Positions 1 through 64,000 of a stretch of 64,000 nt of DNA are shown in pieces. A model generated the notes under the pieces. That model made no database searches. It was not told the DNA's origin and worked only from the letters and a program-made list of their open reading frames with translations. This DNA is from Candidatus Endomicrobium neocapritermitis (GTDB taxonomy: Bacteria > Elusimicrobiota > Endomicrobiia > Endomicrobiales > Endomicrobiaceae): assembly GCA_009778325.1 (NCBI GenBank), contig WRJZ01000045.1:1-64000 (forward strand). The letters are read 5' to 3'. The translations under genes and the position numbers were made by a program. Within the stretch, counting starts at the first letter, position 1. Every line of letters starts with the position of its first letter.

Positions 1-60
1 GAGCCGGGGCGCTCACCGTCTCGCGCCCGCTCGCAGACACGTCCTCCTTATTCGTCGGAC

Positions 61-146
61 GCTCGCCCTCTCCCGCAAGGGGCGAGGGAGAATACTTTTT
101 TGTCGTTGATTCGTAATTCGTCATTCGTAATTCGTAATTGCCGTTT
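61..146. repeat. Palindromic element, family A (one arm plus core)
   Basis: A GC-rich core hairpin (CCCTCTCCCGCAAGGGGCGA) is followed by an arm of repeated ATTCGTAA-like units ending in TTGCCGTT. The same core and arm recur at 5500-5641. The left arm would lie outside the window or is missing. It sits just downstream of the Bat operon's last gene. Confidence 0.8.
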
Positions 147-147
147 A

Positions 148-1590
148 TCACCAGTTTTTCCCGCCCTGCTCAAGAACCGTCCTCACAGGTTTATTCTTTA
201 TTTTGTCGGCATTCTTATCTGACTCATTATAATAATTTAATATTGTATCAATATGCGCATAGTTATCTTCTTCCTTTTTTCCGGCGTTCTCTTTTCGCGC
301 ATCTTTATTAAGCTCTTCTTTTTCTTTTTGCAGCTTTTGCTTTTCTTTCTCTAAAGCCTGCTGTTTCTGCCACTGCTCTGAAATTTTCGCATTATTCCGT
401 TGTATTTGTCTATCTATATTTTTTTGAATCTCTTTTTGTTTCTCTATCTCTTTTTTAAGCTCTTCTTTTATCCGCCTGCTTTCCGGAGTATCATCTTCCT
501 TTTCTAAATTATTAAGCTGCTGCTCAAGTTCTTTTTGTCTCTGCTGCGAAGCTGTTTTATCTTTTGTAAGTTCTTTATTTTTAGCCGCGGTTTCCGCTTC
601 TTTACGCATGGCTTCTTCTCTCTGAAGTTCGTTTTGTTTTTGCTGTTTAGCGTTATCATCAATTTTTTCTTCCGCGCTTTTATCATTTGATGACGGCTCG
701 GATGAAGATTTTGCTTTCTGCTTTTGCGCATTCTCTTTTTGTTCTCTCTGCTGCGCCTCTTTAAGCTGCTTTTCAAGGTTCTTTTCTTCATCTTTGAGAC
801 GCTTGCTCTCTTTTGCAAGCTCCTGCTGCGTTTGCTGTTCCTGCTGTTTCGCTAAAGCGCTTTCATGCTCTTTCCGTTCTGCCTGCTCTTCTTTGCTTCT
901 CTGTTCTTCAATTTCCTTTTTCAGACTTTCCTGTTCTTGACGGCTTCTTTCTGAATCCATCTGCTTCTGAAGTTCTTCCCTGTTTTTCTTTGTTTCTTCT
1001 TTCTCCTGCCTGCTTTCGCTCTTTTTTTGCCCGGCTTCCTGCTCCTTCTCTTTTGACCTGTCAGATTGAAATTTATTTTCTTCCTGCTGCTGGCGGTTTT
1101 TATCAAGATTTTTTTGGGTTTCGTCTTTACTTTGCTGCGGCTGTTTATTTTTTTGTTTCATTAAATTCTGTAAAAATTCAAGATTATATTTGGAATCTTT
1201 ATCCGACGGATTTATTTTAAGAGCGTCTTTATATAATTTTTCCGCTTCCCCGTATTCATTATTTCTGAATTTTACGTTCGCGATATTATACAGTATCTCG
1301 GCTTTGTCGGAATTTGAAAGATTATATTTTTGCAGTAAACTCTCATAGAGTTTTTCGGCTGTTTCCATATCTCCGCTTTTATACGCGGCTCCCGCCGCGT
1401 TTTTTACTATATTAATATTATCGGGATGTTTTGCGGCTTCGTTATTTAAAATTTCAAACGCTTTCGCAAAATCATCTTTATTGAATGCGTCCACGCCGGC
1501 ATTATTGCTTTTCACGCCTCTTGACGAAAAAAGATATAGCGCCGTAAACGCCGCCAGCAAAAAAATGATAATTAATATTCTTATCTTCAT
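148..1590 (-). CDS. Bat operon TPR/coiled-coil protein (BatC/BatE-like)
   Basis: 480 aa. It opens with one hydrophobic membrane or signal segment (about residues 4-23). Tetratricopeptide repeats follow at about 29-146, then a very long Lys/Glu/Gln-rich coiled coil at about 147-440 and a short tail ending GGKNW, like the KDW-type tails of Bat TPR proteins. It is the last gene of a five-gene minus-strand operon, and its ATG overlaps the preceding VWA gene's stop by 4 nt, so translation is probably coupled. Bat proteins are thought to form an envelope complex with MoxR-type ATPases for stress tolerance or aerotolerance, but the exact biochemistry is unknown. The coiled coil is much longer than in typical BatC proteins. 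Family assignment rests mainly on context and the TPR part. Confidence 0.8.
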   Translation of the reverse strand: MKIRILIIIFLLAAFTALYLFSSRGVKSNNAGVDAFNKDDFAKAFEILNNEAAKHPDNINIVKNAAGAAYKSGDMETAEKLYESLLQKYNLSNSDKAEILYNIANVKFRNNEYGEAEKLYKDALKINPSDKDSKYNLEFLQNLMKQKNKQPQQSKDETQKNLDKNRQQQEENKFQSDRSKEKEQEAGQKKSESRQEKEETKKNREELQKQMDSERSRQEQESLKKEIEEQRSKEEQAERKEHESALAKQQEQQTQQELAKESKRLKDEEKNLEKQLKEAQQREQKENAQKQKAKSSSEPSSNDKSAEEKIDDNAKQQKQNELQREEAMRKEAETAAKNKELTKDKTASQQRQKELEQQLNNLEKEDDTPESRRIKEELKKEIEKQKEIQKNIDRQIQRNNAKISEQWQKQQALEKEKQKLQKEKEELNKDARKENAGKKEEDNYAHIDTILNYYNESDKNADKIKNKPVRTVLEQGGKNW

Positions 1591-2588
1591 TTTTTACTCT
1601 TAACCGTTTTCGGATAAACAAGTTCTATTATAAAGGCAATTAACGCTAAAAACAGAAATATTTGGAACCTGTCATGCCTGCCGCTCTCTTTTACTTTGCC
1701 TTGAGAATCCTTGCCGAGAGTTTGCAGCTCTTTTATGATATCGGCAAACACATCTGCGCTGCCGGAAATCTCAAAATATTTACCTCCGGTTTCCGATGCG
1801 ATTTTTTGTAAAAGCGCCGAATCCAGCCTGCTTATAACGGTTTTACCGTTACTGTCTGTTACATACCTTATCAATGCTCCGGAAGAATCTCTTTCCGGTA
1901 TGGGAGCGCCCTGAGCCGTCCCTATGCCGACGGTTATAATTCTTAAATCGGCTTTCTTTGCCGACTCTATCGCCTCTTTTGTTTTTTCGTCGTGGTCTTC
2001 CCCGTCGGTAATTAAAATCATTACTCTTGAATTTGACGGTTTGCCGTTTAAAGATTTAACGGCAAGCGTTATCGGAGCGCTGAATTCCGTACCGCCGATA
2101 GGAAGATCTCCCGTACTCACTCTCTGCAAAAACATTTTAACGGCTTCAATGTCATAAGTCATTGGGCACTGCCACATTGCCATAGAGGAAAAAACAATAA
2201 CTCCGATTTTATCGCCTTCACGCTCTGTTATTATCCTGGACATAAGCACTTTTGCCCTTTCAAGCCTGTTAGATTTTACGTCTTCGGCAAGCATGCTTTT
2301 TGACACATCCAAAGCCAGCACGATTTCAGAGCTTGTTCTTTCTGTCTCCGTGTCTTTATTACCGTATTGCGGGCGGGCTAAAGCAAGTATAAGAAAAATA
2401 AATCCTGCAAACAAAGCGATATTTTTCACTTTATACGCATTAAAGTTGATATTGCTCAACACCGGAAGATTTGCTTTGCTTATCAAAAGGCTTAAATCCT
2501 TTTTCCTTTTCTTGTAAAACAAATAAAAAAGAAAAGCCAAAACCGGAATAAACAATAACAATAATAAATATTTTTCGTCTGCAAACAT
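1587..2588 (-). CDS. VWA-domain membrane protein, BatB/BatA type
   Basis: 333 aa with two N-terminal membrane segments (about 7-25 and 56-71, the second ending LALARPQ), a von Willebrand factor A domain (about 86-285) and a C-terminal membrane helix (about 308-327). The MIDAS metal site is visible as D94-x-S96-x-S98 in ALDVSKSML, with a later TDGEDHDE loop. VWA/MIDAS domains bind a divalent metal and mediate protein contacts. It is separated from the upstream VWA gene by a family F palindromic element (2610-2745) but shares strand and function, so it is probably the same operon. A paralogue of the next gene. Confidence 0.9.
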   Translation of the reverse strand: MFADEKYLLLLLFIPVLAFLFYLFYKKRKKDLSLLISKANLPVLSNINFNAYKVKNIALFAGFIFLILALARPQYGNKDTETERTSSEIVLALDVSKSMLAEDVKSNRLERAKVLMSRIITEREGDKIGVIVFSSMAMWQCPMTYDIEAVKMFLQRVSTGDLPIGGTEFSAPITLAVKSLNGKPSNSRVMILITDGEDHDEKTKEAIESAKKADLRIITVGIGTAQGAPIPERDSSGALIRYVTDSNGKTVISRLDSALLQKIASETGGKYFEISGSADVFADIIKELQTLGKDSQGKVKESGRHDRFQIFLFLALIAFIIELVYPKTVKSKK

Positions 2589-2609
2589 TTCATTAAACCT
2601 TTAAAATAT

Positions 2610-2745
2610 CAATTAACAATTAACAAATAACAATGAACAATTATGGAGTTTCGCATAAGCGAAACCTATTAATAAGTTTTCGCAAGGCGAAAACACAATA
2701 ATTATCAATTATTATTTGTTAATTGAAAATTGCCGTTACGGCAAT
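2610..2745. repeat. Palindromic element, family F, inside the Bat operon
   Basis: The left arm is built of AATTAAC/AACAATT units. Two inner hairpins follow (GTTTCGCATAAGCGAAAC, and GTTTTCGC around AAG before GCGAAAAC), and then a complementary arm of TTATTTGTTAATTG type. A GCCGTTACGGC tail overlaps the end of the upstream VWA gene and supplies its stop codon. The same inner hairpins occur in family C elements. Confidence 0.85.
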
Positions 2746-3728
2746 TTTCTAAGCCAAGTATTTTCCAACATAGCAACAAAAAACATCAATATCAGCACAG
2801 CCAGAACAAAATTTTTATAAAGTTCGTCATAATTTGTAAATTTTCTGATTTTTATGTCTTCTTTCTCAAGATTGTCTATCTGTTTCATAGCGTCTTTAAA
2901 CGATTGCGTATCCGTAACCCTGAAATACATTCCTCCGGTATTGGCGGCAATTTGTTTAGGGATATCTTCATTGAGCTTTTCCCTGTTGTCTCTTACAAGC
3001 CTTTTTCCGAAAAAAACGTCGTTAACTTCATATACGGCGCCCTCAATACTTCCCACTCCTATAGTGTAAATTTTGACTCCGTAATTCTCGGCTATTTTTG
3101 ACGCCGTAACCGGATCCACTTCGCCCATATTATTATTGCCGTCCGTAATAAGTATTAAAACTTTTTCTTTTGTTCTGCTTTCTTTCAGTCTGTTTACTGA
3201 AGTAACTATAGCCGAGCCGATAGCGGTTCCGTCAATTTTAATATCTTCCACGCTTACTTTTTTCACAAACTCCAAAAGCGATTCTTTATCTGTCGTAAGC
3301 GGAGACTGCGTAAACGCCATTCCGGCAAAAAGAACAAGACCTAACCTGTCATATTTTCTTTCCTTTATAAATTCGACGGCGGCATTTTTTGCGACTTCAA
3401 GCCTGTTTAAAGGGCTGAAATCTAATGAAAGCATGCTTCTTGAAATATCCAAAGCTATCATTATATCTATTCCGCGTTCATTGCTTTCTTCAAAGTTCCT
3501 GCCTTCCTGCGGACGCGCGAGAGCTATGATTATTAACGCTAAAGCAATGTATTTTAAAATTTTCAAAATTTCATGCAAATACGCTTTCAGCGAACGCCTT
3601 TCTTTTTCAAAAATTACTCCGCGCGGAAAAACAACGAAAGCGCCGCACGCGTTTGAGCCTTTACTTTTCAGCAGCGGCAGCAAAAACAATAAAAACAAAA
3701 GCAAGAATTCCGGATTGGCAAATCTCAT
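2736..3728 (-). CDS. VWA-domain membrane protein, BatA type
   Basis: 330 aa with the same plan as its downstream paralogue: two N-terminal membrane helices (about 7-21 and 56-71), a VWA domain with MIDAS residues D94-x-S96-x-S98 (ALDISRSML), the TDGNNNMGEV loop, and a C-terminal hydrophobic helix. ALARPQ after the second helix is typical of Bat proteins. The gene's last codons and TAA stop (WLRKLP*) lie in the palindromic repeat that follows, so the natural C-terminus may have been altered. Its start overlaps the BatD-like gene's stop by 4 nt. Confidence 0.9.
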   Translation of the reverse strand: MRFANPEFLLLFLLFLLPLLKSKGSNACGAFVVFPRGVIFEKERRSLKAYLHEILKILKYIALALIIIALARPQEGRNFEESNERGIDIMIALDISRSMLSLDFSPLNRLEVAKNAAVEFIKERKYDRLGLVLFAGMAFTQSPLTTDKESLLEFVKKVSVEDIKIDGTAIGSAIVTSVNRLKESRTKEKVLILITDGNNNMGEVDPVTASKIAENYGVKIYTIGVGSIEGAVYEVNDVFFGKRLVRDNREKLNEDIPKQIAANTGGMYFRVTDTQSFKDAMKQIDNLEKEDIKIRKFTNYDELYKNFVLAVLILMFFVAMLENTWLRKLP

Positions 3729-4606
3729 AACTTTCTTATAAATTCCTTTGTCTTTTCAAGACTTGCGGTCATATCGTCTTCGGACGGTTTGAAACGAGCG
3801 TACCTGGCAAGGTCAAAAATTTTCAAATACTCTTTCATCTCTTTTCTTGTCAGCGAAACGAAAACGATATTTTCGAGTTTTTTTAACAGCTCGGTTGACG
3901 TCATTTCCATGGCGTTAAAATTATATTTTTTCGATATGTATATTCTAAGTATTTCGGCGGCTCGGTAATAAAAAAAGCGCGCGTCGCCGTTTTTAATCGC
4001 TCCGGACTCAAGCAGATTATCAAGATTAACCAAAGCTTCCGTTTGAGGGTCGACAATAACCGCCGCTTTTTTAGTTTTTTTAATAACATGCTTTACGGAT
4101 AAGACAATTAAAATAACCAAAACCGTAAAAATCAGCCCGAGCCCGGCGGCATACTCGGGCTTAATGCTCATTTTTTTTAACGGTTTGATATCTTTTATAT
4201 CTTGCGGGTTTGCGTTAAGTACGCTGTTGATCAGTATTTTTGACGGAGGAGTAAAAAACATTTTTCTGTTTCCGGCAGTGTTTACGTACGCGATTCCGAC
4301 AGGTTCAAGTTTTAAAATACCGGTTTTATAAGCCGCAAGTTCGAAAATTATTTTATAAACATTCGGTTCGGCTGAAATGCGTTCGGCTGAAATATTAACG
4401 GTTTCAAAATTTTCAAATATAATATTTTTATTTACCGTAAGATATGAAGCTTCAGGAAGTTCGGCTATTACGATATACTTAATAATGTCACCGATATAGG
4501 CATTTTCCCTGTCCAAAGACACATTAACAACCGGATCTTTTGAAGCGGCAAAAACGTTCAGTACAGATAAGCTTATTATTAATGAAGCTAATAGTATTTT
4601 TTTCAT
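3725..4606 (-). CDS. BatD-like envelope protein
   Basis: 293 aa. A clear signal peptide (about 1-20, ending NVFAAS) is followed by a beta-rich extracytoplasmic part (about 22-135), one membrane helix (about 152-174) and a cytoplasmic alpha-helical domain with an ARYARFKPSE motif like those found C-terminally in BatD or DUF4381-type proteins. It is much shorter than classical BatD (about 500-600 aa), so it keeps perhaps one of the usual repeated N-terminal domains. It sits between DUF58 and BatA, exactly where BatD-like proteins belong. It abuts the DUF58 gene directly (stop 4607, start 4606). Confidence 0.7.
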   Translation of the reverse strand: MKKILLASLIISLSVLNVFAASKDPVVNVSLDRENAYIGDIIKYIVIAELPEASYLTVNKNIIFENFETVNISAERISAEPNVYKIIFELAAYKTGILKLEPVGIAYVNTAGNRKMFFTPPSKILINSVLNANPQDIKDIKPLKKMSIKPEYAAGLGLIFTVLVILIVLSVKHVIKKTKKAAVIVDPQTEALVNLDNLLESGAIKNGDARFFYYRAAEILRIYISKKYNFNAMEMTSTELLKKLENIVFVSLTRKEMKEYLKIFDLARYARFKPSEDDMTASLEKTKEFIRKL

Positions 4607-5488
4607 CTACCCCAGCATTGTCCTTCTTTCTCTTTCTTTAAAAAATCTTATTAACGGCTTTATGTAGGATTCTTTTGTATTAAGGTTTATAGCGTCAACT
4701 TTTGCAGTTTTGAAAATAGTATCATCAGCTTTGTCTAAAGCCGAGCTTCTTTCTTTCAAAAAATCATTATCGTAAAAAGTATCGATTGTAAGACTTTTGC
4801 CTGTTTCGGGATCAAACATTTCCACAAGCCCTATATCAGGCAGTTCTTTTTCTTTATCGTCGTTAATTTTTATGCAGATTAAATCGTGCCTTTTCGCGGT
4901 TACGGCCAAATCTCTTTCATATCCGGAATCCTGAAAATCCGATATAAGGAAAACCACGGATTTTTTTCTCCAGATTTCATTTATCGCTTTTAACGCCGTT
5001 GAAATTGAAGTCTTTTGTCCTGACGGTTTAAAATCCAGAATTTCTTTTATTATTCTTAAAATATTATTTTTGCCTTTTTTCGGTGTAATGATTTTTTCAA
5101 CTTTATCGGTAAAAGAAAGCATTCCCGCCCTGTCATTATTTCTTAAAGCCGCGAACGCCAAAATAGCCGCAATTTCCGCGGCTATTTCCGATTTCAGTTT
5201 ATCCGTGCTGCCGAAATGCTGAGAAGCCGACGCGTCGATAAGAAAAATTACGGCAAGCTCTCTTTCTTCGGTAAAAAGTTTTATGAACGGTTTTCCGTAG
5301 CGGGCCGTAACATTGCGGTCAATGGTTCTTATATCGTCGCCGACCTGATACTCTCTCACTTCGGCAAACTCTATGCCCCGGCCTTTGAACACGCTTTGAT
5401 ACTGCCCCGCAAAAACCTCGCTGACAAGTTTATTAGAACGTATTTCAAGGTTCCGTATTTGTTTTTTCAGCACATCTTTATCTAACAT
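4607..5488 (-). CDS. DUF58 family protein (VWA-like), first gene of Bat operon
   Basis: 293 aa. The DUF58 signature EVREYQVGDDIRTIDRNVTA is at about 43-62, followed by a VWA-like fold with a degenerate MIDAS D85-A-S87-A-S89. DUF58 proteins usually pair with MoxR AAA ATPases. No moxR lies directly upstream here, because argC follows after a repeat element, so the ATPase partner must be encoded elsewhere. It heads the operon DUF58, BatD-like, BatA, BatB, TPR with tiny or overlapping spacings. Confidence 0.88.
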   Translation of the reverse strand: MLDKDVLKKQIRNLEIRSNKLVSEVFAGQYQSVFKGRGIEFAEVREYQVGDDIRTIDRNVTARYGKPFIKLFTEERELAVIFLIDASASQHFGSTDKLKSEIAAEIAAILAFAALRNNDRAGMLSFTDKVEKIITPKKGKNNILRIIKEILDFKPSGQKTSISTALKAINEIWRKKSVVFLISDFQDSGYERDLAVTAKRHDLICIKINDDKEKELPDIGLVEMFDPETGKSLTIDTFYDNDFLKERSSALDKADDTIFKTAKVDAINLNTKESYIKPLIRFFKERERRTMLG

Positions 5489-5499
5489 AAAAACCCCTT

Positions 5500-5641
5500 A
5501 ACGGCAATTACGAATTACGAATCAAAGGCAACCCCTCACCCTCTTGCTTCGCAAGTCCCTCTCCCGCAAGGGGCGAGGGAAAATACTTTTGTCTTTGTCG
5601 TTCGCCGTTGATTCGTAATTCGTAATTCGTAATTGCCGTTA
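5500..5641. repeat. Palindromic element, family A (complete)
   Basis: The left arm (ACGGCAATTACGAATTACGA) and the right arm (ATTCGTAATTCGTAATTGCC) are reverse complements. Between them lies a GC-rich core with CCCTCTCCCGCAAGGGGCGA and a TTGTCTTTGTCGTTCGCCG linker. It fills the whole gap between argC and the DUF58 gene. Confidence 0.9.
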
Positions 5642-6661
5642 TATTAATCCCGTGGTTTCCGGCAGTCCGAACATAATATTCATATTTTGCACAGCCTGTC
5701 CGCTTGCGCCTTTAACCAAATTATCTATAACGGAAACTATAATAAGAATATTTGTCCTTTTGTCAACTTTTAAAGATATTTCGCAGGAATTTGTATTGTT
5801 AACATCTTTTATTCCCGGCATTACGTCTTCATCCAATATTTTTATAAAAGATTTATCTTTATAAAATTCTTTATACATAGCTACAACTTCGGAAGTTTCA
5901 ATATTTTTGCCGAGTTTAAGGTAAATGGTTGAAAGCATTCCGCGTTCCACCGGAATAATGTGCGGCGTAAAAGTCAGAGTAACGCTTTCGCCTGAAAGTT
6001 TAGAAAGCTCCTGCTCGATTTCAGGTATATGCCTGTGTCCGCCTGCAATTTTATACGCTCGGAAATTAGGATGCTCCTTAGAAAAATATTCCTGCGTGGG
6101 TTTTCTGCCTGCGCCGGATATTCCGCTTTTCGCGTCAACAATTATGCCTTGCATGTCTGTCAAACCGTTTTTAATCGCAGGGGCGCAGCCCAAAAGAACC
6201 GTAGTGGGATAACACCCGGGATTAGCCACAAGCTTTGCTTGTTTTATTGAAGGTTCATTAAGCTCCGACAGACCATATACCGCCTTGGTTATATAATCTT
6301 TCGCCGTATGCTCTACGCTATACCACTTTTCATAAATTTCAGAGCTTTTTATCCTGAAATCCGCCGATAAATCTATAACCTTAACTCCCGCGTCCAAAAG
6401 CTGCGGCACAACTTCAAATGCCACGGCGTGCGGCAATGCGAGAAACACAATGTCGCAGGCTGATTTTATTTTATTCACATCCAAAGCTTCAACTTTTAAA
6501 TTTAAAGAGTCAAATTGAGGATACACTTCTTTCAAATCTTTAGTTTCCGCGGCGCTTCTGCCGTAAAGCCCAGTTATTGCGGCTTCAGGATGTTTTGAAA
6601 GAATTTTTAAAAGCTCTTCTCCGGTGTAACCGGTTATGCCTACTATTCCTACTTTAATCAT
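5639..6661 (-). CDS. argC: N-acetyl-gamma-glutamyl-phosphate reductase
   Basis: 340 aa from the chosen start. It catalyses the NADPH-dependent reduction of N-acetylglutamyl phosphate in arginine biosynthesis. The N-terminal Rossmann motif is [14 protein letters not shown], the catalytic Cys is C150 in ANPGCYPT, and the catalytic His region is [11 protein letters not shown]. The open frame extends 17 codons upstream to 6712, but that part is encoded by a palindromic repeat. The ATG at 6661 has a good AAGGAG ribosome site 7 nt upstream and matches the family start. No other arg genes are adjacent. Confidence 0.96.
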
Positions 6662-6679
6662 TGCGAACTCCTTGTTGAC

Positions 6680-6775
6680 GCGTAGATGCATGGATGCGCG
6701 GATGCATGGCAACGACTTTTTGTCGTTGTATTTGATATGCGTCTACGCATCCATGCATCTATTCATCTGCTGTTC
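6680..6775. repeat. Palindromic element, family E
   Basis: The left arm is of CGTAGATGCATGGATGCG type and the right arm of GCGTCTACGCATCCATGCAT type, made of 8-mers GCATCCAT/ATGGATGC. They flank a GGCAACGACTTTTTGTCGTT hairpin core. It lies between argC and rsmI, and the rsmI stop is at its edge. Confidence 0.88.
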
Positions 6776-7448
6776 CGGGATAAATTAAAACTACAAACTC
6801 CCCTAAAATTTCTTTTCTGGCGGAAATCTCCGACAAAACTTCTTTGGCTTTGCCTCTTACAAACTCTTCAAACTTTTTGGTCAGCTCTCTTGCAAGGCAA
6901 ATTTCCGCGTTTTCCCCGAAAACTTCCGCGCATATTTCAACCGTTTTAAGAATTCTGTGAGGGGACTCGTAAAATATAACAGTTTTGCCTAGCTCCGCGC
7001 ATTTTGCGAGTTCTTTTTTCATTTTTCCGGGCTTTCTTTTTAAAAAACCGCAGAAAATAAATCCGTCCGTAGGCAAACCAGACCCTACCAAAGCCGTTAT
7101 AACGGCGCTCGCTCCCGGAAGAGCTTCAACTTTTATATTTTTACCTATCGCTTCCTTAACGAGAACGTATCCCGGGTCTGAAACCGCAGGAGTGCCGCCG
7201 TCGGAAATCAAAGCGACTTTTTTGCCGTTTAAAAGCTTATCGATAATTTGCGGCAAACGGTGCTGCTGGTTGTAAGAGTAAAAGCTTATGAGCGGTTTGG
7301 ATATTTCAAAATGAGCGAGCAGTTTGAGGCTATGCCTTGTATCTTCGCAGGCTATTAAATCACACTCTTTAAGAACTCTCAAAGCTCTTAAAGTTATGTC
7401 TTCAAGATTGCCTATTGGTGTCGGAACTATATATAAAATGCCGTTCAT
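6759..7448 (-). CDS. rsmI: 16S rRNA (cytidine-2'-O)-methyltransferase RsmI
   Basis: 229 aa from the chosen ATG. It 2'-O-methylates C1402 of 16S rRNA using SAM. The conserved start GILYIVPTPIGNLEDIT, CEDTRHS, ISDGGTPAVSDPG and FYESPHR motifs are all present. The frame continues 22 codons upstream to 7514, but those codons are repeat-derived, so 7448 is preferred although no clear ribosome site is seen there. The protein lacks the roughly 50-residue C-terminal extension of E. coli RsmI. It ends in YPGTADE with the stop at the edge of a palindromic element, so some trimming by the element is possible. Confidence 0.94.
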   Translation of the reverse strand: MNGILYIVPTPIGNLEDITLRALRVLKECDLIACEDTRHSLKLLAHFEISKPLISFYSYNQQHRLPQIIDKLLNGKKVALISDGGTPAVSDPGYVLVKEAIGKNIKVEALPGASAVITALVGSGLPTDGFIFCGFLKRKPGKMKKELAKCAELGKTVIFYESPHRILKTVEICAEVFGENAEICLARELTKKFEEFVRGKAKEVLSEISARKEILGEFVVLIYPGTADE

Positions 7449-7459
7449 ATTTAAAAAAG

Positions 7460-7579
7460 CAGTTAGTAGTGAATAGTGAGTAATGAGTATAATTATGGAG
7501 CGCGCTTCGCGCACCTATAATCAGCGGGGATTTGCCCCACAAAACAACTACTCACTACTCATTACTGACTGCTAACTGT
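7460..7579. repeat. Palindromic element, family H
   Basis: The left arm has TAGTGAATAGTGAGTAATGA units and the right arm has CTACTCACTACTCATTACTG. Two inner hairpins (GCGCGCTTCGCGC and GGGGATTTGCCCC) lie between them. It is the only family H copy seen in the window. The arm reads as ITHYSLLTAF in the spurious rsmI extension. Confidence 0.85.
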
Positions 7580-7581
7580 CA

Positions 7582-8823
7582 TTAGTTTATATTTGTATTT
7601 TCTTCGTTTAAAATTTTTACAAACACATCCACAACCTGCGGATCAAACTGAGTGCCGGAACCTTTCTGCAGCTCGGAAACGGCAAACTCTCTGGGCAGAG
7701 CTTTTCTATAAGGACGATCCGACGTCATCGCGTCATAAGCATCTATTACGGCGACTATGCGCGAGCCAAGCGGTATTTCTTCGCCGGCAAGTCCTTCGGG
7801 ATAACCGTTTCCGTCATACCACTCCTGATGATACAAAACCATCGGAGCTACCGGAGCGAGAAATGTTATCGGAGAAATAATTTTGTTTCCTATTGTAGGA
7901 TGTTTTTTTATGGTTTCCTGTTCTTCATGAGTAAGCTTTCCGGGCTTTCTCAATATCTGTTCCTCAATGCCTATTTTTCCTATGTCATGCATCAGCGCGG
8001 CGTATTCAACATGCCTTACGATTGCCTGCGGAAGATGCATCTTTTCCGCTATAAGTTTCGCGTAGTGTCTTCCCCTGTCGGCATGGTCGTAAGTATAGGA
8101 ATCTTTCGCGTCAATGGCTCTCGCTAGAGACTGCACCATTTCAAAGTAAAAATCCTGCAAATTATTGTAAAGTTCTATATTTTCAAGCGTCATCGCCGCC
8201 TGGTCAGCCAGTATCGTAAGAAGCCTTACGTCTCTGTCTTCAAAGTTCGTAATTTCATGCGATGCGTTTATGTTTAAGACGCCGACTACTCTGTTTTTAA
8301 CCCTTAACGGAACGGAAATAAAAGACTTTGATTTGTACCTCTCAGTGCTGTTAGGCCTCAAAAATCTTATATCGTTTTCTATGTTTTCCACAAAAACAGG
8401 CTTGCACGTCTGCGCGACTTTTCCCGCTATTCCTTCGCCGATTTTTATTCTTGTAGAAGCGGCGACATCAGCAGGAAGGCCTCTCGAAGCCGCTATATAT
8501 AACTCGTTATCATTCTGATCAATAAGCATAAGAGAACCGGCATCAGAGTGCATAAGTTTACATGCTACGTCTGTTACGGATTGAGCAAGCTCTTCTTTGC
8601 TCATTATGCCTGTCGCCGACATTCCGAATTCGTGAAGACCTGCAAGCATAACCAAAAGATTATCAAGATCCATGGAGTTTGATTGAAGTTTATTTTCAAG
8701 CTCCGCGATTCTTTCTTTGTCCTTTTCTTCGCTTTTTGTAATTTTACGGCGGGTTCTGTCAACCCAAACCAATAAAATAACGAACAATAAGCCAAAAATA
8801 ATAAAACTTGTTTCGTTAAACAT
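7582..8823 (-). CDS. GAF plus HD-GYP domain protein (probable c-di-GMP phosphodiesterase)
   Basis: 413 aa. One membrane helix (about 7-21), a short coiled coil (about 30-55), a GAF sensor domain (about 70-215) and a full HD-GYP domain (about 225-405). Catalytic HD (LMHDIGKIGIEE), the YHQEWYDGNGYPEGL stretch holding the GYP triad, and DAYDAMTSDRPYR are intact, so c-di-GMP hydrolysis is likely. The GAF domain points to ligand or redox sensing. No GGDEF protein lies in the window. Confidence 0.92.
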   Translation of the reverse strand: MFNETSFIIFGLLFVILLVWVDRTRRKITKSEEKDKERIAELENKLQSNSMDLDNLLVMLAGLHEFGMSATGIMSKEELAQSVTDVACKLMHSDAGSLMLIDQNDNELYIAASRGLPADVAASTRIKIGEGIAGKVAQTCKPVFVENIENDIRFLRPNSTERYKSKSFISVPLRVKNRVVGVLNINASHEITNFEDRDVRLLTILADQAAMTLENIELYNNLQDFYFEMVQSLARAIDAKDSYTYDHADRGRHYAKLIAEKMHLPQAIVRHVEYAALMHDIGKIGIEEQILRKPGKLTHEEQETIKKHPTIGNKIISPITFLAPVAPMVLYHQEWYDGNGYPEGLAGEEIPLGSRIVAVIDAYDAMTSDRPYRKALPREFAVSELQKGSGTQFDPQVVDVFVKILNEENTNIN

Positions 8824-8878
8824 ATTTTTTAATTCCCTTTTTTAAAGACAGCAAGTAATTCTCGCTGCGCACTGCCAA

Positions 8879-10462
8879 CTATCTGTAAATCCTGTAGTTA
8901 ATTTTCGGAAAAATATTGTTTTTGCTTTCCAAATCGCCCAGATAAAACTCATCAATGGAATTACCGGTTATCTGGCCGTGCAAATTCATAAAGTTGACAA
9001 GATGATCTCTAGTGCGTTTTTCCGCGTACTCTACCATGGTGCCCGTTGTCATTATAAACGCCCAATCCGAAGACTGCGCCAAAAGAAGTTCTCTCGCTGC
9101 CTGGTTCAAAGCTCTTTCCAAAACGCCGCCGGCTTTGGGAAATTTTTCGGCAAGCTCAACCATCCTTTCGGCCGCCTTGTGCAGATGCCTGTAAATATAA
9201 TCATTCGCCTCGTTAAGCCAGACTTCGTAATATCCTTTGTCCCCCCACGATGAAGCCGACGGGGTAATAACCTGATTGACCGGAAATTTGTCCAGATATT
9301 CAACCGGCGTAATAGGCTTTATTATGTTCTGGTCATAATGCATTTTTCTGAAAAGAAAGTTTATGAAATCCGGACCTTCAAACCACCAGTGCCCGAAAAG
9401 TTCCGCGTCATACATTGACGTAACCAAAGGCGGCCTTCCCAAAATTTCGGCAAGATACTCAACCTGCTTTACTCTGTTAAAAAGAAAGTTGCCGGCATGT
9501 TCCGCGGCTTTATTTCTAGCCCATTGCGGATTGTACGGCTGTTTGTCGCTAAGAGCGACTTTGCCTGTTATTCTGTGATACTTTATTCCTATATTCCTTC
9601 TTACTCCGTCGGAATGAAGATAGGGTCTCACATACTCATATTCCAAATCATATCCTAAATCCCTGTAAAATTCCCTGTAATCGGGATCTCCGGGATAACC
9701 GGATTCAGCGCTCCAAACCTGATGAGCGGTTTCCATGTCTCTTGAAAATGCCGCGACTCCGCTCGGACAGTATACGGGCGCAAAAACGCCGAATTTCGGA
9801 CGGGGCGTTCCGTACAGAATTCCGTGCGCTTCAAGAAAGAAAAATCTTATGCCTTCCTCTTTTAAAATCTTATCTATTCCAGGGTAATACGCGCATTCAG
9901 CCAGCCAGATTCCGTTCGGAGCTCTTCCGAAATGCCTTTCATAATCTTCTACCGCGGCTCTTATCTGCGCCCTTTGCGCCTTCTCGTTATTCATCAGCGG
10001 CAGAAAACCGTGCGTCGCGCAGCATGTTATTATTTCCAGTTTTCCCATATCCTGAAGATTTTTAAAGCCCGTAAGAATATTACCGTTATATTTTTCCCAA
10101 AGGCGTCTGCACTCTTTAAAATGCTTGTCGTACATTTGAGCGGCAGGCTGAAATTCAGGCAAAGCTCTCGTGCGCCAAAGCTCTTTTTCCGCGAATTCAA
10201 TGTGCCTGTTTAATCTTTCATAATATCTGGACTGAAGAAGCGGGTCGGCAAGCATGTTCGCAAGAGAAGGCGTTATTGTCATGCAAAGCCTGAAATCAAC
10301 GCCGTCTTCGACAAATTTTTCAAATACGGAAAGCAGCGGCAAATACGTTTCAGAAACAGCCTCGTACAGCCAGTCTTCTTCCAAAAAATCAGGATATTCG
10401 GGATGTCTTACGTACGGAAGATGAGCGTGAAGCTGGAGACACCAGTAACCTTTAGGATCCAT
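8879..10462 (-). CDS. GH57 1,4-alpha-glucan branching enzyme
   Basis: 527 aa, close to the size of Thermus GH57 branching enzyme. Motifs are in order: LHAHLPYVRHPE (11-22), the probable nucleophile E189 in GIWLAECAYY, and the probable acid/base D352 in YDAELFGHWWFEGP, followed by SSWGDKGYYEVW and a helical C-terminal domain. It forms alpha-1,6 branches in glycogen-like polymers, so the cell probably stores alpha-glucan. The DUF4912 gene directly upstream on the same strand is a common companion of this family. Confidence 0.92.
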   Translation of the reverse strand: MDPKGYWCLQLHAHLPYVRHPEYPDFLEEDWLYEAVSETYLPLLSVFEKFVEDGVDFRLCMTITPSLANMLADPLLQSRYYERLNRHIEFAEKELWRTRALPEFQPAAQMYDKHFKECRRLWEKYNGNILTGFKNLQDMGKLEIITCCATHGFLPLMNNEKAQRAQIRAAVEDYERHFGRAPNGIWLAECAYYPGIDKILKEEGIRFFFLEAHGILYGTPRPKFGVFAPVYCPSGVAAFSRDMETAHQVWSAESGYPGDPDYREFYRDLGYDLEYEYVRPYLHSDGVRRNIGIKYHRITGKVALSDKQPYNPQWARNKAAEHAGNFLFNRVKQVEYLAEILGRPPLVTSMYDAELFGHWWFEGPDFINFLFRKMHYDQNIIKPITPVEYLDKFPVNQVITPSASSWGDKGYYEVWLNEANDYIYRHLHKAAERMVELAEKFPKAGGVLERALNQAARELLLAQSSDWAFIMTTGTMVEYAEKRTRDHLVNFMNLHGQITGNSIDEFYLGDLESKNNIFPKINYRIYR

Positions 10463-10504
10463 TTTTTCCCCTATCGCAACTTAAAATTATATTTTTGACT
10501 GCTA

Positions 10505-10645
10505 ACACGGATCCCCGATTAATACATTCGGGGATGACAAAAGAGCGGAATTAAAAACCTCTCTGGGTCCCCGATTAAAACACTCGGGGATGACAAAAGA
10601 GAGGAATGAAAACCTGCTTTTGTCACTTTTGTCATTTTGTCTCTT
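10505..10645. repeat. Family G elements (two tandem copies)
   Basis: Two copies of the short palindrome GGTCCCCGATTAAAACACTC plus GGGGATGACAAAAGAG follow one another. A third, inverted fragment (TTTTGTCATTTTGTC) overlaps the end of the DUF4912 gene and supplies its TGA stop through ATGACAAAAG. Related copies lie at 43308, 52888 and 59200. Confidence 0.85.
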
Positions 10646-11510
10646 TTTGAACGTTGAACGTAATATGTTTCTTCATAGTGCCGCAGGAAGAAACAGCTTC
10701 TATCGGATAGCTTTGCTGCCCGTCAGGAAGGTAAAATCTTAAAGTGAAAGAACCGTCCGCGGCCAGAGGCACATTTTTCCCCTGCACGGTGAGAGTTGCA
10801 TCCGGTTCCGTTGCTCCGTAAACTATTATTTCAGTATCGGCTTTAAGCCAGAAAGATTTTTCTTTTGAAACTCCAGATTTTGCGGAAGAAAACTCGCCGC
10901 GTTTAAAAGACGAGCTTGCACCGCCCAAAACTCCGCTTGTAGGAAGTTTTGTAAGCTCTTCCCAGCGTTCTCTCATAAGTTTTACAAGGTCATAAGAACT
11001 TTGCCCTATATGCCCCGCTCCGGAAATTCTGAGAAGTTTTTCAAACTCAAGCTGCAAAAGCGCCCACTGCTCGTCAGTAACGTTTGAAACGCCGTGTCTG
11101 GGCATTGCCATTGAATTTGTTCTGGCAACGGTTATAAATTCGCCGTTTTTCAAAGTGTATCCGATGTCAACGCACCATGAACGATTAAACTCTCCGGCGT
11201 TTATATACCAGCTCATCGCGTTTGGATTTACGGAAATGTCAAAATATCTGTTCGCGTTAGTTCCGTTAAAATCAACATCGGTAACATCATATACTCTGGC
11301 AGTAAGATTTGAAGGGTCAAAATCATGTCCGTATTTGTTTTTTAAGTTTTCAATTGTATTTTTATTTATTTCCCAATATACATATATCCATATCGGATCT
11401 CTGGGAAGCATAACCGCTTTAGTGTCGCCATAATTTGAAGGAAGCCCCGATTGATTTTTTTGACTGTTTTTATTTGCGCCCTGCATTTTTGAGCTTAAAT
11501 TTTCGCTCAT
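10632..11510 (-). CDS. DUF4912 domain protein
   Basis: 292 aa. The DUF4912 core is visible at about 30-165, with DPIWIYVYWEIN, YFDISVNPNAMSWY and a W-rich WCVDIGYTL segment. A linker follows, then a C-terminal beta-sandwich-like stretch (about 215-292). Its function is not established. It is often encoded beside GH57 branching enzymes, which suggests a carbohydrate-binding or polysaccharide role. A strong GGAGGG ribosome site lies 7 nt before the ATG and a near-consensus promoter is upstream. The last codons come from a family G repeat. Confidence 0.82.
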   Translation of the reverse strand: MSENLSSKMQGANKNSQKNQSGLPSNYGDTKAVMLPRDPIWIYVYWEINKNTIENLKNKYGHDFDPSNLTARVYDVTDVDFNGTNANRYFDISVNPNAMSWYINAGEFNRSWCVDIGYTLKNGEFITVARTNSMAMPRHGVSNVTDEQWALLQLEFEKLLRISGAGHIGQSSYDLVKLMRERWEELTKLPTSGVLGGASSSFKRGEFSSAKSGVSKEKSFWLKADTEIIVYGATEPDATLTVQGKNVPLAADGSFTLRFYLPDGQQSYPIEAVSSCGTMKKHITFNVQKETK

Positions 11511-11565
11511 AATTTATCCCTCCAAATATTTATATTTTTCATTAAAACACTGATTTTTCATGTAG

Positions 11566-11594
11566 ATTCTATATCTTTTGTTACTGTAAGTCAA
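11566..11594 (-). promoter_or_regulatory. Predicted sigma70 promoter for DUF4912/GH57 operon
   Basis: On the minus strand TTGACT (11594-11589) is followed by a 17-nt spacer and TAGAAT (11571-11566). It faces the DUF4912 start at 11510, leaving a leader of about 50 nt with a GGAGGG ribosome site. Confidence 0.65.
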
Positions 11595-11599
11595 TACGT

Positions 11600-11700
11600 T
11601 TAGAAGCTGAGAAGTTGAGAGGCTGTAAAGTTGGACAAAGGCAAAGACTTTTTTTGTTATTGCCTTCTCAACTTTACGCCTTTCCGGCTTCTGTTTGGCA
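11600..11700. repeat. Palindromic element, family B
   Basis: The left arm is TTTAGAAGCTGAGAAGTTGA-like and the right arm is CTTCTCAACTTTACGCC-like. The GGCAAAGAC/GTTATTGCC core is shared with the other B, D and E elements. Confidence 0.8.
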
Positions 11701-11721
11701 TTACAAATTATAAATATCCCT

Positions 11722-11751
11722 TTGACAAAAAATTGAAAATTTAGTTACAAT
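11722..11751 (+). promoter_or_regulatory. Predicted sigma70 promoter, leaderless dprA
   Basis: A perfect TTGACA (11722-11727), an 18-nt spacer and TACAAT (11746-11751). The expected transcription start is at about 11757-11759, which coincides with the dprA ATG at 11759. No ribosome site is seen, so the message is probably leaderless or nearly so. Confidence 0.7.
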
Positions 11752-11758
11752 TATAACT

Positions 11759-12865
11759 ATGAATGAAGAAAACCTTGCAGTATTAAAGCTTTTTCTGGCG
11801 GCAGATATAGGCTCTGCACGCTTTTTTAAGCTTATGGAAAAGTTCGGAAGAGCAAAGAATGTTCTTGACGCTTCCAAAGCTGATCTTATGAATATTGCCG
11901 GCATAGGCGAAAAAACTGCAGAATCGATTATAGAAATGAAAGATTCCGACAAAGCCGAAAAAGAGCTTGTTTCGGCAAATAATAATAATATCAATATCAT
12001 TTTGTTTAATGACGAAGATTATCCAGAACCTTTCAAAAATTATCCGGATATGCCTCTGGTTTTGTACGTAAAAGGAACTCTTTTTGCAAAAGACTGCGAC
12101 TCTCTTGCGATAGTGGGCTCCAGAAAATCGACAAATTACGGTAAATCCGTAACAGCGGATTTTGCCGGATATTTTGCGAGAAAAGGCATAACCATAGTGT
12201 CTGGGCTTGCAAGAGGCATAGATACGGAAGCGCATAAAGCGGCAATACAAAACAAAGGAAGGACTATTGCCGTTTTAGGAAACGGGCTTCTTGTCAATTA
12301 TCCTCCTGAAAATATGATTTTACAGGCTAAAATACCGGAAAACGGCGCTCTGATAAGCGAATATCCACTTACAAAACAGCCAGATAAAAGTTCATTTCCC
12401 AGAAGAAACAGAATAATTTCCGCAATATCAAAAGCTACGCTTGTGGTAGAAGCCGCTTTGCAAAGCGGCGCTCTGATAACCGCCAGATGCAGCGCCGAAT
12501 ACGGAAAAGATGTTTTTGTTATTCCGGGAAGCATATATTCCGAGTGTTCGCAAGGCACAAACTCGCTTATAAGAGACGGTGCTCTTATTGCTTTAAGCCC
12601 TGAGGATATGGCAAAACAAACGCCTTATTTCGAATTCTCCGAATATGAGTCGCAGCCGGAACAGCAAGAGCTTTCAAATACTATGAATGATGAAGAGCAG
12701 TCCGTGTTGGATTTAATATCAAAAAATGACGAAGGAATACATACTGACGAAATTGCGCAGAAGTTAAATATTGAAATTTCAAAAATTGCGGCTATAATTT
12801 TAAAGCTTGAACTAAACGGCCTGATAAAATCTATGCCGGGACAGTTATACGTAAAAGTAAGATGA
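11759..12865 (+). CDS. dprA: DNA-processing protein DprA
   Basis: 368 aa. DprA loads RecA on incoming single-stranded DNA during transformation. A helix-hairpin-helix-type N-terminus (IAGIGEKTAESI, about 45-56), the Rossmann-like DprA core (about 75-285) with VGSRKSTNYG, VSGLARGIDTEAH and FPRRNR-type motifs, and a winged-helix C-terminal domain (about 305-365) give the full-length three-part form. With comM at 20230-21753 it suggests a natural competence pathway. The promoter predicts leaderless expression. Confidence 0.95.
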   Translation: MNEENLAVLKLFLAADIGSARFFKLMEKFGRAKNVLDASKADLMNIAGIGEKTAESIIEMKDSDKAEKELVSANNNNINIILFNDEDYPEPFKNYPDMPLVLYVKGTLFAKDCDSLAIVGSRKSTNYGKSVTADFAGYFARKGITIVSGLARGIDTEAHKAAIQNKGRTIAVLGNGLLVNYPPENMILQAKIPENGALISEYPLTKQPDKSSFPRRNRIISAISKATLVVEAALQSGALITARCSAEYGKDVFVIPGSIYSECSQGTNSLIRDGALIALSPEDMAKQTPYFEFSEYESQPEQQELSNTMNDEEQSVLDLISKNDEGIHTDEIAQKLNIEISKIAAIILKLELNGLIKSMPGQLYVKVR

Positions 12866-12871
12866 TAAAGA

Positions 12872-12978
12872 CGAAGCTCGGAAGCTCGGAAGTTCGGCAG
12901 CTCAGCAGCTCGGCAACGGTTTAAACAAACACAGCTCCTCCGAGCTGCTGAGCTGCCAAACTTCTGCGCTTCTAAAAA
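12872..12978. repeat. Palindromic element, family B
   Basis: The arm of GAAGTTCGGCAGCTCAGCAG type is matched by GAGCTGCTGAGCTGCC-type sequence on the right. A short GGCAACGGTTTAAACAAACA core lies between. It fills the gap between dprA and topA. Confidence 0.88.
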
Positions 12979-12989
12979 AGGATTATTAA

Positions 12990-15236
12990 ATGTCAAAGTA
13001 TCTTGTTATAGTCGAATCTCCGGCTAAAGAAAAAACAATATCTAAAATATTGGGTAAAGATTTTATTGTCAAAAGTTCTTACGGGCACATAAGAGATCTG
13101 CCGAAAAGCAAATTCGGAATAGATATTGAACATAATTTTGAGCCGACATATATTAATGTCGCAAAAGCAAAAAAGCTTATCGCAGACCTGAAAAAAAGCG
13201 CGGCGGCTTCCGATAAAGTTTATCTCGCGACCGATTTTGACCGCGAGGGAGAAGCGATTGCATGGCATTTGAAAGAAGCTTTAGACCTCAAAGATTCCAA
13301 AACAGCAAGAATAACATTTCATGAAATTACTCCCGAAGCGATAAAAGACGCCGTTGAAAACCCCCGCACGCTGGATATGGGTCTTGTTGACAGCCAGCAG
13401 GCAAGAAGAGTATTGGACAGAATTGTAGGCTACAAACTTTCGCCTTTGCTGTGGAAAAAAATAAAAATCGGTCTTTCCGCTGGACGCGTACAATCCGTAG
13501 CCGTAATGATTATATGCGACAGGGAAGAAGAAATCAAAAGCTTCGTTCCGGTTGAATATTGGAGTATTGACGCCGAACTTTTAAAGCAGGCCGGCAGCAC
13601 AGCCGCCTTTAAAGCTTCGCTTGCGTCCAAAAGCGGCGTAAAGTTTGAAAAACTTTCAATAAAAGATAAAGCGCAGGCCGACGGAATATTAAAAGAACTT
13701 GAAGGAGCAAAGTACACGGTAAAAACCGTGGAAACAAAACAGCGCAGGCGTTCGCCTTACGGGCCGTACACGACTTCTACCATGCAGCAGGACGCTTCAA
13801 GGCGTTTGGGGTTTTCAGCTTCTAAAACAATGATGATCGCGCAGAAGCTTTACGAAGGAATAAATGTAGGCGCCGGGCCTTCCGCGGGTTTGATTACTTA
13901 TATGAGAACGGACTCTTTAAATATCGCAAAGAGCGTACAGTCCGAAACTTTAAAATTTTTGGGAACGCACTACGGTGCTGCTTTTGTGCCGCATACTCCA
14001 AGATTTTACAGAACAAAATCAAAAGGCGCACAGGAAGCTCACGAAGCAATAAGGCCGACTTCCCCTCACAGAATTCCGGCGTCAATAAAACAGTATTTAT
14101 CCAATGACGAGTTCAAACTTTATGATTTAATATGGAAAAGATTTATCGCAAGCCAGATGACTGATGCGGTCTACAACACTGTCGGAGCGGATATTGCGGC
14201 AAACGATTACATTTTCAGAGCTTCCGGCAGCACGCTCGCTTTTGAAGGTTTTTTAAAAGTTTACAATATTGAAGACGATGAAAAAGATACGAAACTTCCG
14301 GAACTGAAAGAAGGCGAAAATCTTGATTTGCAAGCGCTTTTGCCGGAACAGCATTTTACAGAACCTCCTCCGCGCTACAATGAAGCAAGCCTTATTAAAG
14401 CTTTGGAAGAACACGGCATCGGCAGGCCTTCTACATATGCCCCGACTATCAAAACGATTTTAGACAGATTATATGTCCGCCTTGACGGAAAAAAGTTTGT
14501 TCCCACAAATTTGGGCATAGTCGTAAACGACGTATTGAAAAAGCATTTCGGAAACATAGTAAACGTTGAATTTACTGCGGGCATTGAAGAAAAACTTGAC
14601 GCCATTGCCGATGATAAAACGCCGTGGCAAAACGTAATTAAAGAATTCTATACGCCGTTTGAAATAGATTTGGAAGAAGCTGAACAGAATCTTGAAAGAC
14701 AGAAAGTCGAAGCGCAAAAATCAGACGAACTTTGTCCTAAATGCGGCAAACATATGGTTATAAGAGATTCCAGAATGGGGCAGTTTTTGGGATGTTCCAG
14801 CTATCCTGAGTGCAAAACAACAATGCGTTTGGGCAAAGACGGAAAAGCCGCCCCGGAAGCGGAAGAGACTGACATGAAATGCGATAAATGCAACAGCCCG
14901 TTAATTAAAAAGGCCGGTTTTAAAGGGAAATCGTACCTTGCATGCAAACATTATCCGGAATGTAAAACCACATATAATATAGATAAAAACGGAAATAAAG
15001 TTTTAAAACCCGAACCTGAAAAAACCGACCTGAAGTGCGAAAAGTGCAATTCAATGATGCTTAAAAGAATCGGCAAAAGAGGCCCTTTCCTTACATGTTC
15101 GGCATTTCCGAAATGCAGGAATTTACAATGGATCAAAACGGAAAAACCAGCCGCGAAGAAAAAAGCAAAGCTTTCGAAAAAAGAAACGAATCTCTCGAAA
15201 GAAGCAAAGCTTCCAAAGAAAAGCAAGAGCAAATAA
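12990..15236 (+). CDS. topA: DNA topoisomerase I
   Basis: 748 aa type IA topoisomerase that relaxes negative supercoils. The TOPRIM domain shows YLVIVESPAKEKTI and DFDREGEAIAWH, and the active-site Tyr is in LITYMRTDS. Three C-terminal four-Cys zinc ribbons are present (CPKCGKHM, CDKCNSPL, CEKCNSMM). A Lys/Ser-rich tail closes the protein, and this tail DNA also encodes the start of xerD in another frame. It begins just after a family B element, with an AAAAAAGGAT ribosome site. Confidence 0.97.
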   Translation: MSKYLVIVESPAKEKTISKILGKDFIVKSSYGHIRDLPKSKFGIDIEHNFEPTYINVAKAKKLIADLKKSAAASDKVYLATDFDREGEAIAWHLKEALDLKDSKTARITFHEITPEAIKDAVENPRTLDMGLVDSQQARRVLDRIVGYKLSPLLWKKIKIGLSAGRVQSVAVMIICDREEEIKSFVPVEYWSIDAELLKQAGSTAAFKASLASKSGVKFEKLSIKDKAQADGILKELEGAKYTVKTVETKQRRRSPYGPYTTSTMQQDASRRLGFSASKTMMIAQKLYEGINVGAGPSAGLITYMRTDSLNIAKSVQSETLKFLGTHYGAAFVPHTPRFYRTKSKGAQEAHEAIRPTSPHRIPASIKQYLSNDEFKLYDLIWKRFIASQMTDAVYNTVGADIAANDYIFRASGSTLAFEGFLKVYNIEDDEKDTKLPELKEGENLDLQALLPEQHFTEPPPRYNEASLIKALEEHGIGRPSTYAPTIKTILDRLYVRLDGKKFVPTNLGIVVNDVLKKHFGNIVNVEFTAGIEEKLDAIADDKTPWQNVIKEFYTPFEIDLEEAEQNLERQKVEAQKSDELCPKCGKHMVIRDSRMGQFLGCSSYPECKTTMRLGKDGKAAPEAEETDMKCDKCNSPLIKKAGFKGKSYLACKHYPECKTTYNIDKNGNKVLKPEPEKTDLKCEKCNSMMLKRIGKRGPFLTCSAFPKCRNLQWIKTEKPAAKKKAKLSKKETNLSKEAKLPKKSKSK

Positions 15237-16093
15237 ATTCGTTCGGCAAGTATCTTAAAGCGGAAAGAAATTTTTCAGACCATACTTTAAGGGCTTACAC
15301 GACCGATATTTTTGATTTTGCTTTTTTTTGCCAAAATAAAAGCATGGAGTTTGCGCAGGCAGACAAATATATAATACGCGAATATCTTGGTATTCTGAAT
15401 GAGAAAAATTTAAGCAAAGCCACTTTGACAAGAAAATTCGCCGTGCTGCGCACTTTTTATAAATTTCTGATAATAAACAATATAATTGAAAAAAGTCCTC
15501 TTGAAAATATGACCGGTCCAAAAAAAGAGAAAAAGGTTCCTGAATTTCTTACCGTGGAAGAGATACAAAACCTTTTTAATCTCCCAGACATGAAACTTCG
15601 CGACAGGGCAATGATAGAAATTCTTTATTCGTGCGGGTTCAGAATCGAAGAGCTGATGAGTTTGGATATAAATAATATAGATTTTTTCGGCAATGTTATA
15701 AAAGTACGCGGAAAAGGCGACAAAGAAAGAGTGGTTCCCGCCGGAGATAAATGTCTTGCCGTAATGATGGATTATTTAAAAGAACGCCGCGCCGCAGGGC
15801 TGCATTCCGACATACATTCCCCTGCTTTTCTCGGAGACAGAGGAAAAAGGCTTGAGCAAAGAACCGCAAGAAGAATTTTGCATAAATGGTTTATTACGGC
15901 GGGGCTTAAAAAGAAAGTAAGCCCGCACACTTTAAGACACACTTTTGCGACGCATATTTTAGACAGAGGCTGCGACTTACGCAGCGTGCAGGAAATGCTC
16001 GGGCACAAAAATCTTTCGACAACACAGGTTTATACGCATGTTACCATAGAAAGCCTTAAAAAAGTTTATGAAAAAGCGCACCCGAGAAAGTGA
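15128..16093 (+). CDS. xerD: Tyrosine recombinase, XerC/XerD type
   Basis: 321 aa from the chosen ATG (an open frame exists from 15095). The N-terminal SAM-like domain starts at FGKYLKAERNFSDHTLRAY. The catalytic residues are all visible: Arg in SCGFRIEEL, Lys in RGKGDKER, His and Arg in HTLRHTFATH, His in LGHKNLS and Tyr in TQVYTH. It probably resolves chromosome dimers. The 15128 start has AGGA 7 nt upstream but lies 109 nt inside topA in another frame, giving a charged N-terminal extension of about 35 residues. No in-frame ATG exists nearer the domain, so a long overlap is real unless a rare start is used. It could equally be XerC. Confidence 0.9.
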   Translation: MDQNGKTSREEKSKAFEKRNESLERSKASKEKQEQINSFGKYLKAERNFSDHTLRAYTTDIFDFAFFCQNKSMEFAQADKYIIREYLGILNEKNLSKATLTRKFAVLRTFYKFLIINNIIEKSPLENMTGPKKEKKVPEFLTVEEIQNLFNLPDMKLRDRAMIEILYSCGFRIEELMSLDINNIDFFGNVIKVRGKGDKERVVPAGDKCLAVMMDYLKERRAAGLHSDIHSPAFLGDRGKRLEQRTARRILHKWFITAGLKKKVSPHTLRHTFATHILDRGCDLRSVQEMLGHKNLSTTQVYTHVTIESLKKVYEKAHPRK

Positions 16094-16245
16094 TAACGGC
16101 AATTAACGACAAAAGGCGGAACGGAAATTAACAATTAATAATTAACAATTATTGTGTTTTTGCAAAGCAAAAACCTATTAATATGTTTCGCTTACGCGAA
16201 ACTCCAACATTGTTCATTGTTATTTATTAATTATTAATTGTCTTT
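16094..16245. repeat. Palindromic element, family F
   Basis: The left arm (GGAAATTAACAATTAATAAT) and the right arm (TTATTTATTAATTATTAATT) flank the hairpins GTTTTTGCAAAGCAAAAAC and GTTTCGCTTACGCGAAAC, with CCTATTAATAT between them. It forms the entire leader of the next gene, which has no visible ribosome site. Confidence 0.88.
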
Positions 16246-16247
16246 AT

Positions 16248-17144
16248 ATGAAAGATAACGTACTGCTTTTAATGGAAGAAACCGGCTGTGAACAGGGCGA
16301 GGCTGAACTTGCTCTGATTCTGTCCGACAATGATTTGGAAAAAGCCATAACGAAAATCGGAATTCTCCTTAAGTTCATCACGGCTTTTAAAATCAAATTA
16401 ATCTTTCCGCAGGACAATATTTACGGGCTTATGCATATCGCGGTAAATATGAAAACCGCCGAAATTCTGCGTTTCAGCATGGTAGCCTCGCATAATCCGT
16501 CTGTTTATGAAAACTCCGCTTCAATGGACTGGTTTTCTTTTGAAAAAGCGGTTTATTCCTGCCGCCTCGATACCGGAGCTATGGAAGACTATACGCAAAA
16601 CATCGAGGAAAAACTTAAAGAACATATCTCAAAAGAATTAAAGCTCAGACCTTTAATTTCAAGCGAAGAAATATCAAAAATCATAAAATTATTTTTTTCT
16701 CCTACTACGGTAAATACTGAAATAGTAAGCGAAGAGCTTACGCTCACCCAGTTTAAAAAACTTCCGGATTACGACAAAAATAAAAATGAAACTTCTTTTA
16801 CAGGATATGATTTGGGGTTTGTAAGACTGGATGTTGAAATTCTTGAAGATTTAAACGGAAAACCCGCAGGCAGGCTTTCGGAAGGCGATACTGTTTTATC
16901 CATGATAACCGATGAAAGAGACATTGCGCATTATCTGGCACATCTCATAGGCGGAAGAAAAGACGGCAATATGATCCCTCTTCCTGCAATGGTAAAAAAA
17001 ATAACCGCAAAAAATGATGATTTTGAAATATACCTTCACTACGCCCCTTCCATAACCGGAGTAGCAAAAATTAAAAGCGAAACTCTGCTTAAAGTTTTGG
17101 AAAGCAAAAACCGGCCGTGGTGGAGAAAGATTATGCCGTGGTAG
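16248..17144 (+). CDS. Unknown protein with UBA-like N-terminus
   Basis: 298 aa with no signal peptide or membrane helix. Residues about 5-38 look like a three-helix UBA/TS-N-like domain (LLMEETGCEQGEAELAL, ending NDLEKAITKIG). The rest (about 45-298) shows no domain I recognise. It has a mixed alpha/beta pattern and a Trp-rich end, RPWWRKIMPW. UBA-like folds in bacteria bind other proteins, as in EF-Ts or NAC. The start follows directly on a palindromic element without a ribosome site. Function unknown. Confidence 0.7.
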   Translation: MKDNVLLLMEETGCEQGEAELALILSDNDLEKAITKIGILLKFITAFKIKLIFPQDNIYGLMHIAVNMKTAEILRFSMVASHNPSVYENSASMDWFSFEKAVYSCRLDTGAMEDYTQNIEEKLKEHISKELKLRPLISSEEISKIIKLFFSPTTVNTEIVSEELTLTQFKKLPDYDKNKNETSFTGYDLGFVRLDVEILEDLNGKPAGRLSEGDTVLSMITDERDIAHYLAHLIGGRKDGNMIPLPAMVKKITAKNDDFEIYLHYAPSITGVAKIKSETLLKVLESKNRPWWRKIMPW

Positions 17145-17151
17145 ATGTGAC

Positions 17152-17266
17152 GGCTTTAAATTTATGGCTGCGGCTTCGTTACGTTCCAGCTCATGTACCG
17201 TTCGCTCTGCTTTACTTCCGTACACATCGCCGTCGCAAGACTCGCCTCACTAAAAATTTTAAAGCC
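17152..17266. repeat. Inverted-repeat element of a different type
   Basis: GGCTTTAAATTT (17152-17163) is matched by AAATTTTAAAGCC near 17254-17266 in inverted orientation. The inside is GC-rich, with CGTTACGTTCCAGCTCATGT and similar short units. It fits the general plan of the other palindromic elements but has its own arm sequence. No ORF is visible here. Confidence 0.5.
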
Positions 17267-17349
17267 TAAAGACGCAGCGAACGACTCAACTATTTTTGCT
17301 AAAAACTATCGATTTATACGGCAAAAACTACAGAAAAAGTGTTATTTTT

Positions 17350-17820
17350 TTAAAGAAACGGATTAAAATTATTTTTGTACTTCTTTTTATCAAGCGTATA
17401 TTCCGGATTATCTCCTACACGAACGTCATAATTTTCTTTTAATCCTAATTGCTTTGATTTTTTTATAGCAAACAGAACATAATCTACTACTTTTTCTGCA
17501 GGAACAATAAAAACTTCATAGTTATCATAAGGTTGCAACCAAACAAAAGCAAAATAAAAAGATTTATCCCTATACTCTTTCCGTTTCAAAATACTTTCTT
17601 TCAACCACCAAAATAAATGTTTCCCCCATTTCCCACCATACTCTTTTTTTAAAGCTGTAGTTTTAACTTCTACATTAAAACTTTTTCCTGTCTCTGGATT
17701 TCTTACAAATATATCAACGGCCTTTGTGTTGCCAAATGTTAATGAAGCATCTAATCCTTTTCTCAGCAATCTTGATAAAACATAAAATTCCCCTGATAAA
17801 CCATTACTATTTCTATTCAT
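17350..17820 (-). CDS. PD-(D/E)XK endonuclease-like protein
   Basis: 156 aa. The nuclease core is readable: Glu in LSGEFYVLSRLL (about 9-20), Asp in KAVDIFVRN (about 33-41) and the E-x-K pair in FNVEVKTTAL (about 48-57). It resembles the small stand-alone PDDEXK family seen with homing or restriction-type nucleases. No methyltransferase lies nearby, so it is not a simple restriction system. It has an AAGGAT ribosome site. Together with the DUF1016 gene upstream it forms a small accessory nuclease spot. Confidence 0.72.
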   Translation of the reverse strand: MNRNSNGLSGEFYVLSRLLRKGLDASLTFGNTKAVDIFVRNPETGKSFNVEVKTTALKKEYGGKWGKHLFWWLKESILKRKEYRDKSFYFAFVWLQPYDNYEVFIVPAEKVVDYVLFAIKKSKQLGLKENYDVRVGDNPEYTLDKKKYKNNFNPFL

Positions 17821-17904
17821 ACTATTTATCCTTTCCTAAGCCCATATACATGTCTCTATTTCAATTTCTTTATTTCTCTATGCCGAGTATTTTAGCATTT
17901 TAAA

Positions 17905-17925
17905 AACATTACAAATTGTAATGTT
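17905..17925 (-). terminator. 10-1-10 perfect palindrome, probable terminator of the DUF1016 gene
   Basis: AACATTACAA, one base, TTGTAATGTT. On the minus strand the stem is followed by TTTTAAAA, as in an intrinsic terminator for the gene ending at 17946. ATTACAAATTGTAAT also resembles a PerR-type operator, so an operator for the nuclease gene starting at 17820 is a second reading. Confidence 0.5.
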
Positions 17926-17945
17926 GCCATTTCCTTTATAAACAT

Positions 17946-18983
17946 CTATTTTAATTCTTTTGCAATATCTTTAATGCTTGGCAAAGTTTTTTTGAACTCA
18001 GCTGGTAAATTTTGAGTGATTTGATAGTTGCTTACACCTATCGGGGTTTTTAAATTTCTTAAAGCATATTCCACAGTTGTTTTCAATTTTGTTTTACAAA
18101 TCAAAATACCGATGGTGTTATTGTCTTGTTTGGTTTTTAATTTGTCATCAATGGCGGATATATAAAAATTTAACTTGCCCGCAAATTCAGGTTTAAAATC
18201 CACAGACTTTAACTCCACAACGACATAGCAATGCAGGCGGGTATGATAAAACAGCAAATCAATAAAGTAATCTTTTTCATCAACTTCTATTTTGTATTGT
18301 CTGCCTGCAAAAGTAAAACCTGCTCCAAGTTCCAAGAGAAATTTCGAAAGCTGCCCGCAAAGAGCGTTTTCAAGTTCTTTTTCATCGTGTTTATCCCGTA
18401 TGGTAAGAAAATCAAAATTATACGGGTCTTTTATTATTTGTGAAGCCAAATCACTTTGAGGCTTTGGTAATTTAGCTTTAAAATTTGTTATAGATTTGCC
18501 CGTTCTCTTATACAAACGCCCTTCTATCTGATGCGTTAAAACGGAACGCGACCAATTGTTCTCTATTGTTTTGTTGATATAAAACAAGGCTTCTTCTTTA
18601 CTTGCGGTTTTAGCAAGAATAACAAGATTGTGTCCCCAAGGTATACTTGTTAATTTGCCAACAGCTTGTTGGCAAATTAACTTATTGGCAGCAAGTTGTT
18701 GCCAAAACAAATACCATTGCTTAATATAACGCAAGTTTGTATATGAAAATCCTTTCATCTCCGGAAAACTTTTCAACAAGTCTTCGCTCATTTTTTGTAA
18801 AAAGCTATCGCCCCATTTTGCGATTTTTTGAGCAAAGACAATTCTTTCGCCCATATGCCAATAAAGCGTAAGCAGCTCTTTATTTACTGATAAAGCCGCT
18901 TTAATTTGAGATTTTTGAATGCGAGTTTTTATATCGCTTATAAAATCCACGTAATTTATACCGTTAATTTTTTTTATTTTCAT
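17946..18983 (-). CDS. DUF1016 (YhcG-type) PD-(D/E)XK nuclease
   Basis: 345 aa from the ATG at 18983. The frame opens at 19100, but the extra 39 codons are unlike the family. The N-terminal DUF1016_N part (KAALSVNKELLTLYWHMGERI) and the C-terminal nuclease domain (DLLFYHTRLHCYVVVELK, FKPEFAGKLNFYISAIDD) are both present. Such proteins are linked to recombination and phage defence, but no mechanism can be assigned here. Residues around the LICQQAVGKL segment are encoded by a 15-bp perfect palindrome (18649-18681). Confidence 0.88.
   Translation of the reverse strand: MKIKKINGINYVDFISDIKTRIQKSQIKAALSVNKELLTLYWHMGERIVFAQKIAKWGDSFLQKMSEDLLKSFPEMKGFSYTNLRYIKQWYLFWQQLAANKLICQQAVGKLTSIPWGHNLVILAKTASKEEALFYINKTIENNWSRSVLTHQIEGRLYKRTGKSITNFKAKLPKPQSDLASQIIKDPYNFDFLTIRDKHDEKELENALCGQLSKFLLELGAGFTFAGRQYKIEVDEKDYFIDLLFYHTRLHCYVVVELKSVDFKPEFAGKLNFYISAIDDKLKTKQDNNTIGILICKTKLKTTVEYALRNLKTPIGVSNYQITQNLPAEFKKTLPSIKDIAKELK
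18649..18681. repeat. Perfect 15-bp palindrome with 3-nt loop inside the DUF1016 gene
   Basis: GTTAATTTGCCAACA (18649-18663) and TGTTGGCAAATTAAC (18667-18681) are exact reverse complements. A second imperfect hairpin (TTGGCAGCAA/TTGTTGCCAA) follows at once. The reading frame is kept. Confidence 0.85.
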
Positions 18984-19087
18984 ATGATTGCTTTTATACT
19001 TACCTGCACGGCTTACTCGATAAAACCGCCGCAAATGTGTCCGGGCAGCGACTAGATAGATTAATACCGAGATTATACAAAAGTTTT

Positions 19088-19113
19088 GAACCGGTCGCAA
19101 AATGCGACCGGGT
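19088..19113 (-). terminator. Hairpin downstream of the FMN reductase gene
   Basis: CCGGTCGCA, AAA loop, TGCGACCGG: a perfect 9-bp stem. It lies 15 nt beyond the stop at 19128. The run after it is TTCAAAACTTTTG, which is only partly T-rich, so terminator strength is uncertain. Confidence 0.5.
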
Positions 19114-19127
19114 TGCCTCTCTCATAA

Positions 19128-19751
19128 TTATCTTATAAAATTAGTTCTTTCGCGGATTGATTCTTCTTTAGGGAAAGGAATTCCGGATTTTTTGCCGGCT
19201 TCAAAACATTTCAACATCCAAGCCATATTTCTTGCCAAAACTCTCATAGTCTGTAACCCTTCCAAATCTTTTAAAACGTCTTCCGGCGAATTGCCGTGTA
19301 CCATGTTCCAATACTGCGAAGAAACTACCGGCATTTTTGATATGGTAAAATATTTATTCAGCTGGTCTAAAGCCGCTGTTGTACCGGCGCGCCTGGCTGA
19401 AACAATCGCGGCTCCAGGTTTATAAGCAAAATTTTTACCGCCTGAAAAAAACAATCTGTTTAAAAAAGCCAGAAGCGAACCGTTTGCAGCGGCATAGTAA
19501 ACGGGTGAACCTATAACAAAACCGTCAAAATCTTTTGCTTTTTTGGCAATTTCATTTACCGCATCATCAAAAACGCATCTGCCGAGTTCTGCGCATTTCC
19601 TGCACGCGATACAACCCTGCATCGGTTTATTTCCTATATGAAATATTTCACTGTCTATACCTTCTTCCTTCAAAGTTTTTACTATTTCATTTAACGCGGT
19701 ATAAGTGCAGCCTTTTTCTCTTGGGCTTCCGTTTATCAATAATACTTTCAT
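19128..19751 (-). CDS. NADPH-dependent FMN reductase family / iron-sulfur flavoprotein-like
   Basis: 207 aa flavodoxin-like fold. MKVLLINGSPREKGCTYTAL gives the FMN phosphate-binding loop, and SPVYYAAANGSL and AGTTAALDQL are further family motifs. A Cys cluster, C-x2-C-x2-C-x5-C (CIACRKCAELGRC, about 47-59), resembles the compact cluster of archaeal Isf proteins and may hold an Fe-S centre. It probably shuttles electrons in an anaerobic redox pathway. Its start overlaps the end of mazG by 65 nt in another frame. Confidence 0.85.
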   Translation of the reverse strand: MKVLLINGSPREKGCTYTALNEIVKTLKEEGIDSEIFHIGNKPMQGCIACRKCAELGRCVFDDAVNEIAKKAKDFDGFVIGSPVYYAAANGSLLAFLNRLFFSGGKNFAYKPGAAIVSARRAGTTAALDQLNKYFTISKMPVVSSQYWNMVHGNSPEDVLKDLEGLQTMRVLARNMAWMLKCFEAGKKSGIPFPKEESIRERTNFIR

Positions 19752-20163
19752 TATATTTCCCTCTCCTTGATTTGGAACTTTGCGCCTTTTCTTTTGCTTT
19801 AACTTCTTTCCACATAATTTCTATGTCTTTTGTGGTTTTAACTTTATAGTTTCCGTAAACGTGAGGATGACGGCGGATAAGCTTTTTGTTTAATATGCTT
19901 ATTATGCCTGCTATATCAAATTGTTTGTTTTCCTTGCCGATTTGCGCGTGAAAAACAACCTGAAGAAGAATATCTCCGAGCTCTTCTTCAAGGTTTTTCA
20001 TATCTTTTTTACGCACTGCTTTTTTTAATTCCTGCGATTCTTCAATAAGATATTTTACAAGCGACTCATGCGTCTGTTCTTTGTCCCAAATACAGCCGTT
20101 TTCTGAACGCAGTTTTGCCATAATGCCTACAAGCTTCTCAAACTCTTTTAAATACTTTTTCAT
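19687..20163 (-). CDS. mazG: Nucleoside triphosphate pyrophosphohydrolase MazG
   Basis: 158 aa from the ATG at 20163, which has an AAGGAAG ribosome site. Upstream codons to 20205 are repeat-derived. A single MazG domain is visible, with CIWDKEQTHESLVKYLIEES and EELGDILLQVVFHAQIG metal-binding helices (E-x2-E-x-D type). E. coli MazG has two such domains (about 263 aa), so this is the short one-domain form. It hydrolyses non-canonical or excess NTPs. The basic C-terminal tail runs 65 nt into the FMN reductase gene. Confidence 0.88.
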   Translation of the reverse strand: MKKYLKEFEKLVGIMAKLRSENGCIWDKEQTHESLVKYLIEESQELKKAVRKKDMKNLEEELGDILLQVVFHAQIGKENKQFDIAGIISILNKKLIRRHPHVYGNYKVKTTKDIEIMWKEVKAKEKAQSSKSRRGKYNESIIDKRKPKRKRLHLYRVK

Positions 20164-20176
20164 TCTTCTTCCTTTA

Positions 20177-20232
20177 ACAGCAGTAACTCTGCATCTCTGC
20201 CTCACTGCATCCCTGCATCGCCGTTGTCTTTA
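20177..20232. repeat. Family E arm (partial element)
   Basis: One arm of CTGCATCTCTGCCTCACTGC type with CCGTTGTCTTT core fragments lies between comM and mazG. No matching left arm is seen, so it is a partial copy. Confidence 0.7.
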
Positions 20233-21753
20233 TTGTCTATCAAAAGCGCGGTATTGAATAGCTTCGGCAATGTGTGCCGTTTTTATGTTTTCGCTGTTGT
20301 CCAAATCCGCGATTGTTCTTGCTACTTTTAAAATCCTGTCGTAAGCTCTTGCCGATAAACCGAGTTTCTCAATGGCATTTTTTAAAATAGATTTCGCGGC
20401 ATCATCTAAAACGCAATATTTTTTGATATCTTTAACGCTCATTTGGGAGTTGGCGTGTATCTTCGAATTTTTAAATCTTTCCAGCTGTAAAGCTCTTGCT
20501 TTAACAACGCGTTCTTTAATTTTTTTTGAATTTTCACTTCCGGCAGGCATATCCGTAATCTCCGAAACTTTCAGCGCGGGCACTTCAATATGTATATCGA
20601 TTCTGTCCATAAGCGGACCTGATATTTTATTTCTGTATTTTTGTATCTGGTTTGGATTGCATACGCATTGTTTTTCTTTATTTCCGAGATTTCCGCACGG
20701 ACAGGGATTCATTGCAGCTACAAGCATAAAAGACGCCGGAAATATTATACTGTTTTTGGCACGGGAAACGGTTACGCATTTATCTTCAAGCGGCTGTCTC
20801 AAAACTTCCAGCGCGTCCCTTCTAAACTCGGCAAATTCGTCCAAAAATAAAACGCCGTTATGCGCAAGACTGACTTCGCCCGGTTTCGGATATGCTCCTC
20901 CGCCCGCCAAAGCAACCGATGAAACAGTGTGATGCGGGCTGCGGAAAGGCCTTTGTTTAATCAGCCCGCCGGAAAACGGCTGTCCGGAAGCAGACCATAT
21001 TTTTGTAGTTTCCACGGATTCGTCAAAAGACATCAGCGGAAGAATACCCGGTATTCTTTTTGCTATCATTGTTTTGCCCGAACCGGGAGGCCCGGACATT
21101 ATCATATTATGCCCGCCGGCCGCTGCAATTTCAGCTGCTCTTTTAGCGCCGAACTGTCCTTTAATATCGGCAAAATCAAAATCATTAAAATTACATTCTT
21201 CGGAATCTGTTTTAGCGTCATAAGTAAACGGACTTTGCTTTGTTTCGCCTTTTAAAAATTTGACAACGTCCACAAGCGTTTTAAACGGATAAACCTTTAC
21301 CGTTCCGGAAACCGCGGCTTCTTCTTTGTTATCAAAAGGAACGATAAACTTTCCTACTTTGCGTTTTTTCAAGCTTAAAGCTATCGGCAAAATGCCTTTA
21401 ACTCTTCTTATTTTACCGTCTAAGGCAAGTTCTCCCGCCGCGCAAAACCCGAGCAGCTGTTCTTTTTTTATTTTGCCGCTTGAGGCAAGTATGCCCAAAG
21501 CTATCGGAAGATCAAAAGCTCCGCCTTCTTTTTTTATGTCCGCCGGAGCGAGGTTTACGGTAATTTTTTTTGTAGGGAAGTCGAATCCTGAATTTTTCAG
21601 CGCGGCCGCTACCCTGTCGCGCGACTCTTTGACTGCAGCGTCGGGAAGACCTACTATGGAAAAAACCGGCATGCCGGATGATATGTACGTTTCAACTTCG
21701 ACTATATTCGCGTCTATGCCGCTTATCGCAGAAGAGTATATAAATGAAATCAT
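20230..21753 (-). CDS. comM: ComM/YifB family AAA+ ATPase (Mg chelatase-like)
   Basis: 507 aa with an N-terminal Lon-protease-like S5 fold (about 1-165), a Mg-chelatase AAA core with Walker A GPPGSGKTMIAKR and Walker B VLFLDEFAEF, a CPCGN...C zinc-like motif and the C-terminal Mg_chelatase_C domain. ComM is a helicase that promotes branch migration during natural transformation, which agrees with dprA nearby. Length and motifs are complete. Confidence 0.95.
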   Translation of the reverse strand: MISFIYSSAISGIDANIVEVETYISSGMPVFSIVGLPDAAVKESRDRVAAALKNSGFDFPTKKITVNLAPADIKKEGGAFDLPIALGILASSGKIKKEQLLGFCAAGELALDGKIRRVKGILPIALSLKKRKVGKFIVPFDNKEEAAVSGTVKVYPFKTLVDVVKFLKGETKQSPFTYDAKTDSEECNFNDFDFADIKGQFGAKRAAEIAAAGGHNMIMSGPPGSGKTMIAKRIPGILPLMSFDESVETTKIWSASGQPFSGGLIKQRPFRSPHHTVSSVALAGGGAYPKPGEVSLAHNGVLFLDEFAEFRRDALEVLRQPLEDKCVTVSRAKNSIIFPASFMLVAAMNPCPCGNLGNKEKQCVCNPNQIQKYRNKISGPLMDRIDIHIEVPALKVSEITDMPAGSENSKKIKERVVKARALQLERFKNSKIHANSQMSVKDIKKYCVLDDAAKSILKNAIEKLGLSARAYDRILKVARTIADLDNSENIKTAHIAEAIQYRAFDRQ

Positions 21754-21841
21754 TTTTTACCGCTTGTATTTTAATTTGATATTTAGTTTGATATATTATA
21801 TAACAAAATAAGCAAAATAAAAAAGAGCGAAAAGTAAGAAT

Positions 21842-21945
21842 ATGATGCATAGACGCATGGGGGCATAGATGCATGGTAACGGCAAAAACAAAACGACCAT
21901 AGCTGCTCCACGCATCCGCGCATCCTTGCTTCTGAGCTTCTAAAA
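21842..21945. repeat. Palindromic element, family E with B-like end
   Basis: ATGCATAGACGCATGGGGGC-type left arm, a GGTAACGGCAAAAACAAAAC core, and a right arm CACGCATCCGCGCATCC that runs into TTGCTTCTGAGCTTCTAAAA, which is family B-like. It is therefore a mixed element. It forms the leader of the following outer-membrane gene. Confidence 0.82.
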
Positions 21946-21956
21946 AAGGAGATGTT

Positions 21957-22535
21957 ATGAAAAAATTATTAGCAGCAGTAATGTTGACAAGCATGCTGTC
22001 CGGAGCAGCGTTTGCTTTCTCTAACTCAAAAGACGATCAGGAATTTATTGTCAAAGTAGGCGTGCAGCCGCAGGCAACCGCTTCAATTAACGGCCAAAAA
22101 TATGACACAAACCCTGGAATAAGCATGGGTTTCGAATATTTTAAATATTTTGGAAATATATTTGCCGCCGGAGCCGGAGCCGTATACGATCTCCCGAGAA
22201 AATTCAAAGACAGCGGCGCTGACGGAAGCATAAGCTTTGTGCCTATGTATGTCGGAGTAAAACTGCGCACTCCGCTTGAAGGGCTCAATAACAATTACGC
22301 TTTTTTTGCCGGAAGACTCGGATACAGCGCTTTTATGTATAGCGATATGCCAGGGATAAGGACTTCTTCAGGAGGACTTTATTGCGGAGCAGGACTTGGA
22401 GTAAGCCTAAGCTATCTGGTACTGGAAGCGGTATATTCGGTAAGCAATTACAGCTATACGATAGCCTCAACAGGAAGGACTTATGACGAAAAGTATTCGA
22501 CTATTACAATTTATGCCGGATTTAAGTTTGAATAG
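21957..22535 (+). CDS. Small outer-membrane beta-barrel protein
   Basis: 192 aa. A typical signal peptide (KKLLAAVMLTSMLSGAAFAF, cleavage near 21-22) is followed by alternating amphipathic beta strands rich in Gly, Tyr and Ser, and the protein ends in an aromatic strand (YAGFKFE). The size suits an 8-stranded OmpA/OmpX-like barrel. No specific family is recognised. AAAAGGAG lies upstream of the ATG. It is transcribed alone and ends at a bidirectional terminator. Confidence 0.8.
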   Translation: MKKLLAAVMLTSMLSGAAFAFSNSKDDQEFIVKVGVQPQATASINGQKYDTNPGISMGFEYFKYFGNIFAAGAGAVYDLPRKFKDSGADGSISFVPMYVGVKLRTPLEGLNNNYAFFAGRLGYSAFMYSDMPGIRTSSGGLYCGAGLGVSLSYLVLEAVYSVSNYSYTIASTGRTYDEKYSTITIYAGFKFE

Positions 22536-22547
22536 TATATTTTGAAT

Positions 22548-22589
22548 AAAAAAAAGAGAGATGAGTTTTCACGCATCTCTCTTTTTTTT
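22548..22589. terminator. Bidirectional intrinsic terminator
   Basis: The stem AAAAAAGAGAGATG/CATCTCTCTTTTTT has a 10-nt loop. A and T runs on both sides allow it to serve both the beta-barrel gene (plus) and the S8 protease gene (minus, stop at 22588). Confidence 0.88.
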
Positions 22590-24447
22590 ATTTTATAACG
22601 GCAACTTTTTTAACTTTTTTGCCGAACGGCGTATTATTTATCGTAATAAAATAAACTCCGGGAGCAATTTGCGAACCGTTTTGGTTTTTCAGATTCCACT
22701 CAATATATAATCTTCCGCTTTTCGATTGCAAATCCGATTGTGAAAAAGATTTTACAAACTCGCCTGTGACAGTATAAATGTTTATGCTTATAGGAGCGCT
22801 GTAAGGCAAATTTGTTATTTTAACATGCCCGTTTTTACTTATGCTTGACGGGTTTGGATAACATACAATCTCGCCGACATACGGGTCCGGAAGGGACTCT
22901 GTTCCAAGCACAAGTTTTCCACTGCCGTAGATATTATCCGGAGACGTGCCTATTTTACTGCTGTAAGATAACAATTTATCTTTAAGCTGGCTTACAGTCA
23001 TAGCGCTGTCCAAAGAAAGAAGCACAGCCGCTGCGCCGGAAATATGCGGAGTTGCCCCGGAAGTGCCGTTAAAACCGCGCGGACCGTATGATACCGTAGT
23101 AACCCAGGTCGGGCCTGTTATATCAGGCTTGCGAGCCTCTTGCAAAACCGTTGAAGGCTGAGAAGGTTTTCTTGTCGGCCCCCAGGAACTGTAGTATTCT
23201 ATCGGGCCGTTACTCCAGTTTGTGACGTTGACCGCTCCTACGGCAACAGCTTCCCTAGAGTCGGACGGCGAACTGAGGCTTGATTCCGACCTTATATCCG
23301 ACGCATTTACATAAGAGCCGTCAAAATACAATCTTATATTAACATCGTCATAAGAGTTTTCTTTTTGTATTTTTATCTTCACTTTTCTCGAATAAAATCC
23401 GTTTGAAACATAAACGCTCGGAGTGTTGCCCGTACTCCAAGCAGACGAGTCGAGCAGCGCGTTTGAAGCGCTGTCATACATATACATTGTGTATTTTTTA
23501 TTTCTCGCGGTAAAATCATCCCACATCATAGCTACCTCGCCGCTGGCAATTATATTAAGTTCAAGATAATCTTTTCCTCCGGGGAAAATCATCCAATTGC
23601 CGGCATCGCCGGTAAACATGCCGAACCACGACTGCTGAGCCTCATTCCCGGCCGCAAAAACCGGAAGAACGCCGTTGTTGTACGCATCCGTAGCCATTTG
23701 AGCAAAATCTCCGGTTCCGTCGCACCAGAAACCGGAGTCAAAACCTATTGAACCGCTTACTACTCTTATTCCCTCGGATTTACAGTAAGTAAAAGCGTTT
23801 TGCAGCGTAGTCGAATTATTAACTTTGAGCAGATACATTTGCGAGTCAGGCACAAAATCATAAACTATCTCTGCGCACGCGCTGCCGTGCTTCTCGGTTT
23901 CGGACGAAGCATTTACCGGAGGCTGGCCGGGTATCGTAAAATCTTTTGTTATAAGGGTTAACGGAAGCTCCCCTTTGCTCTGCAGGGACGAATACTGCGC
24001 GAACCCTACGTCAATAACGGCTATTTTAATGCCCGCGCCTCTTATATTATTATAATAATACGGCGTAGCGTTTACGGCGTCACGCCCTTCCGAAACCACG
24101 CGGGGTTTGATTTTTATATCTAAATCAATTCTTTCAACGCCTTTAATATTACCAAGCAAAGGAATCATATCCGCGGAAACTTTAGCGCTTAAAAAGTTTC
24201 TTGATTTTATATATTCTATTGCGCGCGACTGAAAAAAAGATACGTCGGCATTATCGGAATTGCCGTCCTGCGGGTAAAAAATCACGCCGATTTTTTCTTC
24301 TGGAACCGCTTTTGCTTTAGCAATGCTTTTTACCTGCGACGCCCTTTTGAGAAGGCTTTCGCTTATCTGCGGACCGCCGCTCTGCGCAAAAAGCGCGTTT
24401 GAGAATAAAAATATCAGAAGCAGTATAAAACTAAATTTCTTTTTCAT
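22588..24447 (-). CDS. Secreted subtilisin-like S8 serine protease with C-terminal sorting-type domain
   Basis: 619 aa. It has a signal peptide (1-21), a pro-region, and a peptidase S8 domain with catalytic D146 (IAVIDVGF), H187 (EKHGSACAE) and S463 (GTSGATPHISG). The last 90 residues (CYPNPSSISKNG ... GVYFITI ... KKVAVIK) match the FlgD-Ig/type IX-like sorting domains found on secreted proteins of Bacteroidota and several other phyla. It lies 12 nt behind a PorV/PorQ-like gene, which supports export by a type IX-like route. No T9SS core genes lie in this window. Confidence 0.9.
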   Translation of the reverse strand: MKKKFSFILLLIFLFSNALFAQSGGPQISESLLKRASQVKSIAKAKAVPEEKIGVIFYPQDGNSDNADVSFFQSRAIEYIKSRNFLSAKVSADMIPLLGNIKGVERIDLDIKIKPRVVSEGRDAVNATPYYYNNIRGAGIKIAVIDVGFAQYSSLQSKGELPLTLITKDFTIPGQPPVNASSETEKHGSACAEIVYDFVPDSQMYLLKVNNSTTLQNAFTYCKSEGIRVVSGSIGFDSGFWCDGTGDFAQMATDAYNNGVLPVFAAGNEAQQSWFGMFTGDAGNWMIFPGGKDYLELNIIASGEVAMMWDDFTARNKKYTMYMYDSASNALLDSSAWSTGNTPSVYVSNGFYSRKVKIKIQKENSYDDVNIRLYFDGSYVNASDIRSESSLSSPSDSREAVAVGAVNVTNWSNGPIEYYSSWGPTRKPSQPSTVLQEARKPDITGPTWVTTVSYGPRGFNGTSGATPHISGAAAVLLSLDSAMTVSQLKDKLLSYSSKIGTSPDNIYGSGKLVLGTESLPDPYVGEIVCYPNPSSISKNGHVKITNLPYSAPISINIYTVTGEFVKSFSQSDLQSKSGRLYIEWNLKNQNGSQIAPGVYFITINNTPFGKKVKKVAVIK

Positions 24448-24459
24448 TTTTTAACCTGG

Positions 24460-25380
24460 CTAAAAAGTTATTTGCAGCGAAACCATATTCGTATTCCCGA
24501 GGTCTCCGAAAGGGAGCCACGCGTAATCTATGGAAAAAAATCCGTATTCTATGCCGAATCCCGCGGACAGATTCCTGCCGTACCAGCTTTCGCTCAAAGA
24601 GCTGTTATTATTAATTAAAGGACAGCTGTAGCCAAGCCTTGCAAAAAGCTTTTTTTCATAATTAAATTCGCACGCGCCTTTAAGCCATACGGTTTCGTCA
24701 AAAAAAGCTCTGAGTTCAACGCCGTACATAAACATGGAGTTCAGCTCTTGCGGAGAATCCGCGATTGAAATATAGAAACTTGAAGGCATCTGGTATCCGT
24801 CAACGGCAGAGCCGATATTATCCGCTCCGGCGGACATATACCATGTTTCGTCAGACATATACATTGCAGCGGCGCTTAAGACTGTTCCGGAAATATCGCT
24901 GTCGTCAATTTTCTGGCGGACATATTTTACTCCGGCTCCCGCGTAAATTGCATTTGTTATCCTCCTGCCGTAAGACGCGCCGAAAAAAGCGTCGCTTGCG
25001 CCGAATGTTCCGTTTGCAACATAATCTCCGGCGGAATCCTCGAGATACGCGTCCATTTTTCCGTAATCAAATCCTCCGTAAGCAATGTTTACGCCGTGAT
25101 AGTCTCCTTTAAAAGGAATTGTTAAGCTTAATGAATGAAAAGACGTATCTTGAAAATATGCCGCGTAAGACGCGGAAAGAGATGTTCTGTCAAAAAAAGG
25201 AATCATTGCCGGATTTGAGCCTGCGGAATGGATATTTAAAGCATTGATTCCCGCAGTTGCCGCCTGGGAAGCGTTTAAAGGAATCTTTAAAAAATTAAAA
25301 AGAGTTGTTCCCGCCGCCGCGGCAAGCAAATCAGAATTTAAAAATGAAATTATTAATAAAGCGGCAATTGCCTTTCTCAT
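24460..25380 (-). CDS. PorV/PorQ family outer-membrane protein
   Basis: 306 aa. A signal peptide (about 1-21) is followed by the characteristic FLKIPLNASQAATAGINAL segment (about 29-47) and then beta-barrel strands ending in MVSLQITF. PorV and PorQ act in Bacteroidota type IX secretion as cargo shuttle and surface attachment components. Relatives occur widely in Elusimicrobiota-like genomes. It is the first gene of a pair with the S8 protease, which carries a matching C-terminal domain. Confidence 0.85.
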   Translation of the reverse strand: MRKAIAALLIISFLNSDLLAAAAGTTLFNFLKIPLNASQAATAGINALNIHSAGSNPAMIPFFDRTSLSASYAAYFQDTSFHSLSLTIPFKGDYHGVNIAYGGFDYGKMDAYLEDSAGDYVANGTFGASDAFFGASYGRRITNAIYAGAGVKYVRQKIDDSDISGTVLSAAAMYMSDETWYMSAGADNIGSAVDGYQMPSSFYISIADSPQELNSMFMYGVELRAFFDETVWLKGACEFNYEKKLFARLGYSCPLINNNSSLSESWYGRNLSAGFGIEYGFFSIDYAWLPFGDLGNTNMVSLQITF

Positions 25381-25436
25381 TGTGCACTCATTATACTTAT
25401 ATCAGTTCTTTTTTACCACATATTTTTACAAAATAA

Positions 25437-25470
25437 AAAAGGCCGCGGCAATTTAAATCCGCGGCCTTTT
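25437..25470 (-). terminator. Intrinsic terminator of the aquaporin gene
   Basis: AAAAGGCCGCGG and CCGCGGCCTTTT form a 12-bp stem with a 10-nt loop. On the minus strand it is followed by TTTTTATTTTG. It lies 27 nt beyond the aquaporin stop. Confidence 0.9.
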
Positions 25471-25496
25471 GAAATATCTAGAGTCTCTTCATCAAT

Positions 25497-26180
25497 TTAT
25501 GCAACTTTATTTCCCGGAGAGATAATTCTCCAAAGGCAAGCGCCTAACACCGCGCCAAGAACAGGCGCGACTATGAAAAGCCAAAGCTGCCCCATAGCAA
25601 CTGCGCCAGCAAATAAAGCCGGACCAAAACTTCTTGCGGGATTAACCGATGTGCCCGTAATAGGAATACATACAATATGTATTAAAACAAGCGTAAGTCC
25701 TATGGCAAGGCCTGCAAATTTCACATTGGCTTTAGGATTTGTCGCGCCTAAAATAACCATTATGAACAATGCAGTAAACACAGTCTCGGCGACGAATCCT
25801 ACTCCCATTGAATAACCTGCCGGAGAAGCTGATGATCCGTAACCGTTCTGCCCGACTGCCGCTGCCGCTGCCGTAAAAAAGTTGGAAGCCATGGTATAAA
25901 CGATAAAAGCGCCTATTGCCGCGCCGATAAACTGAAACAGTATATACATTAACGCGTCTTTTCTTTCTATTCCGCCGTTAATAAAAACGCCCACTGTGAC
26001 CGCAGGATTAATATGACATCCGGAAATAGGCCCTATAGCATAACACATTACCAAAACGGTAAGACCGAATGCAAAAGCAATACCGAGGAAACCCACATAA
26101 TCTCCGGCAAATACCGCGCTGCCGCAGCCCATCAAAACTAAAAACATTGTGCCCAACATTTCCGCAACGTATTTCTTCAT
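25497..26180 (-). CDS. aqpZ: Aquaporin Z-type water/glycerol channel
   Basis: 227 aa MIP family protein with six membrane helices. Both pore motifs are intact: HINPAVTVG (about 64) and SVNPARSFGP (about 182). The N-terminal AEMLGTMFLVLMGCGSA and the overall length match AqpZ rather than the longer GlpF. It is monocistronic with its own terminator. GGAGGA precedes the start. Confidence 0.93.
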   Translation of the reverse strand: MKKYVAEMLGTMFLVLMGCGSAVFAGDYVGFLGIAFAFGLTVLVMCYAIGPISGCHINPAVTVGVFINGGIERKDALMYILFQFIGAAIGAFIVYTMASNFFTAAAAAVGQNGYGSSASPAGYSMGVGFVAETVFTALFIMVILGATNPKANVKFAGLAIGLTLVLIHIVCIPITGTSVNPARSFGPALFAGAVAMGQLWLFIVAPVLGAVLGACLWRIISPGNKVA

Positions 26181-26257
26181 TTTTTACATCCTCCTTAAAA
26201 TTTAATGACAACGATATTGTATCTATTTTTATTATTTTTTTCAAAACAGGTTCGGTT

Positions 26258-27160
26258 TTACTTATTTTTTAACGATTCAATCTGTTCCCGGGCATATTTT
26301 TTTTCATTTTCATTGCCGTATTTTATTGCAAGCTCATAATATTTTTTTGATTTTTCAATATCGCCGGTTATTTTGTATATTTGCGCGATATTGCTTAACA
26401 CTACCACATCCTGCGGAGCAATTTTTTCCGCAGAATGAAGCAGTTCCAAAGCTTTATCGTATTCTTTACGCAGAGAATGTACCAAAGAAAGATTTGAAAG
26501 GCTTTCAACATGTTCCGGATAGTATTTTAAGATTGTTTCGGCTATTAGTTTCATATTTTCAAGAAGATCGTCATTTTCGGTATTATAGAGCTTAACCTGG
26601 TAATCCTGTATGGCGCTAAGCATAAACTCTTGCGGATTTTCCAAAATTTTTCCGTCCGTCCACATCCATTTGTTTTGAATTTTACCGGAGTATTCTATGG
26701 TATCGATAATTTCTTTCGTAAAAGTTTCATAATCTCCGGTTTCGCCGCACATATAAATTTTTCCGAAGCGCATATCCAAACGCTCCGGATATTTTTCAAT
26801 GCCGGCGTTTATTTTTTTATAGCCTTCTTTCATCAGGTCGGGATCATAACTTATTTCGGAATACATATACGCCACAGGCTCTTTATTGCCGGCCTCCGTC
26901 ACCGCAAGCGCCCCGACTTTCGGATCATTTCCAAACCTCACAATCTCTTTTCTGCTTTTATTTACGTAATAATTGAAATAAGCCACATACAGTTCGGCAT
27001 CGGCGGCGTCAGTTTTTTCCCATTCTTTGAGAAGCTTAAGCTGTTCTTCAAAATCGCCTTTAATCAAAAGCGCATTAAACTGCTGCCAATACGATTCACA
27101 AAAAGCATTGGCTGAAAAAAATGACAAACTCAAAACCATGAATATTATTTTTATTCTCAT
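26258..27160 (-). CDS. Secreted or periplasmic TPR protein
   Basis: 300 aa from the ATG at 27160. An ATG five codons earlier (27175) lies in repeat DNA. It has a signal peptide (ending NAFCES) and tetratricopeptide-like repeats, clearest at the C-terminus (LSNLSLVHSLRKEYDKALEL and VVLSNIAQIYKITGDIEKS). The middle part is poorly repeated. It probably serves as a protein-interaction scaffold in the envelope. No specific function can be given. Confidence 0.75.
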   Translation of the reverse strand: MRIKIIFMVLSLSFFSANAFCESYWQQFNALLIKGDFEEQLKLLKEWEKTDAADAELYVAYFNYYVNKSRKEIVRFGNDPKVGALAVTEAGNKEPVAYMYSEISYDPDLMKEGYKKINAGIEKYPERLDMRFGKIYMCGETGDYETFTKEIIDTIEYSGKIQNKWMWTDGKILENPQEFMLSAIQDYQVKLYNTENDDLLENMKLIAETILKYYPEHVESLSNLSLVHSLRKEYDKALELLHSAEKIAPQDVVVLSNIAQIYKITGDIEKSKKYYELAIKYGNENEKKYAREQIESLKNK

Positions 27161-27176
27161 TTTGTAGTTCCGCATT

Positions 27177-27215
27177 TCGTAGTTGATTCGTAATTAGTAA
27201 TTTGTAATTGCCGTT
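27177..27215. repeat. Family A arm (partial)
   Basis: One arm, GATTCGTAATTAGTAATTTG with the TTGCCGTT end, lies between metF and the TPR gene. The opposite arm is absent. Confidence 0.75.
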
Positions 27216-28071
27216 AAAGAGAATTCTTAATTATTTCCGGAATATATTCTTCCATGCCGATTGCCATAATGTGCACGCCGTCAGAAAAGGAGCGAAGCTC
27301 CCTGATAGTCTCCGAACATATCCGCATGCCTTCGGCAAGAGGGTCGCAAGCGCCATTTATTCTGTCCTGCACTTCCTGCGGTATATTTACTCCGGGAAGT
27401 TTTTGAAGAAACTGCATAAATTTAGGAGATTTGATGAGCGTTACTCCTGGCAAAACTTTAACGCCCGAATGATTTATTTTTTCTAAGAATAGTTTGTATT
27501 GAGCGGTGTTAAATATTGTCTGCGTCTGGAAAAATTCGGCACCCGCGTTAACTTTCTTTTCAAACATCAGCGCTTGAAGTTCATGCGGTTCTGCCGAAGG
27601 ATTTACGACTGCCCCTACGCAGAATTTCGGACTTCCGGAAAGTTTTTTTCCGGCTAAATCTACGCCTGTTTCAAGCAGTCTGGCTGTTTTTATCAGCTGT
27701 ATTGTATCCAGATCATAAACGGTTTTTGTTCCCGCATACTCCCCGGCGTTAGGGTGGTCTCCGCTTATGATTAAAACATTTTCTATCCCTAAAACAGCGG
27801 CGCTGAGCAGCTCGGACTGCAAAGCTATGCGGTTTTTATCGCGGCTTGCAAGCTGAAGAACAGGTTCTATGTTCATTTCAAGCAAAAGCTTACACATTGC
27901 CAAAGAGCCTACGCGCATTGACGCGCGCTGGTTATCCGTAACATTCACAGCGTCCAAACCGGTAAGACACGCGGCTCTTTTTAAAAAAACCGAAATATCC
28001 GTCCCTTTTGGAGGAAACAATTCCGCGGTAATTAAAAACTTATCTGATTTTAACTTATCTTTAAATTTCAA
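27214..28071 (-). CDS. metF: Methylenetetrahydrofolate reductase (MetF family)
   Basis: 286 aa from a TTG start at 28071, chosen because AAAGGA lies 6 nt upstream. The open frame from 28131 would add about 20 repeat-encoded residues and has no ribosome site. It interconverts 5,10-methylene- and 5-methyl-THF. LITAELFPPKGTD, AVNVTDNQRASMR and FFQTQTIFN are family motifs. The gene order metV then metF, on the same strand, matches MetFV complexes of acetogens and other anaerobes, where MetV supplies the Fe-S/zinc partner. Function may be in methionine synthesis or C1 metabolism. Confidence 0.9.
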   Translation of the reverse strand: MKFKDKLKSDKFLITAELFPPKGTDISVFLKRAACLTGLDAVNVTDNQRASMRVGSLAMCKLLLEMNIEPVLQLASRDKNRIALQSELLSAAVLGIENVLIISGDHPNAGEYAGTKTVYDLDTIQLIKTARLLETGVDLAGKKLSGSPKFCVGAVVNPSAEPHELQALMFEKKVNAGAEFFQTQTIFNTAQYKLFLEKINHSGVKVLPGVTLIKSPKFMQFLQKLPGVNIPQEVQDRINGACDPLAEGMRICSETIRELRSFSDGVHIMAIGMEEYIPEIIKNSL

Positions 28072-28084
28072 AAACTTTCCTTTG

Positions 28085-28218
28085 AGTTTGGAGTTTGAAG
28101 TGTGGAGTGTGAAGTTAATGTGTTTTCGCAAAGCGAAAACCTAAAACAGGTTTCGGCAGGAACTAAGTTCCGCCGAAACACAACAACTCCACTCTTCACA
28201 CTTCAAACTTCACTCTGC
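28085..28218. repeat. Palindromic element, family C
   Basis: Arms GAGTTTGAAGTGTGGAGTG and ACTCTTCACACTTCAAACTTC flank the hairpin GTTTTCGCAAAGCGAAAAC and a larger hairpin GTTTCGGCAGGAACTAAGTT with its complement. It sits between metV and metF and supplies the metV stop codon and the region just upstream of metF. Confidence 0.9.
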
Positions 28219-28820
28219 TTTTTAGGCTGTATATATTGTTTCAAAAATTTATCAAGTTTGTTGTTCTTTTTCAACTTTTCGTATATCAAAACCCATGCGC
28301 AATCTTTTGTCTGGTCCGTTTCGCATTTACCGTTCACAAAACTTCCGCAAGGTCCGTTTAAAAGCCCTTTCGCGCATCTTGTGCGCGGGCATATTCCTTC
28401 TGTTTCGGAAAGTATGCATGTGCCGCATATACTGCAGAATTGCCGGTGAACGCCTATTCTTTCCGTGCTGCCCACATATTTTGAGTCAAGCGCGGAAACA
28501 ATATCTTTTCCGCTTATTTTTTCAACTGACTGTCCTCCGGCTCCGCAGGAAAGCATAATGACGGCGGACGCGTCCTGAAAATCGGAAATTTTAACCAAAT
28601 CTTTTTTTGCAAGCCGCATATCGCAGGCTGAATCCAATATTACGCTGCCTAAAACCTTCTTTCCGTTCTTTTCAAGAAACTCTTTGATTTCTGCGACGGC
28701 TTTTTCATCGCCGGTGCCGCACTTTGAGGCGCAGCTGCCGCAGCCGACTATAAAAACAGTCTGCCTTCCTTTAAGGTTATTTAATACTTCTTCTTGATTT
28801 TTTTTTGTTGTTATTATCAT
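28203..28820 (-). CDS. metV: Methylenetetrahydrofolate reductase C-terminal/MetV-type protein
   Basis: 205 aa Cys-rich protein. N-terminal GCGSCASKCGTGD and the C-terminal cluster CSICGTCILSETEGICPRTR (about 133-152), with CAKGLLNGPCGSF, are typical of MetV, which forms a complex with MetF and carries a 4Fe-4S cluster and zinc in acetogens. It is the upstream partner of metF. The last residues (KQSEV*) are encoded by the adjoining family C repeat, so the natural C-terminus may be altered. Confidence 0.88.
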   Translation of the reverse strand: MIITTKKNQEEVLNNLKGRQTVFIVGCGSCASKCGTGDEKAVAEIKEFLEKNGKKVLGSVILDSACDMRLAKKDLVKISDFQDASAVIMLSCGAGGQSVEKISGKDIVSALDSKYVGSTERIGVHRQFCSICGTCILSETEGICPRTRCAKGLLNGPCGSFVNGKCETDQTKDCAWVLIYEKLKKNNKLDKFLKQYIQPKKQSEV

Positions 28821-28828
28821 AGTTTATT

Positions 28829-28920
28829 ATAAGAAGATAGGAGGATAAAAGAGAAGAGTGGTCGTTTTGTCTTTGCCGTTACCTATCTTCATACCTTCCT
28901 ATCATCTTACCTTCCGCCGT
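28829..28920. repeat. Palindromic element, family D
   Basis: Left arm AAGAAGATAGGAGGATAAAA and right arm TATCTTCATACCTTCCTATC flank a GGTCGTTTTGTCTTTGCCGT core, which is the same core as in B and E elements. It supplies the pth stop codon. Confidence 0.85.
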
Positions 28921-29470
28921 TTGAAATTGCTTTCTCAACTCCGTTTTTAATTATTTCGTCAAAAAGCTTAACTGCCTTTTCACATACCGCGTTTATTTTT
29001 TCTTTATCTTCTTCATGAAATCTGGAAAGAACAAAGTCCGGCATTTTTATAAACTGCGGTAAAGGCCCTATGCCGAGTTTCATACGGGCAAATTTATCCG
29101 TGTTCAGATGCGTTATTAAAGAACTTATTCCGTTATGTCCGCCCGAAGAGCCGGAAAGCCTTACCCTGTATTCACCCAGAGGCACGGAAAAATCATCATA
29201 AAACACAAAAACTTCTTCCGGTTTTATTTTATAATATCTCGCTATCGACGAAACAGGCACGCCTGAAAGATTCATAAAAGTCATCGGTTTTACAAGAATT
29301 ATTTTTCCGCCGTCAGTCTCATAAAAAGAAATATCCGCCATATTATCCCTATTTTTAAACTCAAGACGCTTAGCTTCCGCTATCGCGTCCAAAGCCATAA
29401 ATCCAAGGTTATGGCGGGTATTCTTATATTTGTCTCCTGGATTTCCCAGCCCGACAAAAAGTTTAATCAT
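28907..29470 (-). CDS. pth: Peptidyl-tRNA hydrolase
   Basis: 187 aa. It releases tRNA from prematurely dropped peptidyl-tRNA. Conserved GLGNPGDKYKNTRHNLGF (with the catalytic His in TRHN), KPMTFMNLSG and the YDDFSVPLGEYRVRLSGSSG stretch are present. Pth lies directly behind rplY (ctc), and prs and glmU are further upstream, an order common in many bacteria. The final residues (SNGGR*) are encoded by a family D repeat. Confidence 0.96.
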   Translation of the reverse strand: MIKLFVGLGNPGDKYKNTRHNLGFMALDAIAEAKRLEFKNRDNMADISFYETDGGKIILVKPMTFMNLSGVPVSSIARYYKIKPEEVFVFYDDFSVPLGEYRVRLSGSSGGHNGISSLITHLNTDKFARMKLGIGPLPQFIKMPDFVLSRFHEEDKEKINAVCEKAVKLFDEIIKNGVEKAISNGGR

Positions 29471-29514
29471 CAGTTAGAAAAAGAGGCCGGGATGAAGAAA
29501 ATCTGCCTTTAAAG

Positions 29515-29560
29515 CCGTTACTATGCGTCTTTGCATCCCTGCATCTCTGCATCCTTTATA
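29515..29560. repeat. Family E arm (partial)
   Basis: TGCGTCTTTGCATCCCTGCA-type arm directly after the rplY stop, preceded by a GCCGTTAC fragment. No left arm is found. Confidence 0.7.
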
Positions 29561-30265
29561 CTATTTTTTCGCTCCGGCTGCTGCGGGCGCCGCAGGTTTA
29601 GCTCCGGCCGCAGGCGCTGCGCCTTCGCCTTCTTTATCTTTTTTACCTTTGGAAATAACTTCAGGCTGCGCTGCTTCCGCGCCAGGCACGGCTGCCGGCT
29701 TTTCTTCTTCAACCGTCACGCTGACAACATGCACGATCAGTGTCGAAGGATCCTGAAGATAAGAAACTCCGTCCAGTTTAGGCAAATCAGCCACGGTAAT
29801 TCCCTGTCCTAATCCCAAAGGCGAAACATCAACGCTTATTTTCTGCGGAATATTTGTCGGCAAACATGAAACTTTAACTTCTCTGACTATAAATTCCATA
29901 AGGCCGCCGAAATTTTTAACTCCGTCGGCAACTCCGTCTATATGTATCGGAACCATAACTTCTATTGCGTCTTTAAGAGAAATAGCCTGAAAATCTATGT
30001 GCATGGGAGACTGTGTCAGAACATTTCTCTGAAGCTCTTTCACTATGGCCGCCTGTTTACCGCTTTTCATATTCAGATTGATAACTACGTTCGAGCCGTT
30101 TGCCTCTATTATTGACATAAAAGCTTTTAAATCAACGGTTATTGACGCCGGCTTTATATCTTTTCCGTAAACTACTCCGGGAATTTTGCCCTGTTTTCTG
30201 AAACTTTCCAAGCTGCTTTTCGAACCGATTTCTCTTGTCTCTGCGTCTAAAATTACTTCCTTCAT
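29561..30265 (-). CDS. rplY: 50S ribosomal protein L25 / Ctc
   Basis: 234 aa. The L25 N-terminal 5S rRNA-binding domain (about 1-90: REIGSKSSLESFRKQGKIPG) is followed by the TL5/Ctc beta domain (about 95-185), so it is the long Ctc form. An Ala/Pro/Lys-rich low-complexity tail (about 200-234) is added. A clear ribosome site (AGGAAG) precedes the ATG. Confidence 0.95.
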   Translation of the reverse strand: MKEVILDAETREIGSKSSLESFRKQGKIPGVVYGKDIKPASITVDLKAFMSIIEANGSNVVINLNMKSGKQAAIVKELQRNVLTQSPMHIDFQAISLKDAIEVMVPIHIDGVADGVKNFGGLMEFIVREVKVSCLPTNIPQKISVDVSPLGLGQGITVADLPKLDGVSYLQDPSTLIVHVVSVTVEEEKPAAVPGAEAAQPEVISKGKKDKEGEGAAPAAGAKPAAPAAAGAKK

Positions 30266-30353
30266 TTCCTTCCTCCGTTATTATACTGCAATTTATATAT
30301 TATATATAAGAACTTTCCGTAAAATCAAACTCTTATATAATGAAAAAACTCTC

Positions 30354-31286
30354 TTATACGAAAAGAGCGCTAATGGATTCGTCATTGGAAATTCTCATAA
30401 TCGCTTCCGCTAAAATGGACGCAATGCTGAGAACGACAATTTTTTCCGTAGGGCCGTTTTGAGCCAAAGGAATCGAGTCTGTTATTACAAGCTCTTCTAT
30501 GCACGAATCCTGAATTTTCTGTTTTGCAGCGCCGGACAAAACTCCGTGCGAAGCCGTTGCAAAAACTCTCGCGGCTCCCTTAGCTTTTATTGCTTCGGCA
30601 ACCTGAGTAAGAGTTCCGGCGGTATCAACGAGGTCATCCAAAATTATACATGTTTTATCTTTTACTTCGCCGATAATATTCATAATCGCCGCTTCGTTTG
30701 GACGCGGCCTTCTTTTATCGACAATCGCCAAATCGGCGTGAAAGTGTTTGGCGAAAGATCTAGCCCTTTCCACTCCGCCGGCATCCGGAGAAACTATAAC
30801 AGTATCGGAAAATTTCTTTTCCTGAAAATAACTCAAAATCACCGGCGTTCCGTAAAGATGGTCTACGGGTATGTCAAAAAATCCCTGAATCTGGCCTGCA
30901 TGCAAATCCATAGTCAAAACCCTGGTAATGCCGGAAGTTGCAAGCAGATTAGCTACAAGTCTTGCCGTTATAGGAACTCTGGGTTCGGCTTTTCTGTCCT
31001 GTCTTCCGTAACCGTAATAAGGCATAACAGCCGTAATTCTTTTGGCCGAAGCTCTTTTCAAAGCGTCGGCTATGATAAGAAGCTCCATAAGATTTTCATT
31101 GACAGGAGAACATGTGGGCTGTATTATGTAACAGTCCGCACCTCTTACATTATCAACTATTTTGACCTGTATTTCGCCGTCGCTGAAATGTCCTACTTTA
31201 GCTTCGCTCAGCTCTACGCCGAGCTTCTGGACTATTTGCTTTGCAAGTTCAATGTTGGCATTTCCGGAAATAATCTTAAGCTTCAT
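30354..31286 (-). CDS. prs: Ribose-phosphate pyrophosphokinase
   Basis: 310 aa from the ATG at 31286, with AAAAGGA upstream. It makes PRPP from ribose 5-phosphate and ATP. The class I motifs FSDGEIQVKI, DLHAGQIQGFF, DKRRPRPNEA and the PRPP loop CIILDDLVDTAGTL are intact. It is followed by rplY and pth and preceded by glmU at a gap of 38 nt, so glmU-prs-rplY-pth is probably one transcript. Confidence 0.97.
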   Translation of the reverse strand: MKLKIISGNANIELAKQIVQKLGVELSEAKVGHFSDGEIQVKIVDNVRGADCYIIQPTCSPVNENLMELLIIADALKRASAKRITAVMPYYGYGRQDRKAEPRVPITARLVANLLATSGITRVLTMDLHAGQIQGFFDIPVDHLYGTPVILSYFQEKKFSDTVIVSPDAGGVERARSFAKHFHADLAIVDKRRPRPNEAAIMNIIGEVKDKTCIILDDLVDTAGTLTQVAEAIKAKGAARVFATASHGVLSGAAKQKIQDSCIEELVITDSIPLAQNGPTEKIVVLSIASILAEAIMRISNDESISALFV

Positions 31287-31324
31287 AAAAAATCCTTTTA
31301 ACGGCAAATTTCAAAGTTTAAAGT

Positions 31325-32689
31325 TCAAACTTTATTTTTTCTATTTTTAAGTTCCTGCCTGGCCCTTGCTATGGCAAGTTTTCCTGAAGGGATATCGTTC
31401 GTTATTGTTGAACCCGCGGCAACCAAAACGCTTTTTCCTATATTTACGGGAGCGACAAAATTAACATTTGAACCAACAAAAGAATCGTTTCCTATAACGG
31501 TTTTATGCTTGTTTTTTCCGTCATAGTTGCATGTTATGGTTCCTGCTCCTATATTTACATTCTCGCCTATTTCGGCGTCGCCTATATAAGAAAGATGGTT
31601 AACTTTTGAATTTTTTGATATTACCGCTTTTTTTGTTTCGCTGAAATTGCCGACTTTCACGTTATCTTTTAAAACCGAGCCCGGCCTTAGATGCGCGAAA
31701 GGACCTATTTTTGAATCTTTGCCTATCTGCGCTCCGTTAATGTATGAATATAAAATCGAAACATTATCGGAAATTGCGGAATTTTTTATATAACTTGCGC
31801 CCTGAATGACGCAGCTGTTTCCGATTTTGACCCCCGAGTCTATAAAAGCTCCGGGATATATTATCGTGTCGCGGCCTATCTGCGCGTCGTACGAAATATA
31901 CGTATTGTTCGCGTCTATAATAGTAACGCCTTGTTCAAAAAGTTCCGCTATTTTTGCTTCCTGCAGCGCTATTTCAGCTTCATGAAGCTCTAAACGGTTA
32001 TTGATGCCTCTCAAATCAGAAGCATTTTCAGCCGTAAGCGAAACTGCTTTTTTCCCTGATTTTTTAAGAATTTCTATAGTATCGGTCAGATAATATTCTT
32101 TTTTCGCGTTATCGGGCTTTACTTTTAAAAGAGCTTTCCATATATTATTGTCAAAACAGTAAATTCCGCTGTTGATTTCATTTATCAGCTTTTCCTGCGC
32201 GGTCGCGTCTTTTTCTTCAACTATTTTTTCAAGGGCAGTTCCTGCCTTTAGTATACGGCCGTATCCAAACGGATCATCAACTTTAGCCGCCAAAACCGCG
32301 ACCGAAGCATTGATTTTTTTGCCGTACTTTACAAGAGCCGACAAAGTCTGCGGCTTTACGAGCGGAACATCGCCGCTTATAACCAAAATTCCGCCGCGAT
32401 AATTTTTAAGCGCTTTCCGCGCCTGCATTAAAGCGTGCGCCGAACCGAGCTGCTCTTTTTGATATACGATTTTTATTTTGGGATTTTTGAGGGTTTTTAA
32501 ATTTTCTTCAACCGCTTCCGATTTATGTCCCAAAACGACGACGATATTGTCAGGCTTCAGAGCATTAACCGAACCGATAACCCAGTTTATCAAAGGTTTG
32601 CCTGAAAGTTTATGCATAACTTTCGGCAAAGACGACTTCATTCTAGTGCCGGCGCCAGCCGCAAGTATTACCGCAGAAAAATTTTTCAT
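31325..32689 (-). CDS. glmU: Bifunctional UDP-N-acetylglucosamine pyrophosphorylase / glucosamine-1-phosphate N-acetyltransferase
   Basis: 454 aa, full length. The N-terminal uridylyltransferase domain shows LAAGAGTRMKS and KVMHKLSGKPL. The C-terminal left-handed beta helix (about 250-440) shows GPFAHLRPGSVL, NFSETKKA and ITCNYDGKNKHKT. It makes UDP-GlcNAc for peptidoglycan and lipopolysaccharide. It heads the glmU-prs cluster. Confidence 0.97.
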   Translation of the reverse strand: MKNFSAVILAAGAGTRMKSSLPKVMHKLSGKPLINWVIGSVNALKPDNIVVVLGHKSEAVEENLKTLKNPKIKIVYQKEQLGSAHALMQARKALKNYRGGILVISGDVPLVKPQTLSALVKYGKKINASVAVLAAKVDDPFGYGRILKAGTALEKIVEEKDATAQEKLINEINSGIYCFDNNIWKALLKVKPDNAKKEYYLTDTIEILKKSGKKAVSLTAENASDLRGINNRLELHEAEIALQEAKIAELFEQGVTIIDANNTYISYDAQIGRDTIIYPGAFIDSGVKIGNSCVIQGASYIKNSAISDNVSILYSYINGAQIGKDSKIGPFAHLRPGSVLKDNVKVGNFSETKKAVISKNSKVNHLSYIGDAEIGENVNIGAGTITCNYDGKNKHKTVIGNDSFVGSNVNFVAPVNIGKSVLVAAGSTITNDIPSGKLAIARARQELKNRKNKV

Positions 32690-32916
32690 ATATAGCCTTG
32701 CTTAACGATAAAGTAAAACACTCACCTAATACTGCCAATCAGGTGAGGAAATTAAAATTTACAGACAAATGATATCAAAAATATACTAATTTTTCAAATT
32801 TCAGGGTTGCATTCTTGATCAATGCCTCATCCCATTGGCCAAATGGTTGAAAGAAATATGAACTTTTTGATAAAATTTTTATACAAATAGTAAATATTAC
32901 GGAGTAAAAATTTATT
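32690..32916. other. Intergenic stretch with a partial tRNA-like copy
   Basis: No ORF or palindromic element is seen here. At 32829-32855 CATCCCATTGGCCAAATGGT and the following TTGAAAGA resemble the acceptor and D-arm part of the tRNA-like element at 32917. No matching anticodon, T-arm or 3' acceptor strand follows, so it looks like a decayed or partial duplicate. Confidence 0.45.
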
Positions 32917-33001
32917 GCTCCCATGGGCGAATGGTTGAGCCGCCTGCCTTCAAAAAATTATTTTAAAGCAGGAGGAGCTAGTTCAAATCTGGCTGGGAGC
33001 G
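32917..33001 (+). ncRNA. tRNA-like element with a 20-nt anticodon loop
   Basis: All tRNA parts fold: acceptor GCTCCCA/TGGGAGC (32917-32923 and 32994-33000), D-stem GGC/GCC with loop GAATGGTTGA, anticodon stem CCTGC/GCAGG (32943-32947 and 32968-32972), a 4-nt variable region, T-stem GCTAG/CTGGC with loop TTCAAAT, and discriminator G. The anticodon loop is CTTCAAAAAATTATTTTAAA (20 nt, partly self-paired) instead of 7 nt. TTTTTT follows at once, then the next gene's ATG 10 nt later. A usable anticodon cannot be named. It may be a tRNA pseudogene, a regulatory leader, or a tRNA mimic paired with the HEPN-like gene. Confidence 0.7.
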
Positions 33002-33011
33002 TTTTTTAATT

Positions 33012-33863
33012 ATGTTAAAACTAAATGAAACAGGAAGACTCAAACACTTTAAAAACCTTTTAGGGCAAAATAATCATTATTTAATTACTATTCTTATTGG
33101 ACTAGAAGGCGTGAGATTGCGTAAGGTTTCCAAAGATGAGTCTTTTAACGTAAAATGGAATCCTAAAAGTATAGAAGATTCCGTGACAAGAAGCAGACGT
33201 TTTGCCAGAAATGCAGGGTTATCTTGGGCTATTGATTCCATTGACTCATATCTGGGTTTTTTAAAAAAAGATCCTTTTAGTTTTCCAAAAGATATACAAG
33301 ATAAACTGTCAGAAAGGTCTATTTATTGCAGATTAAAAACAATTACTGATTTTTGCAAATATTCAACGAATTTGTCGTTAGCTATTGTTCATTTGGGCAT
33401 TCAATGGAGAAACAATCTTATCCATTATCATGCGGATAATGAGCTTGAGGCAAAGTATAGAAATTTTATAGAGAAATCTATAAATGCACCTGATGTATCT
33501 AACAGGTTTTGTAGTTTGGATTTAAAAGATCTGCTTAGCCACTTCGACAAAAAAGAATCTCCCAAATTTAAAGAGGTAGCTTCTATTATCCAAAGTATAC
33601 ATGATGTAATAACTGAGTTGGATAAAATATTAGTTAATAGCATAGATTTGAAAAAATACTGTTTGAAATTGGGAAAAATGAACGATAATACTAATGCTAT
33701 AAGAAATATTTTGGCTTCTAATCCTTCAAAGAAAATGAAAAAATTTAAGCAATTTCTTTTGAATAACGATTTTATTGAGGTTGAATCGGAAGTTTCAAAA
33801 GGGTTATTAAGTGATTGTGATTTAGAAGAAATTTTAACTATTATAGCATCAAAGAGAATATGA
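33012..33863 (+). CDS. HEPN-like protein behind a tRNA-like leader
   Basis: 283 aa, strongly helical, with no signal or membrane segments. R133-N-N-L-I-H138 in QWRNNLIHYHADNE matches the R-x4-6-H motif of HEPN ribonucleases, many of which are toxins that cut tRNA or mRNA. The rest matches no family I can name. There is no ribosome site: the ATG lies 10 nt after the end of the tRNA-like element. The gene stands alone between glmU and a possibly decayed stretch and is AT-rich next to its neighbours, which suggests transfer. The HEPN assignment rests on one motif plus helical character, so it is tentative. Confidence 0.6.
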   Translation: MLKLNETGRLKHFKNLLGQNNHYLITILIGLEGVRLRKVSKDESFNVKWNPKSIEDSVTRSRRFARNAGLSWAIDSIDSYLGFLKKDPFSFPKDIQDKLSERSIYCRLKTITDFCKYSTNLSLAIVHLGIQWRNNLIHYHADNELEAKYRNFIEKSINAPDVSNRFCSLDLKDLLSHFDKKESPKFKEVASIIQSIHDVITELDKILVNSIDLKKYCLKLGKMNDNTNAIRNILASNPSKKMKKFKQFLLNNDFIEVESEVSKGLLSDCDLEEILTIIASKRI

Positions 33864-34159
33864 TAATGGTCAAAGGTGCTCAACTCCGACATGGTCATGG
33901 TCAGAGGGGTGTTAACCAAAAACCGCTGGCAATAATTTTTATAAAGTCTTTTGTAATTAATTGAACATAAGCGAGGCGAAATACAAGGATGTAAAAACTT
34001 CAAAGCCAAAGCAAAAACTCCGAGTCACATACAGAGTTCGAAAGGCTTATATCTGATCACTGCTAAGCGTTATTATAGTTTCACACTCTTATCCCTGCCA
34101 TCGACCGCCTTATTGCTGATATTCGACTAAACCAAAATTACAACAATCCATCAATCAAT
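33864..34159. other. Gene-free stretch, perhaps a decayed element
   Basis: No intact ORF, promoter or family A-H element is seen. A stop-free run at about 34074-34159 reads FHTLIPAIDRLIADIRLNQN on the plus strand and could be the tail of a broken gene, but I cannot name it. Confidence 0.35.
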
Positions 34160-34852
34160 TTAGGCTTTTTTGCCGCTTTTTTTCTTTATGCCGTCATTAT
34201 AATGAGCATTTACGTGACTCGCATCGCAAAAAGGCTTTAGTTCTGAATCTCCGCATCTGCATAGCGCCTGACGGTTTCTTGCTTCATATGTTTTACCGTC
34301 CGCGTCTTCAATAATAATATTACCTGTAACGAATATTCCGGCGCTTACATTTTTAGGCAAATCTTCAACTATGCTTATGCTGTCTTCTAAATCCGGCTCG
34401 AAGAGTTTTTGGTTAAGCACGGCTGTAAGCCTTCCTGTAGGGCACTGTGAAGCGGCTTCAATGGCTTGTTTTTTTGCTTGGGGGTTATCAGAATTTTCAG
34501 TTAATGTCCATACATCTCCAAGATGTTTGTGACAAAATCTGGCGTAGGCACACCTATTGTCATCAAGTAAATCCATACCCCCGCCTTTATAAACTTCTAC
34601 TCTGTCCGCGTATTTGCCGTGCCCTGCGTCTTCAGTCCCGTCAAATTCAACACTTTGATGCATGGCATCACAAAAAGGAGGATTATTGCTTTTTCCGCAT
34701 CTGCATAAAGCATAGCCTGTTTTAGGGGTGTCAAATTTTTTTATTGTTTTTAAAACATTTATTCCGTCTTCTTCCGCTATTTGCTTTAAATATAAAGAAA
34801 CTTCGCCTGAAACAATATATGGCCCGTTCTTTGTAACTTTAATTTTTTTCAT
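34160..34852 (-). CDS. Protein with two CDGSH iron-sulfur domains
   Basis: 230 aa. Two CDGSH-type 2Fe-2S motifs of the C-x-C-x(n)-C-D-x2-H form are visible: CRCGKSNNPPFCDAMH (about 50-65) and CRCGDSELKPFCDASH (about 199-214). The middle part (about 95-150, RCAYARFCHKHLGDVW and ASQCPTGRL) looks like the Fe-S-binding Fer4_19-type segment often linked to CDGSH domains. It is probably a redox or stress-sensing protein. It is the last gene of a tight four-gene operon under a Crp/Fnr regulator. Confidence 0.88.
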   Translation of the reverse strand: MKKIKVTKNGPYIVSGEVSLYLKQIAEEDGINVLKTIKKFDTPKTGYALCRCGKSNNPPFCDAMHQSVEFDGTEDAGHGKYADRVEVYKGGGMDLLDDNRCAYARFCHKHLGDVWTLTENSDNPQAKKQAIEAASQCPTGRLTAVLNQKLFEPDLEDSISIVEDLPKNVSAGIFVTGNIIIEDADGKTYEARNRQALCRCGDSELKPFCDASHVNAHYNDGIKKKSGKKA

Positions 34853-34887
34853 AGAAACTCCCTTAAAAGTTATTTCTATACCATTAG

Positions 34888-35622
34888 TTATTCACCGTTA
34901 AACTGAGCACTGTTGGGCTCTGCCATTTCTAAAATAAGTATATGAGCGTCGGAATCGGCTTTTATGGCAATATCTTCCGCGACAATTTCCAAAGCGTCTT
35001 TAGCCGTCAGTTTGGCGATATCGTTAACAGCCGCTTTTCCTTCAATCAAAACAAGATACGCCTGCCTGTCTTTTCCGATTTTAAAAATGCTTTCATTGCC
35101 TTTTGTAATATGCGTTGCATAAATATTAATGTCGGCATGTATTTTTATAGGCGCCGCGCTCTTCTTATTTTCTGTTGAAGAAACCAATGCAAGCCATTTG
35201 TTTTCCCTATCTTTCCATTTAAAGCGGTAGTCTCCGTAATTAGGCTCATAATTCGGCGCGTCAGGCAAAATCCAAATCTGCAAAAAACGCAGCGTATCAT
35301 TGCCAAAATTATGTTCGCTGTGAAGTACGCCTGTACCTGCGCTCATATACTGCACTTCGCCGCGCTTAAGCGTGCCTTTGTTGTCCATGCTGTCGGCGTG
35401 GGTAATTTCCCCGTCAATCACATAAGTTATTATTTCCATATCTCTGTGCGGGTGAGTGTCAAAACCGGTGTCCGGCGCTACAATATCGTCGTTTAAAACA
35501 CGCAAAATTCCAAATTGCACATTATCGGGATTGTAATAATCTGCAAAAGAAAAATGATGTATGGAAGTAAGCCAAGAATGTTCTCCGCGTCCCATCTTTT
35601 TGTGATCTATATGCTTTATCAT
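34888..35622 (-). CDS. Pirin family protein (YhaK-like)
   Basis: 244 aa bicupin. The N-terminal pirin motif HPHRDMEIITYVIDGEITHAD holds the metal-binding His residues, with HSEHNFGNDTLRFLQIWILP further on. Pirins bind iron and some act as quercetinases or redox sensors. The substrate is unknown. Spacing is 23 nt to the isochorismatase-like gene and 35 nt to the CDGSH gene, so they are co-transcribed. Confidence 0.9.
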   Translation of the reverse strand: MIKHIDHKKMGRGEHSWLTSIHHFSFADYYNPDNVQFGILRVLNDDIVAPDTGFDTHPHRDMEIITYVIDGEITHADSMDNKGTLKRGEVQYMSAGTGVLHSEHNFGNDTLRFLQIWILPDAPNYEPNYGDYRFKWKDRENKWLALVSSTENKKSAAPIKIHADINIYATHITKGNESIFKIGKDRQAYLVLIEGKAAVNDIAKLTAKDALEIVAEDIAIKADSDAHILILEMAEPNSAQFNGE

Positions 35623-35645
35623 AAACCTCTCCTTTAAAAATATTT

Positions 35646-36263
35646 TTATAGCTTTAAAAAAATTCCGGCTTCAAACATTATTTTTAAAAAATCCGGGACT
35701 GTGTCCTTGCGGCTCCAGTCGCGCTGCAGTTCGCAGGCCAGTTGTGCTATGCCGGTTAGTTTTGCTCCCGCCTGCTCAATTCTGCGCAGAGCCGTTTCAT
35801 GCGCCGACACGGAAGTTCCGCCGACAGCGTCTGCTACGGGATAAACTTCAAAGCCTTCGCGTATGGCGTCAATCGTTGGAAAGGTCAGGCACGCTTCCGT
35901 CCATAATGCGACCATTATAAGTTTTTTGCGGTTTGTCGCTTTTACAGCTTCGTAAAATTCTTTGTCTTCCCATGCGTTAATAGAAGTTCTGTCGTAAGAC
36001 GGAATACCGCCCAAAGTTTCTTTAAGCGAAGGAATAGTCTCTTTATTTGCTCCCGTTTTAACATTAACGGTAGACAAGATAATCGGCAGACCGTAAATTT
36101 TTGCAATTTCAGCAACTATAACGATATTTTTTACAAGTTGCGCGCGGCTCATAGAATTTATTGAGTTTACCTGTGTAGGCTGGTAGTCAATAATTACAAG
36201 CGCGGCATTTTTCGGAGAGATAAGCCAATCTTCTTTTGGGTTTCTTACAGACAGACTTGCCAT
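35646..36263 (-). CDS. Isochorismatase-family hydrolase (YcaC-like)
   Basis: 205 aa from the ATG at 36263, preceded by a perfect AGGAGG. The catalytic Asp in LVIIDYQPTQVN and the nucleophilic Cys in WTEACLTFPT are present, and the overall plan matches YcaC proteins, whose substrate is not known. Co-expression with a pirin is common in bacteria. It follows the Crp/Fnr gene with 23 nt between them. Confidence 0.88.
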   Translation of the reverse strand: MASLSVRNPKEDWLISPKNAALVIIDYQPTQVNSINSMSRAQLVKNIVIVAEIAKIYGLPIILSTVNVKTGANKETIPSLKETLGGIPSYDRTSINAWEDKEFYEAVKATNRKKLIMVALWTEACLTFPTIDAIREGFEVYPVADAVGGTSVSAHETALRRIEQAGAKLTGIAQLACELQRDWSRKDTVPDFLKIMFEAGIFLKL

Positions 36264-36286
36264 AAGACCTCCTTTTGGCATTACAT

Positions 36287-36982
36287 TTATTTAAAAAACA
36301 AAGTAAATTCCCTGGCTTTAAAATTTATCAGTTTTTCTTTTTTCATCGCGGCAAGCTCCCTTGTCATTGAGCTTCTGCTTACGGACAAATAATTTGCCAT
36401 ATCATTTTTAGTTATAGGCAGCACAAACTTATCTTTGCCGGCTCTGTACTTTTGATCTAAAAGATAAAATTTTATTCTTTCCCTTATGCATATTCTGCTG
36501 ACACATTCAAGCCGTTTATACAGTTTTATTCTGTCATCGGCAAAAAATAAACATAAATTTTTTAACATCTTAATAGTGACTTTATTCGGCAAATCCTGCA
36601 TATTCATTATCGATTCAAAAGATACCGATGCCACAACGGAGTTTTTTATTGTCTGATATCCGGCAAATAATTTTTCCGTAGGCACGTCAAAAAGCGTTCC
36701 GGCCAAGACGTCTCCGGCTTCATACTGCTGCGCCATCAATCGCCTGCCGTAAGAGTCTTCGATAATTAGATGTACCAGGCCTTCTAAAAGAATATAAAGT
36801 TTTTTTGGTAAAAAGGCAGTATACGAAAATTTTTCATTATCGCATTCAATAAATGAACCTTTTGTATACTCGTAGCCTTCAAGGGATAAATAAGGCATTA
36901 ACTGCCCTATTTCCGCCGCTGACATATCTTGGAAAAGCAAGCTTTCAGTAATAGTTTTTTTATACTTATTTAAAACTTGCAT
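36287..36982 (-). CDS. Crp/Fnr family transcriptional regulator
   Basis: 231 aa. An N-terminal cyclic-nucleotide-binding-like beta roll (about 15-130) is followed by a dimer helix and a C-terminal winged helix with TKNDMANYLSVSRSSMTREL (about 192-211). The FNR-type N-terminal Cys cluster is absent, so the effector is probably not an FNR-type Fe-S cluster. It is the first gene of the operon with isochorismatase, pirin and CDGSH protein and is probably their regulator. Confidence 0.88.
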   Translation of the reverse strand: MQVLNKYKKTITESLLFQDMSAAEIGQLMPYLSLEGYEYTKGSFIECDNEKFSYTAFLPKKLYILLEGLVHLIIEDSYGRRLMAQQYEAGDVLAGTLFDVPTEKLFAGYQTIKNSVVASVSFESIMNMQDLPNKVTIKMLKNLCLFFADDRIKLYKRLECVSRICIRERIKFYLLDQKYRAGKDKFVLPITKNDMANYLSVSRSSMTRELAAMKKEKLINFKAREFTLFFK

Positions 36983-37196
36983 AGAATCCTTTTAATTTAT
37001 TCTGTCAATATTTTAGAAAATCTTTAAATAATATTGTGGTGCATTTGAGCCTAAACAAATATATTAAATTTAGATAAAATGCTTATTGTGAGTAAATATA
37101 TAAAAATACTTTTTATACTATAAAATATGTTGAATTTCTTGTCAAATGAATAAAAGATATAACAGAATAAGTTTAAATTTGTAATGAGGATATTTT
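36983..37196. other. AT-rich divergent intergenic region
   Basis: 214 nt between two divergent genes. It must hold both promoters, but no box pair stands out. TTGTCA at 37139 without a well-spaced -10 is the best candidate for the plus strand. No palindromic element is present. Confidence 0.4.
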
Positions 37197-37685
37197 ATGT
37201 CTGAAGATAAACTTTGGTCTGCAATGAGAATTGCCGCCCTTTCGACAAATCCGAAAGAGGTGGGAATTAAAAATCTGCCGAAAAAAGACATTTCTGTTTT
37301 TGGCGTTGTTATGGATATTGGTTATGAGGAAGGCACGGCAACTCTTATAACTTATATTACCGGAGACGCGAGTTTATATTACAGTTTTGGAGGCGGTTTT
37401 GTAAACGGAGCAAGCAAACCGGAAATTAAAAATGCCGCAATAAAACTTGTTTCTGCGGCGCAGGAATATTTGCAAAAAGCGGAACCTGTTAAAGAAATTC
37501 CCCTGCCAAAATTAAACGAAATTATTTTTTCTTTTCTTTCAAATAAAGGCTTATTTTTACTCAAAGCAAATATTGAAAAAGTAAAAGAATTATCGGAACT
37601 TTTTAAAACGGCAAACGCGGTAATATCGGCAATAAATATTTACAGCGAAGTAAAACTGAAGCACAAATATTTCGGCAAAGAATAA
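37197..37685 (+). CDS. Unknown small soluble protein
   Basis: 162 aa, soluble, no signal peptide. The N-terminal half is alpha/beta (VFGVVMDIGYEEGTATLITY, then YYSFGGGFVNGA) and the C-terminal half is helical. The GGGFVNG loop and the body remind me of no family I can name with confidence. GAGG lies 7 nt before the ATG. It probably forms an operon with the next gene, 17 nt downstream. Confidence 0.65.
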   Translation: MSEDKLWSAMRIAALSTNPKEVGIKNLPKKDISVFGVVMDIGYEEGTATLITYITGDASLYYSFGGGFVNGASKPEIKNAAIKLVSAAQEYLQKAEPVKEIPLPKLNEIIFSFLSNKGLFLLKANIEKVKELSELFKTANAVISAINIYSEVKLKHKYFGKE

Positions 37686-37702
37686 AATATTGGCGGAACA
37701 TA

Positions 37703-38419
37703 ATGTCAGACGCTAAAAGTTTATCTACCCTTATTTCTGAAATAGCAAATATACTAGGGCTGATTATAATACCTGTTTTTATATGGGTGATTACATGGTA
37801 CTATGGAAGCAGGAAAGAAGAAAAAAGGAAAAGAGAGACCGAAATAAGTTTGCTGCGTACGCTTGCCATTGACATAGAAATGGCTTTACAGGTAATGATT
37901 GCAGTGCACAGAAATCAAGTGAGCGAATATTTAAAAGTGTTAAGCGAAATAGATTTATCCAAATCCGTTCACGGCGTAGGCAGGATAGAAAGTTATATTG
38001 TCTGTGAAATCAATTTATTTTCTTCCATGGAAAAACTTTCTTTTTTAAACGAATATAAAGATGAAGCTTTTCCCAAAGCCATATTCCAATTTTACTCGCA
38101 AGTCAATTCAATTAACAAACGCGTTGTACAGTTAAACGAAGCTACAAAAAATTCATTTGCGCAAATCATGCATATTTTTAATTCCGCGGATATAAAAATG
38201 GTGCATGATGAGTACATAAAGGTTCAAACAAAAAACATAGCTGATTTAAAAAAATTAATGAACGACTGTATTTTGTTTGTGTCAGATGAGTTAATCAGAG
38301 AATTTTCAAATTTTGAAAATAAGTATTTTAAAAATGAAGTTAACGGCATAAAAGCGCTGCAAGAAGATATTGCTTATATAACCACCATGAAAGAAGAGCG
38401 CAAAAGCAAAAATGGATAG
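37703..38419 (+). CDS. Unknown membrane-anchored coiled-coil protein
   Basis: 238 aa. One membrane helix (about 15-33, ILGLIIIPVFIWVITWYY) is followed by a basic stretch and a long helical cytoplasmic domain of about 195 residues. No catalytic motif is visible. It follows the unknown 162-aa gene closely. The topology is that of single-pass phage- or defence-linked anchors, but this alone is not evidence of function. Confidence 0.65.
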   Translation: MSDAKSLSTLISEIANILGLIIIPVFIWVITWYYGSRKEEKRKRETEISLLRTLAIDIEMALQVMIAVHRNQVSEYLKVLSEIDLSKSVHGVGRIESYIVCEINLFSSMEKLSFLNEYKDEAFPKAIFQFYSQVNSINKRVVQLNEATKNSFAQIMHIFNSADIKMVHDEYIKVQTKNIADLKKLMNDCILFVSDELIREFSNFENKYFKNEVNGIKALQEDIAYITTMKEERKSKNG

Positions 38420-38444
38420 ACTTTAACCCCCTTTAGAGAAAAAG

Positions 38445-38515
38445 CTCCGGGACTAGGATTCGAACCTAGACAAAGGGATCCAAAATCCCTTGTGCTACCA
38501 TTACACAATCCCGGA
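38445..38515 (-). tRNA. tRNA-Gln (TTG anticodon)
   Basis: Acceptor TCCGGGA/TCCCGGA, D-arm with AATGGTAGCA, anticodon arm AGGGA-TTTTGGA-TCCCT (anticodon TTG, reads CAA and CAG), and T-arm CTAGG-TTCGAAT-CCTAG. The discriminator base is G. CCA is not encoded. It lies downstream of spoVG on the same strand. Confidence 0.97.
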
Positions 38516-38580
38516 ATCAGTTTTGTTTATGTATGGCATTTATTCTGGTACGAATCGGAAAGCATTACGCCCTGCGGAAC

Positions 38581-38853
38581 TTACGCCTGCATTTCAGTTT
38601 CTTTTAATTTCTCTTCATACGCTTTAAGAACTAACGCTTCCAGCTCGCCGCGAAAGTCATTGGTAATCGGGTGGGCTATATCCTTAAACGTTCCGTCGTT
38701 CTTTTTTCTCGACGGCATGCATACCATCAAACCTTTTTCGCCTTTTACAATCCTTAAATTGTGCACGACAAAACATCCGTCAAAAGTAACTGCAGCGTAT
38801 GCTTTTAGTTTCTCTTCGTTTTTAGGAAACATCCTGACTTCGGTTATCTTCAT
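38581..38853 (-). CDS. spoVG: SpoVG family RNA/DNA-binding regulator
   Basis: 90 aa. The SpoVG signature is clear: MKITEVRMFP, LKAYAAVTFDGCFVVHNLRI and GLMVCMPSRKKNDGTFKDIA. It is a site-specific nucleic-acid-binding regulator also present in non-sporulating bacteria. It follows ispE by 24 nt in the same direction, a frequent ispE-spoVG arrangement. The tRNA-Gln gene follows 65 nt later. Confidence 0.95.
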   Translation of the reverse strand: MKITEVRMFPKNEEKLKAYAAVTFDGCFVVHNLRIVKGEKGLMVCMPSRKKNDGTFKDIAHPITNDFRGELEALVLKAYEEKLKETEMQA

Positions 38854-38877
38854 CTATCCCCCACTGCATAATATTGA

Positions 38878-39729
38878 TTAATCAACCGGAAATACCGTCC
38901 AAACATTCCATTGATATTCACGCAGCTTAGATTGTATGGTTTCTGATTGAGATTCAGATCCAAAGATGCCAAAAACCGTTGCGCCGGAGCCGGACATAAG
39001 GCTTGCACAACCCAAATCAGCCATAACGCTTTTAATTTTTGCTATTTCAGAATAATCAGGAAATACGAATTCCTCAAGCCTGTTAAAGCAATATTTTAAA
39101 GCATAATTTTCGTTAAAAGAACCATCGCAAATAAGCTTTTTGATTGTATGAATTTTTCTTGGGTTTGTCAATGGAAACGTGACCTTTTTATATATAGAAG
39201 CCGTTAGAACGCCAAATCCCGGATTAGCTAAGACTACGGGCATTTTACGTATGCTTAAAAGAGGCGTTACAATTTCGCCTGTTCCTTCGCATAAAGCCGT
39301 GCCGCCCGTAAGAAAAAAAGCTACGTCCGCGCCGAGCTTCGCGGCAATTTGTTCAAGCTCGGTTTTTTGAGTTTTTATATTCCAAAGTTTGACCAAAGCT
39401 TTTATGGCAGCGGCAGCGTCCGAAGAACCTCCGCCGAGACCTGCGCCCGTAGGAATTTCTTTTTTTAATGTGATTTTTACGCCTTTTTGTATATTGAAGC
39501 GGTTTCTTACAGCCTCGGCAGCCTTATAAACTATATTAGAGCTGTTTGACGGAAGATTTTTATTATCGCATTCCAGATTTATTCCGCCAGGAGCGTCTTC
39601 AACGGTTATCTCGTCGTAAAGGCTGACCGTCTGCATAATAGATTCCAGATTGTGATACCCGTCAGGCCTTTTTCCGGTTATTTCCAGATAAAGGTTTATT
39701 TTTGCGGGTGCTTTAAACGTTATTTTCAT
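38878..39729 (-). CDS. ispE: 4-diphosphocytidyl-2-C-methyl-D-erythritol kinase
   Basis: 283 aa from the ATG at 39729 (a TTG two codons upstream is less likely). It is a GHMP kinase of the MEP isoprenoid pathway. KAPAKINLYLEITGKRPDGYH and the ATP loop IPTGAGLGGGSSDAAA are intact, with LMSGSGATVFG near the C-terminus. No ribosome site is visible. It is followed by spoVG. Confidence 0.96.
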   Translation of the reverse strand: MKITFKAPAKINLYLEITGKRPDGYHNLESIMQTVSLYDEITVEDAPGGINLECDNKNLPSNSSNIVYKAAEAVRNRFNIQKGVKITLKKEIPTGAGLGGGSSDAAAAIKALVKLWNIKTQKTELEQIAAKLGADVAFFLTGGTALCEGTGEIVTPLLSIRKMPVVLANPGFGVLTASIYKKVTFPLTNPRKIHTIKKLICDGSFNENYALKYCFNRLEEFVFPDYSEIAKIKSVMADLGCASLMSGSGATVFGIFGSESQSETIQSKLREYQWNVWTVFPVD

Positions 39730-39744
39730 TGTCAATTTACTTTT

Positions 39745-41910
39745 TTATTTTTTATCATTGTCGTCGGATTCATCAGCGGCGTTCCGAACATGTTGGTCTG
39801 ACACGGAAACACTCACGACTTCAAATGAACCTTTAAAATTAAATTTTCTTGAAGACACATTTATTACATGCGGGATTTTGCTGCTGAAAAACTGTTTATA
39901 TTTTACAGGCTCAACAGATACTCCGTCTTTTGTAATTCTCTCAACCATTCCGGTTTCGGAATTCAAAACAAGTTCTATATCGTTTGCCTTATATGTAATT
40001 CTTTTGTCTTTTTGACCTACTGCATTGTTTTCGAACTGCTTAAAAAAGTCCGGAGAAAAAATATTGGAAGCAAAAGATAAAAGTCCTCTGAACTCATCCG
40101 GAATTTCATTTTCAATCGCTCTCGGCTCAAATGTTATTTTTCCGTCTTTAATATATATCATCGCGCCGCCGAGAAAAAATTTCGAAGGTATGCCTATGCT
40201 TATGCCTTCGCCTTTCACATAGTTAAAATAAAAATATCCTTTAACATTATAACTGTGAATGTTGATTTTCATTTTATATCCGGCTTTCATCGAAAAAAGT
40301 TTTTTGTAATTGCTGTCCGCCCTGAATAAAACAGCATTATAAAAATCATGCTGAGGCAATTTTGCCTGCACTAAATCCAGCTTCTGCCTGGCGCTTTTTT
40401 TACCTCCGGCGTCATATGCCAAAGCATAAGCAACCCATGCGTCATTAATTTTTCCCTGTTCAACGTACACGTCTCCGAGATGCTCGTAAACAACGGGATC
40501 TCTGGTAATATTTGCCGCGGTTACTATAAGTTTTTCTGCAAGATCATACTTACCCTGCCTGTAATACAGCCATCCTAAAGAATCAAGATAAGCGCCGTTG
40601 TGAGGTTCGAGAGTTACGGCCCTGTTCAAAAGAATTTCCGCTTCCGCGAGTTTTATATTTCTGTCGGCATATGAGTAGCCGAGATAATTCATAGCCCTTG
40701 TATGGTCTGGATTTATTTCCAGCACACGCAAAAACGCTTTCTCCGCAGCTTCAAAATTGCCGATTTTGTCCAAAGCGCTTCCCATAAAATAATGCGCGTC
40801 GGCAAAATCCGGGTTCAGGCTTATCACTTTTTCAAATGTTTTAATTGCTTTATCGTATTTTCCCCAGTCAATATAATTTAATCCCTGCAGATATAAAATC
40901 TCGTAATTTAAAGGATCTTTACTTGACGCCACCTGCAATTTTTTGTCGGCTTTCGCATAATTTTTTAAAAGGGAATAATAATATCCGAGCCTTGCCAGAA
41001 TCGCGACATTGTCTTTCTGTCTTGACGATAAATATTCAAACTCGGCGGCTGCTTTCTCGATATTGCCCAGCTTTTCATATATCACGCCAAGCCAATATGA
41101 CGCCATTTCGGTTTCATTGCCGCTGCCGCTAAAACCTTTTTTTGCTTTCAAAAACGCGTCTCTTGCTTTAGCGTATTCCTGATTCTCATAATATGAGCGC
41201 CCCAGATACATAAGCGCATGCATATTATCCGGAAAAACTTCGACGAATTTTTCATATTCCGCTATTGCCATTTGAAAATTTTTAACGGTTTCATAAATTC
41301 TGGCCTTTGCAAGATAAGCTTCCCGGGCGTCAGGCTTTAGCTCAATAACTTTATCATATGATTTCAACGCTTCTTCCGTCATATTAAGCCTTTCCTGCAC
41401 CAGCGCCAGCTGAAAATAACCGGCCGCCGAATCAGGCTGCTGCTGTAAAAATTTACTCCAGTATTCCGCGGATTCTTCAAGCTTGTTATCAGAGTAATAG
41501 TATGCGGCAAGATACACCGTGGCGGTTTCGTTGTCAGGGTCAAGTTCAAGCGTTTTTTCCCAAAACATCCTTGCTTTATCGGGCTGGTTTGCCATAAGAT
41601 AAAAAGTCGCCAGAAAAGCCGTAGTTTTTGGATTTTCTCCGTCAAGTTTTTCTATTTTTTCGGCAGTATCAAAAGCTTTTTGATTATTGCCGGACTGCCA
41701 GTACAAGTACATAAGATCTTTAAGAACGGCAAGCGCGTCCGAATCAATAGCGGCAACTTTTTCGTAATCTTTCTGCGCTAAGTCAAAATCTCCCGCCTTA
41801 AGTGCCAAAACGCCTTTAAGGTAAATTTTGTAAGCCTCGTAATTCGCGCCGTGCACAAAGCCGGACTGAGAAACCAGCGTAAAACACAAAACAAAAATAA
41901 TTTTTTTCAT
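39745..41910 (-). CDS. Large secreted TPR protein
   Basis: 721 aa. A signal peptide (about 1-21) is followed by about 14 tetratricopeptide repeats (about 25-515; for example PDFADAHYFMGSALDKIGNF and ALKSYDKVIELKPDAREAY). A C-terminal non-TPR domain (about 530-700) rich in beta strands resembles the lipoprotein carrier/outer-membrane sorting type of fold. It is probably a periplasmic scaffold or outer-membrane assembly factor. Its start overlaps the rimI stop by 4 nt. Confidence 0.82.
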   Translation of the reverse strand: MKKIIFVLCFTLVSQSGFVHGANYEAYKIYLKGVLALKAGDFDLAQKDYEKVAAIDSDALAVLKDLMYLYWQSGNNQKAFDTAEKIEKLDGENPKTTAFLATFYLMANQPDKARMFWEKTLELDPDNETATVYLAAYYYSDNKLEESAEYWSKFLQQQPDSAAGYFQLALVQERLNMTEEALKSYDKVIELKPDAREAYLAKARIYETVKNFQMAIAEYEKFVEVFPDNMHALMYLGRSYYENQEYAKARDAFLKAKKGFSGSGNETEMASYWLGVIYEKLGNIEKAAAEFEYLSSRQKDNVAILARLGYYYSLLKNYAKADKKLQVASSKDPLNYEILYLQGLNYIDWGKYDKAIKTFEKVISLNPDFADAHYFMGSALDKIGNFEAAEKAFLRVLEINPDHTRAMNYLGYSYADRNIKLAEAEILLNRAVTLEPHNGAYLDSLGWLYYRQGKYDLAEKLIVTAANITRDPVVYEHLGDVYVEQGKINDAWVAYALAYDAGGKKSARQKLDLVQAKLPQHDFYNAVLFRADSNYKKLFSMKAGYKMKINIHSYNVKGYFYFNYVKGEGISIGIPSKFFLGGAMIYIKDGKITFEPRAIENEIPDEFRGLLSFASNIFSPDFFKQFENNAVGQKDKRITYKANDIELVLNSETGMVERITKDGVSVEPVKYKQFFSSKIPHVINVSSRKFNFKGSFEVVSVSVSDQHVRNAADESDDNDKK

Positions 41911-42458
41911 TTTATTATCTTCCTCAAAAGTATAGCGTCTTCATCGGTATAGTATTTTTTTCTTATTCCGATTTTCTCAAAGCCTAAGGATAAGTAAAGA
42001 TTTTGCGCCGCCCCGTTGCTTTCCCTTACTTCAAGAAAAATATTTTTTGATTTTTCTTTTCCCGCGTCATTTTCCATATACTCAAGCATTGTTCTGGCTA
42101 TGGAGCGCCTTCTGAAATCCGGATGAACGGCAATATTAAGAATTTCCGTCTCCCCTTCTATTGTCAAGTATATGCAGAATGCCGCGATTTTATCGCCTTC
42201 CAAAGCAACTTTAAAACTCACTTTTTCGTTTAAAGCCGAACTCATCAGCATATCTTTTGTCCAAGGCTTTTTAAACGACTGTTCCTCTATTGATATTATA
42301 TCATCTATATCGTCTTTTGAGAAATCCCTGATTTCAAGACAATTACGAATTACGAATGACGAATTACGAATCAACGGCAACCCCTCATCCTCTTGCTTCG
42401 CAAAAGGCGAGGGAAAACACATCTTTGTTTTTCTTGTTTTTGATTCGTAATTCGTCAT
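41907..42458 (-). CDS. rimI: Ribosomal-protein-alanine N-acetyltransferase RimI, with repeat-derived N-terminus
   Basis: 183 aa. A GNAT domain from about residue 41 (LEIRDFSKDDIDDI) to the end, with acetyl-CoA loop HPDFRRRSIARTML and the RESNGAAQNLYLSLGFEKIG motif, identifies RimI. Residues 1-40 are encoded wholly by a family A palindromic element. Every in-frame ATG or TTG upstream of the domain lies in that element: ATG at 42458 and 42422, and two TTG codons. Translation must therefore begin in repeat DNA. ATGA at 42455-42458 couples it to pdxA. Confidence 0.9.
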   Translation of the reverse strand: MTNYESKTRKTKMCFPSPFAKQEDEGLPLIRNSSFVIRNCLEIRDFSKDDIDDIISIEEQSFKKPWTKDMLMSSALNEKVSFKVALEGDKIAAFCIYLTIEGETEILNIAVHPDFRRRSIARTMLEYMENDAGKEKSKNIFLEVRESNGAAQNLYLSLGFEKIGIRKKYYTDEDAILLRKIIK

Positions 42459-42478
42459 TCGTAATTCGTAATTGCCTT
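42338..42478. repeat. Palindromic element, family A, spanning the pdxA-rimI junction
   Basis: Left arm AATTACGAATTACGAATGAC and right arm ATTCGTAATTCGTCATTCGT are reverse complements. The core CCCCTCATCCTCTTGCTTCG matches the core at 5530. The element encodes the first 40 residues of RimI, the last residues of PdxA (ITNYE) and the shared stop/start ATGA. Confidence 0.92.
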
Positions 42479-43480
42479 TTCCGCTGCGTATAAAATTGAT
42501 TCTATCATTGCATCCGCGTCGGCTTTGCCTTTTCCGGCTATGTCAAAGGCCGTTCCGTGCCCCGGAGAAGTTCTTACAAACGGCAAACCTGCCGTAACAT
42601 TTACGATTTTTTTTGCGTCTATGCATTTCAAGGGTATCATTATCTGATCGTGATACATGCCGCATATTAAGCCGAATTCGCCGTTTTTTGTTTTAAGCCA
42701 CGCGGAATCAGCTGGCAAAGGTTTTGAAATATTAAACCCTGATTTTTTTAAGATTTCATATGCCGGGAAAATAATTTTTTTCTCTTCTTTCCCCAATATT
42801 CCGTTATCTCCGGCATGAGGATTTAATCCGCACAGAGCGATTTTGACGGAAGAGTGGAGAGACGGCAACGACAAAACGTCTTTATTTTTTGTCTTATCTT
42901 CACTCTTATTTAAAAATGAAACTGCAAGACTTACTGTCTCAACAATATCTTTGGATTTTAATCTTTTTGAAACTTCCGAAAGAGGAATATGCCTTGTAAC
43001 CATAACGCTGTGAATATTTCCGCACACCATCATCATTGCGGCATTTTTGCTTTTGGTTAAAGCCTGAAGAAGCTCCGTATGTCCGGGATAATTCACGCCG
43101 GCAAGCTTAAAAGATTCTTTTGATACCGGAGCGGTAACCAAAGCATCTGCTTTACCGTCAAGACAAAATTGCGCGGCAGCCTTAATAGCGCTGTAAGCCG
43201 CTATCCCCGCTTTTTTTGAAGGCTTACCCAAAGCAACTTTACCGACATTTGAAGCAGCTATAAATTCGTAATTGCCGTTGTTTGCCGTTCGCCGTTGATT
43301 CCCCCGATTTAGACGCTCGGGGGCAGGCTCCATTCGTAATTCGTCATTCGTAATTACCGTTCCAAAAACTACAGGGCTGCAAACTCTTTGAACTTTCAAA
43401 GAATTTACAGCCCTGTAAACTATTTCCGGTCCTATTCCCGCAGGATCTCCCATAGTAACCGCTATGCGGGGCTTAGACAT
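42455..43480 (-). CDS. pdxA: 4-hydroxythreonine-4-phosphate dehydrogenase PdxA with two repeat insertions
   Basis: 341 aa. It acts in pyridoxal phosphate synthesis. AVTMGDPAGIGPEIVYRA, the metal ligands in NYPGHTELL, LNPHAGDNG and MYHDQIMIPLK, and SPGHGTAFDIAGKG are intact. Residues about 40-74 are encoded by a family A element with a nested family G piece, and about 193-210 by a family C element. Both are in frame and lie between conserved blocks. The C-terminal ITNYE* comes from another element. It is probably still functional, since the core is open and complete. Confidence 0.9.
   Translation of the reverse strand: MSKPRIAVTMGDPAGIGPEIVYRAVNSLKVQRVCSPVVFGTVITNDELRMEPAPERLNRGNQRRTANNGNYEFIAASNVGKVALGKPSKKAGIAAYSAIKAAAQFCLDGKADALVTAPVSKESFKLAGVNYPGHTELLQALTKSKNAAMMMVCGNIHSVMVTRHIPLSEVSKRLKSKDIVETVSLAVSFLNKSEDKTKNKDVLSLPSLHSSVKIALCGLNPHAGDNGILGKEEKKIIFPAYEILKKSGFNISKPLPADSAWLKTKNGEFGLICGMYHDQIMIPLKCIDAKKIVNVTAGLPFVRTSPGHGTAFDIAGKGKADADAMIESILYAAEKAITNYE
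42852..42905. repeat. Family C palindrome inside pdxA
   Basis: AGAGTGGAGAGACGGCAACG on the left is matched by TTATCTTCACTCTT on the right, with a GACAAAACGTC middle. It encodes the stretch with EDKTKNKDVLSLPSLHSS in frame. Confidence 0.78.
43260..43364. repeat. Composite family A element with nested family G inside pdxA
   Basis: TTCGTAATTGCCGTT lies on the left and CATTCGTAATTCGTCATTCG with TTACCGTT on the right. Between them is CCCCCGATTTAGACGCTCGG with GGGCAGGCTC, a family G-type palindrome that appears to have split the arm GATTC/CATTCG. It is in frame in pdxA. Confidence 0.85.
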
Positions 43481-43485
43481 TATCT

Positions 43486-44544
43486 TTAATTCCAGTTAGC
43501 GTTAATTTTTATATTAGCTTTGGATTTAAGCTCCTGCATCCACGCCGCGTAAGCTTTTCTCGCTTCGTTTTGGGACAATAATTCGGCTATATCGTTTCTG
43601 ACTTCTTCAAAAGTGAAAACTTTGCTTGCTCTCTTTTCTTCAACTCTCAGGAAATGAAAACCGTTGTCTGTTCTCACGGGTTCTTTTGTAATTTCACCCA
43701 CATTCATATTAAAAACAACTTTATCTATTTCGGCAGGCAAATCCCCTTTAACAACTACGCCTATGTCTCCGCCTCTCGCTCTTGAAGCTGCATCTTCGGA
43801 ATATTTTGAGGCTATATCCGCAAAGTTGGCGTCTTTCTCTCTAAGCGCTTTTTTCACTAAATCTACTCTGGCCTGCGCTGCTTTAACGTCAGCTGCGCTG
43901 GCGCCTTTCGGGCTGGCTATAAAAATCTGTCTGAGCTTTACCTGTTCGGCGGACATTCTTTGCATGATATTCGCGACATTTGCCACCATATCGTCATCTT
44001 CTTTGGACAATCCGGTTTCTCCGCCTCTCATTTTCACCTGAACCGCATCAAAGAAAGCTCTTATCTGTTTTTCATCCGGAGCTTTTACTCTTGACTTCAT
44101 TGTCTGTTCGACAAGCTTCATAACGGCCATCTGTTCTTCAAGCTTCTTTTCGAACTCAGACATCGTTACGCCTTCTTTTTTAAGTTCCGCGTTAAACTCG
44201 GCTTCGCTGGCAAACCTTTTCTTTATCTGGGCTATGCCGTCGTCAAGCTCTTTTCTGGAAACTTTAATTTTTCTCTTCTTTGCTTCCTGCCTCAAAAGAA
44301 CGTCTTCAATTTTCTGGTTTAACAAAGCCGTTTTAAATTCATTTATTCTGGCGTCAGTCTGTTCCGAAGCCGGAAAATTCTGTTTAAACTGTTCAAGCAT
44401 AGGTATAAGCACCTTATTGAATTCCGAAGCCATGATAGGCTCGTTATTCACTACCGCTATGCTTCTGTCCGCATCTTCCGCCGCAAAAACATTACAACCA
44501 ACAAAAATCGAAAAAACTAAAGCTGCCAATAATCTTCTAAACAT
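43486..44544 (-). CDS. SurA-like periplasmic chaperone / parvulin-type peptidyl-prolyl isomerase
   Basis: 352 aa from the ATG at 44544, which has AAGGAG 7 nt upstream (a GTG at 44550 is too close to it). A signal peptide or lipobox-like end (SIFVGC) opens the protein. A SurA-N-like helical domain (about 25-165) is followed by a PpiC rotamase domain (about 205-315: LRQIFIAS, FADIASKYSEDA, RGGDIGVV, NGFHFLRVEEK). It helps outer-membrane protein folding. A second parvulin gene lies directly upstream. Confidence 0.88.
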   Translation of the reverse strand: MFRRLLAALVFSIFVGCNVFAAEDADRSIAVVNNEPIMASEFNKVLIPMLEQFKQNFPASEQTDARINEFKTALLNQKIEDVLLRQEAKKRKIKVSRKELDDGIAQIKKRFASEAEFNAELKKEGVTMSEFEKKLEEQMAVMKLVEQTMKSRVKAPDEKQIRAFFDAVQVKMRGGETGLSKEDDDMVANVANIMQRMSAEQVKLRQIFIASPKGASAADVKAAQARVDLVKKALREKDANFADIASKYSEDAASRARGGDIGVVVKGDLPAEIDKVVFNMNVGEITKEPVRTDNGFHFLRVEEKRASKVFTFEEVRNDIAELLSQNEARKAYAAWMQELKSKANIKINANWN

Positions 44545-44567
44545 TTTCACTCTCCTTAAATTATTTT

Positions 44568-45470
44568 TTACATTTCAAATTCGCCGTAGGGCATCTGAAA
44601 CATATTATTGTCCGGCGTTATTTTAACTGCCTCGGCTTTCGCGTAATCAACCTTAACGCCGAGTTTCTGTTTTGTTTCTTCAAACCATTTGTCAAATCTT
44701 TCTCTTTCTATAATTCTCTTTATTTCCGGCACTGCCTGTTCAAACGTCATCGGCGGAAGTTTTTCTTCGGAAACTTTCAAAATTATGTGGAATCCGTAAG
44801 ATGTTTCGATTATTCCGGACAATTGGTTATTTTGAAGCGATAACGCAGCCTTTTCAAATTCGGGAACAAGATCTCCTCTCCTGAAAGGTCCTATTAAACC
44901 GCCCTGAGCCGCGGAACCCGTATCCTGCGACACTTCTCTGGCCACATCGTCAAAACTTTCGCCGTTTTGAAGTCTTGCGTAAGCCGCTTCAGCTTCGGCT
45001 CTGTCGGTAAGAAGAATATGTTTAACAGTATAAGCCACAGGAGAATCGAACTGTTCTCTGTTAAGGTTGTAATATTCTTGAATATCCGTCTCGCTCGCGA
45101 TTATCTTCGTATGCACTTCTCTAAGGTAAGTCTCTATCAGGAGTCCGTCCTGATACTCTTTTAACTGCCTTTCCTGTTCGCGCTTAAAATCAGCCAAAGC
45201 TTCCGTATATTCGGCTTTTTTATTAACGCCTGCCTGCTTAGCGGCTTCAAGCATTATATTTTCCCTTACTATGGCGTCAACAAACTGTTTTCTTCCAAGC
45301 GGGGTATTAACATAACTTTGATATGCCGGAGGCGTATTCTGCAATTTTTCGGCAAGCATGGCATCGGTTATTTGCGTTCCGCCTACCTTCGCGATAACTG
45401 TTCCACCCCTCTCCTTACAAGCGCCAAAAGCAAACACTGCAAGTACAGACAACATTAAAACTTTCTTCAT
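44568..45470 (-). CDS. Lipoprotein parvulin-type peptidyl-prolyl isomerase
   Basis: 300 aa from the ATG at 45470. A lipoprotein signal (FAFGAC, Cys at about 19) gives a PrsA-like anchored foldase. The PpiC domain (about 140-240) shows VKHILLTDRAEAEAAYARL, GESFDDVAREVSQDTGS, GGLIGPFRRGDLVPEFE and YGFHIILKVSE. It forms a pair with the SurA-like gene 24 nt downstream and follows mfd. Confidence 0.9.
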   Translation of the reverse strand: MKKVLMLSVLAVFAFGACKERGGTVIAKVGGTQITDAMLAEKLQNTPPAYQSYVNTPLGRKQFVDAIVRENIMLEAAKQAGVNKKAEYTEALADFKREQERQLKEYQDGLLIETYLREVHTKIIASETDIQEYYNLNREQFDSPVAYTVKHILLTDRAEAEAAYARLQNGESFDDVAREVSQDTGSAAQGGLIGPFRRGDLVPEFEKAALSLQNNQLSGIIETSYGFHIILKVSEEKLPPMTFEQAVPEIKRIIERERFDKWFEETKQKLGVKVDYAKAEAVKITPDNNMFQMPYGEFEM

Positions 45471-45602
45471 CTGGCCTTCTCCTTTTACCAATACTAAATA
45501 CTTTTTAATATTACTATTTTATAAAAGCTTTTGTCAAACTTTTGTAAATTATTTTTTTAACTATAATGATAAACGTACGAATCATCACGCATATTGCATT
45601 GT

Positions 45603-48600
45603 TTATTTAAAATAAAGTTCCAGTTTTTTCAGAAAATGTCTTGCAAATTCAACGGAAGAAATACTTATTGTATTTTTTTTCAGTTTAAAAGCATAATGTT
45701 TTCCGGCTATAAATTCAATCATATCAGCGTAATCGCCTATAAGCTTGGGAATATCCGCTTTTGAAAAATCCGCGTTTTGCGAAAAATACACATATATATA
45801 GTTGTTATCTTCCGATACTCTTTCAATTTTAAGTTTTTCCGCTTCAAGCCTTAAAACTGTGATTTCAAAGAGCCTTTTGGTTTCATCCGGTATTTTTCCG
45901 AACCTGTCCAAAAGTTCGCTTTTTATTTTTTCAATATCTTCCGGGCTTTGGGCGTCAGAAAGCTTTCTGTAAAATAAAATTCTTATGTCCTCGTCTTCAA
46001 TATAATTTTGAGGTATTAAAGCCGCAACCTGAAGATCTATTTCAGTGCCGGACTCTTTTTCGGATTCAAATGTTTCGCCTTTTATTTTCCTGCCTTCTTC
46101 TTCAAGAAGTTTGGCGAACATATCATAACCTATATCTCTAACAAAACCGTGCTGATTCGCGCTTAAAATTCCGCCGGCGCCTCTTATTTCCAAATCTTTA
46201 AGCGCAAGTCTGAAGCCAGAGCCGAGCTCGCTGAACTCTTTCATTGCTTCAAGCCTCTTTATCGCTTCATCGCTGAGATTTTCATCTCTGTAAAATAAAT
46301 AACAGTAAGCTTTTCTTTTATCTCTTCCGATTCTTCCGCGCAGCTGGTAAAGCTGCGAAAGACCGAAATTTTCGGCCTCTTCAATTATCATTGTATTAAC
46401 TGACGGGATATCCAATCCGGACTCTATAATAGTGGTGGCAAGCAGCACGTCAAGTTCCAAATTTGTAAACTTCCACATAATATTTTCTATATCTCTTGAC
46501 TTCATCTGACCGTGAATAACGCCCAACTTTATATCCGGAACAAGTTTTTTAATTTCATCGGCTTTGGTAAGAATCGTTTCTACTCTGTTGTAAACATAAA
46601 AAACCTGCCCGTTTCTTGCAAGCTCCGCCTGTATAATATTTTTGATAAGCTTCTCATCATACGGCGATAAAGCCGTTTCTATCGGAAGCCTTCCGAAAGG
46701 AGGCGTTTCTATTACGGATAAATCTCTAAAGCCAGACAAAGCGGATGATAATGTTCTGGGTATCGGCGTCGCGCTAAGCATAAGCATATCGATATTTTTC
46801 TTTATGGATTTTATTTTCTCTTTCTGCTTAACGCCGAATCTGTGCTCTTCGTCAACAATCAGCATTCCGAGATTTTTAAATTTTATGTCTTTCTGCAAAA
46901 GCCTGTGCGTTCCGACTACTATATCAACTTTGCCCTCTGAAATTTCTTCAATAGTTTTTTTCTGCTCGGCTTTGCTTTGAAATCGGCTCAGCACGGAAAT
47001 TTTAGTCGGAAACGGCGAAAGCCTGTTATAAAAAGTATTAAAATGCTGCTGCGCCAAAACCGTTGTCGGCACTAAAACCGCGGCCTGCATATTATCCTGC
47101 ACGACTTTAAAAGCGGCGCGTACCGCGACTTCCGTTTTACCGTAACCGACGTCGCCGCAAATTAATCTTTCCATTGGATACGGCTTTACAAAATCGTTTT
47201 TAACGTCTTCTATCGCTTTCATCTGGTCGGGCGTTTCATCATAAGGGAACGCGTCTTCAAGTTCTTTTTCCCACGGAGTTTCACGGCTTAAAGGATTTCT
47301 TTTGACTTTGCTTCTTTCGGCGTAAAGTTTTAAAAGCTCTTTTGCGAACTCCGCAACGGCTTCCCTCGCGCGCGACTTTACCCTTTCCCACGCGCCGGTA
47401 TCCATAGAATAAAGTTTCGGCTTTACGCCTTCAACGCCTATATATTTTTTTACGGTTTTAATTTCTTCGGGCGGCACATACAGTTTATCGCCTTTTCTGT
47501 ACTCTATGCAAAGATATTCGGAAGTTTTATCTTCGCGCGAAATGGTTTTCAATCCGACATAGCGACCTATGCCGTACTTTTCGTGGACAACATAATCGCC
47601 GGACGAAATTTCCCAAATACCTTCAAGCCTTCTTCCACCCTGCACTTTCGGAAAACTTATAGGCTTCTTTTTATAAAGCATCTCGCGGCTTGACAAACAT
47701 GCCAGATTCTCTTTTTCAAGATAAAACCCCTGGGATAAATTTCCGTACAAAAATTCAGGAAGCTCATAATCCCAGCGGTTCTCGTGAAAAATATCCTGTA
47801 TTCTTTCCCTTTCGCCGTCATTAGCGCAATATATTTTTATGTTAACGCCGTCACGGGCAAAATTTTCAAGCGAGTTTATAAAAAACTTTATATCCCCCTG
47901 AAACCCGCCGGCTAAGCCGGCAAAACTTTTATATCCCTGATACTGCGCGTTTTTATTCAAAGGAGCGTTTATGATAATCTCATGTTCGGCATATTGTTCT
48001 TCTTCATCTTTTGATATTGAAAAATCGAAGAACAACAACGATGCGGGGATGTAGGGATGCGGAGAGGCAGGGAAACGGCTTTGTGTCGTTTTGTCGTTAC
48101 TCTGCATCTCTGCATCCCTGCATCCCTGCATCCCAAAATATTCTTTAATCGTAGCAGTATCATTTTGAGGGTTTACAGGCAGAACTTTTATTTCTTCAAT
48201 AAACGTATTGGAAAGCTGGCTTCCCGGGTCAAAAATTCTTAGAGCCTCAATAATATCGTAATCAAATAATATTCTTACCGGCGCATTGTTGGCGGCAGGC
48301 CAAATATCTATTATATCGCCTCTCACGGCAAACTGAAGCCTGTCTTCAACAAAATTCATTCTCGTATAACCAAGACCGACAAGAGAACGAATCAATTCTT
48401 CAAATTTATGTTTCTGTCCCTGCTTAAAAACTATTCCGCTGTCCGAATCAGGCGCCACAACAGGAGAATTTAAAGATAAATCGCTCCCGCAAAGTATAAA
48501 ATTATTTAAGTTTTTGATTTTATCCGCGGCAAAAGCTCTTTGCTGCGCGTCATCCAAAGGATAGAGAATGATGGGAATTGATATATTATCTTTGCCAAAA

Positions 48601-48773
48601 AACGCATTCAAATCATCATAAAAGGAACTTAACTCCTCGTCTTTGACAAATAGAAAAGCGCGCAAGTTTGGATTTAGGGTACCCCCCTCGGAACTTAGTT
48701 CCTCCAAAATGCGTTTAAACAAATAATGGGCTTTACCGCTGCCCCCGACGCCTGACAAATATATTTTACTCAT
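45603..48773 (-). CDS. mfd: Transcription-repair coupling factor Mfd with in-frame repeat insertion
   Basis: 1056 aa. Mfd removes stalled RNA polymerase and recruits UvrA. A UvrB-like N-terminus, the RNAP-interaction domain (SGDYVVHEKYGIGRYVG), the helicase with Walker A ICGDVGYGKTEVAVRAAF, LVPTTVLAQQ and VDEEHRFG, and the C-terminal TRCF domain are all present. Residues about 213-247 (CRDAEMQSNDKTTQ, then PHPYIPASL) are encoded by a family E palindrome and interrupt the N-terminal module without breaking the frame. A smaller palindrome-bearing piece sits near residues 21-33. No ribosome site is visible. Confidence 0.96.
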   Translation of the reverse strand: MSKIYLSGVGGSGKAHYLFKRILEELSSEGGTLNPNLRAFLFVKDEELSSFYDDLNAFFGKDNISIPIILYPLDDAQQRAFAADKIKNLNNFILCGSDLSLNSPVVAPDSDSGIVFKQGQKHKFEELIRSLVGLGYTRMNFVEDRLQFAVRGDIIDIWPAANNAPVRILFDYDIIEALRIFDPGSQLSNTFIEEIKVLPVNPQNDTATIKEYFGMQGCRDAEMQSNDKTTQSRFPASPHPYIPASLLFFDFSISKDEEEQYAEHEIIINAPLNKNAQYQGYKSFAGLAGGFQGDIKFFINSLENFARDGVNIKIYCANDGERERIQDIFHENRWDYELPEFLYGNLSQGFYLEKENLACLSSREMLYKKKPISFPKVQGGRRLEGIWEISSGDYVVHEKYGIGRYVGLKTISREDKTSEYLCIEYRKGDKLYVPPEEIKTVKKYIGVEGVKPKLYSMDTGAWERVKSRAREAVAEFAKELLKLYAERSKVKRNPLSRETPWEKELEDAFPYDETPDQMKAIEDVKNDFVKPYPMERLICGDVGYGKTEVAVRAAFKVVQDNMQAAVLVPTTVLAQQHFNTFYNRLSPFPTKISVLSRFQSKAEQKKTIEEISEGKVDIVVGTHRLLQKDIKFKNLGMLIVDEEHRFGVKQKEKIKSIKKNIDMLMLSATPIPRTLSSALSGFRDLSVIETPPFGRLPIETALSPYDEKLIKNIIQAELARNGQVFYVYNRVETILTKADEIKKLVPDIKLGVIHGQMKSRDIENIMWKFTNLELDVLLATTIIESGLDIPSVNTMIIEEAENFGLSQLYQLRGRIGRDKRKAYCYLFYRDENLSDEAIKRLEAMKEFSELGSGFRLALKDLEIRGAGGILSANQHGFVRDIGYDMFAKLLEEEGRKIKGETFESEKESGTEIDLQVAALIPQNYIEDEDIRILFYRKLSDAQSPEDIEKIKSELLDRFGKIPDETKRLFEITVLRLEAEKLKIERVSEDNNYIYVYFSQNADFSKADIPKLIGDYADMIEFIAGKHYAFKLKKNTISISSVEFARHFLKKLELYFK
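48036..48132. repeat. Palindromic element, family E, inside mfd
   Basis: Left arm ATGCGGGGATGTAGGGATGC and right arm CTGCATCCCTGCATCCCTGC are complementary. The core holds GTGTCGTTTTGTCGTTAC, as in B, D and E elements in gaps. About 97 nt are in frame with mfd. Confidence 0.9.
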
Positions 48774-48920
48774 CTAATTTGATAAAATCGCAGTGAATTG
48801 AACGTGAATTTTTAACAAAATTGACATAAATTCACGATATCCACTCTAAAAAGCTATCTTCCAACAATAATCTTTTGGCTGTCGATGCTTTGGCATAGTT
48901 TATATGGAATAGCAATTATC

Positions 48921-49292
48921 TTAAGAGATATATGCAAATGATTGAGGAACAAAATTTAAACCATAATATAATAAGGTTTTGGGTGAAGAATATTTCTTTG
49001 TGGTTCCAATTTCAATTGCAAAAGCTTTATTCACATTGGCAAAATACTCGTTATAGAATTGTCTGCTTATTCCTGAAAACTGCTTAGTCACCTTCCATAC
49101 TGAAGCGACATCATCGTGCAGTATATCTTTTATTTCAAACTCACCTATCACCTGTTGCACTGGAGACGAAGCATAAACAATGATTTTTTTAATATCTTTA
49201 CGTTTGAAAATATTTTTGCGAAATTCATATTTTTTTGTACCATCAAAAATTTTTTGTGCAAATTCCGGTTTAATTGATAATAAAACTGTCAT
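48921..49292 (-). CDS. ASCH-domain protein
   Basis: 123 aa. The ASCH/PUA-like fold is recognised by LLSIKPEFAQKIFDGTKKYEFRK-type text at the N-terminus (about 4-26) and VIGEFEIKDIL (about 48-58). ASCH domains bind RNA or nucleotides and some are hydrolases. It is the third gene of a coupled cassette: its start lies 23 nt inside the end of the PIN-GNAT gene. Confidence 0.85.
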   Translation of the reverse strand: MTVLLSIKPEFAQKIFDGTKKYEFRKNIFKRKDIKKIIVYASSPVQQVIGEFEIKDILHDDVASVWKVTKQFSGISRQFYNEYFANVNKAFAIEIGTTKKYSSPKTLLYYGLNFVPQSFAYIS

Positions 49293-50778
49293 TTGTTTTC
49301 GTCTCCTTTAATATTGTAAGAAATTGTTCTTTTGTTATTTTCTGAAACCCTCTAGGCGCAGAATCTTTATCTTTAATAATTCCAAGCTCTATCATACGTT
49401 GCATATTAATTCTATGGGAGAATGAATAATTATGTAAAAATTTAACAATAAATGGCTTTAAATTTGGATAATAATTCCAATGTGCTGTTAGCTCTTTATC
49501 TGAAAAAACACTTCTTTTCCTGCAAAGATTAATGAATTCCGTATCGTTTTTTATATCTAAAATAATTTCCTCGACAGTGCCTATCGTAGTTAAAACACTC
49601 TTATAATATCCACCAGTACGATAAAAGACAATGATATCTCCTCTATTTATATTTTTTTCTTTAGAGCGTGAAATATATACCTTGCTTAATGCATTTCTAT
49701 GTGGTTCATTTTCAACAAAATCTTCTGGAGATTCAGTTTTTAAAAAAGAGTCCGGGAGAAGATCTGTATGATATTCTGGATATATGGGAACTAGAAAAAT
49801 ACTGGTATCTGTAGAAATAAACGGAAATGTTTTTTTTGGGTTTTTTAAATCAAATTTTTTGGAAAAATCTCTGACATACACTAACTCTCCACTACTACCC
49901 TTTGCACCAAAAAACTTAAACCCCCATTCTTCCATTAAATTAATAAGTCGCTGCTGTTCGTTTGTCTTGTTAAAGATGGTGACATATATCTCATCAACTT
50001 TATTACGTAATGCATTGTCGAATATAATTTTCATAAACCTTTCGCCAAGCCTTACTCCGTTACTAACTACTTTAAAAGTTCCAACTTTTAATCTTTTTTT
50101 GTGAGCAAACGCTGGGTTTATATCAGAATAATTCTCATGTTTATCTTCTAATTTCAAAAATAAAAAAGACAGTATCCGCCCTTTGTTATAAGTTATATAT
50201 GCTTTTTCTTCAGACTTTTTATTAAACCATTTATTGAAACCAGGATAATCCGATCTTAACGAGTCGAAAAAAGTATCCTTTATGTCTATGTTTCCAAAAT
50301 ATTCTTGTTTTACAGCTAAAACCTTATAATCAATCAGTTCTGGGTATTCGGCTACTGCCATCTCAAGAAAAGAATCAATCTTAAAGACCCTATCCTCAAC
50401 CCCTAACAGTTTAGCTTTTTCATGAATTTTTCGATCCTCGGAGATTAGTATATCAACTCTATCGCTGAATACTTCATTTAATAATATAGTATCATTCTTA
50501 TCGTTTTCATTTTTATCCTTTTCGCTAGAGATAGATTGAACTTCAGGTTTCAGAGATGCAACCGTTCTAAGTATCTCATAACTTTGTATTTTTGCATTAA
50601 ATGTACCGCGCGTGACTTTATCTAAATTTTTATTCAACTCTTGTACTGTAATAGGGTGGATGCATTTTGTTAATTTAGTTCTATCGAGCCATTTAAATAA
50701 TGTCCCAATAGATTGGTCGATAACTTTAGAAGCTTCTCTATGGATTATAATGTTTGTATCGAGCAATGCTTTTTTCAT
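49270..50778 (-). CDS. PIN-GNAT-PUA-like three-domain protein
   Basis: 502 aa from the ATG at 50778, which overlaps the upstream stop as ATGA (the frame runs to 50859). The N-terminal PIN domain (about 1-150) has acidic residues in LLDTNIIIH and SEDRKIHEKAKLLG. A GNAT acetyltransferase-like domain (about 160-320) has VVSNGVRLGERFMKII and LMEEWGFKFFG. A PUA/ASCH-like part (about 360-440) shows NINRGDIIVFYRTGGYYKS, and a helical tail closes it. PIN domains are Mg-dependent RNases, mostly toxins. This fusion with an acetyltransferase in the same chain could mean tRNA-directed action, but that is inference. Confidence 0.8.
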   Translation of the reverse strand: MKKALLDTNIIIHREASKVIDQSIGTLFKWLDRTKLTKCIHPITVQELNKNLDKVTRGTFNAKIQSYEILRTVASLKPEVQSISSEKDKNENDKNDTILLNEVFSDRVDILISEDRKIHEKAKLLGVEDRVFKIDSFLEMAVAEYPELIDYKVLAVKQEYFGNIDIKDTFFDSLRSDYPGFNKWFNKKSEEKAYITYNKGRILSFLFLKLEDKHENYSDINPAFAHKKRLKVGTFKVVSNGVRLGERFMKIIFDNALRNKVDEIYVTIFNKTNEQQRLINLMEEWGFKFFGAKGSSGELVYVRDFSKKFDLKNPKKTFPFISTDTSIFLVPIYPEYHTDLLPDSFLKTESPEDFVENEPHRNALSKVYISRSKEKNINRGDIIVFYRTGGYYKSVLTTIGTVEEIILDIKNDTEFINLCRKRSVFSDKELTAHWNYYPNLKPFIVKFLHNYSFSHRINMQRMIELGIIKDKDSAPRGFQKITKEQFLTILKETKTNDSFIIN

Positions 50779-51809
50779 AGAATTATCTTTTTTATTTTCT
50801 TGATAAATGGAAAAAACAGAAGAGCCAACGCGATTAATAAAACAAGAATTGCAAACCAATACTCTATAGGTATTTGTTTAAAAAAACTAATCCCGTTGTC
50901 ATATGAATACGAGGTACGCAATGCTGCAGAAGCAAATAATAACGAGCACACTATATTAGCAGCTATCGCTATTCCTATCTGCTTCATACCTATTATCTCT
51001 CTAGTAAATATAGTAAAAAATGAATATGAATCTGCTTGACTTCCATCCTTATTAAAAACAATTATATACTTGCCATTTTCCATAGATTCAATTTCAGACA
51101 AGTATTTCTTAAATGCGGGAACCTCTAGTTCACGAATATTTCTAAGCTTGTTTTGGTCAACAAAAGAAAGGGTAAATGTATTTGGTATAACATGAAAGCA
51201 GAAACAACTTTCTACTACGCATAAATGATATTCATCATTTATTATACTGTGTACTCTATCGGGTAAATTTCGCTTTTCGTTTAGTTTTATATCGTATATA
51301 TAATTCGTATATGCTATACCTTTTATCATTGCAGACAAAGTATTTGATTTGGTCTTTATTAGAAACCTAGTATAGTTTGAATTTAATCTACTTAAATCGA
51401 TTGTTTTTATTTTAAAAGATAGTACTTGCCCGCCGTCATCTATTGAGTTTTTTGATAGAGGCAGTATTGTTAGTGCACCTCTAGTTTCAAATTGCAGTAC
51501 ACCGCCATGTCTTTTGTCATTACGTATGGGAGAAAAACTTTTTATGTTATCATTAAACACAAATTTACAACTATTCGTGTCTTCTATAAGACTACAAGCC
51601 AAGCAACGTACTGTATCCTCTTTCTTCATAAAAGGCGCTACTAATTTAAATTCTATCTCTTTAACCGTGTCTTGATTAAATTCTTCTATGCATTTAAATT
51701 CCAGCCCCAGTTCAATAAAAGAATTCTCATTTTCTATATCCCAAGTACAGATATGAAAACGAGAAATTTTAACTTTTTGTTTACTTAAAATAAAAAAAGA
51801 ATTATCCAT
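50775..51809 (-). CDS. Unknown membrane protein of the PIN-GNAT/ASCH cassette
   Basis: 344 aa. A large soluble beta-rich N-terminal domain (about 1-265) contains several Cys residues (CLACSL, ESCFCFHV). It is followed by two membrane helices (about 274-294 and 318-338) and a Lys-rich end (FIKKIKKIIL), which would place the N-terminal domain and the C-terminus on the cytoplasmic side. No family is recognised. It is the first gene of the cassette and its stop overlaps the PIN gene's start (ATGA). It may be a sensor or effector partner. Confidence 0.7.
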   Translation of the reverse strand: MDNSFFILSKQKVKISRFHICTWDIENENSFIELGLEFKCIEEFNQDTVKEIEFKLVAPFMKKEDTVRCLACSLIEDTNSCKFVFNDNIKSFSPIRNDKRHGGVLQFETRGALTILPLSKNSIDDGGQVLSFKIKTIDLSRLNSNYTRFLIKTKSNTLSAMIKGIAYTNYIYDIKLNEKRNLPDRVHSIINDEYHLCVVESCFCFHVIPNTFTLSFVDQNKLRNIRELEVPAFKKYLSEIESMENGKYIIVFNKDGSQADSYSFFTIFTREIIGMKQIGIAIAANIVCSLLFASAALRTSYSYDNGISFFKQIPIEYWFAILVLLIALALLFFPFIKKIKKIIL

Positions 51810-52017
51810 CGTAAATATTATATAAAATAAAATTAAAAAATACTATAATAACATCTATACATATTCTTCATTTCGCAAAATTTATTGATAATTTTTATAT
51901 TTATGCCTGACAAAGATATTTTACTCATTTATTTGCTGCTAAATCATATTTTTTGTAACTATACATTTTTACAATCTCTTCTATAGAATTTCCGATTTTT
52001 TATCCTTACTATAATAT
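51810..52017. other. AT-rich leader of the PIN cassette
   Basis: Very AT-rich, with no ORF and no family A-H element. It must hold the cassette's promoter on the minus strand and the end of korB. Confidence 0.4.
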
Positions 52018-52875
52018 TTAAATATAACTCTTTATCAACTTCTCAAGCTTTGCTTGCCTGTCCGCGCTGCGTTTGTATAAAGGCGTTTTGTCGGTCTGGT
52101 TTACGTCAAGCTGTTCTTCAAAAACCGGTCTGCCTTCATATTTATAATAAATTCCCAAACCTAATTTTCCTTCTTTTGTTGCCAAGGCAAAAGCCGCGTT
52201 TCGGTCTGCCGCGTTGTGATTTTCAATATAATAAGTATTGTCTTTAAACCATTGGAAAGTATTTATTTTATTGAAAGTTATGCACGGCTGGAGAATATCC
52301 ACAAGCGCGTAGCCTTTATGCTGTATGGCTTGTTTTAAAATCTCTTTCGTCTGCTGCGCGTCGCCGCTGAACGCTCTTGCCACGAAAGTGGCGTTCATTG
52401 CTATTGCTACGGCCAGGGGATTGAAAGCCTGTTCAAAAACGCCGTCCACCTGAATGTTTGTTTTCATTCCTATCTGGCTTGTCGGGGAAGCCTGCCCTTT
52501 TGTAAGGCCGTACACCATATTATTATGAACAACATTTGTTATGTTCGGATTGCGGCGGATTGTAGATATAAAATGGTTTCCGCCTTCACCGTACATGTCG
52601 CCGTCGCCGCTTTCGGCAATGACGGTTAAATCCATATTGGAAGCTTTTATTGCCACGGCTGCAGGCAAAGCGCGGCCGTGAAGCCCGTTGAAATAGCTGG
52701 CTTTCATATATTGCGGAAGCTTTGCGGCCTGCCCGATTCCTGAAACCATGCAAAGTTTATCGGGCGCAATGCCAAGCTCGGTAACGGCATTTTTAACAAT
52801 ATCCAAAATTGAAAAATTTCCGCAGCCCGGACACCATGCCATATCCATACCGTTCATATCATAAATATTAGCCAT
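52018..52875 (-). CDS. korB: 2-oxoacid:ferredoxin oxidoreductase, beta subunit
   Basis: 285 aa. The thiamine diphosphate and Mg-binding motif ([15 protein letters not shown], then [16 protein letters not shown]) and [11 protein letters not shown] with Fe-S-type Cys mark the beta subunit. It oxidises 2-oxoacids (2-oxoglutarate or a related acid) to acyl-CoA with ferredoxin reduction. The alpha subunit gene lies just upstream on the same strand, separated by family G and I elements. Substrate cannot be fixed from sequence. Confidence 0.92.
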
Positions 52876-52887
52876 TATTTGACCTCT

Positions 52888-53030
52888 CTTTTGTCATCCC
52901 CGAATGCTTTAATCGGGTGGGGATCCATGTTCGTTGTTAAAAGACACAATGAATACATATTATTTTTAGCAAAAAGTGGATTCCGGCATCCTTCGACTAC
53001 GCTCAGGACAGGCTCCGGCCGGAATGACAG
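52888..53030. repeat. Family G element and a family I element (CTTCGACTACGCTCAGGACA)
   Basis: TCATCCCCGAATGCTTTAAT with GGGTGGGGATCC is an inverted family G copy. At 52975-53030, GTGGATTCCGGCATC, CCTTCGACTACGCTCAGGAC and CCGGCCGGAATGACAG form a nested palindrome of a type often seen in other genomes. They sit between korB and korA, inside the operon. Confidence 0.82.
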
Positions 53031-53033
53031 ATG

Positions 53034-54737
53034 CTATTTTACCTCCAGAAGAGATTTTATCTGCTGCGCGACTTTGTCGGCGCTGAACGGCAAACCGTCA
53101 TATTTATGAACGTGCACGGTAGACCTGATATTCGTAAATTTTCTGATAAGATTTTCAAACTGTCCCGAAAAATTATTTTCAACAAATATTATTCTGCTGG
53201 CTTTACGCAGATAATCGTTTGTTTTAACATGAACGGGATAAACCTGTTTGTAATACAAAATCGCGGTTTTTTCATGCTTAAGAATATTAAGAGCTTCTTT
53301 AACCGTGTTCTTTGTCGAGCCCCAGCAAATTACAAGATTTTCATAGTCGGGAGTTCCTATAAGTTCGGGCTCCGCGGCTTCCGCCAAAATGCCTATGTAT
53401 TTTTTCATGCGTTTTTTGTGCATAAGCACGCGCGTATTTTCGCTTTCGGTAATGCGTCCGTTTTCATCATGCTCGTCGCTGTCAACGCAGACAAAACCTT
53501 TACCGTAACCGGGCACGCCTCTAGGAGATACCCCATTCGGGGTATTAGAATATCGCATATAATTTTCGGGCATTTCGGAAATATGTTTTACCGGGATTTC
53601 CAGCTTATCGAACATTTCGCAGTTTGAAATTGAGTCGACAAGATACTGGTCGCTCAATATAAAAACAGGCGTTTGATATTTATCGGCGATATCAAAAGCT
53701 TTCTGGGTCATCTCAAAACAATCTTTCGGCGTTCCCGGCGCGAAAATCGCTCTCGGGAATTCGCCGTGGCCTGCATATAAAGCAAGCTCTAAATCCGCCT
53801 GCTCCGTTCTTGTAGGCAAACCCGTGGCAGGCCCCGGCCTTTGCGCAAGATGTATAACGACAGGCGTTTCGGTTGCGGCGGCAAGACTCACGCCTTCGCA
53901 CATCAGCGAAAATCCTCCGCCTGATGTCGTAACCATGCTTCTTGCGCCCGCAAAAGACGCGCCGATTGCCATATTTATCGCGGCAATTTCATCTTCAGCC
54001 TGCTCAACGGCAACGCCGAACTCTTTCTGGTTTTTCGCCATAAACATAAACACGCTTGTTCCCGGCGTCATTGGATAAGAAGAAATAAAATCGCAGCCTG
54101 CCGCGAGAGCGCCAAGCCCTATGGCGTCAGCTCCGCTTAAAAGAATTTTTCCTTCGGAGTTTGAATCTCGTTTTACTTTTATCTGCACTTCTTTTAAAAT
54201 ATTTTCCGCTATTTCATAGCCTTTCTTTCCCGCAGCTATATTTTTATTTACGGTATCTTCGCCTTTTTTTGCAAAACTTTCTTTTATTATTTTTTCAAGG
54301 CTTGCGAAATCGGCTTTAAACATACCCAGTATAATGCCGCTGGCAATTATATTTGAAAAAATAGCGCCTCCGATTTCTTTAGCCGATTCCGACAAAGGTA
54401 TATCCGTAAAAGGTTTATCAATTTCGCCGATTATTTTTTTATCGGCAAGAATTACCGTATGCTCCGTTATCCTGTGATAAAGATGCTCGTACGCTTCTTT
54501 ATCAAGCGGAACAAAAATATCCATTCTGTCGCAATAACAGTCTATCGGTTTGCTTGAAACTCTGAGTTGTGTTGAATTGCTGCCGCCGCGGACGCGCGAC
54601 ATGTACTCTTTTGAAGTGAACAGGTTAAAACCTGCCGTTTTGAAGATTTTTGAAACTACATTTTCTACTGTTTGTATTCCCGCCCCTGCTTCTCCGCATA
54701 AAACTATGCTTACGTCATCTTTAAAGATTTTGGGCAT
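53034..54737 (-). CDS. korA: 2-oxoacid:ferredoxin oxidoreductase, fused gamma-alpha subunit
   Basis: 567 aa. An N-terminal gamma domain (about 1-190, GEAGAGIQTVENVVSK) is fused to the alpha subunit (about 200-567, SGADAIGLGALAAGCDF, FMAKNQKEFGVAVEQAEDE and TTSGGGFSLMCEG). Together with korB it forms a two-subunit enzyme that yields reduced ferredoxin, central in anaerobic metabolism. AGGAG precedes the ATG. No separate delta ferredoxin subunit is seen. Confidence 0.92.
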   Translation of the reverse strand: MPKIFKDDVSIVLCGEAGAGIQTVENVVSKIFKTAGFNLFTSKEYMSRVRGGSNSTQLRVSSKPIDCYCDRMDIFVPLDKEAYEHLYHRITEHTVILADKKIIGEIDKPFTDIPLSESAKEIGGAIFSNIIASGIILGMFKADFASLEKIIKESFAKKGEDTVNKNIAAGKKGYEIAENILKEVQIKVKRDSNSEGKILLSGADAIGLGALAAGCDFISSYPMTPGTSVFMFMAKNQKEFGVAVEQAEDEIAAINMAIGASFAGARSMVTTSGGGFSLMCEGVSLAAATETPVVIHLAQRPGPATGLPTRTEQADLELALYAGHGEFPRAIFAPGTPKDCFEMTQKAFDIADKYQTPVFILSDQYLVDSISNCEMFDKLEIPVKHISEMPENYMRYSNTPNGVSPRGVPGYGKGFVCVDSDEHDENGRITESENTRVLMHKKRMKKYIGILAEAAEPELIGTPDYENLVICWGSTKNTVKEALNILKHEKTAILYYKQVYPVHVKTNDYLRKASRIIFVENNFSGQFENLIRKFTNIRSTVHVHKYDGLPFSADKVAQQIKSLLEVK

Positions 54738-54754
54738 TTTAAAGACTCCTTTTA

Positions 54755-54868
54755 AGACAGAGTGAAGATTGAAGAGTTAAAAGTGAAGATAACGTGTTTT
54801 CGCTGTACGAAAACCTATATTAGATTTCGGCGAAGCCGAAATTCAATATCTCCACTCTCCGCTCTGTT
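54755..54868. repeat. Palindromic element, family C
   Basis: Left arm AGTGAAGATTGAAGAGTTAA with AAGTGAAGAT and right arm ATCTCCACTCTCCGCTCTGT flank the hairpins GTTTTCGCTGTACGAAAAC and TTTCGGCGAAGCCGAAA. It separates the GT25 gene from korA. Confidence 0.88.
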
Positions 54869-55606
54869 TTATCTTAACCGCCAAAGCAGCCGCTTATACG
54901 CTCTTTGAATAAGATACGACCACCTTGGCCTGTGATTAACTCCGGGAAATAACGACCTCATTTTGCCGTTATGGGTTCCCTGTGAAGCTATTGTAGGGTG
55001 AAGATAATACAAATCTATTATATGCTCGCCGGCCAAATAAGCGTAAAACCAGTCGGTAACCATGCCGCATTTATTGGTATCGACTTCTTTTATTATGCTT
55101 TTTGCCGCTTCAAGATCAACGATAAAAGCGCCGCAGGCTCTTGTTATATATCCGTTAAAACCGCCGGTATATTCGTCTTTTTCGACTTTATAAACCGTCC
55201 TGCCTTTTTTACGGACGCTTCCTCTGACAAATTTTAAAAAGGAATCTTCAAGGCTTAAAAAAAAGTTCGTTATATTTCTCTCTTTAACTTCTTTTAAGGC
55301 GTTAAAAACTGCCGTTTCAAAGTTTTTTTCAAGAAAAACATCATTTTCAAAAATAAGCCCGTATGGGATATTATTTTTTATCATCTCTCTAAATACCAGC
55401 AAATGTTTATACGTACAGGAAGTATAACCGCAAACTTCTGCCATGTCTCCTTTAAAATTAGAGGATATAATTTCAGGAGTCAGCTCGTCCCGGTCGCCTT
55501 CCATAACAAAATTGAAAGGTATGCTTAAATTTTTAATCTGTTTAAGCATATGCTCTTTACGTTCAGGCGCATTTTTGATGTGGATTATATAACCCTGTAT
55601 TTCCAT
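54869..55606 (-). CDS. Glycosyltransferase family 25 protein
   Basis: 245 aa. The GT25 start GYIIHIKNAPERKEHMLKQI, the GCTYKHLLVF-like acceptor-region motif (GYTSCTYKHLLVFREM) and the metal-binding FENDVFLEKNF (E-x-D, about 86-96) identify it. It probably adds a sugar to lipooligosaccharide. The C-terminus is basic (YKRLLWRLR). It is flanked on both sides by family C elements and seems a single gene. Confidence 0.88.
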   Translation of the reverse strand: MEIQGYIIHIKNAPERKEHMLKQIKNLSIPFNFVMEGDRDELTPEIISSNFKGDMAEVCGYTSCTYKHLLVFREMIKNNIPYGLIFENDVFLEKNFETAVFNALKEVKERNITNFFLSLEDSFLKFVRGSVRKKGRTVYKVEKDEYTGGFNGYITRACGAFIVDLEAAKSIIKEVDTNKCGMVTDWFYAYLAGEHIIDLYYLHPTIASQGTHNGKMRSLFPGVNHRPRWSYLIQRAYKRLLWRLR

Positions 55607-55629
55607 TTAAAAGTCTCTTTTTAAACAGC

Positions 55630-55752
55630 AGTTTGGAGTGAGGAGTGTGAAGTGTGGAATTAATGTGTTTTCGCAAAGCGAAAACTTATAATATCTTTCG
55701 CCAAAGGCGAAACTCAACAACTCCACACTCCAAACTTCAAACTCCACACTAT
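55630..55752. repeat. Palindromic element, family C
   Basis: Left arm TTTGGAGTGAGGAGTGTGAA and right arm AACTCCACACTCCAAACTTC flank GTTTTCGCAAAGCGAAAAC and CTTTCGCCAAAGGCGAAA hairpins, joined by TTATAATAT. Confidence 0.88.
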
Positions 55753-55754
55753 CT

Positions 55755-56333
55755 TTAGAAGTTGTCCGCAGCCTCTTCCATATACGACTGAGGATGCAGG
55801 CAAGCCGGGCATTTTTCCAAGGCTTCTTTTGCGGCGTAAATATATCCGCAGTTTCTGCATTTCCACTTTATTTCGTGTTCTTTTTTGAAAACTCTCTGGT
55901 AATCCACATTAGTCAAAAGTTCAAGATATCTTGCTTCATGGTGTTTTTCAACTTCAGCGATAAACCTAAAACATGCCGCTATGTCAGGAAAACCTTCTTC
56001 ATCGGCAACCTTGGCGGCATCCGGATAAAGTTTTGTATGTTCTTCGTTTTCGCCCATTGCGGCGGCTTTTAAATTTTCAGCCGTTGATCCGATTTTTCCG
56101 GCAGGATATGTCGCGGTTATTTCAAGAGCTCCGCCTTCAAGAAATTTAAAAAATCTTTTCGCGTGCTCTTTTTCATTATCGGCAGTTTCCGCAAATATCG
56201 CGGAAATCTGTTCAAAACCTTCTTTTTTAGCCACTGAAGCGAAATAAGTATATCTGTTTCTCGCCTGCGATTCACCCGCGAAAGACGCAAGCAGGTTTTT
56301 TTCTGTTTTTGTTCCTTTAACTGACTTTGACAT
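55755..56333 (-). CDS. rbr: Rubrerythrin
   Basis: 192 aa. A four-helix ferritin-like diiron domain (about 1-145; [44 protein letters not shown]) precedes a C-terminal rubredoxin domain (CRNCGYIY and CPACLHPQ). It is a hydrogen peroxide reductase of anaerobes. GGGGG precedes the ATG. It lies in a run with superoxide reductase, flavodiiron protein, ferritin and Fe-S genes. Confidence 0.96.
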
Positions 56334-56353
56334 TTTATCCCCCTCTCCCGTAA

Positions 56354-56806
56354 TTAGTGCCCTATTTTAACTTCATTATACCACGAGCCGTGAATATTGC
56401 ACTGCTCTATAATTGAAACAACGCCTTTGCTTCCGCCTTTAAAATGGGCTGCGGCCGCGGCATTAATCTCGCCGTTTCCGGACATATGCATCACCGCGAC
56501 AAATTTTTTGTCAAGGTAATAATAGATTGTTGAAATATGATGTTCCGGAGTCATAGGATGAGGAATTTCGCCGACTTTCACGTGAACGTCTATGCATCCT
56601 GTTCCGGGAATAAGACCGCATTCTTCAACAACGAGTATTGAAGGAATATGCTTTTTTTCGCTTTCGCCTTTTTCTGCTTTAAAATCAGGCATTTTGTAAG
56701 CGTCTTCCTTTTCCTCAAACGCGTTTTTCGCGCCGCATACCGGACACAGCTCCGTATTACCGTCCAAAGCTATGTAATCACAAACTTTGCAAACTAAACC
56801 TTTCAT
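56354..56806 (-). CDS. Desulfoferrodoxin-type superoxide reductase
   Basis: 150 aa. An N-terminal rubredoxin-like Cys4 domain (CKVCDY and CPVCGAKN, about 6-27) joins a neelaredoxin-type SOR domain with the iron ligands in [12 protein letters not shown] and CNIHGSWY. It reduces superoxide to peroxide, which rubrerythrin then removes. The N-terminal module is not the classical desulforedoxin (C-x2-C and adjacent CC), so it is a variant form. GGGGAGGG lies upstream of the ATG. Confidence 0.92.
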
Positions 56807-56833
56807 AAAACCCTCCCCTTTGTTTTTTTGCTT

Positions 56834-56992
56834 TTAATACAGTCCCAGCGCTCCGGCAATATGGACAAGCATGAAAAAAATTGCCGCTAACGCCACATAT
56901 CTATGGTACTTAAATTTTTTTCTCATTGCCATTGCTGCCGCGGCAAGAAACAAAACCGCCGAAACAATTCCAAAAATTCTGAAATCAGGCAT
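56834..56992 (-). CDS. Small membrane protein of 52 residues
   Basis: 52 aa, starting MPDFRIFGIV. It has two hydrophobic helices (about 6-23 and 31-50) separated by RKKFKYHR, and the second helix holds His 30 and His 44, 14 residues apart. The GAGGTG ribosome site 7 nt upstream is good and codon use is like its neighbours, so the gene is probably real. It is placed between the flavodiiron and SOR genes. The His spacing resembles a haem b site, but with one helix pair this is only a guess. Confidence 0.65.
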   Translation of the reverse strand: MPDFRIFGIVSAVLFLAAAAMAMRKKFKYHRYVALAAIFFMLVHIAGALGLY

Positions 56993-57010
56993 TTTTGCAC
57001 CTCAGTTTAA

Positions 57011-57138
57011 CAGCAGAGTGGAGATTGGAGAGTGAAGAGTGAAGATAAAGTGTTTTCGCTCCGCGAAAACTTATTAATAGATTTTGGCAAAGCCGAAATT
57101 CAATATCTCCACTCTTCACTTTTCACTCTCCACTCTTT
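57011..57138. repeat. Palindromic element, family C
   Basis: Left arm AGAGTGGAGATTGGAGAGTG and right arm TATCTCCACTCTTCACTTTT flank GTTTTCGCTCCGCGAAAAC and TTTTGGCAAAGCCGAAA. It supplies the stop codon of the flavodiiron gene (AAGAGTGGAGAGTGA). Confidence 0.88.
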
Positions 57139-58322
57139 TTTATTTTAATAGCAAACTCTCTGCCTGCTTCAAAGCATTTATCAAGTTCTTCTTTTGACGG
57201 ATGATACGTAACGCTGATGCCGTCCTGAACTTTTTCTATCCCGGCTTCCGCAAGAACAGCCTCAATATTTTTTACGCCTTCGCCGCTCCACCCGTAAGAA
57301 CCGAAAGCAAAAGCCTTTCTGTTTTTCGGCTTAAACCCTTTAAAAAAGTGAAGAAAACCCGCGATAACCGGAAGCATGTCATTGTCGTGCGTTGAAGAAC
57401 CGAAAACAAAACCTCTGGCGTCAAGCATAAACGTGGCAAGCTCTGTCCTGTCGCATTTCGTGACGTCAAGCATAAATGCTTTTACGCCTTGCGAAGCCAA
57501 ACCTTCGACTATTTTTTTTGCCATCGCTTCCGTAGAATTCCACATGGTTTCATATACTACGGCAACTTTCTCTTTCGTGGAATTGTCAGCCCAGAAAAGA
57601 TACTTATCCGTTATCTGCGGTATGTGTTTGCGCCAAATCAAGCCGTGGCTCGGCACAATAAGATCTATTTGAAGATTCATCTTTTGTATAGCCGCAAGCT
57701 TAGCGGCTATAAGCCGGCCGAACGGCCACAAAATGTTTGCGTAATACTTTTTCGCTTCATCCATTAACGAACAATAGTTAACTTCATCGTCAAAAATTTT
57801 GTTCGTGGCATAATGCTGTCCGAAACCGTCGTTCGAAAATAAAATTTTATCAAAAGACGAATATGTAAACATACTGTCAGGCCAGTGAATCATCGGGACA
57901 TCGATAAAATCCAGAGTCCTTTTTCCGATGTTCAAACTCTGCCCTGTTTTTACCGTCGTAAACTCTCCGCAAACGCCGTAATATTTTAAAAGCCCCTGGC
58001 GGCTTTTTTCCGTGCCGTAAACTTTGGCATTGGGGCAAAGCTTCAATATTTCCGGCAGCGCGCCGGAATGGTCTGGCTCTATATGGTTAACGATTATAAC
58101 GTCTATTTTTGACGGATCAACAACCTGCCTTATATTATCTTCGAAATCTTTGGCAAAATTTTTGTGGACCGTGTCTATTAACGTTATTTTATCATCGATA
58201 ATAAGATAAGAGTTGTACGTTACCCCTCTTTTTGTTATAAAAGTGCTGCCGTGAAAATTTCTGGCATTCCAGTCAACGCAACCTACGGAATACACGCCTT
58301 CTTTAACCAAATTCGCAGCCAT
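57123..58322 (-). CDS. fprA: Flavodiiron protein (A-type flavoprotein, FprA/ROO)
   Basis: 399 aa. The metallo-beta-lactamase-like domain holds the diiron ligands H-x-E-x-D-H in NHIEPDHSGAL, with His in MIHWPDSM. The C-terminal flavodoxin domain starts at VAVVYETMWNSTEAMAKKI. It reduces O2 (or NO) to water, usually with rubredoxin as donor. A rubredoxin gene lies 4 kb away in the same block. AGGAG precedes the ATG. The last residues come from a family C repeat. Confidence 0.94.
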   Translation of the reverse strand: MAANLVKEGVYSVGCVDWNARNFHGSTFITKRGVTYNSYLIIDDKITLIDTVHKNFAKDFEDNIRQVVDPSKIDVIIVNHIEPDHSGALPEILKLCPNAKVYGTEKSRQGLLKYYGVCGEFTTVKTGQSLNIGKRTLDFIDVPMIHWPDSMFTYSSFDKILFSNDGFGQHYATNKIFDDEVNYCSLMDEAKKYYANILWPFGRLIAAKLAAIQKMNLQIDLIVPSHGLIWRKHIPQITDKYLFWADNSTKEKVAVVYETMWNSTEAMAKKIVEGLASQGVKAFMLDVTKCDRTELATFMLDARGFVFGSSTHDNDMLPVIAGFLHFFKGFKPKNRKAFAFGSYGWSGEGVKNIEAVLAEAGIEKVQDGISVTYHPSKEELDKCFEAGREFAIKIKKSGE

Positions 58323-58340
58323 CTCGCAGTTCTCCTTTAA

Positions 58341-58844
58341 TTAATCTTCTTTTCTTTTGCCGAGTTCTTTATCAAGATATAAAAGAGAACCTTTTGATCC
58401 GCCTATCATTTCAAGTTTCGCGATTATTTCTTCGTCGGCGCATTCCTCTTCAACCTGTTCGTCGACAAACCACTGCAGAAAAGAAAGCGTCGCATAATCT
58501 TTGTCTTCATTGGCAATAGTCACAAGATTATTAATCAGCCCCGTAACATATTTTTCATGCGCTAAAGCGTTTTTGAACATATCGAGGGGATTATTCCACT
58601 CATGAGGAGGCTGGTCTATCTGTAAAAGTTTTACCTTAGCGTTTCTGTCCGTCATATACTTGAAAAATTTATCGCCGTGCGAAAGCTCTTCTTCATACTG
58701 CACTCTGAACCAACGAGCTATGCCCGGAAGATTCTTTTCAAGGCATGCTGCCGACATGGAAAGATATAAGTACGCTGAAAAATACTCGTTTCTGATTTGT
58801 TCATTTAAAGCATGATACATTCTGTCTGAAAATTTACCTGACAT
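58341..58844 (-). CDS. ftn: Ferritin (FtnA type)
   Basis: 167 aa. The ferritin helix bundle shows ALNEQIRNEYFSAYLYLSM, QYEEELSHGDKFFKYM and FLQWFVDEQVEEE with the diiron centre Glu/His ligands. It stores iron in 24-mer shells. AAAAGGAG precedes the ATG and it lies directly upstream of fprA, 18 nt away. Confidence 0.95.
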   Translation of the reverse strand: MSGKFSDRMYHALNEQIRNEYFSAYLYLSMSAACLEKNLPGIARWFRVQYEEELSHGDKFFKYMTDRNAKVKLLQIDQPPHEWNNPLDMFKNALAHEKYVTGLINNLVTIANEDKDYATLSFLQWFVDEQVEEECADEEIIAKLEMIGGSKGSLLYLDKELGKRKED

Positions 58845-58859
58845 TTTGATTCTCCTTTT

Positions 58860-58995
58860 ATTAGAAGCTTGGAGAGCTGAGAAGCTGGGAAGCTGAGAGG
58901 AGCTCTGGTCGTTCTATCTTTGCCGTTGTCTTTGCTCAACTTCCCAACTTCTCAGCTTCTCAACTTCTTTTTCATCTCCACACTCCTAACTTCTA
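58860..58995. repeat. Palindromic element, family B, with a family C fragment
   Basis: Left arm GCTGAGAAGCTGGGAAGCTG and right arm AACTTCCCAACTTCTCAGCT flank a GGTCGTTCTATCTTTGCCGT core. A short CATCTCCACACTCCTAACTT piece of family C type follows. Confidence 0.86.
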
Positions 58996-58996
58996 A

Positions 58997-59179
58997 CTAT
59001 TCTTTATTTGCAGCGCAACTCGGGCACTCGTCGTACTCAGCCGCGTATTCTGCTTTACATTCCGCGCATACTTTAATATTTTTTTTAATTTGGCACGGTT
59101 TGCAAAATTTCGGCTCAAAACATCCTTTTTTAAGTTCCGGCTCGCAGTGCGGGCAGCCGCATTCTTTAGCTTTTTCCAT
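58997..59179 (-). CDS. Small Cys-rich zinc-ribbon protein
   Basis: 60 aa with several Cys pairs (CGCPHC, CFEPKFCKPC, CAECKAEY, CPSC) and an acidic end. Two zinc-ribbon-like units are likely. It may bind iron or zinc in the stress block. No family is recognised. It is a possible small partner of ferritin or Fe-S assembly, by context only. Confidence 0.7.
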   Translation of the reverse strand: MEKAKECGCPHCEPELKKGCFEPKFCKPCQIKKNIKVCAECKAEYAAEYDECPSCAANKE

Positions 59180-59199
59180 TTTATTTACCTATTATTATT

Positions 59200-59265
59200 G
59201 ACATGGGTCCTCGATTAAAACATTCGAGGATGACAAAAGAGCGGATTAAAATCTGCTTTTGTCAC
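59200..59265. repeat. Family G element
   Basis: GGGTCCTCGATTAAAACATT with CGAGGATGACAAAAGAGCGG, followed by AATCTGCTTTTGTCACC. It supplies the last codons and stop of the NifU-like gene (GDKSRF*). Confidence 0.82.
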
Positions 59266-59632
59266 CTTTGGATTTATAGTTTTCGATTGCTTTATGAAGA
59301 GCGTCAGCGCCGAGGTTTGAACAGTGCATCTTGTTCGGCGGAAGCCCTCCGAGGGCTTCGGCAACCTGCGCGTTGGTCAGCTGCATAGCCTCGTCAAGAG
59401 TTTTTCCTTTTGCCATTTCGGCAACCATAGACGAAACGGCAATAGCGGCGCCGCAGCCGAAAGTCTTAAATTTTACGTCTTCAAGCTTATTGTCTTTGAC
59501 TTTAATATAAAAAGTCATCATATCTCCGCAAACAGGATTGCCCATTTCGCCTACGCCGTCCGCGTCTTTTATCTCGCCGACATTGCGTGGATTTGCAAAA
59601 TGCTCCATAACCTTCTCCGAATAAAACGCCAT
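59246..59632 (-). CDS. nifU: NifU/IscU-type Fe-S scaffold protein
   Basis: 128 aa. Three conserved Cys are in GNPVCGDMM, FGCGAAIAVSS and MHCSNLG, the IscU-type scaffold pattern. It assembles Fe-S clusters with the NifS-type cysteine desulfurase encoded directly upstream. AAAAGGAG precedes the start. The C-terminal end derives from a family G repeat. Confidence 0.93.
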   Translation of the reverse strand: MAFYSEKVMEHFANPRNVGEIKDADGVGEMGNPVCGDMMTFYIKVKDNKLEDVKFKTFGCGAAIAVSSMVAEMAKGKTLDEAMQLTNAQVAEALGGLPPNKMHCSNLGADALHKAIENYKSKGDKSRF

Positions 59633-59645
59633 AAAAACTCCTTTT

Positions 59646-59725
59646 TAACGGCAATTACGAATTACGAATCAACGGCAAAAGGCTTTTTAGTCTTTCATTC
59701 GTAATTCGTAATTAGTAATTGTCTT
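59646..59725. repeat. Palindromic element, family A
   Basis: ACGGCAATTACGAATTACGA lies on the left and CATTCGTAATTCGTAATTAG on the right, with a short AACGGCAAAAGGC core. It supplies the nifS stop codon and last residues. Confidence 0.88.
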
Positions 59726-60962
59726 CTTCAGTGTGTTCGTGCTCATCATAATCTGTTCTAGGGCCGGCTTTCATTCTTTCGCCGGTTTTAACGAAATGCG
59801 AATATAAGGGAGACATCTCTCTCAATCTCTTCACTATATCTGGAAAAACTTCCAAAACATAATCTATTTCTTCTTTCGTATTGTATTTTGACAAAGTAAA
59901 TAAAATTGAACCCTGACCTATTGCCACATCCACATTCATAGCCGACAAAACATGCGAAATTTTAAGATTTTTATTCGCGCAAGCCGAACCGCTGGCAGCC
60001 ATTATGCCTTTCGCGTCAAGCATTAAAAATAGTGCTTCTCCTTCGACAAATTCTATTGAAAAATTAACATTTCCGGGAAGCCTGTTTTCGCCTTGCGGCG
60101 CGCCGTTTAAATAAATATACTCAATTTTTTTGGGGAGTTCAGCAATTAATATATTGCTTAACCGCGTCATATCATCGGCGGTTTTAGCCATTTCCTCTTT
60201 AGCTATACGGCATGCCTCGCCAAAACCTGCTATTGCGGGAACATTTTCCGTTCCTGCGCGTTTGGAATTTTCCTGAACGCCGCCTTCCAAAATAGGAACT
60301 ATTTTTACGCCTTTTTTAAGATAAAGAGCAGCCGCTCCTTTCGGTCCGTACATTACGGAACCGGCAATCGTAAGAGCATCAACGCCTAAATCAGCAGCAT
60401 TTACATATATTTTTCCGCATGAAGCAACAGCATCGGTATGAAATACCGCCTTGCTGCCTTTTTTTACTATTTCCGCAAGTTTTTTAATATTTTGAATTGT
60501 GCCGATTTCGGGGTTTGCGTGTTGGATTGACACTAAAACAGTATCATTTCTTAATGCTTTTTGAAGCTCTTCTTCTTTAATAAATCCTTGGCTGTCAACC
60601 GGCAGATAAGTAATTTCAAAACCTTCCTGCTCAAGTCTTTTTACAGGATTTAAAACAGAAAAATGCTCGATTGCCGAAACTATTATATGTTTTCCGGAAG
60701 ATTTATACGCCTGCGCTATGCCTTTTACGGCAAGATTATTTGATTCCGTCGCGCATGAAGTAAAAATAATTTCGTTCGGATTTACTCCTATTAAACCGGC
60801 AGTTTCTTTTCTTGCTTTTTCAACCGCGTCTTTTGATATTGACCCGAGAGAATAAATGCTCTGAGGATTTCCGTAACTCTCAAAGAAATACGGTTTCATC
60901 GCATTAAAAACTCTTTCGTCAATTTTCGTATTTGACTGGTTATCTAAGTATATTTGTTTCAT
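59712..60962 (-). CDS. nifS: NifS-type cysteine desulfurase
   Basis: 416 aa PLP enzyme that donates sulfur for Fe-S clusters. The PLP site region is HTDAVASCGKIYVNAAD and the active Cys is in ASGSACANKNLK. YLDNQSNTKIDERVF is the usual start. A C-terminal acidic tail (YDEHEHTEEDNY) replaces the normal end and is partly repeat-derived. No ribosome site is seen before the ATG. Confidence 0.94.
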   Translation of the reverse strand: MKQIYLDNQSNTKIDERVFNAMKPYFFESYGNPQSIYSLGSISKDAVEKARKETAGLIGVNPNEIIFTSCATESNNLAVKGIAQAYKSSGKHIIVSAIEHFSVLNPVKRLEQEGFEITYLPVDSQGFIKEEELQKALRNDTVLVSIQHANPEIGTIQNIKKLAEIVKKGSKAVFHTDAVASCGKIYVNAADLGVDALTIAGSVMYGPKGAAALYLKKGVKIVPILEGGVQENSKRAGTENVPAIAGFGEACRIAKEEMAKTADDMTRLSNILIAELPKKIEYIYLNGAPQGENRLPGNVNFSIEFVEGEALFLMLDAKGIMAASGSACANKNLKISHVLSAMNVDVAIGQGSILFTLSKYNTKEEIDYVLEVFPDIVKRLREMSPLYSHFVKTGERMKAGPRTDYDEHEHTEEDNY

Positions 60963-60969
60963 AATATTA

Positions 60970-61082
60970 AAATGAAGCTCAGAAGTTCGGCAGCTCAGCA
61001 GCTCGGAGAAGCTCTGGTCGCTTTGTCTTTGTTGTTTGCCGTTGCCGAGCTGCTGAGCTGCCGAACTTCTGAGCTTCTGCCG
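60970..61082. repeat. Palindromic element, family B
   Basis: Left arm AAGCTCAGAAGTTCGGCAGC and right arm GAGCTGCTGAGCTGCCGAAC are reverse complements. Core GGTCGCTTTGTCTTTGTTGT with GCCGTTG lies between. Confidence 0.9.
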
Positions 61083-61085
61083 TTA

Positions 61086-61244
61086 TTATATTTTTTCAAA
61101 AGAATCTTTGCCGACTCCGCACACGGGGCAAACCCAATCTTCAGGCAGTCCTTCAAAAGGAGTTCCCGGGGCTACTCCTGCGTCAGTATCGCCGACTTCA
61201 GGATCATAAATATAACCGCATGCCGTACATTTCCATTTTTCCAT
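61086..61244 (-). CDS. rub: Rubredoxin
   Basis: 52 aa, a classical rubredoxin: [19 protein letters not shown] and then [13 protein letters not shown] give the two C-x2-C pairs for one Fe. Start chosen by a GAGGAGG ribosome site 7 nt upstream. It is the likely electron donor for the flavodiiron protein and rubrerythrin. It is placed between fur and nifS. Confidence 0.97.
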
Positions 61245-61282
61245 ATCACATCCTCCTCTTCGGATTTTTAACTTCCGTTTTA

Positions 61283-61693
61283 TTATCCTTTTTTATTAGC
61301 TTTTTTGCAAGTCTTGCAGATACCGTTGTAACATATAAACACATCTTCGACTTTATGGCCGTCAATATCGTAACGCAATACATTTTTACAGCATATTCCC
61401 ACATCATACACTTTTGCGCATTTATCACATACAAAATGATAGTGAGGCTCTGTGACGGCGTCAAAACGCATTTCCGAATTTTCGGTTTTAATACATTTAA
61501 TAATACCTTCTTCGGCAAGTTTATTTACCGTATTGTATACCGTGGTTTTGGAAACACCCGGTATATCTTTTACTATTTTTTTATAAATAGCGTCAGCCGT
61601 AGGATGGGATTTTGTATTTTCTAAAAATTCCAAAATCTTCCTGCGCTGAAAAGTCTGCTTTAAACCCGACAAAGAAAGCTTATTTGTAATCAT
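61283..61693 (-). CDS. Fur/PerR family metalloregulator
   Basis: 136 aa. A winged helix (about 10-80: [36 protein letters not shown]) is followed by a metal-binding dimer domain with HYHFVCDKC and [11 protein letters not shown]. The two C-x2-C pairs form the structural zinc site of PerR/Fur. It is the first gene of the stress block and probably represses it. PerR-type palindromes overlap its own promoter and start codon. Whether it senses peroxide (PerR) or iron (Fur) is not settled by sequence alone. Confidence 0.9.
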
Positions 61694-61733
61694 TACAATT
61701 TAGGATTGTATACAAATAATTTTTCTTTGTCAA
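61684..61733 (-). promoter_or_regulatory. fur promoter and PerR/Fur-type operators
   Basis: On the minus strand TTGACA (61733-61728), a 17-nt spacer and TACAAT (61710-61705) form a near-perfect promoter. TTGTAATCATTACAA (61684-61698) is a perfect 7-1-7 palindrome over the start codon, close to the PerR consensus TTATAATNATTATAA. TTGTATACAA (61706-61715) covers the -10 box. Autoregulation is likely, and the leader is only a few nt. Confidence 0.72.
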
Positions 61734-61740
61734 ATTTTAG

Positions 61741-63406
<1,666 letters not shown>

Positions 63407-63407
63407 A

Positions 63408-63507
63408 AGATAAGATGATAGGATGATAAGAGGTTAAGCAACGGCAAAAACAAGAACGGCGCTTCTCTTATCCTCTTATCATCCTATCATCTTATCTTCT
63501 GCCGTTC
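63408..63507. repeat. Palindromic element, family D
   Basis: AAGATAAGATGATAGGATGA on the left is the reverse complement of TCATCCTATCATCTTATCTT on the right, over 25 bp. Core AACGGCAAAAACAAGAACGG. This is the cleanest palindrome of the window. Confidence 0.93.
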
Positions 63508-63518
63508 TTTAGGTAACT

Positions 63519-64000
63519 ATGACAGAATATTTAATAGCGTTTTTTTTAATAATGGGTGGAGGGGTCTTTTTTCAGTGGAAAAGGCCCGGAAACATTAACG
63601 CTGATGATTTAAGGCATGTAATAAATACAATTGTTATACGTTTCTTTTTTCCCGCGCTTTGCTTTAAAGTAATTTCAACCGCGGCAATAGACAAAAACAT
63701 TCTTTTACTTCCTCTTTCGGCTTTAATTACAATATCGCTTTCAATTCTTTTATCAATTGCCGTATATTCGGTTTTCTCAAAATCTTTAGGGTTATCCAAA
63801 AAAGAAAAAGCCGTTCTGATTTTGGCGGCTTCTTTCGGAAACGTGACATTTTTGGGGCTGCCGCTTTTAACGGGTCTTTACGGAGAAGAAGCGGCAAAGT
63901 ATGTTTTACTCTATGATTTGCTTGCCACAACGCCAATGGTATGGATTGCCGGCGTTGCCATAGCGTCTTCTTACGGGCACGGCGAAAAATTTTCAATCAG
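63519..64000 (+). CDS. AEC-type (auxin efflux carrier family) transporter, partial
   Basis: At least 160 aa visible, cut by the window end. Membrane helices occur from the start (EYLIAFFLIMGGGVFF), with the family feature AASFGNVTFLGLPLLTGLYG and a glycine-rich repeated half expected to follow. The family moves organic acids or similar solutes; the substrate is unknown. AGGT lies upstream of the ATG. Confidence 0.8.
   Translation, partial: MTEYLIAFFLIMGGGVFFQWKRPGNINADDLRHVINTIVIRFFFPALCFKVISTAAIDKNILLLPLSALITISLSILLSIAVYSVFSKSLGLSKKEKAVLILAASFGNVTFLGLPLLTGLYGEEAAKYVLLYDLLATTPMVWIAGVAIASSYGHGEKFSI

Follow-up and report, generated by a model that had tools for sequence, protein, structure and literature searches.

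A palindromic repeat holds the pdxA stop codon and every candidate rimI start codon in an Endomicrobium genome

The window analysed here is a stretch of 64,000 nucleotides from Candidatus Endomicrobium neocapritermitis, whose genome is a 2.38-Mb assembly of 54 contigs. On its reverse strand pdxA is followed by rimI, and a hairpin-forming element of about 140 bases lies across the junction (Table 1). The element belongs to a repeat family that we call family A, and a second, shorter piece of the family is found within pdxA itself.

Table 1. Features of the pdxA-rimI locus, in window coordinates
Feature	Position	Strand	Evidence and remarks
pdxA, 4-hydroxythreonine-4-phosphate dehydrogenase, 341 aa	42455..43480	-	TIGR00557, 314 bits, above cutoff; last residues and stop element-encoded
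Second family A piece, within the pdxA reading frame (VITNDELRM)	43312..43362	-	Repeat search; alignment with relatives
Family A palindromic element	42336..42478	.	Spans the pdxA-rimI junction; arms 42336-42374 and 42440-42478, core 42375-42439
ATGA overlap	42455..42458	-	TGA that ends pdxA overlapping the first ATG available to rimI, within the variant heptamer ATGACGA
Second in-frame ATG	42420..42422	-	Without Shine-Dalgarno
Shine-Dalgarno-like ATGAGGGGT and TTG starts	42372..42388	-	ATGAGGGGT at 42388-42380, -8.0 kcal/mol, 5 nt before TTG 42374; second TTG at 42380
CTT codon at the ancestral rimI ATG position	42338..42340	-	Alignment with G001, G002 and G004; RimI alignment
rimI, ribosomal protein S18-alanine N-acetyltransferase, 183 aa from ATG 42458	41907..42458	-	TIGR01575, 119 bits, above cutoff; alignment of 10 relatives

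A repeat search of the window resolved the element into two arms of 39 nt, 97% complementary and built from ATTACGA heptamers, around a core of 65 nt. This confirms the proposal of an earlier, sequence-only reading that a family A element spans the junction. The junction transcript folds with -85.6 kcal/mol (z = -12), and the 16-mer ATTACGAATTACGAAT matches the window 19 times at up to two mismatches against 0.2 expected; the palindrome is thus not a product of chance. Across the genome the same 16-mer has 493 matches (246 + 247) at up to one mismatch and its reversed control none. The surroundings of the junction gave no match to Rfam at gathering thresholds. The insertion looks recent, as the 30-nt heptamer arrays show no difference between the two arms.

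The element carries the only stop of pdxA. The C-terminus of PdxA reads YAAEKA-ITNYE, followed by the stop TGA at 42457-42455, and since there is no earlier in-frame stop, the gene must be read into the element. The rimI frame crosses the core and the right arm (SSFVIRNC) before it reaches LEIRDF, the beginning of the conserved protein; residues 1-40 are encoded by the element, and the CTT at 42340-42338 is codon 41. Four in-frame ATG, GTG or TTG codons precede the RimI fold (ATG 42458, ATG 42422, TTG 42380 and TTG 42374), and all are inside the element. The next one beyond it is ATG 42251, at residue 70. A start there would remove the first GNAT strand and helix, which the AlphaFold model places at residues 41-45 and 48-61. 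Every usable start of rimI, like the stop of pdxA, is now part of the element. Its supply of the ITNYE ending and of RimI residues 1-40, as well as the lack of an in-frame start between it and the GNAT domain, had been noted from the letters and stood up to this analysis.

The overlap of the two genes was also correctly recognized as repeat DNA. The ATGACGA heptamer is the consensus of a subfamily, with 59 exact 24-mers in the genome, and occurs in both arms of 14 of the 19 full copies. The ATGA start of rimI therefore appears co-opted rather than tailored, and we reject the idea that the heptamer was made for rimI.

Related termite-gut Endomicrobium (Elusimicrobiota) preserve a junction without the window's element. 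In G001, the nearest relative, and in G002 and G004 of the same genus, a short spacer separates pdxA from rimI. The G001 junction reads GCAAAA TCA TAA GAGTTATACA ATG GAAATCAGAGATTTC, with rimI opening as ATG GAA ATC AGA GAT TTC, and that of G002 reads GCAAAA TAA ACT ATG GAAATAAAAGATTTT, with rimI opening as ATG GAA ATA. The spacer of G004 is longer and likewise free of the palindrome. The window has GCAGCGGAAAAG, the element, and then CTT GAA ATC AGG GAT TTC. It aligns cleanly with the relatives on either side of the element, and their RimI proteins begin M(E/K)I where it has CTT; in all ten aligned relatives, the RimI start corresponds to residue 41 of the window's protein. Comparing the junction between genomes, as the sequence-only reading had proposed, thus revealed that the ancestral stop and ATG are gone from the window. 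Relative to G001, about 20 bp of ancestral DNA including both codons would have been lost, although the relatives' spacers themselves vary.

A 401-base query across the junction was compared with 77 genomes of the family. Besides repeat copies elsewhere, relatives match only bases 1-118 on the pdxA side or 266-401 on the rimI side, so that, among the 77, the insertion here is unique to the window's genome. A frameshift or sequencing error near 42340 had been named as something that might expose a start within the gene. The alignment with G001 is free of gaps from GAAATC on and no single indel yielding an ATG was seen, and a frameshift of this kind is rejected.

The predicted structure of RimI suggests an addition to an otherwise intact enzyme. 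Model confidence (pLDDT) is 42-50 for residues 1-40 and about 95 from residue 41, and the 40-residue leader is probably disordered. The dN/dS of rimI against G001 is 0.14, a value that mostly reflects the time before insertion, because the element looks recent, and that is no proof of a working rimI today. Amino-acid changes are not in excess on the window's rimI branch (7 versus 8).

How RimI is started is suggested by the relatives. The rimI genes of G001 and G002 lack a useful Shine-Dalgarno sequence and begin 10 nt and 3 nt, respectively, after the pdxA stop, so they resemble a translationally coupled gene. The ATGA of the element reproduces this geometry. ATG 42458 is inside the 39-bp stem, and the closest stretch that resembles a Shine-Dalgarno sequence is a weak one at a distance of 15 nt. 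Given the arrangement in the relatives, termination-reinitiation at the ATGA overlap is the most likely way in which RimI is started. Among the individual codons, we give ATG 42458 a little better than an even chance and TTG 42374 a clearly smaller one, with another start or poor translation least favored.

We therefore have good, though not full, confidence in the following account as a whole. A member of a high-copy, apparently non-autonomous Endomicrobium palindrome family would have come to occupy the short gap between pdxA and rimI, where it holds the stop and usable starts. A ribosome finishing pdxA would melt the left arm of the hairpin, as it needs to in order to reach the TGA at 42457-42455, stop there and reinitiate on the overlapping ATG 42458. 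RimI would thus be an otherwise intact enzyme extended by a leader of 40 residues that is probably disordered. Co-option of the repeat's ATGA may simply have been tolerated, or it may by chance have kept the ancestral translational coupling.

Alternatively, RimI could start in the core at TTG 42374 (or 42380) by means of the element's own Shine-Dalgarno sequence, GAGGATGAGGGG, which would leave a leader of 12 to 14 element-encoded residues and make the ATGA incidental. The strong anti-Shine-Dalgarno pairing (-8.0 kcal/mol) and 5-nt spacing ahead of TTG 42374 speak for such a start, but TTG is a weak start codon, GAGGATGAGGGG is itself predicted to pair within the core hairpin, and rimI in the relatives relies on coupling rather than on a Shine-Dalgarno sequence. 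We regard this alternative as unlikely, if the most serious one.

Reinitiation at the ATGA would also be beside the point if the insertion had effectively silenced rimI, with decay to follow. In favor of this, some bacteria can do without RimI, the ancestral ATG has been lost, the new starts lie under a very stable hairpin, and the insertion looks recent. Against it, the reading frame is uninterrupted across element and gene, amino-acid changes are not in excess, and an overlapping ATGA start is present, and we consider silencing improbable. An assembly or sequencing error, with the element put in the wrong place or the junction wrongly joined, is very improbable: family A is abundant in this 54-contig assembly and some of its sites are at contig ends, but both flanks are syntenic with G001, G002 and G004 around the element, its arms agree, and other copies are sensibly placed, at gene ends and in frame.

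The sequence-only reading had gone on to state that the element is translated and has created a new start site. It was right that the PdxA stop and every candidate RimI start are supplied by the element, and the relatives that lack the element retain the ancestral stop and ATG; translation from the element's rimI starts, and with it that of residues 1-40 and the use of a new start, is what we infer. The creation of one new start also needs qualification, since at least two starts in the element compete (ATG 42458 and TTG 42374) and the ATGA is a consensus that was co-opted, not made.

Family A was surveyed in 60 stretches of the genome and the window, a sample rather than every copy. The survey yielded 91 sites, 41 of which have both arms, always facing inward; the two-arm copies have the edges AACGGCA/TGCCGTT and variable cores. 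A pattern combining edge and arm has 144 matches in the window's genome, has few matches in G001, G003 and genus g11, and has none in G002 and G004. Of 60 Elusimicrobiota relatives surveyed, eight have the family A pattern, and multiple matches are confined to two genera of the family. Several conserved proteins include a single arm in their reading frame: ValS, a beta-ketoacyl synthase, a TrpB-like enzyme, a radical SAM protein (two copies) and a TPR protein. Of the 91 sites, only the pdxA-rimI junction has all starts of a gene, one identified by both its protein family and its relatives, strictly inside a full element. A large putative secreted protein (L108:1787-3733) contains a complete two-arm element, in frame and close to its N-terminus; the protein sequence reads MK, 48 residues and then LALALFLSAQ, and a paralogue (L111) has a single arm at the equivalent place.

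Family A elements are often placed at gene ends. By raw count, the outer edge of an element is within -2 to +3 of the end of the gene at about 50 of 78 gene ends. A conservative control, in which the element was excised and only non-disruptive positions were allowed, left 25 placements at stop codons against 10.65 expected, a 2.3-fold excess (stretches L070-L129 and the window). Dense gene packing therefore explains much of the proximity to stop codons, and we conclude that tight packing together with purifying selection accounts for much of the edge placement. A real preference of the elements for stop codons is possible; an overwhelming choice of stop codons as targets is rejected, given how far the excess shrinks under the control. 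By eye, several far edges of family A elements abut purine-rich stretches that resemble Shine-Dalgarno sequences.

In behavior, family A resembles the Rickettsia palindromic elements (RPE), although its anatomy differs and we do not file it as RPE. RPE are palindromes of about 100-150 bp in several families that occur between genes and in frame within housekeeping genes, where they add a repeat-encoded peptide (PMC10969869, PMC2229807). Family A is likewise a many-copy palindrome of about 100-150 bp, with 41 two-arm copies among the 91 sites, and is found in frame in conserved protein genes (ValS, ketoacyl synthase, TrpB-like, radical SAM and TPR). It differs in that it is found in another phylum and has arms of tandem heptamers. 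In addition, most of its sampled in-gene copies are single arms, and the full element at the junction replaces a stop and a start instead of residing inside one protein.

Other repeats share some of these features. Bacterial MITEs with open frames (ERIC/RU-1 and the 107-bp Correia element) are short, non-autonomous inverted repeats that form host-gene fusions and stable mRNA hairpins (PMC2229807). Family A resembles them in its terminal inverted repeats (AACGGCA...TGCCGTT), its lack of a coding gene and its 144 edge-plus-arm matches; no partner transposase was identified for it. No target-site duplication was obvious by eye in family A flanks, and the junction shows a net loss of about 20 bp. 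The TAACTGA heptamer repeats of Beggiatoaceae, Microcystis and Bacteroidetes form degenerate arrays against gene starts that overlap upstream stops (PMC4679880), but they are direct repeats and mostly upstream of the start, whereas family A has two arrays arranged as a palindrome that contains it. REP/REPIN sequences with RAYT are comparable in that family A palindromes occur at gene ends and the genome has three Y1/RAYT-like transposase genes; the arms of family A differ as longer heptamer arrays. One family A element (L097:1801-1903, C47 locus) immediately precedes a RAYT-like Y1 transposase gene, the C52 transposase locus (L162) has no family A repeat nearby, and there are repeat-bearing genomes without a transposase match. 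We therefore do not claim RAYT-driven mobility.

A search of the literature available without subscription turned up no account of repeats of this kind in Endomicrobia, and family A appears to be undescribed, although the principle is already known from Rickettsia. The junction offers a comparative case, with the ancestral state in close relatives, in which both the stop codon of a conserved gene and all possible starts of the gene after it come from a mobile-type repeat. It adds Elusimicrobiota to Rickettsia as a group with coding palindromes and indicates that a repeat containing ATGA can enter a translationally coupled gene pair with both frames unbroken. It is also a warning for annotation, as residues 1-40 of this RimI and the C-terminal few of this PdxA derive from the repeat and not from the genes.

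Repeats recur at other places in and around pdxA. The PdxA loop at 43312-43362 carries inserts in several species (L061, L062, L063 and L064 were compared), in which the heptamer family differs per species and yet the edge at the start of the insert is similar (GGCAATT-like). Just 3' of pdxA, G005 (L036) has a palindrome of another family with 33-nt arms and the pdxA stop inside the left arm, and Ca. E. embiratermitis (L034/L064) has a weaker octamer array, again of another repeat family. An in-frame octamer palindrome (TGCATCTC words) is present at 48005-48134 inside an ORF named Mfd-like from its sequence (45603-48773); the same site has a different palindrome family in G001 and none in G002.

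We tentatively speculate that Endomicrobia carry a wider class of palindromes made of degenerate 7- or 8-base words that sit near-exactly at stops or in protein loops and share AACGGCA edges, with arm words swapped between species at the same site, as at the pdxA 3' end, the pdxA internal loop and mfd. If so, such palindromes would alter the ends of genes, their stops and their starts again and again throughout the lineage. The window itself has further palindrome families with differing 7- or 8-base words (2609-2726, 6683-6761, 12881-12972, 28085-28221, 60974-61086 and 63405-63506). Some of these share GCCGTT/AACGGC edges, and G004 has a clean empty site where the window carries the element at 60974-61077.
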